From positions 1-27,506 of IMG/VR virus record IMGVR_UViG_3300030333_003542: a stretch of 27,506 nucleotides of DNA; one strand, given 5' to 3'. The translations under genes and the position numbers were made by a program. The notes under the pieces were generated by a model. It had not been told where the DNA came from. It did not search any database and worked only from the letters and a program-made list of their open reading frames with translations. Shown here piece after piece: positions 1 to 27,506 of this stretch (position 1 is the first letter of the stretch; every line of letters begins with the position of its first letter). Source of the stretch: a virus.

Positions 1-271
1 GCTCAAGCATTCCTGCTGCGGGATCAACCCACCCTGCTACATCGCCCCAAGAGCTGCCGTCATAGGTGTGCTTACCGCCGACCCAACCGTCAGGAGCAGT
101 TACACCCGTGTGCAGAGTTGCGTTGCTTGCATTGAGGTCACCGATGTCAAAATCGTTGCCACCATTGTTACGCACAGTCGCGTTAGGTGTTGCTGAAAGA
201 TTGACTTGAACGCTATCGTCAAATAAATAAACGCTTACGTTGCCGTCATTTTTTGTAATAGTCTGGCTCAT
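1..271 (-). CDS. Tail-associated protein, partial (3' end outside window)
   Basis: Reading in from the left edge on the minus strand, an ATG at 271-269 opens a frame of 90 codons that is still open at base 1. It starts MSQTITKNDGNVSVYLFDDS and continues through a Gly/Trp-rich part (GWVGGKHTYDG, then SSWGDVAGWVDP). The start lies one base after the TAA of the upstream propeller gene, so it belongs to the same operon. The W/Y/G-rich pattern resembles short proteins found at the end of phage tail-fibre blocks, as far as I recall. Function is unknown; position suggests a tail or fibre-associated protein. The full length cannot be seen. Confidence 0.7.
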   Translation of the reverse strand, partial: MSQTITKNDGNVSVYLFDDSVQVNLSATPNATVRNNGGNDFDIGDLNASNATLHTGVTAPDGWVGGKHTYDGSSWGDVAGWVDPAAGMLE

Positions 272-272
272 G

Positions 273-2885
273 TTACGAGTCTCCGTTTAATAAAAGTGAT
301 GTTGTTGAAATTGCTAATCCTGCATTGACGCTAGGCGTGTCTGCTGAACTTGAAAAGCCACCAGAGGTGGTGACGTAGTATTTGGTTCCTACGGTTAGGT
401 CTGTAGAAAACTTAGCAACTATACTTTTCCCATAATAACTTGCCGCTGAATCGGCAAATGTAGAAACAATAGATTGTGTGTCTGGATCGTACACTGTACC
501 TAAGTAAGTAACAGGAGTTGTACCTGACCAAACTTCAGGAGTTGAAAAAGTAACATCTGTCCCGCTAATAGTTGCTTTAACTAAATACCCATAAGTAGTA
601 GTTCCGTATTCTTGATAGGAGATAACAACTTGATTTAATGATGTATTGAAAACAGAAGAAGTGTATTTTGCTTTTGCTGAAAACTGTACTACTGTTCCTA
701 CGCTAATTGCAGTTCCACTTACAGTCCCTACTTTTGCAAGTCCAGCTCCTGCGCTACTGGATTCCCTAAAAGCAAAAAGAAGTTTGTTTGCGGTGGAATC
801 GTAACAAACACTTGGGTAATCGTGATAAGCCCCTGCCCCTCCACCTACACTAATGTCCACAGGAGTTCCAAAAGTAATACTTGTTCCACTCACCGACCCT
901 GTTACAGCATTTATGTAGTAAGTCGCTGTTTCTCTGTAAACAATAATTGCTTGGTTTGAAGATGTATCAAAAGCTATGGCGCTACCATTGTCTGCCTCTA
1001 TAGCCTGAGAATCAAAAACCGCTGCGGTTCCGAAACTTATACTCGTCCCTGAAACTGTTCCCACGATAGCTGTGCCATAATTAGAATTACCAGTATCTCT
1101 GTAGCTGACTACTACTTTATTGTTGGAAGAATCATACACAACTTTGCAAGCATCGGTTGATGCAGAATTAAAAACAACCTCCGAACCAAAAGTTATATTA
1201 CCTCCTGCAACTGTTCCCACGATAGCTGTACCGTATCCAGAATTACCACCATCTTTGTATACAACGACAACGGTGTTATTAGACGCATCAAAACATATAT
1301 CAATATAATCAGTAGCGGTTCCTGAATTGAAAACAACTTGCGTTCCATAAGAAATACTCGTTCCACTCACTGTTCCTACATACGCCACTCCATACCCAGT
1401 GGGAGTAGAGCTATCGTCACGATTTACAACTACCACCTTATCAGAATTAGTATCATAGGCTATTGCACCGTAATACCCTCCCGCAGACAAATAGGTAACA
1501 GGACTTCCTGCGCTCAATGTAGACGGCCCTGCCACCCCGCTCACCGTACCACCCTGCACGATTACGCTACCCGCTGCACTGGCTGATATTGCGCTGTCGG
1601 CTACGCCTACGAAATTGGTTGCGGTGAGATTTGATTCGTCAAAAGCTACAGGCCGCACAACTGTCGCGTAACCAAGGTAATCGCTTGTTGGTGCATAAGT
1701 AAAAACGGCCACTCTATCTGTCGAATTGTAAGCGGCATAAAGCTGCCCACCTAGGCTGCCACCAGGAGTATTAAAAGTTACTTCAGAATCTACAGAAGGG
1801 GTTGTCCCACTAACGGAAGCTAATCGATAGACAGCGTTCCCACTTGCGTTTTCGAAAGGTATAACTGTTTTTCCGGCGTTAGAATCAAAAGCTATACCTT
1901 TTCCATAATATGGAGCACCAGAACCAACCATTACAGATGTCCCTACTGTTATGCTTGTTCCAGAAACTTCACCCGCGACAATTTGTGTATCACCACCACC
2001 TGTACGAAACACAACCACGGCTCGATTCGCAGTGGAATCAAAAACAGAAGCAGTTTCATAAGCCTGTGTAGCTTCAAAAGTTACAGCAGAGCCAAAACTT
2101 ATACTTGTTCCCGAAGTTGTTCCTACAACTACTTTACCTTTGGAACTGTCGTCATTATCTTGGAAAAAAATAACTGAGCGATCAGTAGAAGAGTCATAAC
2201 ATATAGATATGTAGTTTGAACTACCTGACTCGAACACAGTAGCCGTCCCAAAGCTGATACTCGTTCCAGACACAGTTCCGACAGCACCGTAACCATACTG
2301 GCTTGCGCTATAATCCATATAAGCAACTATAACTTTATCGTTGGTAGTGTCATAAGTTACATTGTTGTAATACACATTACTTGACGCATAAACCGCTTCA
2401 GAACCGAATGAAATACTTGTTCCTGAAACCGATCCCACGATAGCCGTTCCGTAGTTGCTGTTAGTTTCGTCTTTATACACAGTTACAGTTTGTGAGGTAT
2501 CAGGATCGTAAGTGGCATTTATATAAGTAGTCGTACCGCTATTAAAAACAATGGGAGTTCCATAGCTAATACTAGTCCCACTAGTTGTCGCTACAACGGC
2601 AGTTCCGTATCGGCTATTACCCTGATCTTCATAAAAAATAACCATTTTGTTATTAGCAGAATCATAGACAATAGCTGGATAGTACACATAACCAGTAGCG
2701 CCCGTACCTCCAAAACTTGTTGCTGTACCACCCGCCACTGGATTACTTGTTAAAGTTATACCCGACACCGTACCATCGCTATTAAGTACTACTGGCGCTT
2801 TTGAAGAGATACCGCTGCCGCTGTCAGTGAAGGTCAGTTGTTTTGCCGCTGCCCCTGCGGGGAGTAGATCAGATAAATTGCTCAC
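273..2885 (-). CDS. Tail fibre / receptor-binding protein with 14 repeats (two predicted seven-bladed propellers)
   Basis: 870 aa with a GTG start at 2885-2883 that overlaps the upstream TGA by four bases (GTGA). Residues 1-45 form an N-terminal module (MSNLSDLLPAGA, then PVVLNSDGTVSG) shared with the two upstream paralogues, perhaps for virion attachment. Residues about 69-415 hold seven repeats of about 52 residues. Their conserved YD/FD pairs lie near residues 74, 126, 178, 230, 282, 333 and 386, and each repeat contains a turn like NSNYGTAVVGTVSGTSISFG. A linker with NLTATNFVGVADSAIS follows, then seven more repeats (about 471-835) and a C-terminal module with GTKYYVTTSGGF. Seven plus seven repeats suggest two seven-bladed beta-propellers. 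The role in host binding is inferred from position and architecture. No Asp-box (SxDxGxTW) is visible, so a sialidase is not supported. Confidence 0.8.
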   Translation of the reverse strand: MSNLSDLLPAGAAAKQLTFTDSGSGISSKAPVVLNSDGTVSGITLTSNPVAGGTATSFGGTGATGYVYYPAIVYDSANNKMVIFYEDQGNSRYGTAVVATTSGTSISYGTPIVFNSGTTTYINATYDPDTSQTVTVYKDETNSNYGTAIVGSVSGTSISFGSEAVYASSNVYYNNVTYDTTNDKVIVAYMDYSASQYGYGAVGTVSGTSISFGTATVFESGSSNYISICYDSSTDRSVIFFQDNDDSSKGKVVVGTTSGTSISFGSAVTFEATQAYETASVFDSTANRAVVVFRTGGGDTQIVAGEVSGTSITVGTSVMVGSGAPYYGKGIAFDSNAGKTVIPFENASGNAVYRLASVSGTTPSVDSEVTFNTPGGSLGGQLYAAYNSTDRVAVFTYAPTSDYLGYATVVRPVAFDESNLTATNFVGVADSAISASAAGSVIVQGGTVSGVAGPSTLSAGSPVTYLSAGGYYGAIAYDTNSDKVVVVNRDDSSTPTGYGVAYVGTVSGTSISYGTQVVFNSGTATDYIDICFDASNNTVVVVYKDGGNSGYGTAIVGTVAGGNITFGSEVVFNSASTDACKVVYDSSNNKVVVSYRDTGNSNYGTAIVGTVSGTSISFGTAAVFDSQAIEADNGSAIAFDTSSNQAIIVYRETATYYINAVTGSVSGTSITFGTPVDISVGGGAGAYHDYPSVCYDSTANKLLFAFRESSSAGAGLAKVGTVSGTAISVGTVVQFSAKAKYTSSVFNTSLNQVVISYQEYGTTTYGYLVKATISGTDVTFSTPEVWSGTTPVTYLGTVYDPDTQSIVSTFADSAASYYGKSIVAKFSTDLTVGTKYYVTTSGGFSSSADTPSVNAGLAISTTSLLLNGDS

Positions 2886-4366
2886 GATTGATACTCCAAG
2901 TTAATTGCTGTGGCAGAAAGGGCTTTACCTATTTTTACATCACCGCTTGTCGCAATAGCCCCTGCGTTCGTAACATAATAATCGCTTGCGGGTGTTAACG
3001 AGCTTAGACCTGTGGCTGCTATGCCGCCCTTCATTGTGATGTTCCCACTAGCTGCGCTTGAGATGGCTGCGTCTGATATGCCGAGAAAATTTGTTGAGGT
3101 GAGGTTGGTAAATCCCGGCGTTACAACATTGCCATAAGGGTAATAACTATTTCCGTAATCACTGTATGCAATAATCATTTTGCTTGTATCAGGATCATAG
3201 ACCATTGAATTGAAGAACCAAGCATTAGCGCTACCCGCAGGTGCATGAACTGTTTCGAGATCGCCAAGCACCACAGTTGTACCGCTTAACGTAGCATTAG
3301 TAATGTAACTACCATAATTATCAGGAGAAGTATTATTACCTGTCCAAAAATTTACGCTTTGAGAATTCGCCGTATCAAACCGCATAGTGTTATAATTAGG
3401 ATACTGGTTTTGAGCGGTACTAGTGGTTGTTTTTGTGCCAAAAGTTATAGTATTTGAGGAACCGTCAACTGTCCCTGCAATGTATGACTGATAACCCGAA
3501 TTAGCGTTGTCGTAGTAACTTATGACTACTTTGTCGTTTGCGGTGTCATAAGTTATATTTGGGTTATAAACAGACGAGGCTTGAAATTCAGAGGTAGCAC
3601 CGGTGGGGGTAGCTCCCGAACAATCTATAGTGTAGCACTTACCATTAGCTGTCCCAGTAAGGCCAGTAGCTATAATAACTCGATTTTGATCTGGATCGTG
3701 AACTGCACTTGAAACATCTATTATGTCAGAACCAGAAAAAGCAAAAGAAGAACTTATTGCAGGGGTTGTACCTGTCACGGTAGCCGCCCAACAAATCCCA
3801 ACATTTGTTCCGTTTGCTTTGGCATAAATTAAAGTTTTACTATTACTTGCATCGTAAACACAATAAAGGCGATCTACGTTTTGACTTATTGTTGCTTCGT
3901 TAGAATCATGCACTGTAATGGTCGAGCCAGATAGCGTAGCACAGCCTACTTGGATGTTTGTGCCTGTTTCAAACGCATAAACAATAGAACTTGATGAAGC
4001 ATCATACGCCGCCGCCCACTGTGCTGCATTGATACTGGACTGTATTTCAACAGGTGTACCCCAAGTAATTGTCGTACCACTCACCTCACCTGCTGCAAGA
4101 TAGAAATTGGTTCCTGTGCTAGTAACATAGGCCAAAACAACGCGATCTTGAGAAGTATCGTAATTTAAGATGGAATAATCTCGCGGAGTTATTGAAGCGA
4201 CAGCAGAAGACTGAGCACCAACGGCAAAAGCACCACCTGCAACTTCACTCACTGTCCCATCGCTATTCAAGACAACAGGCTTACCAGAAGAGGTGACGTT
4301 ACCGCTTGCCGTGAAACTTACTTGCTTTCCCGCTCCCGCAGGAAAAAGATCAGAGAGATTCGTCAT
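2882..4366 (-). CDS. Tail fibre / receptor-binding paralogue with 7 repeats (one predicted propeller)
   Basis: 494 aa with an ATG start that overlaps the upstream stop as ATGA. The N-terminal module (MTNLSDLFPAGAGKQVSF, then PVVLNSDGTVSEV) matches the two neighbouring paralogues. Residues about 62-420 contain seven repeats with the YD...YxDxxNS...VSGTTITWGTP pattern, for example YDTANDKVVISYYDNANSGY. Then come the AIS module (TNLTSTNFLGISDAAIS) and the terminal module (DYYVTNAGAI, then GKALSATAINL). It is therefore the single-array form of the 870- and 885-aa proteins beside it. It probably arose by duplication and loss or gain of a whole seven-repeat block. A virion surface adhesin is the best inference; the ligand is unknown. 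Confidence 0.8.
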   Translation of the reverse strand: MTNLSDLFPAGAGKQVSFTASGNVTSSGKPVVLNSDGTVSEVAGGAFAVGAQSSAVASITPRDYSILNYDTSQDRVVLAYVTSTGTNFYLAAGEVSGTTITWGTPVEIQSSINAAQWAAAYDASSSSIVYAFETGTNIQVGCATLSGSTITVHDSNEATISQNVDRLYCVYDASNSKTLIYAKANGTNVGICWAATVTGTTPAISSSFAFSGSDIIDVSSAVHDPDQNRVIIATGLTGTANGKCYTIDCSGATPTGATSEFQASSVYNPNITYDTANDKVVISYYDNANSGYQSYIAGTVDGSSNTITFGTKTTTSTAQNQYPNYNTMRFDTANSQSVNFWTGNNTSPDNYGSYITNATLSGTTVVLGDLETVHAPAGSANAWFFNSMVYDPDTSKMIIAYSDYGNSYYPYGNVVTPGFTNLTSTNFLGISDAAISSAASGNITMKGGIAATGLSSLTPASDYYVTNAGAIATSGDVKIGKALSATAINLEYQS

Positions 4367-7020
4367 CCTGTATAGTCCTTGATATTAATCTGGTTTGTCT
4401 TTATCGCGTTGCCGATTAGCTGACCGCCTGTATCGGTGGATAAAGTGCCGTCTGTCTGAACGTAGTAATCAGTACCTATAGTTAAAGTAGTGGTGGCTAA
4501 TGTACTTACTACGGCAACTCCGTTCCCTGCGTTAGCAGAACCGACAAATGCAAATTTATTAGAGGAAGTGTCGTAGGCAGCTCCAATACCTGTTTGAGAA
4601 GAACCTAAAGAACTTGAAAACCACGTTGACTTTGTACCCCAAGTGCTCGTAGTCCCTGAAATACTTCCATAAAACGCTGATCCTTGGTAACTCGTACCAC
4701 TGGTATGGTCATCACGAAAGGCAAGACCTATTTTCCCTAAATCTGGATCGTAAGCTAGAGCAGCTCCGTATAAAGCCCCATTACCCTGCGAACTAATTGT
4801 TACTGGGGTATTAATAGTGACACTCGATCCACTCATGCTTATGACAGAAAAATATAAGGGGTAGTTACCGCTTGAATCACCATAGTTAATGCCTGTTTTA
4901 GAATTCCCTGAATCGTATATTGTTTCAGGATTCCAAATATAAGGACTACCCGACCCGTATGTGCTTACCGTACCAACCGTACCAGAACCAGAAGAAATGC
5001 TTAAATTCATTGCTTTTAATACCCCGCTTACAGTGTAAGTTACTAAAAACTTACCTTGTGAAGTATCAAAAGCAATATTTCTTGCATTGTAATCCATTAC
5101 ATCGGAGCCGTTGAGAGTAGCTGCGGTATTAAAAGAAATAGCATCTGGCCCTGTTGTTACAGTACCGATGATATAAGTAGCATAGTTGGAATTGCCGTTA
5201 TCACGATAAGTCAACAATACTTTGTTTTCAACGGGATCAAATCCTGCACCAATATAAAAACTGTTAGCACTTTCAAACACTGTAGCTGAACCGAAGGCTA
5301 TGGTGCTTCCTGAACCACTTCCACTAACTGCCCCTACAATCGCCGTACCATAATCAGAGTTACCACTATCACGGTAAGCAATAACAACACGATTGACGTT
5401 AGTATCAAAAGTTAAAGCTAAACCACTATCCCCGCTTGCAGTGCTGCTAAAAACCACAGGCGTACCCCAAGTTATAGAAGTACCTGACAATTCGCCTACG
5501 ACTGCTGTACCATAATCAGAATTGCTACCGTCTTTGTAAGCAACGACTAATCGGTTATTAGTCGAATCATAAACCATCCCGTAATTTTCTGCTCCGGCAG
5601 ACGTATAACCAGTTACAGGAGTGCCGTAACTCGGAGTGACCGTACCAAAAAAATCGTTATTCTCACACCGACTACCCCAAGTGTTTATCGTGCCTGTCGC
5701 TGTGTCGCTGATGGCTGATGGGGCAAGACCTAAGAGGTTGGTTGAGGTGAGGTTGGTTGATTCGGGGACAAAAACGAAACCTGTATTGTAAGCAGTGTTG
5801 TCTCCAATAACTATTACTATTTCTTGTTCAGTGGCGTTATATGCCAAACCTTTATATTGCGAATTTGCGCTATAAAGTAAGGTAGAGCTACTTGCCGTTA
5901 TATCTGACCCGCTCACAGTAAGCTCGATATAATAACTGTAATAAGGACTTCCATTCTCCCGATAAACTAATATTGTTTTATTTACGTTAGGGTCATAAGC
6001 AAGGCCCAGACTATCTGACGTTGGTACTGATCCTAAGACCGTATTAATAGTTCCTAATGTCACCGCATTTGTAGAAGCATCTATTGTTGCAGTTAGCGCA
6101 TTTAGACCAGTACCTGACTTAATGTAGGCAATAATATTTTTACCTGCTGTGGAGTCATGTACAACTAGAGGCCACGAATTTACAGTATCGCTAGAGCCAA
6201 TTTCGACCGCAGAGCCAATAGAGCTTATTGTTGCACTACTATCTGAGCCTGAACAAGTGACTGCTCTGGTGTAAAAAGAATTACCATTTTGATCGTAGAT
6301 AAAAATAAATCTATTTTGCGTTGTGTCATAAGCTAATTCCATCATCGATGAGTATGCAGAATTTATTACCACATCTGAACTACCTATCGTTATTACGGTT
6401 GACCCACTTTGGACAGTTCCACAATGCGCGGTTCCGTAGTTAGAGTTAGCGCCATCCATATAAAAAATACAAAAATTACCTGAGTCAGGATCGAAAGCCA
6501 TTCTTGCGTAAAACATTAACGTCGATGCCGTCCACGATTTTACTGTAACGGGAGTACCCCAAGTAATCGTTGTACCAGAAACGGAACCTGCGCAAACTTT
6601 AAGATACCTCGTGCCTCCTGTTTCTTGCCAACACTGCACAATACGACTATTCACACTGTCATAACAGTTGATAGGGTAATAAGGTTCTACAGAGGCAAAA
6701 TCTGCTCCTGAACCTACGGTAATGGCGTTGCTTGAAGCTTCTAAAACAAAACCTGTGCCTTTGTTAGAGCCACCATTGTAATTATGAAAACCCGCATAGG
6801 TTTTATTGGTTCCCGTGATTTCTGAAATAACTATTGGAGTCATCACGTCTGCCAAAATATTGGTGGCTGTCCCAATAACTGCTGAAGAACCAACAATAGG
6901 CGCAGCCTTCCCATCACTGGTAAGAATAACGGGCGCACCAGAGCTGATATTGCCGTCAGCTACAAAGTCTGTATTGTTTTGACCGCCACCTGCGGGTAAC
7001 AGATCGGCTAAATTGCTCAT
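4363..7020 (-). CDS. Tail fibre / receptor-binding paralogue with 14 repeats (two predicted propellers)
   Basis: 885 aa with an ATG start at 7020, directly abutting the TAA of the upstream fibre gene. The architecture matches the 870-aa paralogue: an N-terminal module (MSNLADLLPAGGG, then PVILTSDGKAAPI), seven repeats (about 62-425) and the linker TNLTSTNLLGLAPSAIS. Seven repeats of the form YDSTNNRLVVAYKDGSNSDY follow, then a C-terminal module with GTDYYVQTDGTLSTD. The second array is the more regular one; the first array has diverged strongly. It overlaps the 494-aa gene by four bases (ATGA). Three paralogues in a row suggest either a heteromeric fibre or a reservoir of alternative receptor-binding domains. 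The function is inferred from context. Confidence 0.8.
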   Translation of the reverse strand: MSNLADLLPAGGGQNNTDFVADGNISSGAPVILTSDGKAAPIVGSSAVIGTATNILADVMTPIVISEITGTNKTYAGFHNYNGGSNKGTGFVLEASSNAITVGSGADFASVEPYYPINCYDSVNSRIVQCWQETGGTRYLKVCAGSVSGTTITWGTPVTVKSWTASTLMFYARMAFDPDSGNFCIFYMDGANSNYGTAHCGTVQSGSTVITIGSSDVVINSAYSSMMELAYDTTQNRFIFIYDQNGNSFYTRAVTCSGSDSSATISSIGSAVEIGSSDTVNSWPLVVHDSTAGKNIIAYIKSGTGLNALTATIDASTNAVTLGTINTVLGSVPTSDSLGLAYDPNVNKTILVYRENGSPYYSYYIELTVSGSDITASSSTLLYSANSQYKGLAYNATEQEIVIVIGDNTAYNTGFVFVPESTNLTSTNLLGLAPSAISDTATGTINTWGSRCENNDFFGTVTPSYGTPVTGYTSAGAENYGMVYDSTNNRLVVAYKDGSNSDYGTAVVGELSGTSITWGTPVVFSSTASGDSGLALTFDTNVNRVVIAYRDSGNSDYGTAIVGAVSGSGSGSTIAFGSATVFESANSFYIGAGFDPVENKVLLTYRDNGNSNYATYIIGTVTTGPDAISFNTAATLNGSDVMDYNARNIAFDTSQGKFLVTYTVSGVLKAMNLSISSGSGTVGTVSTYGSGSPYIWNPETIYDSGNSKTGINYGDSSGNYPLYFSVISMSGSSVTINTPVTISSQGNGALYGAALAYDPDLGKIGLAFRDDHTSGTSYQGSAFYGSISGTTSTWGTKSTWFSSSLGSSQTGIGAAYDTSSNKFAFVGSANAGNGVAVVSTLATTTLTIGTDYYVQTDGTLSTDTGGQLIGNAIKTNQINIKDYTG

Positions 7021-8007
7021 TTATACACTCCAACCAATGCTTCCGTTGATGTAGGTCATTGTTATTTCAGCGAAGTTCTTGTCAAACGTCAGGTCAGTAG
7101 CAGAACTGGCAATGTTGCTACCGTTACGTGCTACGGTAAAACTGGTTGTGGCTGCGGCTCCCGTGCCATCCTTAATAACAACTGAATCACCTGCTGAAGG
7201 TGTACCGGGAAGCGTAATCGTAATACCTCCCGCTGTAACTACAATATAATCTCGATTAGCAGCAGAATATCCAGTACTTTTTATGAGAGGGAATACAGCA
7301 CCAGAACCCCCATTAGCAAAAGGTAATACTCCTGTTACATTAGCAGTAAGGTCACAGTATTGAGTGCCTGTAGAACCTGTTCCACCGTTAGTAATAGGAA
7401 GCGTACCTGTTACATTAGCGGTAAGATCACAATATTGGGTGGCAGTAGAACCTGTTCCACCATTGGCAATCGCTAATGTGCCTCCTACGGTAATCGTACC
7501 GCTAGAAGTTATCGGGCCTCCAGAAGTGGTAAGTCCTGTAGTGCCACCTGATACGTCTACTGAAGTAACTGTTCCACTTGCGGCAGTAGGGCTTGCATCA
7601 TAAACGGCTGCACCTGCACCTGCCCCATCGGTATAAACCATTTTTTTGGTTCCGGTAAGCACATCTACCGTAGCTCCAGAACCTTGTTTAATAGTTATAG
7701 TCTGCCCACCAGTAGTAGCGTTTTCGATTATCCACACTTTAGATACAGTGTCAGGGCCAAGAGTAAGAGTGCGAGTAGCAGTTAAACTTACACCAGAAGT
7801 AAATTTAAGATACATCGCTCGTGTGGCATCTGCTGTAGCATCGGGCATTGTAAAAGTTTCATTAGCGTCAGCAGCAACAGCTTTTGTGCCGTAACCTAAA
7901 CCGTCACCAATTAGCTCTAAATTAGTATTCGTACTTGTACCCCAAGTACCGTCTTCATCACCCGTAGTGATTTCTTTTAGTCTTAGGTTATTTACATATG
8001 TTGCCAT
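7021..8007 (-). CDS. Tail fibre protein with NGGTGST repeats
   Basis: 328 aa starting MATYVNNLRLKEITTGDEDG, with TNTNLELIGDGLGYGTK just after. This N-terminus looks like that of short-tailed marine phage fibres as I remember them. The middle is Gly/Thr/Ser-rich, with the pattern GTVTSVDVSGGTTGLTTSGG and two near-identical 27-residue units (ANGGTGSTATQYCDLTANVTG and TNGGTGSTGTQYCDLTANVTG, each split here by the repeat border), then a shortened third ANGGSG. NGGTG units are typical of trimeric fibre shafts. The C-terminal part (about 245-328) contains ITLPGTPSAGDSVVIKDGTG and ends in IGWSV. It lies directly upstream of the propeller paralogues, so it could be the shaft or base to which they attach (inference). 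Confidence 0.8.
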   Translation of the reverse strand: MATYVNNLRLKEITTGDEDGTWGTSTNTNLELIGDGLGYGTKAVAADANETFTMPDATADATRAMYLKFTSGVSLTATRTLTLGPDTVSKVWIIENATTGGQTITIKQGSGATVDVLTGTKKMVYTDGAGAGAAVYDASPTAASGTVTSVDVSGGTTGLTTSGGPITSSGTITVGGTLAIANGGTGSTATQYCDLTANVTGTLPITNGGTGSTGTQYCDLTANVTGVLPFANGGSGAVFPLIKSTGYSAANRDYIVVTAGGITITLPGTPSAGDSVVIKDGTGAAATTSFTVARNGSNIASSATDLTFDKNFAEITMTYINGSIGWSV

Positions 8008-8026
8008 TGTTAAATTCCTATCTTAG

Positions 8027-8845
8027 TTATGCTGCTTTGTCTTCAACCCAGTTAGCTGTTTGAGATGGAGTAATCTCCCCCCATCCTGCATCTTGAGAAG
8101 GAGTAAGACCTGCCCATCCTGCATCTTGAGAAGGTACTATACTACCCCATACTAATACTGTTCCTACTTCTACTGTAGTTTCTACTCCTGTGGGTGAAAC
8201 AATAGCACCTGTTTCTACAGTTGTCGTTCCTACAAACGGCGTAGCTACTACCCCAACTACATTTACATCTACGCTTGTAATCGCATTTGCATTACCTAAA
8301 TGAGTAGTTGCTTCTACTCCGGTAAGATAAACAGTGAACGGATATTCTACATCTACCGTACCTATTTCTCCGGTAGCTACCACCCCTGTTAGTTCTTGTG
8401 CAGCATCTCCACCAACAGATACCACACCTAAATGAGTGTTACTTGAAACCCCAGTGGGTGAAACTATAGCTTGAGCTGCTACAGTAGGTGTACCTAACGC
8501 AGAAGTAGTAGATACCCCTGTCACATCAAATACAAAATCAAACTCTAAGGTAACAGAACCTAATTGTCCTGTAGCACTAACTCCTGTAGGTGCAGGGCTA
8601 TTGCCTATATCTACTTGGGTGTAAGCTTCTCCCCAACCACCTCTACCAAAATACCCAATACCCCAACCGCCACTTGTGTACCCGTTCGCCTCTACACCCG
8701 TGACGTTAACCGTAGCGCCTGTACCAACGTTAACCGAAACACTTCCTACCTCCCCTGTAGCAAAGGGGATATTAGCTTCTCCATATGGGCCTTCACTCCA
8801 ACCAGATCGGCCCCACCCTTGGAATCGTATGGTAACGTTGGACAT
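8027..8845 (-). CDS. VTGV-repeat structural protein
   Basis: 272 aa. The N-terminus is rich in Gly and Trp (GWGRSGWSEGPYGEA, then GGWGIGYFGRGGWGEAY). From about residue 45 to 235 there are eight copies of a roughly 24-residue unit with a TGV core followed by LG(T/S)V, for example PTGVSATGQLGSVTLE and LTGVEATTHLGN; one copy has VVGVVA in place of TGV. The C-terminus carries three short Trp-containing units, PSQDAGWAGLT, PSQDAGWGEIT and PSQTANWVED. Such repeats suggest a beta-rich virion protein. I recall similar repeat proteins in marine phages, with no established function. It starts eight bases after the stop of the upstream 144-aa gene. Confidence 0.75.
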   Translation of the reverse strand: MSNVTIRFQGWGRSGWSEGPYGEANIPFATGEVGSVSVNVGTGATVNVTGVEANGYTSGGWGIGYFGRGGWGEAYTQVDIGNSPAPTGVSATGQLGSVTLEFDFVFDVTGVSTTSALGTPTVAAQAIVSPTGVSSNTHLGVVSVGGDAAQELTGVVATGEIGTVDVEYPFTVYLTGVEATTHLGNANAITSVDVNVVGVVATPFVGTTTVETGAIVSPTGVETTVEVGTVLVWGSIVPSQDAGWAGLTPSQDAGWGEITPSQTANWVEDKAA

Positions 8846-8853
8846 TCAAACCT

Positions 8854-9288
8854 CTACGCTAAACGGATTATTGCATTACTAGCGTCTGCTGTAGGCATTA
8901 CAATCTTAAAATCACCTGCACTAGAAGTTTTATCTGCACCAAAGTCTAACACCGCTATAGCAGGGTTAGTTCCTCCGTTGTGCATATAGATAAGTGCTCC
9001 ACGGGCAGTAATACTAGCACTCGACCATGTAACATCATCAAAATCTAAATAGGCGGTAGTTCCAGAAGTAGTAGGATGTGTTGATATAGTTAAATTTTTT
9101 CCTAACGCCGTATAGCCTGTTCCTGTTACTTCATCGCTTGAAGTATAGGCAGTAGTAGCAGCCCCTAACGTAGCACTGGAAGTATACAAAGCTATTTTGA
9201 ATACCTGTCCTGTACCACTACTAAAATTAAAAGTACCGTCTAAAAGCCCTTGCTTAAATGAGGTACACATAGCCTGACTTATTGCCAT
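8854..9288 (-). CDS. Small virion or tail protein
   Basis: 144 aa starting MAISQAMCTSFKQGLLDGTF. It has a core FKIALYTSSATLGAATTAYT, a GTGYTALGKNLT stretch, and ARGALIYMHNGG near residue 95. It is low in charge and rich in Ser, Thr, Ala and Gly, as expected for a beta-sandwich virion protein. The combination of FKIALYTSSATL and ARGALIYN-like motifs recurs in phage structural gene blocks in my memory, but no role has been assigned there to my knowledge. A good Shine-Dalgarno sequence (AAGGAG) lies just upstream of the ATG. It sits between an adaptor-like gene and the fibre genes, so a tail component is the likely role. Confidence 0.7.
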   Translation of the reverse strand: MAISQAMCTSFKQGLLDGTFNFSSGTGQVFKIALYTSSATLGAATTAYTSSDEVTGTGYTALGKNLTISTHPTTSGTTAYLDFDDVTWSSASITARGALIYMHNGGTNPAIAVLDFGADKTSSAGDFKIVMPTADASNAIIRLA

Positions 9289-9299
9289 CTTTTATCTCC

Positions 9300-9938
9300 T
9301 TAACTGGGGTTTTGGCTTGAGATTCGATATTGACCGTCTCTGTATACGTCTCGCCGCATTTTACTATCGCCAAGATTTTTCAATAACGCTAAAGACTGTC
9401 CATACATTTGTTCATACATAGCAACCATATCTGGTTCGCCTTTTAGAAAACGAATTGCTTCCACTAACGCTCCATTAAGTAACGCTGAGTCAAATTCATC
9501 ACCTAACCACGTAGTACCTGCTGTAACGATAGATGTAGGATAATATCCATAATGAAGTTCAGTGGTATAAGCAGCATCAGGGGTTGGGCCTAAAATAAAA
9601 GCCGTATCGTCAAAGTACCCATAATGTTGAGGTTGCCCTGTTGTACTAGGGTTAGGGTATGCCTCTCGCATAAAGTTAGTATCTTTATTAAGTAAAAAAT
9701 GAGAGTTACCGCTGCTATCTGTAAGAGCAAGCGAAAGAGGATACAAAAGATCAGTAGGGAATACTAAATATCGGTTATTGATAGTCATTACGCCCGACAT
9801 ATTTTTACGTAACGCAGGTATTTGAACAGTATTATATATCTTCTGTTCAGCCTGTTTCGTAAACATAGCGTACTGATCGGATGTAAACGAGTTCTCACAG
9901 ATGTCAGCAATATTAGCTTTGAGTTCGGTATAGTTCAT
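9300..9938 (-). CDS. Head-tail adaptor / tail protein (gp4-like)
   Basis: 212 aa starting MNYTELKANIADICENSFTS. The helical N-terminus (about 1-45) is followed by a beta-rich centre containing NNRYLVFPTDLLYPLSLALT and YGYFDDTAFILGPTPDAAYT, then a helical C-terminal part with LLNGALVEAIRFLKGEPDMV. This order matches the adaptor proteins that form a ring below the portal (P22 gp4-like or generic phage adaptor families). It is the second such protein in the operon, beside the 233-aa one. The assignment rests on pattern and context only; a stopper or tail-completion protein would be the alternative. Confidence 0.65.
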   Translation of the reverse strand: MNYTELKANIADICENSFTSDQYAMFTKQAEQKIYNTVQIPALRKNMSGVMTINNRYLVFPTDLLYPLSLALTDSSGNSHFLLNKDTNFMREAYPNPSTTGQPQHYGYFDDTAFILGPTPDAAYTTELHYGYYPTSIVTAGTTWLGDEFDSALLNGALVEAIRFLKGEPDMVAMYEQMYGQSLALLKNLGDSKMRRDVYRDGQYRISSQNPS

Positions 9939-9941
9939 TTA

Positions 9942-10103
9942 CTACCCCATTGGCCCTCTTGCCAATTTACCTTTTGTTTGTGCATTCGTTCCCCGAACCA
10001 CAATGCCACTTGTCTTAATATCTTTAGTCATATATTCAGATATGTTGACTTTATTGGGCCGTACTTTGTACTGCTCACTACTTATATTAGCTTTCTTACC
10101 CAT
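9942..10103 (-). CDS. Small basic protein, 53 aa
   Basis: An ATG at 10103-10101 follows a strong ribosome-binding site (AAGAGGTGAT) and opens 53 codons ending in TAG at 9944-9942. The product starts MGKKANISSEQYKVRPNKVN and ends with TKGKLARGPMG. It is rich in Lys and Arg. It sits four bases after the next small gene's stop and three bases before the adaptor gene's start, so it fits the operon exactly. I recall similar short proteins ending in TKGxxARGPM in marine phages. The function is unknown; virion DNA binding or an internal head protein would fit its charge. Reading it as coding removes most of an otherwise odd 300-base gap. Confidence 0.75.
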   Translation of the reverse strand: MGKKANISSEQYKVRPNKVNISEYMTKDIKTSGIVVRGTNAQTKGKLARGPMG

Positions 10104-10107
10104 ATCA

Positions 10108-10239
10108 TCACCTCTTCTTAGGGAATCCTCGTTTCATATTTTTGTACGCTTTAGCACTCACTGTACTATTTTTCTTAGAGCGGCTAGTACCTGCTTTTTT
10201 CCGCGCATTGATATTGTCGTATAAACCTCGTTTTTTCAT
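10108..10239 (-). CDS. Very small basic protein, 43 aa
   Basis: An ATG at 10239-10237 overlaps the stop of the upstream zinc-ribbon gene as ATGA and opens 43 codons to TGA at 10110-10108. The product starts MKKRGLYDNINARKKAG and ends KNMKRGFPKKR, with almost half its residues Lys or Arg. Proteins with the MKKRGLYxNIN start are, to my recollection, common in marine phage structural blocks, where they have no known function. The overlap with its neighbour and the spacing of four bases to the next gene support it as real. An internal, DNA-contacting virion peptide is a possible role (inference). Confidence 0.75.
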   Translation of the reverse strand: MKKRGLYDNINARKKAGTSRSKKNSTVSAKAYKNMKRGFPKKR

Positions 10240-10559
10240 GGTGTTGTCTCTACTGTTACTGTCCCAATAAATCCTGTACTTATAATCGGCCCATTCTCCG
10301 TAGCAGGTTGTAAATATGCCCGACTTTCGGGATACCCTGCAAAATCTGGTCTAGGGTCACGTACTGCTTGGGGGTCATTGATAGGGAACGTTCCAAGCAT
10401 TAACTGTGGCTGCCCCGGATTCCAACACTCTGGGCAAGCTTTAGTATCAGTTTCTATGTTCTTAACTACGAGCCTTTTTAATTCCCGTAATTTATAGCGA
10501 AACCCGCAAATATCACATTCGGCAATAGCATTCTTAGCTGACGCATACCTGCTTGTCAC
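10236..10559 (-). CDS. Zinc-ribbon protein, 107 aa
   Basis: 107 aa from a GTG start at 10559-10557, immediately after the TAA of the adaptor gene; no ATG is available upstream in frame. Residues 15-45 contain C15-DI-C18 and C42-PE-C45, the two knuckles of a zinc ribbon, separated by a basic stretch (KLRELKRLVVKN). The C-terminal half (GTFPINDPQAVRDPRPDFAG, then RAYLQPATENG) lacks obvious motifs. It lies between two adaptor-like genes and small basic protein genes. A virion or assembly role is inferred from context; nucleic-acid binding through the ribbon is possible but not shown. Confidence 0.75.
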   Translation of the reverse strand: MTSRYASAKNAIAECDICGFRYKLRELKRLVVKNIETDTKACPECWNPGQPQLMLGTFPINDPQAVRDPRPDFAGYPESRAYLQPATENGPIISTGFIGTVTVETTP

Positions 10560-11261
10560 TTACAACTCCCGTACACGAGGCACTAAACTTAGTGTGGCTT
10601 TCTCTCTATCTTCACCTGCTGCAAGATCAAATGCTTCTTCATACGCTGCTTTTAGCATCGGTAACCTATCCGTTAACTTAGGGTCTTTCATAGCAATATA
10701 ATAAGCTAACCCTGCTACCAAACACGGTAAAAATCTAAAGTTAACATCGGGGGTTTGAATACCACTACCTGCGTCTTCAATCCTACGCATCCTCCAATAC
10801 CGGAATATGTAATGAGGAGAATCAGCAGTGCCTTGGTCAGGAATAGGCCAAAACGTTACCTTAGGGTTATCTCTGGCTCTATCTACCTTGACTTGTATAG
10901 GACGCGATTGCGTTAATTTATTAGGGATAGACGCATACGTAGGAAAACTTATTCTGGTAACTGTTAAATCACTTTGCGTAGAAACATTTCCGTCTCCAGT
11001 GCGTATAACCTGTTCCATAATATCAATCGTGTCCGCAGGAAGATCGTAAGTAGCAGTACCTTTTATGAGGTTTATAGTCCCTTCCTCTATAGTCCACATA
11101 TTAATCCCACGATTCTGCCATTCGATGGTCATTAAATTCATTGACCGTCTAGCAGTACGTAAGTCGTAACCTGACCGCATCTCGCGCCCTGCACGTTCCC
11201 ACGCTTCTTCAGCGATTTCAGTAAAATCCATATTGAATGTAGCAGTGCCAGAAGTTGCCAT
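10560..11261 (-). CDS. Head-tail connector / adaptor protein (gp4-like)
   Basis: 233 aa. The helical N-terminus has IAEEAWERAGREMRSGYDLRTARRSMNLM, here given as the run around residues 15-45, with the E-x-R-R pattern typical of adaptors. A beta-rich middle (WTIEEGTINLIKGTATYDLP, then VTFWPIPDQG) and a helical tail (PCLVAGLAYYIAMKDPKLTD) follow. This is the usual layout of packaged-DNA-stabilisation gp4-like adaptors, which seal the portal after packaging and join it to the tail. It overlaps the downstream stop by one base at 11261. The family call is from memory of such patterns, not a search. Confidence 0.65.
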   Translation of the reverse strand: MATSGTATFNMDFTEIAEEAWERAGREMRSGYDLRTARRSMNLMTIEWQNRGINMWTIEEGTINLIKGTATYDLPADTIDIMEQVIRTGDGNVSTQSDLTVTRISFPTYASIPNKLTQSRPIQVKVDRARDNPKVTFWPIPDQGTADSPHYIFRYWRMRRIEDAGSGIQTPDVNFRFLPCLVAGLAYYIAMKDPKLTDRLPMLKAAYEEAFDLAAGEDREKATLSLVPRVREL

Positions 11262-11626
11262 TATGTATGTCTACCTTTTGTACGACCCCTTTGCGCTATA
11301 CCATCAGCACGTTTAGATACGTCAGCCTGTACTACTTTTGTAGTAGTTTTAGGAGGAAGCCCACTCATTGCCCTAGGAGTACTTTTACCTACTACAGTCA
11401 TTCCTGCTTTATCAGGTGGTTTTCTTTGTCCGTTTTTAATTTCGCCGCCGTCACTAAAACCCCTTAAAGTTTTAGCAAGATTTGCACGTTTACGGGTAGT
11501 AGGGTTACTCGATTTTGCTAACTTATTCAAAGTCTTAGCGGGAATCTTTTCTCCTTTTTTAACTCCCGCAGCTTTTCGCAAAGCTCCCGGTTTTTTAATT
11601 GCTTTTTGTATCCAATCTTTAGCCAT
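11261..11626 (-). CDS. Basic protein with C-terminal DGIAQRG tag, 121 aa
   Basis: 121 aa, strongly basic. It starts MAKDWIQKAIKKPGALRKAA and continues GVKKGEKIPAKTLNKLAK, a pattern I recall from small marine phage proteins of unknown function. The C-terminus is ADGIAQRGRTKGRHT. This matches the end of the 262-aa protein encoded nearby (CDGIAQRGLTKIARKRG). The start overlaps the upstream stop by eight bases, so the two genes are probably translated in a coupled way. Its charge suggests an internal head protein or DNA contact during packaging; this is inference only. Confidence 0.75.
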   Translation of the reverse strand: MAKDWIQKAIKKPGALRKAAGVKKGEKIPAKTLNKLAKSSNPTTRKRANLAKTLRGFSDGGEIKNGQRKPPDKAGMTVVGKSTPRAMSGLPPKTTTKVVQADVSKRADGIAQRGRTKGRHT

Positions 11627-12020
11627 CGAACTGTGCCTTATACGCTTGTTTAACTAAAGTATCTTTTCGTTCTCTACGATCTAGCTCTACGCCAAAATCA
11701 CGAGCAAATTCTTCTAGTTCTACTTTAGTCATCTTATTTAGTTCGGCTTTGGGAGTTTCTTCAACTTCCTCCACCTTTGCGGGCTTTGGGGCAGGTTTAG
11801 TTGCTCCTTTAGCGCTTACGCCTGTAACAGCTACTGCCGCGTCTTTCTTGGAAGCACTACCTCCCATAGACTTTAGCTTTGCCTTAGCTTCACTTTCCCG
11901 CATAGGATCGAAGACTACAATGTCATACTCTCCATCTGCGTTCTTGTAACCTATTTGATACACAGGTTCTCCAGTAGAAAATGTGCCGTTCTGAAACATT
12001 TCTAGTTTAGATTTAGCCAT
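11619..12020 (-). CDS. Virion-region protein with SAP-like C-terminus, 133 aa
   Basis: 133 aa. Residues 1-50 (FQNGTFSTGEPVYQIGYKNA, then DGEYDIVVFDPMRESEAKAK) look like a small folded domain. A Lys/Pro/Ala/Glu-rich linker follows (about 65-92). The C-terminus, LNKMTKVELEEFARDFGVEL followed by DRRERKDTLVKQAYKAQ, has the helix-turn-helix shape of SAP or HeH-type motifs that bind DNA; the leucine spacing fits but I could not test it. It lies nine bases after the 262-aa gene and overlaps the 121-aa gene. A head or DNA-binding accessory role is inferred. Confidence 0.7.
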   Translation of the reverse strand: MAKSKLEMFQNGTFSTGEPVYQIGYKNADGEYDIVVFDPMRESEAKAKLKSMGGSASKKDAAVAVTGVSAKGATKPAPKPAKVEEVEETPKAELNKMTKVELEEFARDFGVELDRRERKDTLVKQAYKAQFDG

Positions 12021-12029
12021 AATGTGTTT

Positions 12030-12818
12030 CTATCCTCGCTTCCTCGCAATTTTAGTAAGCCCACGTTGTGCAATACCGTCACAACTTACTCTACCACCCG
12101 CATTAAATTTCTTTCTTCTACCTTTATCCATAGTAGATACATCAGAATATTTACGCTTGCCACCTTTCTTCTCCATAGCCTGAGCTTCGTCACGCCTAGA
12201 TTTAAGGTTTTGTTGCCCTTTAGTTTTGTTACGAGCACCTAAAGACTCATCCTGACGAGCGTTATAACCTTGGGTTTTGCCTCCTTTTGCAAATTTCTTT
12301 CTTCTACCTTTATCCATAGTAGATACGTCAGAATATTTACGTTTCCCACCTTTTTTCTCCATCGCCTGAGCTTCGTCACGCCTAGATTTAAGGTTTTGCT
12401 GCCCTTCAGTTTTATTACGAGCGCCTAAAGATTCATCTTGACGAGCGTTATAGCCTTGTTTTTTGACCTTTCCGCCCTTTGCCATACGCATAGCTTCATA
12501 CTCTTTTTCCCTGTTTATGCGTCTGCGTTCGGCATCCGTATTGCTTCCCGTTCTGTTACGTATTCTATAATCCTCATCATCAAGATTACGCATAACTCGT
12601 TTAGCATGGGCAGCACCACCATGAGCATAGCCTTTCTTTACTGCTTTCCCCGGCTTCTTTTTGCTGCTATTAAAATAACTAGGCATATCTTTATTCCTCT
12701 TATCTGCATTAGCAAACTCTTGTCCTACACTTTGCGGGACTCCCGCTTTCTTAGCAAACTTAGGGTTATTAGCCACTGCTGCCATAAATTTTGCTTGTTT
12801 TTTACTTTTACTAGGCAT
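12030..12818 (-). CDS. Lys/Arg-rich protein with a 62-residue tandem duplication
   Basis: 262 aa, extremely basic. The N-terminus (MPSKSKKQAKFMAAVANNPK, then AKKAGVPQSVGQEFANADK) resembles a short domain I recall from many marine phage proteins. Residues 121-182 and 183-240 are near-identical copies of one unit (GYNARQDESLGARNKT, then GQQNLKSRRDEAQAMEKKGG, then KRKYSDVSTMDKGRRKKF). The C-terminus, CDGIAQRGLTKIARKRG, shares its DGIAQRG tag with the 121-aa protein two genes downstream. The start overlaps the upstream stop by one base. Function is unknown. Its charge and place beside capsid genes suggest an internal virion protein or DNA condensing factor. Confidence 0.75.
   Translation of the reverse strand: MPSKSKKQAKFMAAVANNPKFAKKAGVPQSVGQEFANADKRNKDMPSYFNSSKKKPGKAVKKGYAHGGAAHAKRVMRNLDDEDYRIRNRTGSNTDAERRRINREKEYEAMRMAKGGKVKKQGYNARQDESLGARNKTEGQQNLKSRRDEAQAMEKKGGKRKYSDVSTMDKGRRKKFAKGGKTQGYNARQDESLGARNKTKGQQNLKSRRDEAQAMEKKGGKRKYSDVSTMDKGRRKKFNAGGRVSCDGIAQRGLTKIARKRG
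12105..12458. repeat. Tandem duplication of a 186-bp unit inside a coding gene
   Basis: The stretch beginning AAATTTCTTTCTTCTACC occurs at 12105 and again 186 bases later at 12291. The similarity extends for about 168 bases, from 12105-12272 to 12291-12458, with only scattered changes, mostly silent. 186 is divisible by three, so the frame of the 262-aa protein is kept and 62 residues are doubled. The low divergence points to a recent event. Confidence 0.9.
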
Positions 12819-13222
12819 TACCCGTAAGTCTTCGTCACGGTTATGACCAGTAAATACGTATCTCCTGCGGTAGCGTTAACTGTAGTAACCACAATGTCTC
12901 CTGTCTTCCCTGCTCCACTATTGTTAGGGATACCAAAGTCTGAAAAATCTATAGTATCTTCCCAATCTTGTGGAAGGTTTAACAAAGGTACATCACTGGT
13001 TGCTTCCCATAGTAACTCTACGCCCATGCCTATATTGGAAAAAGTGATCTTCTGAAGGGTAACTCCAGTACACGCATTTCCAGTATGAGGGTCAGGGGAT
13101 AAAGAAGAAACGTCCACTAAGGTCGCCGCAGCTTGTCCCGTTCCGTCACTAACATTAGTAAACTTTAGGATAGCTGTACGCGCCCCATCTTGAATTGTCT
13201 GGCTTGTAAGCGCATCTGCCAT
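12818..13222 (-). CDS. Virion protein of unknown role, 134 aa
   Basis: 134 aa starting MADALTSQTIQDGARTAILK. It contains FTNVSDGTGQAAATLVDVSSL, shown here as the stretch around residues 21-41, and VELLWEATSDVPLLNLPQDW in the middle, and it ends TYLLVITVTKTYG. The alternation of hydrophobic and small polar residues suggests beta structure, and the charge is near neutral or acidic. The gene follows a short hairpin (13237-13254) and has the Shine-Dalgarno sequence ACGGAGAAG. It lies just downstream of the capsid block, so head decoration or a tail-tip component would fit. I cannot name a family with confidence. Confidence 0.7.
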   Translation of the reverse strand: MADALTSQTIQDGARTAILKFTNVSDGTGQAAATLVDVSSLSPDPHTGNACTGVTLQKITFSNIGMGVELLWEATSDVPLLNLPQDWEDTIDFSDFGIPNNSGAGKTGDIVVTTVNATAGDTYLLVITVTKTYG

Positions 13223-13236
13223 AATCTTCTCCGTAA

Positions 13237-13254
13237 AGCGGGGCGAACCCCGCT
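13237..13254 (-). other. Stable intergenic hairpin with UUCG-type loop
   Basis: Between two minus-strand genes lies AGCGGGG-TTCG-CCCCGCT (read on the minus strand), a 7-bp GC-rich stem with a TTCG loop. Only three T follow, so a strong terminator is unlikely. It may be a weak terminator, a processing site or an mRNA stabiliser that protects the upstream transcript. Confidence 0.65.
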
Positions 13255-13259
13255 ATATA

Positions 13260-13796
13260 TTAACCACTAAAAGGAGTTGCCAAAGTACCACTACCAAGGT
13301 TTACGCCTTGGACATGATATTTGTTTGCGTATATAGCAGTAATTGTAAATTCTGTTCCTGCTACGCCGCCTGTGGTAGTTCCATCAAAGACTAAAGCGTT
13401 GTTACTAGAACCATTTGGTTCAAATACATGCACAAGACCTAAACCTGCTTTGCCCTGAACTATAGAGCCTGTAAACAAATTAGTGGCCGTAGTCATTTGG
13501 ATAGTGGTGTTAGCACCAGAAGAAGTAAGAAAAATAAACTTATAACTAATCCCTACATTACTCAGAGTGTTTGGCTCTCCACCTTTGTGGTACGGGCCTG
13601 CGGACTTAACAGGGGTATCACTGTTAATGGTAGGCAACGTAATAGTAAGTGTTGAATTGTTGATAAGAAGTATCTTACCTGCATGGTCAGTAGGGTTAAT
13701 TGTAGTATCGGCAGTAAGCTCTACTACAGAATATGGGCCTTGGGAGTAAAACCCGCCCATTGAACGAACTGGGCCTTGGAAAGTGGTTAAAGCCAT
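13260..13796 (-). CDS. Virion protein of unknown role, 178 aa
   Basis: 178 aa starting MALTTFQGPVRSMGGFYSQG. Then comes VVELTADTTINPTDHAGKIL and a beta-rich body with TLTITLPTINSD, NTTIQMTTATNLF and GTEFTITAIYANKYHVQG. The GPVRSMGGF start recurs, as I recall, in marine phage structural modules. It is the first gene after the capsid terminator and is preceded by a candidate promoter, with AGAGGAATTAAAG as ribosome-binding region. Its layout fits a secreted-like beta domain used as a head-decoration or fibre protein. No catalytic motif is seen. Confidence 0.7.
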   Translation of the reverse strand: MALTTFQGPVRSMGGFYSQGPYSVVELTADTTINPTDHAGKILLINNSTLTITLPTINSDTPVKSAGPYHKGGEPNTLSNVGISYKFIFLTSSGANTTIQMTTATNLFTGSIVQGKAGLGLVHVFEPNGSSNNALVFDGTTTGGVAGTEFTITAIYANKYHVQGVNLGSGTLATPFSG

Positions 13797-13890
13797 CTTT
13801 AATTCCTCTCATGCGAGTGGTAGTGCCTGTCTGCATGAAGTCAGCCGAGCCTGTCAGACACCATAAATGTTCTCGGAATACGTACCTGAA

Positions 13891-13919
13891 TATATATCAC
13901 GAGGCTTTCTTTATTGCAA
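13891..13919 (-). promoter_or_regulatory. Candidate sigma70-type promoter after the capsid terminator
   Basis: On the minus strand TTGCAA (13919-13914) is followed after 17 bases by TATATA (13896-13891). It starts inside the T-tract side of the capsid terminator and points to the 178-aa gene about 95 bases downstream. The match is four of six at each box, so this is a candidate only. It would restart transcription of the distal structural genes. Confidence 0.4.
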
Positions 13920-13945
13920 TAAAAAGCCCCGCACAAAGGCGGGGC
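13918..13945 (-). terminator. Rho-independent terminator behind the major capsid gene
   Basis: On the minus strand GCCCCGC, a six-base loop (CTTTGT) and GCGGGGC form a perfect 7-bp GC stem followed by TTTTTATT. It lies about 34 bases after the capsid stop. This is the clearest intrinsic terminator in the window and separates the packaging/capsid operon from the genes to its left. Confidence 0.85.
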
Positions 13946-13978
13946 CAAAAAACGTGTGGGATCGTTTTTTAGGAGGAC

Positions 13979-14890
13979 TTAGCTCGCCCCCGGTGACCCA
14001 TAGATACCTAATGGATCAGATACACCAAAGGAGTATCTTTCACGAGCTTTGTATCGGCTATTGCCTGTATCAAAGTCGCCATCCATAGAGGTTTGCATGG
14101 GAGTACGGGTGAAGTGCTTGAGACCGTTAGGTACATCAGTCAACACGAACCATCTATTAGGATCGGTTAAATAATGGTTAACAGTCCATCCCTCAGGCAC
14201 AGTACCGTTGTTACGCATCGCATTGATGTCGTTATCAGCAGTACTTGGGCGTAACTCACTATCCATCAGCCTTGTTGCTACAAACTGCAACGCCGCAGGG
14301 ATAACTAGCTTACGAGGTTTAGCAGCAATCAACAGACCACGCTCATCAGTCCACCCTGCAATCTGAATAACACCTGCTTCCAAAGAAGTTTCGTTTAAAT
14401 CAGCGCCAGTAGTTGGACGGTTAGAGTTAGTACCACCAGACACCAAAGGGTGTGCGGTAGAACAAAGAGGTTGTCCATCGCCGTAGGTAGTACCCGCAGC
14501 AAACGCATTATTTAAAATAGCTGCGCCTTTAGTCTGCTTGGTATACGCCATAGCTCTAGCTAGAGCTTTAGTGTATCTACCTGATAACGAGTCATACAAG
14601 TTATCCTCAATCGCCTCTTCGGTAAGTGAGAATCCCATAGCTACCGTTTCATGCACATATCGTGCAGTCCACGCTTCTTGGGCGTTATCATAAGCTATTG
14701 CAGCGCCTTCGTTTTTAACGGGGGCGGCACTAAAGCCTGACAACTTAACTTCTTCCTCGAAAGAACGGTCTGAAGCCTCAGTTTCAAATATCTCCTGAGT
14801 TTCATCCGAATATTTTGCATACTCCAATCCAAACAGAGCGTTAAGCCCCGGAAGGAGTTCTTTCATTAATTGTGCTCTTGAAATAGCCAT
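13979..14890 (-). CDS. Major capsid protein
   Basis: 303 aa. Features typical of HK97-fold major capsid proteins are visible. An N-terminal helical arm (MAISRAQLMKELLPGLNALF) is followed by the E-loop-like stretch SFEEEVKLSGFSAAPVKNEG with AIAYDNAQEAWTARY after it. A long helix covers EEAIEDNLYDSLSGRYTKAL, and PRKLVIPAALQFVATRLM (about 196-213) fits the P-domain or A-domain core. It has the strongest Shine-Dalgarno sequence of the block (AGGAGGT, seven bases before ATG) and is followed by a canonical terminator, as expected for the most expressed gene. Upstream lie the scaffold-like and head genes. The family is inferred; the identity as capsid protein is well supported by gene order. Confidence 0.85.
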   Translation of the reverse strand: MAISRAQLMKELLPGLNALFGLEYAKYSDETQEIFETEASDRSFEEEVKLSGFSAAPVKNEGAAIAYDNAQEAWTARYVHETVAMGFSLTEEAIEDNLYDSLSGRYTKALARAMAYTKQTKGAAILNNAFAAGTTYGDGQPLCSTAHPLVSGGTNSNRPTTGADLNETSLEAGVIQIAGWTDERGLLIAAKPRKLVIPAALQFVATRLMDSELRPSTADNDINAMRNNGTVPEGWTVNHYLTDPNRWFVLTDVPNGLKHFTRTPMQTSMDGDFDTGNSRYKARERYSFGVSDPLGIYGSPGAS

Positions 14891-14902
14891 TAGTCAGACC
14901 TC

Positions 14903-15499
14903 CTATACGCCAGTAGCGTTGTTATACTGGTGCATACCCGCGTTCCACTTCACAATAAGTTCAGGGTACGCATCATCGCCAGTGGCAGTTTCAGGAACAA
15001 CATCTACTACCCTTACGGGTAAAGTGTCAGTGGTAGCAGCGGAGGAACTTAACACAGCTACTCGTGAATCGCCTGTGTTTGTATCTCCGGCATTCTGTAC
15101 TAAAGACATATTGTTACCTATAACAGTACGTCCTACAGAAGCAATAGTAGTAGTGCCAGACACTACAGCTACTTGGAAAAGCGCATCAGGATCATCAATC
15201 ACATAAGCTGAAAGATCATCTGCTACTGTGTTTGCAGGGTAATACTGGCGGTTAATAAAACCAGACACAGAATCTGTATAAGAAACACCTAGAAAGATAC
15301 CCATAGGGGTAGCAGTAGTGGTTCCTGCGTCTTTTTCTATTGTACCGTCATTGATTATTTTGACCAGATCGCCATTAAAAATGCTTGTAGCATAGCCTGA
15401 AGCAATTTTAAAATGCCGAACTGATCCCGCAAACACTCTACCGCCAACCAAATTGATTGGCTTTAGCCCATATGGGCCAGATACAGTGGGATAAGCCAT
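14903..15499 (-). CDS. Head structural / decoration protein
   Basis: 198 aa starting MAYPTVSGPYGLKPINLVGG. The body is beta-rich (RHFKIASGYATSIFNGDLVK, TPMGIFLGVSYTD, INRQYYPANTV, ALFQVAVVSGTT). The order scaffold, this protein, capsid is common in marine phages, where proteins with this start are annotated as structural. A trimeric decoration protein that stabilises the expanded capsid would fit its size and beta content, but this has not been shown from the sequence. It lies 12 bases upstream of the capsid gene and has an AAGGAG ribosome-binding site. Confidence 0.7.
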   Translation of the reverse strand: MAYPTVSGPYGLKPINLVGGRVFAGSVRHFKIASGYATSIFNGDLVKIINDGTIEKDAGTTTATPMGIFLGVSYTDSVSGFINRQYYPANTVADDLSAYVIDDPDALFQVAVVSGTTTIASVGRTVIGNNMSLVQNAGDTNTGDSRVAVLSSSAATTDTLPVRVVDVVPETATGDDAYPELIVKWNAGMHQYNNATGV

Positions 15500-15515
15500 T
15501 ATATTAGCTCCTTAA

Positions 15516-15962
15516 TTATCCTTTACCGAAAGTAACCTCAGACTTTTTCTCTGTAAAGAGAGGCATTCTAGGGTCATTCTCTCGCATTAAGTGGTTATCA
15601 ACGGAATCAACTTGTTGTTTTGATTGAGCCTCATAATAGGCAGTTCTCTCTTCAACAAGTTCAACTGGAGCCTTGCATAACATTAAACCACCCATCACTA
15701 CATTATCCTTGAAGCGATCATTTTCGACGCTTACAAGTTCAATTTCAGGGTGGTCAGATGCCTTAACAGGCTCCCAACCTTCTCTTAGCTTTGAAGAAAC
15801 ATTGGTGGGATCAGCTTCTCCCATAGTACTTACTCTTACCCAATGATAAGTGTAGCCCTCTTCAGCGTGAGGTTCCGGTAGTAATTCCGGTCTTTTCCAC
15901 GCTTTAGTACGAGTACTCTTTTCACGAGTCTGAAGTTCTTGGTCTAATCTGTTCTCAGCCAT
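15516..15962 (-). CDS. Head-assembly-region protein, 148 aa
   Basis: 148 aa, hydrophilic. It starts MAENRLDQELQTREKSTRTK and has a central part GYTYHWVRVSTMGEADPTNV and REGWEPVKASDHPEIELV, then VMGGLMLCKAPVELVEERTA near residue 90-108, followed by a helical tail (YYEAQSKQQVDSVDNHLM). The start overlaps the stop of the scaffold-like gene by eight bases. I do not recognise a named family, though similar proteins beside scaffolds in marine phages are in my memory. A role in head assembly is inferred from its position only. Confidence 0.7.
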   Translation of the reverse strand: MAENRLDQELQTREKSTRTKAWKRPELLPEPHAEEGYTYHWVRVSTMGEADPTNVSSKLREGWEPVKASDHPEIELVSVENDRFKDNVVMGGLMLCKAPVELVEERTAYYEAQSKQQVDSVDNHLMRENDPRMPLFTEKKSEVTFGKG

Positions 15963-17022
15963 TTTGTTTCCTCATTTCTTCTGCAACCTTTTGGGCGTAT
16001 AGTTCAAGGGGAACCCCTAACCTTTTAGCAACTCTTTGTTGTGTTTCCGACAAAACAATTTTGTTCGGAGCTACACTTCTAGTAGCAGGAGCAACAACAT
16101 TATTAGCGCGTTTTTTCGGTTTTGGTTCAGCTAATTGCTTTTCCTCTGTACCTCCAAATTTGTTTGGAAATACTTGTCGCATACGAGAATTTATTCTCTC
16201 GTAGTAAGCATCAGGGTTACTTTGAGCCGTAATCCCTTCCTTTTCTAACGATTGATGCACCCCTAATGCAAAAGCCGTCATTTCAGTGTCCTCACCAGAG
16301 GAGCCACCAAACCACGTATTTTCCTTTCGCCATGCTTCTGTTCTCGCATCTAAAGGGGGTTTGTTAGATTGTGGTACTTGTACCTCAGTTTCCTTAGTTT
16401 GTAAAGTCTGAGGTTTTACTGCGTTTACTTTTTCCATACGAATTTTTGCGGTAGTGAGAGCTTCTTGGGCTGCAACTACGGCATCAGGGTCACCTGCTTC
16501 GTAGGCGTCTTTATACTGACGTTTAGCACTTTCAACTTCGGCAGTAACAGTTTTCTTCGCTTGTTCCAGTAAACTAGCTTGGCTTTTATCTACAGTGCCT
16601 TTTAAATTAGCATTCTCCTCTTGTAGCTTTCGCGCCCAATTTTCCATTTCTGTACGCTCACGCAAGGCAGCTTCTTTAGCTCGCCGCTCATCGTGATAGC
16701 CTTTGCTAAAATGTTTAATTCTGTTTTTCACTTTTTCAGAGGAATAACTATTCAATTCTTCTTCTGTAAGGTCTTCAGGAGGGTCTGAAGGCACACGGTT
16801 TCTGTCCTCAGGGGGAGTATCGTCTACGATCTCTATCTCTGTTTTAGATTCCGTTTCTACTTCAGGTTCAGGTTCTGTACGAGGTTCTGGTTCCGCATCA
16901 GCTTTAGCTTTAGTCTCCAAAACGTTCTCTCGTCCTGCCACTCCTTCGATCTCAATTTCCAAATCTTCCTTAGTTTCCTCTGGTTCAGGAAATTCAAACT
17001 CAACTTTCTCTGTACTTGCCAT
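15955..17022 (-). CDS. Scaffolding-like head assembly protein
   Basis: 355 aa, rich in Glu, Lys, Ala and Gln. The first 90 residues are strongly acidic and low in complexity (ADAEPEPRTEPEPEVETESK). Residues about 90-205 form a predicted long coiled coil (EEELNSYSSEKVKNRIKHFS, then MENWARKLQEENANLKGTVD, and heptad-like AEVESAKRQYKDAYEAG). The tail has a folded part (WFGGSSGEDTEMTAFALGVH) and ends in a basic stretch. Coiled-coil, charged proteins just upstream of the capsid gene are usually scaffolding proteins that shape the procapsid. No protease motif is seen. Confidence 0.75.
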   Translation of the reverse strand: MASTEKVEFEFPEPEETKEDLEIEIEGVAGRENVLETKAKADAEPEPRTEPEPEVETESKTEIEIVDDTPPEDRNRVPSDPPEDLTEEELNSYSSEKVKNRIKHFSKGYHDERRAKEAALRERTEMENWARKLQEENANLKGTVDKSQASLLEQAKKTVTAEVESAKRQYKDAYEAGDPDAVVAAQEALTTAKIRMEKVNAVKPQTLQTKETEVQVPQSNKPPLDARTEAWRKENTWFGGSSGEDTEMTAFALGVHQSLEKEGITAQSNPDAYYERINSRMRQVFPNKFGGTEEKQLAEPKPKKRANNVVAPATRSVAPNKIVLSETQQRVAKRLGVPLELYAQKVAEEMRKQNG

Positions 17023-17032
17023 TTACTTTCTC

Positions 17033-17449
17033 CTATGCACGAGTCACTGCACTCGGTTCTTCGACAACTGCTTCAATAGAGTCGTCATTCATTAAACGAT
17101 ATTCTTGGTTGTTTACTTTAAATCTAGTTCCGGTATTCGCACGAAACATGACGTAATCACCAATTTTACACCACGGGCCAGTAGGAAAGCGGTCTCGATC
17201 TTTATAAGCCTGTTCGCCCATATCAATCACTGCCCCTACCGTAGAAAGAACATACTCCTCATGTTTAGTAGATTCTGCTTTTATGATACCGCTTTCAAAA
17301 GCTTCCTCTACATTAGGAAGAAGGATGAGTAACCTATAACCCACGGGTCTAGGTATTTGCGCTTCAAGTTCTTCCTCAAGTTCCATATCCATCCGAGCTT
17401 GTTCTTCTATTCGTTCTCTTCGTTTTGCCTCTAAAGCTGTTTCAGTCAT
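17033..17449 (-). CDS. GroES-like co-chaperonin
   Basis: 138 aa from ATG at 17449; a frame extension upstream to 17503 is possible but would run deep into the previous gene. After a charged helix (residues 1-30) comes the Cpn10 pattern: PRPVGYRLLILLP (33-45) and a mobile-loop position with EEAFESGIIKAEST (48-61), then VGAVIDMGEQAY (71-82), KIGDYVMFRANTGTRFKVNN (95-114) and a C-terminal EYRLMNDDSIEAVVE. The GI(I/V)-type loop would contact the host GroEL, as T4 gp31 and related phage co-chaperonins do. Its place between portal and scaffold suggests help in folding the phage capsid protein. An extra acidic N-terminal helix distinguishes it from bacterial GroES of about 95 aa. The start overlaps the preceding stop by eight bases. 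Confidence 0.75.
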   Translation of the reverse strand: MTETALEAKRRERIEEQARMDMELEEELEAQIPRPVGYRLLILLPNVEEAFESGIIKAESTKHEEYVLSTVGAVIDMGEQAYKDRDRFPTGPWCKIGDYVMFRANTGTRFKVNNQEYRLMNDDSIEAVVEEPSAVTRA

Positions 17450-17639
17450 CTTCATCATCCATATAGTTACGCGAAAGGTCTTTGATTTCTCGCTGTGCGG
17501 CACTTAGACCTCGAATCATGCCACACGATTCCCGATACTCGGCATAGTCCTTAGCTGCGCCTTGTTCCAGAAATTCTATGTTTGAGGTTTTTATTTCTTC
17601 AATTTTAGCGTCTAACACCTCAAAAACTGTTTTACCCAT
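17442..17639 (-). CDS. Small conserved-looking protein between portal and co-chaperonin, 65 aa
   Basis: 65 aa starting MGKTVFEVLDAKIEEIKTSN, mostly alpha-helical, with one Cys in the stretch YRESCGMIRGL and an acidic end (NYMDDEDD). It begins one base before the end of the portal stop and overlaps the co-chaperonin start by eight bases. I recall short helical proteins of this sort behind phage portals, all without function. Helix pattern and acidic tail would suit a packaging or head-completion accessory. No motif permits a firmer call. Confidence 0.7.
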   Translation of the reverse strand: MGKTVFEVLDAKIEEIKTSNIEFLEQGAAKDYAEYRESCGMIRGLSAAQREIKDLSRNYMDDEDD

Positions 17640-20143
17640 TATCTATCCTCTCTATCATCACGGTAGGCTTCCGATGCGTCACGATGTGCTTCTGCTCTGG
17701 TTCGTTTTTCTTCACCTTCTGCTTTAGCCAAATCAATGAGAACCTTAACCGCTTCAATATCAGTTTTTCTATTTTGATCTGCGTTCTGTGATTCGATACG
17801 AGCCGCTTCTTTCGCTGCATCTACTACTACACGGCGTTTATCTACATCAACACGTTCCTGCGCGATAGCTATATCTGCGGCATCTTTCTCGCGTAGACGT
17901 TGTTCTGCCTGTGCTTTTAACTCCAGTTCTGCTTGTTGCATTTGAACTACAGGGTCTTGAGCCTGTTCTTCTGCGGCTACTTGTGCAGCTTCAGCCTGAT
18001 GTTGCTGAGATAGCTGCGCCCCTGCCTTAGCCATTAGCTGAGACAACGGAACTTCCATACTTTCCGGCAGTTCTGCATTCGGATCAGGTAACGGAGCACC
18101 AAGTTTCTCTTCCATCTGTTTTCGGTACATAAAAGCTGTATGTTCAGCTATGTGTGCCTGTAACTCTCCTACCACCATCTGCCCATTAGGATTCTGCCCA
18201 ATAGCCTGTGCAATCATGGGGTCTTCCAAGAACGCAACGTGAGTAGCAATATGAGCTTCATGGTCTTGAAACATAAAGGCTTTTACTGGTGAGCCTGTTA
18301 AGGCATCCATGTTTTCACTAACTGGGTCTGTCGGAGTCATGTCTTCAGATAGCGGTACTAGCGTGTCAGCATTCTTCACCCCAAGTACTTCTATCATCTG
18401 CCTATGTAACTGAGGCAAGTCATATATTTCAGGTACAGCTTGCGACATTTGCATGACAGTCTGGTACTGCACTACCCTTTGAGCCATCGTAGTGTTATTA
18501 GGATCACTTACTGGAATAACATCAGTAGTATCATAGTCTTGCCTTCTGGCGCGTGGCTCACCCCGTTCTGGTAAATAGATATATTCTTCAGGGGCATACT
18601 CGCCAATGATTGCGCGTAACAGTTTGAATTCCTGCTTCATCGCGTAATGCACACGAGCTTGCACTGCTGCCATAGGTTTTAAGGTACGTTCTAAAATAGC
18701 GAGCGTTGTACCTACAGGAGCATTTGCGCTCATGTCAGATACATTCATATCACTAATAGCCCCTAGCCTACGGCCTTCTTCAGTAATCTGATTGAGTAAG
18801 GCAAGCAACGTTTGGCTTGGTTCCTTGTACGGAAGGTGCATTATGTTGTCGCGGATAGACCCTCCGGGTACGTCTACATCCCTAAACTCTCCCGGCCCTA
18901 TTGGAGAATCATCACCTGATACACGTAACCCACGCGCTTTTAAGCCGCCGGGAAGGTTAGATAACGTTCCTGCGTCAACTAATTGACGGATCAACGAAGT
19001 ACCTGCTCTCGCATAACCGCCAATAATGTGAATTAAACCAAGGCCATAGAAGCCAAACCCCGGCACGTAAGAGTAATGGACAAAATGTTGACGCTTGAGG
19101 AACAAAGGATCGTCAGGCTGCCAATTACGGCGGATGGCTAATACCTTACCCGTTCCCCGTTCGATGGTTACTACATAAGGTTTAGCGACTTGTCCGGTAT
19201 CTGTATCATTCTTACCTTCTTTGGTAATGAATGTATCGTCGTCTTCATCTATAACCAGATCAGCATGAACCTCATATAACGTATACCTATCATCATCTTC
19301 TATAGATATACCGCCTTCCTGCGCTTTTTTCTCTTCTACATCTGTGTGGAACGGTTGAGGGTCACCTAAATCAACAGGTCGATAAAATCCTGCCTTATGT
19401 AACTTAATGATTTCATTCTTGGTTTTACGCATTACGTGAGTTACACGTTCTGCGGTCTCTATATTAGAAGCACCATAAGGTACGATTACATCTTCGGCAG
19501 GAATGAATATGGCTACCTGTCGTCCTAAACTAGGGTCATAGTATATTTTCTTAAAGGCTGACCCTGCTAATCCTAAGCTGTACAGCATCCGTTCATGTTC
19601 AGGTCTGTACTCCACCATGACTTCAGTAAGCTCATAGTTCATATCCGTTTTAACGCGGTCTGCGGCATCTTCCTTTTCGCGTGTCATTTCACCAAGTATT
19701 TTAGTTTTTACTGGGCCACCTGCGGGAAAGGTCTCAGCCATAGCTTCAGCTTGGAAACGAATAGCTGCTTCAGCTAGTACCGTAGAAAACACTCCGCAAG
19801 CGTCTTCCCACGGTTGGTCACGTTGTTCGTACTTAAACCCAAGTACTTCTAACCCTTTAACAAACGTATCAGCCCAATCTTTACGGCTGTTTACATCTGA
19901 TTCTACATAACCTACTAGCTCTCCAGATAAAGCTTCAAGCGTAGTTTCTTCCATGTATTCTGCTATGTTGGCATCAAACGGCGCTCCTATCATCTCAGCA
20001 GGAATACCTGTCTCTGGCACTAAAGTGATCTCCATAGAGCCATCACTCATAGTTACCATTTCAGGCTCTACGACATTAATCTCTAAAGCCTCTGTAATTT
20101 CCTCTCCATCAGGTGCGGTAAGTATACCTTTCTCAATCGCCAT
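17639..20143 (-). CDS. Portal protein
   Basis: 834 aa. The gene lies directly after the large terminase, the usual place of a portal gene. The body contains a helical wing and stem (GFGFYGLGLIHIIGGYARAG and TSLIRQLVDAGTLSNLPGGL near residues 370-405) and a crown-like region. Residues about 640-690 hold two similar units, DHEAHIATHVAFLED and QAHIAEHTAFMYRKQ. The C-terminal 130 residues are a long Gln/Ala/Glu/Arg-rich coiled coil (QQAELELKAQAEQRLREKD, later ending YRDDREDR). This size and tail are longer than in lambda-type portals and nearer to large P22- or podovirus-type portals, whose helical barrel also runs into the capsid. The family is inferred from memory. Confidence 0.8.
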   Translation of the reverse strand: MAIEKGILTAPDGEEITEALEINVVEPEMVTMSDGSMEITLVPETGIPAEMIGAPFDANIAEYMEETTLEALSGELVGYVESDVNSRKDWADTFVKGLEVLGFKYEQRDQPWEDACGVFSTVLAEAAIRFQAEAMAETFPAGGPVKTKILGEMTREKEDAADRVKTDMNYELTEVMVEYRPEHERMLYSLGLAGSAFKKIYYDPSLGRQVAIFIPAEDVIVPYGASNIETAERVTHVMRKTKNEIIKLHKAGFYRPVDLGDPQPFHTDVEEKKAQEGGISIEDDDRYTLYEVHADLVIDEDDDTFITKEGKNDTDTGQVAKPYVVTIERGTGKVLAIRRNWQPDDPLFLKRQHFVHYSYVPGFGFYGLGLIHIIGGYARAGTSLIRQLVDAGTLSNLPGGLKARGLRVSGDDSPIGPGEFRDVDVPGGSIRDNIMHLPYKEPSQTLLALLNQITEEGRRLGAISDMNVSDMSANAPVGTTLAILERTLKPMAAVQARVHYAMKQEFKLLRAIIGEYAPEEYIYLPERGEPRARRQDYDTTDVIPVSDPNNTTMAQRVVQYQTVMQMSQAVPEIYDLPQLHRQMIEVLGVKNADTLVPLSEDMTPTDPVSENMDALTGSPVKAFMFQDHEAHIATHVAFLEDPMIAQAIGQNPNGQMVVGELQAHIAEHTAFMYRKQMEEKLGAPLPDPNAELPESMEVPLSQLMAKAGAQLSQQHQAEAAQVAAEEQAQDPVVQMQQAELELKAQAEQRLREKDAADIAIAQERVDVDKRRVVVDAAKEAARIESQNADQNRKTDIEAVKVLIDLAKAEGEEKRTRAEAHRDASEAYRDDREDR

Positions 20144-20153
20144 TATTTAATCC

Positions 20154-21722
20154 TCAGTAGTATCCACCATGCCGTCTACTACGGAACATGGGTGGATCAT
20201 CTTCTCTGTCAGTGGGAAGCTGTATAAAACCGCCTTGTCGGAAACGCATTAGCGCCATAACTGTAGAATCCACCAAGTCGTCATTGCTCATAAATGGGAA
20301 TCCGGCAATTTCTTCTACTACTTCTTCTGCCCATCGTGCTTGCGGAACCCATACCAATCCTGATTGTACAATATCTGCGACAGAATTTAAGCGAGCAGTT
20401 TTATCGCCAGAGCCTCTATGGGGGGTATATTCCTGCACAATAAGCCCCATTCTGCGTAATTCTTGGTACAGGGCTGTACCGCTGCTTTTCTTTTCCACAA
20501 TAAACGAATCGGGTTCCCACTCATTAAACTGTTCCAAAGCTAGTTGTTTTAACGCAGGAAACTCTACTCGTGTCTTAATAGAGTTAAGAAGAATAATGTT
20601 ATGGGCATTTTCTTCCTCGTTAAAAAACACACCCCACGTAGTCAAGGCAGTGTAGTCAGCGCGGTTATGAGTTTCAGCCGCTGCGTCCAAAGACATAATT
20701 ATGTACTCACAAGACGGAGGGCGTTCTTCCTCCCACTGTTTCCACCATTCCCGCTTTACCAGAGCAGCTTCTTCTGCGGTAGGTTCCTGTTGATATTGAG
20801 CATTCCACTGGAATAGCGGCATTGAAGCCTTGGTACGATTAAGCGCATCCAAGTCAAAGAACTCAGGCCAAAGTGGTTTCTCAACCATAGCCCCTTCTCT
20901 TTCTATTTCAATAATTGCAGGAAATTCAACGACTTCGTACTGGTCAGCCAACTCGTTCATCATCATGTCACGAGTCACCCGTCCTGTCAGATCATCCAGA
21001 TGCCACCGAGTCTGAATAATAGCTACCCGACCTCCGGGCATCAGACGAGTTCGAGCACCGAAGGTAAACCATTCGTATGCCTTATCAAACACATCGAAGT
21101 TACCACTCAATACATCCTGCTCCGAGTGGGGGTCATCTACCAGTAAAAGATCAGCACCCCGTCCTGCGATAGAGGAACCTATTCCACAAGCGTAGTATTC
21201 GCCGCCCACGTTAGTGTTCCACCGCCCTGCACTCTTGGAGTCGTGAGCAAGCTGCACAGTGGGGAAGATAGACTTATACGCATCTGTAGATATGAGGTTA
21301 CGTACCTTACGACCAAAATCTACAGCTAAATCAGTGGTATGGGACACCATCATTACTTTCTTAGTAGGGTTACGCCCTAGAAACCAAGCAGGAAAATAGA
21401 TAGAAACTAGCTGAGACTTACCGTGACGGGGCGGAATGTTGACACATATCCTGTCTTTTCCCTTTTCCGCCTCTTTTCCGCTCTCAATTTCCATCAACAG
21501 GTCAGCTAGTATGCGGTGATGGCTACCTACTTTGTAATCCGGCTGCATTAAGCAGCAAAATTCAATCAAATCGTTATAACACGCTTCAGCCCGTTGTTTT
21601 TTATCCAGTTCTTCAAGAAGTTTGTCCAGTTCTTCCTGTTCTTCCAACGTATAGTGGTCTAAATTGTCCAACATCAACTGGATTTCAGAGGGGGTAAACT
21701 CCTGAGGGGTAATGTTACTCAT
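20154..21722 (-). CDS. terL: Terminase large subunit
   Basis: 522 aa with both terminase domains. ATPase: Walker A NIPPRHGKSQ (residues 95-104), Walker B DLLLVDDPHSE (191-201) and the coupling motif IIQTRWHLDDLTGR (235-248). Nuclease: first acid in IIMSLDAAAETHNRADYTAL (D346), second in DSFIVEKKSSGTALYQEL (E410), third in DDLVDSTVMAL (481-491). The protein pumps DNA into the procapsid through the portal and cuts it at the end of packaging. It overlaps the upstream zinc-ribbon gene by four bases (ATGA), and the portal gene follows ten bases after its stop. The start was fixed by this overlap. Confidence 0.95.
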   Translation of the reverse strand: MSNITPQEFTPSEIQLMLDNLDHYTLEEQEELDKLLEELDKKQRAEACYNDLIEFCCLMQPDYKVGSHHRILADLLMEIESGKEAEKGKDRICVNIPPRHGKSQLVSIYFPAWFLGRNPTKKVMMVSHTTDLAVDFGRKVRNLISTDAYKSIFPTVQLAHDSKSAGRWNTNVGGEYYACGIGSSIAGRGADLLLVDDPHSEQDVLSGNFDVFDKAYEWFTFGARTRLMPGGRVAIIQTRWHLDDLTGRVTRDMMMNELADQYEVVEFPAIIEIEREGAMVEKPLWPEFFDLDALNRTKASMPLFQWNAQYQQEPTAEEAALVKREWWKQWEEERPPSCEYIIMSLDAAAETHNRADYTALTTWGVFFNEEENAHNIILLNSIKTRVEFPALKQLALEQFNEWEPDSFIVEKKSSGTALYQELRRMGLIVQEYTPHRGSGDKTARLNSVADIVQSGLVWVPQARWAEEVVEEIAGFPFMSNDDLVDSTVMALMRFRQGGFIQLPTDREDDPPMFRSRRHGGYY

Positions 21723-21931
21723 TCAGTAGCAAGCCGCCTTTCCTGTACAGGTACAGCCCCTATTTTAGCTGCTCCCCACTTACCTTCAGGGCAACTAGCC
21801 CCCATAAACCACACTTTAGCGGGCATAATACAGCCGCATTTCTTACACTGGTGGATTTTTGGACGCAGGTTAGGGCAACTAGCGCATATATCTATGCGAA
21901 TACTGGCTACATCACGCTTAGTTATTTCCAT
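21719..21931 (-). CDS. Cys-rich zinc-ribbon protein between terminase genes, 70 aa
   Basis: 70 aa with six cysteines: C16-AS-C19, C29-KK-C32-G-C34 and C47, followed by PEGKWG. The order CxxCPxxR...CxxCGC...CPxGKW matches a small family I remember as DUF6171-like; this was not searched. Such proteins probably bind one or two zinc ions. It lies between the small and large terminase genes and overlaps both (14 bases with the small subunit gene, four with the large), which suggests a packaging-related accessory role. A virion role cannot be excluded. Confidence 0.8.
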   Translation of the reverse strand: MEITKRDVASIRIDICASCPNLRPKIHQCKKCGCIMPAKVWFMGASCPEGKWGAAKIGAVPVQERRLATE

Positions 21932-22472
21932 CTTCAGCCACCTCGTACACCCCTTCAGCGTTTTGCTTTAAATCTTCCAGTTTCTCACGCAACTTAGTAC
22001 GTAGTTCATCAGCATTTTGATGAGTTACCGTTATCTCTTTACGTTCTGTGAACAAACCTACCTCAGTCATCTTGCCAAGGTTCTCTAATGCACGTAATCG
22101 TACCCGCGCATCGGGGTTTTCAGTCTCCAGAATCAGTTTATTAACAACAGTATGGCGTATTTCTGCGGCTCTATTAGCTACAAGCTGCCCAAATTCTTTC
22201 AGAATAGCCCCAGTTTGCACTAAAGATGCAGGGGTTAGCGTGCTTGCGCGTGCCGTAGATACTTTTTTGGAAGTTTTTTCAGGGTTGGCGGCGTAGGACT
22301 CAACCAAAACACTGGCTGTATCCTTATCTATGTCAGTAGGTTCAATATCCAGACCATGTTCCTCAAGGAATGTAGCTGTATTACAAGCCGCTTCTGCGCG
22401 TTCACGCAAATCCATGTAGGTCGAATTGGGTGGAATCTCTATTCCCACTTCGGGTATTAGCTCTAAAGCCAT
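21918..22472 (-). CDS. terS: Terminase small subunit-like protein
   Basis: 184 aa, first gene of the minus-strand operon. The centre is helical (SLVQTGAILKEFGQLVANRA) and is followed by a basic-acidic stretch, RLRALENLGKMTEVGLFTER and then KEITVTHQNADELRTKLREK, a pattern I recall from small terminases of marine phages. Small terminase would recognise the packaging site on the genome and recruit the large subunit encoded two genes downstream. No clear N-terminal helix-turn-helix is visible. The start has a moderate GGGGT ribosome-binding region and lies about 35 bases after the predicted transcription start. Confidence 0.7.
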   Translation of the reverse strand: MALELIPEVGIEIPPNSTYMDLRERAEAACNTATFLEEHGLDIEPTDIDKDTASVLVESYAANPEKTSKKVSTARASTLTPASLVQTGAILKEFGQLVANRAAEIRHTVVNKLILETENPDARVRLRALENLGKMTEVGLFTERKEITVTHQNADELRTKLREKLEDLKQNAEGVYEVAEDGNN

Positions 22473-22513
22473 TTGTTACCCCATCGCAAGCTATAACTAG
22501 CTGAATTGCTTGG

Positions 22514-22541
22514 ATTATAGCTATAAAAATTTTTAAGGCAA
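22514..22541 (-). promoter_or_regulatory. Promoter of the packaging/capsid operon
   Basis: On the minus strand TTGCCT (22541-22536) is followed after 16 bases by a perfect TATAAT (22519-22514). The predicted start near 22507 leaves a leader of about 35 bases to the ATG of the small terminase gene. A 12-bp perfect palindrome, TTATAGCTATAA (22515-22526), overlaps the -10 box and could be an operator. Confidence 0.7.
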
Positions 22542-22570
22542 GGAGGTTGGGACTCCTAAGGGGGGTATTT

Positions 22571-22610
22571 CCACAAAATGTCACAAAACAACACAAAAAC
22601 CCACAGAAAA
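22571..22610 (+). repeat. Phased decamer array 1 (CACAAAA, four units)
   Basis: CACAAAA begins at 22572, 22582 and 22592, and a variant CACAGAAAA begins at 22602, so the units recur every 10 bases exactly. Between them two or three bases vary. The A-tracts are thus on the same face of the helix, which favours intrinsic bending or side-by-side protein binding. Confidence 0.75.
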
Positions 22611-22651
22611 AAGGGGGTACCCATTAAAAATGCAAATCGTTTGAGCGAAAT

Positions 22652-22678
22652 AGTATTACTAGCATAGCTAGTAATACT
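22652..22678. repeat. 27-bp palindrome, operator-like
   Basis: Two perfect 12-base arms, AGTATTACTAGC and GCTAGTAATACT, are separated by ATA. It stands between the two decamer arrays, just before the G-tract. It could be the binding site of a dimeric regulator or an RNA hairpin; a TTTATA stretch follows on the plus strand, but the low GC content argues against an efficient terminator. Confidence 0.75.
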
Positions 22679-22688
22679 TTATAAGATT

Positions 22689-22711
22689 GGGGGGGTGGGG
22701 GTAGGGTAGGG
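22689..22711 (+). other. G-quadruplex motif
   Basis: Four G-runs of 7, 5, 3 and 3 bases are separated by T, TA and TA. This meets the usual G3+N1-7 rule with very short loops, which favours a stable parallel quadruplex in single-stranded DNA or RNA of the plus strand. Confidence 0.7.
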
Positions 22712-22770
22712 TTAAATTAGGCTTTCTATATAAATCTATACCCCGTCTTACTTCTATTTATAGATGGGAC

Positions 22771-22820
22771 ACCACAAAACTACACTAAACTAAATTAAAC
22801 CAAATAAAACGACATAAAAC
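22771..22820 (+). repeat. Phased decamer array 2 (AAAC every 10 bases, five units)
   Basis: AAAC ends five consecutive decamers, at 22777, 22787, 22797, 22807 and 22817. The units (CACAAAAC, CACTAAAC, AATTAAAC, AATAAAAC and CATAAAAC plus two variable bases) share the consensus MAYWAAAC, close to array 1. The two arrays are about 200 bases apart and flank the palindrome and the G-tract. Confidence 0.75.
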
Positions 22821-22854
22821 CCCATTTAAAAATAAAACTATGCTCTAATTGAAC

Positions 22855-22901
22855 CATCGAACAAGTTTGTACCGTTCGATTCCGGACGGGCTTGTTCGGT
22901 G
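22855..22901 (+). promoter_or_regulatory. Stable hairpin in the leader of the plus-strand operon
   Basis: CATCGAACAAG (22855-22865) pairs with CTTGTTCGGTG (22891-22901) over 11 positions with one T-G wobble. The 25-base loop contains CCGT and ACGG, which can form an inner stem. If transcription starts upstream this is a 5' leader structure; as DNA it is a spaced CGAACAAG dyad. Confidence 0.6.
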
Positions 22902-22914
22902 TTGTATACACTCA

Positions 22915-22928
22915 GCCCTAAGGAGGGC
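22915..22928 (+). promoter_or_regulatory. Hairpin over the ribosome-binding site of the 211-aa gene
   Basis: GCCCT (22915-22919) can pair with AGGGC (22924-22928), with AAGG as loop. The Shine-Dalgarno AAGGAGG (22920-22926) lies in the loop and 3' arm, so folding would limit ribosome access. The ATG follows at 22936. Confidence 0.55.
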
Positions 22929-22935
22929 ATTTACT

Positions 22936-23571
22936 ATGACTACAAAGTCAAAAGGTAAACGCGCAAGTAAACCCGTAACTTTTAGTACTGAGCAAGTAGA
23001 GCTTGCCAATACCATTATAGACAAGGCCGCTGATCTGGCGACCGCGACTGTAGAATGGTTCACGGCATTGTTCTTAATGGGCGTCGTCCCTACCGCCATG
23101 CGCGGTGGTCAGAAAATAGGTGAGGCGATTAAGGAGCAAATCCTAATCCCTCGCTTGGTTTCTGAAACCGATGCCAAATTTGTCAAACGATTTCTGGAGG
23201 TTGGTTCTAAGACTGACTTAGAGATCGACGGCAGAACTCAGAAAAAGGAGCAGGTTTATAATACTCGGATCACTAAGCGATTGAATACTTTAACCAATGG
23301 TTATAGTGCTTGGTTGGCTAGTGAGCACTCAATGCACGAGCATGGAGACAAGCTCGTAAAAATGCAAGGGAATAATGCAGGCGTTGCATCTACTCCAGAA
23401 GCTAGAATCGACCATGCAGAGGCTCGTATAGCTCTCGCATTCGTCGACAAGCGGATGGCAGTGATTCGCAATAGGAGTTCCGAGAAACGTGACACTACAG
23501 ATATGCTCTGCCTCAAGCAGTATGAGGCCCTCGCTGAGTTACTGAAGGGTCACCGCGTGAAGTCCAAGTAA
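22936..23571 (+). CDS. Unknown protein, first gene of plus-strand operon, 211 aa
   Basis: 211 aa from ATG at 22936, which follows the strong Shine-Dalgarno AAGGAGG at 22920-22926; an in-frame ATG at 22849 lies inside the leader and has no ribosome-binding site. The protein is alpha-helical and basic: starts MTTKSKGKRASKPVTFSTEQ, contains a hydrophobic stretch EWFTALFLMGVVPTAM (not long or pure enough for a sure membrane segment), and later KDLEIDGRTQKKEQ-like charged helices. I do not recognise it. Being the first gene on the divergent side, it is probably expressed early and may act on DNA or on host functions (inference). Confidence 0.7.
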   Translation: MTTKSKGKRASKPVTFSTEQVELANTIIDKAADLATATVEWFTALFLMGVVPTAMRGGQKIGEAIKEQILIPRLVSETDAKFVKRFLEVGSKTDLEIDGRTQKKEQVYNTRITKRLNTLTNGYSAWLASEHSMHEHGDKLVKMQGNNAGVASTPEARIDHAEARIALAFVDKRMAVIRNRSSEKRDTTDMLCLKQYEALAELLKGHRVKSK

Positions 23572-23620
23572 GAGGATACTTACTTAGGTAAGTTCGATAG
23601 GGGTGACATGGATGTCCCCC
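23566..23620 (+). other. Two consecutive hairpins after the 211-aa gene
   Basis: AAGTAAG (23566-23572) and CTTACTT (23579-23585) form a perfect 7-bp stem over the stop codon. It is followed by GGGG-T-GACA (23600-23608) pairing with TGTC-CCCC (23613-23620) around a four-base loop with one bulge. Neither is followed by a T-run, so they look more like mRNA end protection or processing sites than terminators. Confidence 0.5.
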
Positions 23621-23655
23621 ACTTACTGTCAATTATCCGACCTATGGAGAATGAT

Positions 23656-23799
23656 ATGAAAGAAAAAGATATAAGTAAGAAACGGCGGGAGTCACGTAAA
23701 GCGAAACAATTCATGCGCGATACAATGATTCCTTTTAATACTCAACTATCTCTACCCTTCACGGAGCCTAAAGATGAGAAGACAAAGAGACGGAAGTAA
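23656..23799 (+). CDS. Small basic protein, 47 aa
   Basis: 47 aa from ATG at 23656, chosen because GGAG lies six bases before it; in-frame ATGs at 23608 and 23644 lack such a site. It starts MKEKDISKKRRESRKAKQFM and continues RDTMIPFNTQLSLPFTEPKD. The N-terminal half is strongly basic, the rest contains a hydrophobic proline-bearing stretch. The end overlaps the next gene by 26 bases. Function unknown. The part QLSLPF near the end looks like the QLxLF-type peptide that binds the beta sliding clamp, a weak resemblance worth noting. Confidence 0.55.
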   Translation: MKEKDISKKRRESRKAKQFMRDTMIPFNTQLSLPFTEPKDEKTKRRK

Positions 23800-23974
23800 C
23801 TGGATCAAAGTAATGTGGGTATCCATCATTATATTCGGTCTAGCAGCATATAGCTTTGTATCATCGCTTGACTTGATTGATACAGAGAATTCGGGAGAGT
23901 TCTGTAGTGAGATGGTGGAACTCTATACTTCAACTAATGGAGAGTATGGTTGGCCTAACTGCGACCATCTATGA
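23774..23974 (+). CDS. Single-pass membrane protein, 66 aa
   Basis: 66 aa with ATG at 23774 preceded by GGAG seven bases upstream. Basic N-terminus MRRQRDGSNWIK, then one hydrophobic helix (about residues 11-31, VMWVSIIIFGLAAYSFVSSL), then a polar acidic C-terminal part with two cysteines (FCSEMVELYTS, then WPNCDHL). The positive-inside rule predicts the N-terminus in the cytoplasm and the Cys-bearing tail outside. It overlaps the previous gene and is followed by a terminator-like hairpin. It could be a holin-type or host-membrane-acting protein, but no lysis gene is seen beside it. Confidence 0.65.
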   Translation: MRRQRDGSNWIKVMWVSIIIFGLAAYSFVSSLDLIDTENSGEFCSEMVELYTSTNGEYGWPNCDHL

Positions 23975-23978
23975 ACGT

Positions 23979-24000
23979 ATGCACAAGGATGTGCATTTTT
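23979..24000 (+). terminator. Terminator-like hairpin after the 66-aa membrane protein gene
   Basis: ATGCACA (23979-23985), loop AGGA and TGTGCAT (23990-23996) form a perfect 7-bp stem, followed by TTTT. It starts four bases after the stop codon. The stem is short and only moderately GC-rich, so read-through to the next gene is likely. Confidence 0.55.
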
Positions 24001-24014
24001 AACTGGAGATTATT

Positions 24015-24323
24015 ATGTTTTATACCGGAACATCGGGTTTTCAAATTACCTTCGATAATGGGTATTCAGTATCTGTTAAGTTCGCCCCGTTTATTGGCGA
24101 GAAAGTGGAAACACATAGCACTGCCGAAGTTGCAGTGCTTGCACCTAACGGTGACTTAATCCCTTGGAAAGATAGTCGTGATGAAGTTCAGAAGAGATGT
24201 AGTCCTTCTGATGTCGTCAAGTATATCAACTACGCTATGCACTTAGACCCTGATTACTCTGGCTGTCCGAAATGTAATCCGCATCACGTAGACCGTGAAT
24301 ATAACATTACTTGGGTAGATTAA
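24015..24323 (+). CDS. Unknown phage protein with CxxC-HH end, 102 aa
   Basis: 102 aa from ATG at 24015, with GGAGATT as ribosome-binding site. N-terminal half: TSGFQITFDNGYSVSVKF, then AEVAVLAPNGDLIPWKD, resembling a family of small phage proteins (GFQLTFENGYTVSVQF-type) that I recall from many tailed phages, with unknown role. Residues 57-75 (EVQKRCSPSDVVKYINYA) are helical. The C-terminus has C84-PK-C87-NP-H90-H91, a possible metal-binding knuckle that I do not associate with the usual family. It lies between two terminator-like hairpins, so it may be transcribed as a single-gene unit. Confidence 0.7.
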   Translation: MFYTGTSGFQITFDNGYSVSVKFAPFIGEKVETHSTAEVAVLAPNGDLIPWKDSRDEVQKRCSPSDVVKYINYAMHLDPDYSGCPKCNPHHVDREYNITWVD

Positions 24324-24339
24324 ATTCTAACCTTCCCCC

Positions 24340-24365
24340 AAAGCCTCACCATCTGGTGGGGCTTT
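24340..24365 (+). terminator. Terminator-like hairpin after the 102-aa gene
   Basis: AAAGCCTCACCA and TGGTGGGGCTTT pair over 11-12 positions with one wobble, around ATCT. The T-run is only the TTT at the end of the stem, but the A-stem-T shape is that of many phage intrinsic terminators. It lies 17 bases after the stop codon. Confidence 0.65.
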
Positions 24366-24381
24366 GATACCAGTTCCCACG

Positions 24382-24632
24382 CGGCGTGCTGCCTTAGTCT
24401 CCCAACTCTAAACGCTAGGTACGACCTTCCCTCAACACGTTCTGCTACATGTGAATTGCATTCACGAACAGCATGGATACCAGTTCCCGCTCGGCGTGCC
24501 GCCTTTGGGGGAAGGTTTTGTTTGGGGGAAGGTATTTAGGGGAAGGTAGTTAGGCTAACGTAGGTCTGCTTACTACTTGTGAATTGATTTCACATATAGG
24601 TGTTCCTACTGTTCCAAAACGGCGTGCTGCCT
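24382..24632 (+). repeat. Three copies of CGGCGTGCYGCCT
   Basis: The 13-base element occurs at 24382-24394, 24492-24504 (C instead of T at position 9) and 24620-24632, 110 and 128 bases apart. Copies 1 and 2 are preceded by ATACCAGTTCCC, copy 3 by a related CTACTGTTCC. The GC-rich element stands out against its AT-rich surroundings, and copies 1 and 2 have local dyads. Confidence 0.75.
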
Positions 24633-24650
24633 AAGTCATTGATATTACAG

Positions 24651-24684
24651 TAATGTTCTATACCCAAGATATATTGGAACATTA
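24651..24684. repeat. Inverted repeat TAATGTTC / GAACATTA
   Basis: Perfect 8-base arms at 24651-24658 and 24677-24684 can form a hairpin, with CCAA and TTGG as an inner stem. AATGTTCTATA recurs at about 24795, and GAACATTC occurs twice more at 24902 and 24918, so the half-site is spread over 270 bases. Confidence 0.6.
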
Positions 24685-24764
24685 GAATAGTACAATGTGG
24701 TTTCGTGCTGTTTAGTAGTATGAGTTGAGGGAAGGTTATTTCTAGTTAGGTCAGTATATGTAGG

Positions 24765-24832
24765 TATTGTTTATTATTATTATATTATTAATATAATGTT
24801 CTATAAATATAAATACAACAAGCCAATATATA
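24765..24832. other. AT-rich tract with dyad
   Basis: About 68 bases are almost free of G and C (ATT repeats, then ATTATATT-ATT-AATATAAT at 24779-24797, a perfect 8-base dyad). Such tracts melt easily and often mark the unwinding element of a replication origin. Confidence 0.6.
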
Positions 24833-25028
24833 AAGTTAGGGGAAGGTTTGTTCTCTAAGTAAACGTAAGAGACCCCTAACGTGCAGGTCTGTCATCAAAG
24901 GGAACATTCAAAAATCAGAACATTCGTTTTACATCAGGCACTTGCACGCCAACACCATAGAACAATATGGAACAATACACACCTAGTCACCTCCTAGCAC
25001 AATATGTAACCAAAAGTAGCAAAACTGC

Positions 25029-25057
25029 TTGCAAGTTGAACCGATTTGCGAGATAAT
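25029..25057 (+). promoter_or_regulatory. Candidate promoter of the 25194-27506 operon
   Basis: TTGCAA (25029-25034), a 17-base spacer and GATAAT (25052-25057). The predicted start near 25064 gives a leader of about 130 bases containing the hairpin at 25096-25129 and the third TGTGAA palindrome. It uses the same -35 sequence as the candidate behind the capsid gene. Confidence 0.5.
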
Positions 25058-25095
25058 TAGATAATGTTAGAGGAACACATTTTTCTAACTCACTT

Positions 25096-25129
25096 AAAGG
25101 TTTGCAGGTACATGAATTAGCGCACCTTT
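25096..25129 (+). promoter_or_regulatory. Leader hairpin AAAGGT / ACCTTT
   Basis: AAAGGT (25096-25101) and ACCTTT (25124-25129) enclose 22 bases, with a possible short inner GC pair. It lies in the presumed leader of the 94-aa gene, between promoter candidate and palindrome. The role is unknown. Confidence 0.4.
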
Positions 25130-25193
25130 AGGGAAATACATTATATGTGAATTGATTTCACATGTACCACACCGACCTATAGGAGATTGCATT

Positions 25194-25478
25194 ATGCAAC
25201 TTAAAGATATGTCAGCAGTAGATTGGGATGCTTTACGTTCCAGTGTATCAGCACAAACTGGTTCTCATCCAACCGACCCACCAACTTATCCACGAGCACG
25301 ACCCTACAATCACCAGTACGCAAGGCAGCGAATCATAGACGCTATTCACCGTGTCGCTATCAGGCACAAGATCGGATATGACGATATGCTAGAACAGTTT
25401 CTTCTATGTATGACAACAGAAGAGCTTGACAGGAACTGGAAGGAAATACGTAGTGTGTTAGCGGAACGTATCTCATAG
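25194..25478 (+). CDS. Unknown small protein, 94 aa
   Basis: 94 aa from ATG at 25194, chosen because AGGAG at 25181-25185 lies at the right distance; an in-frame ATG at 25152 lies inside the palindrome upstream and lacks a site. It starts MQLKDMSAVDWDALRSSVSA, has a Pro-rich loop (HPTDPPTYPRARPYNHQY), then two helices (ARQRIIDAIHRVAIRHKIGY and DRNWKEIRSVLAERIS). I do not recognise it. It opens a new operon after the repeat-rich region and is followed 13 bases later by an equally small helical protein. Confidence 0.65.
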   Translation: MQLKDMSAVDWDALRSSVSAQTGSHPTDPPTYPRARPYNHQYARQRIIDAIHRVAIRHKIGYDDMLEQFLLCMTTEELDRNWKEIRSVLAERIS

Positions 25479-25491
25479 CGAGGTAATCACT

Positions 25492-25737
25492 ATGGAAGAC
25501 GAGAATGTAAGAAAAGCCAAACTCGAATGGTTCAAGATCAAGAACCATTATGATGAGGCTGCGGACAAGTGTATCGAGTTGATGCTTAGTCCCAATGTAA
25601 CAAGTGAACAGCTTTCACAAGCAGCATCGGCTTTGCGCCGTATACGTGACGCTGTACTTGAGGCGCGTGATGAGATAGCTAGAGCATCACGTATTAGTAA
25701 CCCACCAGACTCAGAGGAGGATGTATCTAATGAGTGA
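25492..25737 (+). CDS. Unknown helical small protein, 81 aa
   Basis: 81 aa starting MEDENVRKAKLEWFKIKNHY. The pattern is of two or three amphipathic helices (YDEAADKCIELMLS and ALRRIRDAVLEARDEIARAS) and an acidic tail (DSEEDVSNE). The ATG has GAGGT upstream, and the last eight bases overlap the start of the phosphatase gene, so the two are probably coupled. A role as a small accessory or DNA-mimic-like protein cannot be told from sequence. No motif is recognised. Confidence 0.65.
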   Translation: MEDENVRKAKLEWFKIKNHYDEAADKCIELMLSPNVTSEQLSQAASALRRIRDAVLEARDEIARASRISNPPDSEEDVSNE

Positions 25738-26485
25738 TCGACCAAAGGAGATAATAGTCTGCGATATAGACGGCACTATAGCCGACCTGACTCACAGACT
25801 ACATTACATAAGAAACGATGACGGTACGAAGCGTGCCAAACCGGATTGGGATTCGTTCCACAATCGTTGTGGGGATGACAAGCCCAAGAAGCAAGTCATT
25901 CATGTGTTGCATGACTTGTATGACGTAGGCAGAGGAGAGGGATGGTATGGCAGCAGACGTACCGTTTACTTTATGTCGGGACGGAACGAGCGAGTGCGTC
26001 AGGAGACAGTAGATTGGTTAAAGAAACACGTTGTGTCACCTTCCATGATGAGGCAAGACGGCGAGCCGCATCTGTTCATGCGCTCCGAGGGCGACCGCAG
26101 AGATGACGTTACGGTTAAGCGAGAGATGTTTAAGAAGATCGGGCTGACACCGGACAATGTGGTAGCTGTGCTTGATGATCGGCAGGGAGTAGTTGATATG
26201 TGGAGGGAAGAGGGCTTCCTGTGTCTGCAAGTAGACGCATGGAAGGAAGCACCTCAGAAGCATCACCTTAGTATCTACAAACTTGATGACCTGACCACCC
26301 AAGAGCTTAAATTTCTGATCGGGCATGAACGTGAACAGTTCAATGCACAAACCGACCTGATGCTGAAATCTCTTTCGGATGCTGAGAGGAAGATAGAGGA
26401 ATTGATGGAAGATAGAAAGAAAGCCACAGCATGTTTTGAGAAGAGAATAAAAATACTAAGGGAGAAGAACGATGGAAATGATTAA
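25730..26485 (+). CDS. HAD-family phosphatase, polynucleotide kinase 3'-phosphatase-like
   Basis: 251 aa from ATG at 25730, placed eight bases after AGGAGG; the in-frame ATG at 25721 touches that site and is too close. HAD motifs are complete: D12-x-D14-G-T (nucleophile and acid), S83-G-R85, K130, and D149-D150-R151. Further signs of the T4 Pnkp C-terminal domain are YFMSGRNERVRQETVDWL, the LFMR of residues 115-118 and VVDMWREEGFLCLQV. The enzyme would remove 3'-phosphates at nicked DNA or RNA ends in repair or tRNA restoration. No kinase domain is attached. Residues about 200-250 form an unusual charged, coiled-coil-like tail (SDAERKIEELMEDRKKATAC). It overlaps the next gene by 14 bases. Confidence 0.85.
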   Translation: MSDRPKEIIVCDIDGTIADLTHRLHYIRNDDGTKRAKPDWDSFHNRCGDDKPKKQVIHVLHDLYDVGRGEGWYGSRRTVYFMSGRNERVRQETVDWLKKHVVSPSMMRQDGEPHLFMRSEGDRRDDVTVKREMFKKIGLTPDNVVAVLDDRQGVVDMWREEGFLCLQVDAWKEAPQKHHLSIYKLDDLTTQELKFLIGHEREQFNAQTDLMLKSLSDAERKIEELMEDRKKATACFEKRIKILREKNDGND

Positions 26486-26663
26486 CCTGATATTAGCAGC
26501 AAGTATAGCCACACAGGTTGTGGTACTTATATTACTGTATCGTACACATCGAGGACTAATATACACCGACATGATGATGATGGCGGTAATGAAAGAGAGT
26601 GCGCCGAAGATGTGGGCTGACTATGAGAAATGGGAAGCTAAAAGGCAGCACCGTGAGTTATAA
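26472..26663 (+). CDS. Single-pass membrane protein, 63 aa
   Basis: 63 aa from ATG at 26472 with GGGAG upstream. Residues about 4-23 are hydrophobic (INLILAASIATQVVVLILLY), followed at once by positive residues (RTHRGL), a Met-rich stretch (DMMMMAVMKES) and a charged C-terminal helix. The charge pattern puts the C-terminus in the cytoplasm. It overlaps the phosphatase gene by 14 bases and the next gene's GTG start by 11 bases. Unknown function; a small membrane anchor or lysis-related protein is possible. Confidence 0.65.
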   Translation: MEMINLILAASIATQVVVLILLYRTHRGLIYTDMMMMAVMKESAPKMWADYEKWEAKRQHREL

Positions 26664-26910
26664 GGATGGTTACTACCCCATTGGTATATGGGGAGGACAT
26701 AGATACGGAAGCGCAGCAGGGGTAAAGGCAACGTATTCGACAATACAGGAATGTATCTGTCATGTTGATCCTATCCTCATGGATGAAATATATGTAAAAG
26801 CTGACTGCCGTGAAGACGTTTGGTTCTTTAACAACTATATTTTTGACGATACCTATATGGGTAGATGGATAATGTATAGCGAGTTAAATAACGAAAAGTA
26901 TTACGGCTAA
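26653..26910 (+). CDS. Unknown protein, 85 aa
   Basis: The likely start is GTG at 26653, which overlaps the end of the membrane-protein gene; an ATG at 26599 in the same frame would add 18 residues but lies deep inside that gene. The product reads M(V)SYKDGYYPIGIWGGHRYG, then VKATYSTIQECICHVDPILM and a Trp/Tyr/Asp-rich end (EDVWFFNNYIFDDTYMGRWI). It has three Cys and many aromatic residues, which suggests a compact beta domain. I do not recognise a family. The choice of start is uncertain. Confidence 0.55.
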   Translation: MSYKDGYYPIGIWGGHRYGSAAGVKATYSTIQECICHVDPILMDEIYVKADCREDVWFFNNYIFDDTYMGRWIMYSELNNEKYYG

Positions 26911-26940
26911 ATTAAACCCGACCAATATAGGAGAAATACA

Positions 26941-27506
26941 ATGGGTAAAATTAGTACAGAAGAAAGCTATGCGTTAAGCATAGAAGACGTAGCCAATACT
27001 ATTGCCAATACAGGTACAGAAATAACGTATCTGGTAGAAGGACATATAGGTTCTGGTAAGTCCACCATACTCAAGATGTTAATGGCTATGCCTAAGTTCA
27101 AGGACACCCACGTAGGGTGCTACTTTGACTGTACGACTAAGGACATGGGTGACCTACTTATCCCTAACCTTCAGTCTATCGGAGATGATGGCATAGTGCG
27201 CTTTGCTCCGAACAGTGAGCTAGGCTTGCAGCATAAGAAGCCAGTGGTGCTTATGTTTGATGAGTTAGGTAAAGCTGTTCCACCAATTAGACGAGCAGCC
27301 AACCGAGTAGCGTTAGAGAAGAAGATAGGTGAGCATACATTACCGAAAGGTTCTGTTGTCTTTGCTACTACTAACCTAGGTGCAGAGAACATTGGTGATA
27401 TGCTCGAAGCACATAGCCGTGACAGGTATACACCAATACGTATGCGTAAAGCAGGTGCTGACGAATGGATAGAGAATTATGCTATACCTAACAACATTAG
27501 CCCTGC
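26941..27506 (+). CDS. AAA+ ATPase, MoxR/CobS-like, partial (3' end outside window)
   Basis: An ATG at 26941 with AGGAG upstream opens a frame that runs off the right edge after 188 codons. Walker A is EGHIGSGKST (residues 33-42), Walker B is VVLMFDELGK (102-111), sensor 1 is VFATTN (140-145) and an arginine-rich stretch (HSRDRYTPIRMRK) follows. The order matches the MoxR/dynein-related AAA+ group, which often works with a partner carrying a von Willebrand A domain, as in CobS-CobT or MoxR-type chelatases and remodelers. Phages of marine bacteria are known to carry such pairs; here the partner would lie beyond the window (inference). Confidence 0.8.
   Translation, partial: MGKISTEESYALSIEDVANTIANTGTEITYLVEGHIGSGKSTILKMLMAMPKFKDTHVGCYFDCTTKDMGDLLIPNLQSIGDDGIVRFAPNSELGLQHKKPVVLMFDELGKAVPPIRRAANRVALEKKIGEHTLPKGSVVFATTNLGAENIGDMLEAHSRDRYTPIRMRKAGADEWIENYAIPNNISP

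Follow-up and report, generated by a model that had tools for sequence, protein, structure and literature searches.

A proposed terminase-linked cis-acting control site in an uncultured marine phage group

Gene order around the divergent intergenic region

The window, a 27.5-kb viral contig (27,506 nucleotides), comes from a virus of bacteria that belongs to a large uncultured marine phage group. Its open reading frame map places a 463-bp divergent intergenic region (22473-22935) between the terminase small subunit gene, terS, on the minus strand and the first right-hand gene on the plus strand. The minus-strand genes run leftward in the order terS, a 70-aa ORF, terL, portal, a GroES-like protein, the major head protein and tail-side genes. 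The terminase large subunit gene, terL (20154-21722, minus strand, 522 aa), matches phrog_38 with an E-value of 1.5e-103 as well as Terminase_6N/6C, and the portal gene (17639-20143, minus strand) lies to its left. Three successive large ORFs at 273-7020 (870, 494 and 885 aa) carry similar repeated motifs, SGTSISFG and YDSSNNK, and are apparently paralogous tail-side proteins. The right-hand, replication-side unit opens with a 211-aa gene (22936-23571, plus strand) that belongs to no family and is found in close relatives only, and further genes on the plus strand encode a PNKP-type phosphatase (polynucleotide kinase in PHROGs), an ATPase and proteins of unknown function.

The gene at 21918-22472 (minus strand, 184 aa) was assigned as a putative terS because 44 of the 52 members of its family match the phrog_51 terminase small subunit, because the family profile aligns with the Pam5 and SF6 proteins, and because of its position adjoining terL. 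The profile matches are individually weak: those to phrog_51 have E-values up to 0.05 (best 2.1e-4), and the family profile gave 0.006 against the solved Pam5 TerS and 0.1 against SF6 TerS (3zqp). An AlphaFold model of the protein had a pLDDT of 71, and a fold search with this model returned no significant match. In Planktothrix phage Pag-Yong1 (L260), a gene at 2588-3140 deposited as 'hypothetical protein' matches the TerS family profile with an E-value of 1.2e-6 (526 ORFs searched) and is probably the terS of that phage. The sequence GGGGGTGGGGGTC after this gene was considered as a copy of the conserved element described below and rejected; it forms one side of a G/C hairpin directly after the stop codon, a terminator-like arrangement.

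The near-complete relative G017 (63.6 kb, with 135-bp overlapping ends at 99%) gives the layout of a whole genome. It consists of two transcription units that diverge from the conserved element, the sole starting point of both, with terminase and structure genes on one side and replication genes on the right. PolA lies 10-14 kb right of the element, on the same strand, in G001, G003, G006, G017 and G018, and helicase and primase genes lie beyond it in G017. In G017 the cumulative GC skew is lowest at 0.5 kb from the site, in G016 at 4.5 kb from it. The gene right of the intergenic region is divergent in 77 of 80 relatives. The first right-hand genes of the relatives form 20 clusters without detectable similarity to one another, so that the right-hand neighbours change and the element stays with terS.

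Conserved blocks upstream of terS

The most conserved sequence of the region is a 19-bp core, TTGGGACTCCTAAGGGGGG (block A, 22547-22565, plus strand; also written TTGGGACTCCTatGGGGGG or TTGGGACTCCTnnGGGGGG). It stands just left of the left decamer array and just outside the segment (22571-22820) described in the initial annotation. Among 2.9 million viral contigs, the core pattern was found in 99 stretches, 92 of which have it beside terminase genes in the same orientation; its distance to terS is mostly 65-166 nt. The core is kept though TerS identity drops to 27-33% and TerL identity to 47%, and ten contigs with lengths of 20-61 kb each have a single copy. The pattern had six matches in 257 Gb of cellular genomes, against approximately 30 expected by chance from base counts.

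Some contigs depart from this arrangement. L156 has two tandem copies of the core, 55 bp apart, and the layout of L100 is similar, which suggests iterated binding sites. A non-terminase context for the pattern (GCGTTGTTGGGACTCCTACGGGGGGCGAAGCCGCCCC) is common to L123, L129, L141 and L150. In three contigs a small nuclease-like ORF (GPVDLVVVDPETREVVLLDAKKD, PD-(D/E)xK-like by eye) is inserted directly at the core, to its right in L034 (2442-2783) and L126 (4575-4880) and to its left in L110; the sole family match of this ORF is phrog_5018, of unknown function.

Two further blocks lie to the right of the core. The conserved half of block B, GCAAATCGTTTGAGCGAAATAGTATTACTAGC (22632-22663, plus strand), was recognised from aligned blocks in 66 non-redundant relatives, and block C, a G-tract with the sequence GGGGGGGTGGGGGTAGGGTAGG(G) (22689-22710, plus strand), is 96-100% identical in close relatives. 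The combined B and C module reads TTTGwGTG-AAwTAGTATTAC, then GCGGAGTCCC in many members, then GCGGGGGGTGGGGGTAGGGT, and of the 153 loci in which the sequence upstream of terS extends for at least 500 nt, 134 have it there. TAGTA and the G-run are separated by a median of 42 bp (IQR 41-42), about four helical turns, and by 39 bp in the window. The G-run motif is almost absent outside the site. Next to terS, the window and more than 100 relatives have a conserved, oriented, single-copy element with fixed spacing. The resemblance of TAGTATTAC to the plant-virus nonanucleotide was considered to be due to chance, as it is not conserved as such (TAGTATGTA and TAGTAATAC in relatives).

The initial annotation had proposed a symmetrical design in which two decamer arrays enclose a palindrome and a G-quadruplex. 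The 27-bp palindrome is indeed present at 22652-22678 (plus strand), with two perfect 12-nt arms and a 3-nt centre, and it takes the place of the GCGGAGTCCC of relatives. It is a lineage-specific form of block B: the left half is conserved, and in the window, L081 and L001 the right half became its inverted copy, a change not seen in L003 (87% TerS identity) or in more distant relatives. The G-tract also has its four runs, of 7, 5, 3 and 3 nt, at 22689-22710. A four-run motif, however, is found in only 21 of 78 non-redundant relatives, and a C-run of at least five occurs on the same strand in 13. Because the quadruplex motif is restricted to 21 of 78 relatives and the palindrome to the closest ones, neither is the conserved function. 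The palindrome and G-tract are a local form of the B and C module, and what is conserved is the double-stranded sequence rather than a quadruplex. The symmetry is not supported either, since the arrays occur only in the closest relatives and the palindrome is gone in L003. What survives of the proposal is a composite regulatory region between two divergent operons. Conservation lies in a set of terS-linked blocks at fixed spacing, most of which the initial annotation had missed.

Between block A and terS lies a putative sigma70-type promoter for terS and the late genes (22514-22541, minus strand), with a -35 hexamer TTGCCT, an A/T-tract spacer of 16 and a -10 hexamer TATAAT. Hexamers with the 16-18 spacing of sigma70 promoters are thus found at terS. 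In relatives the arrangement is TTGYMA, an A/T-tract spacer and TATNNT, with a best score of at least 9/12 in 47% of relatives and in 16% of shuffles. A C-run (G on the plus strand) stands 17-20 nt upstream of the terS -35, with or without the A-core. On the other side, a possible -10 of the rightward unit, TATGCT (22839-22844, plus strand), was recognised by eye; it is weak, lacks a clear -35 and was not picked up by the promoter scan, and CTATGCTnTAATTGAACCATCGAACAAG at this place is common to L081 and L001.

Two kinds of inverted sequence accompany these promoters. A short inverted repeat, GCTA-gtta-TAGC (22490-22501, minus strand), lies close to the predicted 5' end of the terS transcript. 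Such a repeat is found at this end in 45% of relatives, compared with 3.8% of a shuffled control, and its stems differ among relatives (GGTT/AACC, AGCT/AGCT, GGTC/GACC, AGCC/GGCT), followed by TGCG; it is possibly an RNA hairpin or an operator controlling terS. Between the rightward gene and block C, many relatives have operator-like palindromes of differing sequence (TTTAGGGAnnTCCCTAAA, TTCGGGCAnnTGCCCGAA, GTTAGTGnnnCACTAAC) at one position; the window has its right decamer array there instead.

Outside the group, the closest cultured or named phages are HTVC023P-type podoviruses (HTVC023P, HTVC027P, 023Pt_psg01), with TerL at 46% and portal at 39-43% identity. Genomes of this type are reported to circularise on terminal overlaps (PMC9599517). 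They differ from this virus in having terS apart from terL and in showing no such element in the stretches compared. Likewise, no matching element was found in the stretches compared from HTVC023P, HTVC027P, CRP-901/902, Caulobacter RW and Pag-Yong1, all with related TerL or portal, and the motifs were not found in the terS upstream regions of CRP-901/902. Distant blastn searches of 50,697 phage records with the intergenic region and with consensus blocks A and B-C returned no matches or matches at chance level, and a TerS tblastn search of phage records returned no match; no cultured phage in the collection searched carries the element. An Rfam scan of 22300-23100 gave no match, and among the papers listed by a literature search on the motif strings all were unrelated.

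Decamer arrays of the closest relatives

The left array (22571-22610, plus strand) has four units with a 10-bp period. The repeat CACAAAA, previously described as occurring in all four, is exact at 22572, 22582 and 22592, while the fourth unit, at 22602, reads CACAGAA, with one mismatch. The right array (22773-22820, plus strand) has five units ending in AAAC, at 22777, 22787, 22797, 22807 and 22817, in the exact 10-bp register reported, followed by an A-rich tail to 22838 in which a sixth AAAC, at 22835, departs from the register. We compared the 463-bp intergenic region with 2,000 shuffles that preserve dinucleotides. The identity at an offset of 10 bp was 162 compared with 120.5 expected (z 4.4), a value reached in none of the 2,000 shuffles, and AAA pairs 10 bp apart numbered 11 compared with 1.6 expected, again 0 of 2,000. 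Five AAA in a 10-bp register occur nowhere else in the window on either strand, and in 0 of 2,000 shuffles.

The two arrays differ in predicted curvature, which was estimated with a wedge model. The left array has the highest value in the window, a level reached by 3-6 of 1,000 shuffles. For the right array the value lies within the top 1-2% of the window and is reached by 140-423 of 1,000 of its own shuffles. The suggestion that phased A-tracts bend the DNA here is thus supported by prediction for the left array and not for the right.

The 10-base phase is retained in the closest relatives. L081 and L001 share these decamers, but a clean 10-bp deletion leaves each of them exactly one unit short in the right array, and L003 preserves the left register, including AAAC, despite substitutions. 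With autocorrelation above that of shuffled sequence and phase kept in close relatives, the helical phasing proposed in the initial annotation stands. At the place of the right array, L003 has a different 10-bp repeat (ATCTATCACT, 4.9 copies) and L004 has TCTAATCACA in 2.6 copies, with a 9-bp repeat elsewhere in L004. The repeat unit therefore turns over (AAACTACACT, ATCTATCACT, TCTAATCACA) and the 10-bp period persists in the clade, since every close relative with sequence there has this period at the homologous place with differing units. The decamer arrays are confined to the closest relatives, and period-10 enrichment as a family-wide property was rejected, as period 10 is no commoner than period 7 in 36 non-redundant relatives. 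The arrays are a clade-specific addition to the larger conserved element upstream of terS.

A persistent period with a changing unit fits selection for helical phase and also fits repeated slippage. It is rather unlikely, in our estimate, that the arrays are neutral, functionless slippage repeats inside a functional region, an explanation limited to the arrays, which would fit any reading of the region as a whole. The clean loss of single units in L081 and L001, the turnover of the unit sequence together with the 9-bp repeats of L004, and the failure of period 10 to exceed period 7 across the 36 relatives all speak for it. The occurrence of the 10-bp period at the homologous place in all close relatives with sequence there, despite differing units, speaks against it, as do the left-array substitutions of L003 that leave the AAAC register intact.

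Packaging, transcription and replication readings

The region is best read as a terminase-linked cis-acting control site. What it controls was weighed against known systems. The pac site of SPP1, which includes direct repeats, covers the terS promoters and the beginning of terS (PMC4737164); its cleavage site, pacC, is flanked by the TerS sites pacL and pacR, and pacL is intrinsically bent and wrapped (PMC4856287). Like the pac sites of SPP1 and SF6, the element is located at the terS promoter and 5' region (22473-22565 adjoins terS, and the same is true in relatives). The arrays and G-run blocks flank block B and may correspond to the repeats on both sides of a central region in those sites, although the arrays are clade-specific. 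Bent DNA may be a third likeness, here predicted only, with the left array above shuffles and the right array not, and the TerS profile of this family gives a weak alignment with the core of SF6 TerS. Unlike those sites, the repeats are A-tract decamers and G-run blocks, and the spacing of B and C is fixed at ~42 bp. In lambda, cosB has repeated TerS sites, static bends and strict spacing (PMC4856287), and the element resembles cos (cosQ-cosN-cosB), likewise a composite site adjacent to terS in which recognition blocks are repeated, A/T tracts would form static bends and the spacing is strict. In contrast to lambda cos, contigs run through the site and the flanking genes are divergent. The terS promoter with upstream phased A/T tracts and a rightward unit opposite also resembles divergent sigma70 promoters with phased A-tracts, but the most conserved sequence is that of long G-rich blocks rather than hexamers, and the rightward promoter is unconvincing in the window.

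The most likely reading, in which our confidence falls only slightly short of even, is that packaging is initiated at this site, which would overlap the divergent late and early promoters, and that the arrays act as bent DNA. Its location, orientation, single copy, fixed spacing, phased arrays and predicted left-array bend argue for it. It is further favoured because the core pattern stands beside terminase genes in 92 of 99 cases and is below chance in cellular genomes, and because the element stays with terS as its right-hand neighbour changes. TerS would recognise replicated DNA here by binding the repeated G-run/GGGACTCC blocks A, B and C, and packaging would start. In the clade that has them, the phased A-tract decamers may be bent spacers that help wrap the DNA on the TerS ring, like SPP1 pacL, and TerL would then cut nearby. 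With the terS promoter inside the site, terminase binding could also tune late transcription, and packaging from the site would put the early and replication genes at one genome end. A tentative extension of this reading, held with less confidence, is that the site is of a new packaging type, with G-rich blocks A, B and C at fixed helical spacing, fused with the sole divergent promoter pair and carrying clade-specific bending arrays.

Contig ends were also considered. They are enriched right of the core: 18 of 87 lie within 150 nt of it, most of them at or next to G-runs, and there are others in L221, L226 and L246. As a sign of a cos site they were rejected, because a scatter over G-runs suggests assembly or sequencing breaks; the absence of ends on the left is probably due to selection for contigs with hallmark genes, and the break hotspot may hide the element from complete-genome sets. 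Contigs, including near-complete ones, cross the site without a sharp end, although metagenome contigs can also come from concatemers. None of seven large contigs had exact terminal repeats, and the 135-bp circular-type overlap of G017 is compatible with headful permuted genomes, no more.

Several observations weaken the packaging reading. The C-run keeps a constant distance of 17-20 nt to the -35, and a transcription-factor site accounts for this equally well or better; contigs cross the site with no sharp end; the arrays are restricted to the closest relatives; TerS identity depends on weak profile matches, with an empty fold search; and related isolates are without the element in the stretches compared. 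A close rival, possible though on balance not probable, is that the region is purely a divergent late/early promoter pair, in which a regulator of phage or host origin binds the G-run/GGGACTCC blocks upstream of the terS -35 and the phased A-tracts, as curved DNA lying upstream of both promoters, serve as enhancers. This would account for the conserved sigma70-like terS promoter and its A/T-tract spacer, more frequent in relatives than in shuffles, for a C-run whose distance is kept regardless of the A-core, for an element that heads both transcription units of G017, and for operator-like palindromes such as TTTAGGGAnnTCCCTAAA between block C and the rightward gene in relatives. A regulon, however, predicts copies at other promoters, and there is one copy per genome, always beside terS. 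The ~75 bp of B and C with their 42-bp spacing are long for a single regulator site, and the ~65-105 bp between the left array and the predicted terS start site downstream of it are a long distance for a simple enhancer. An origin of replication, with the arrays as iterons, the A/T-rich segments as an unwinding element and the G-tract marking strand asymmetry, is possible but improbable. A single copy, AT-rich phased repeats, a replication module that starts on one side and the nearby skew minimum of G017 would all suit it, yet every one of these points is also explained by divergent transcription, which by itself predicts a skew minimum, and the minimum of G016 is distant. Iteron origins have conserved iterated initiator sites, whereas the decamers occur only in the closest relatives and most relatives are without these repeats, which are therefore not the conserved initiator sites. 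The element also follows terS and not a replication gene, with PolA 10-14 kb away.

To our knowledge, packaging sites are known in detail only for a few laboratory phages. If the packaging reading is correct, a family-wide, sequence-defined element beside terS would give a handle on how uncultured marine phages recognise their own DNA, and their genome ends and packaging modes would become predictable from metagenomes. The arrays, gained, lost and rewritten at a constant 10-bp period, would be a natural series for DNA bending in terminase assembly. If the function is purely transcriptional, the region would still be the master switch of these genomes.
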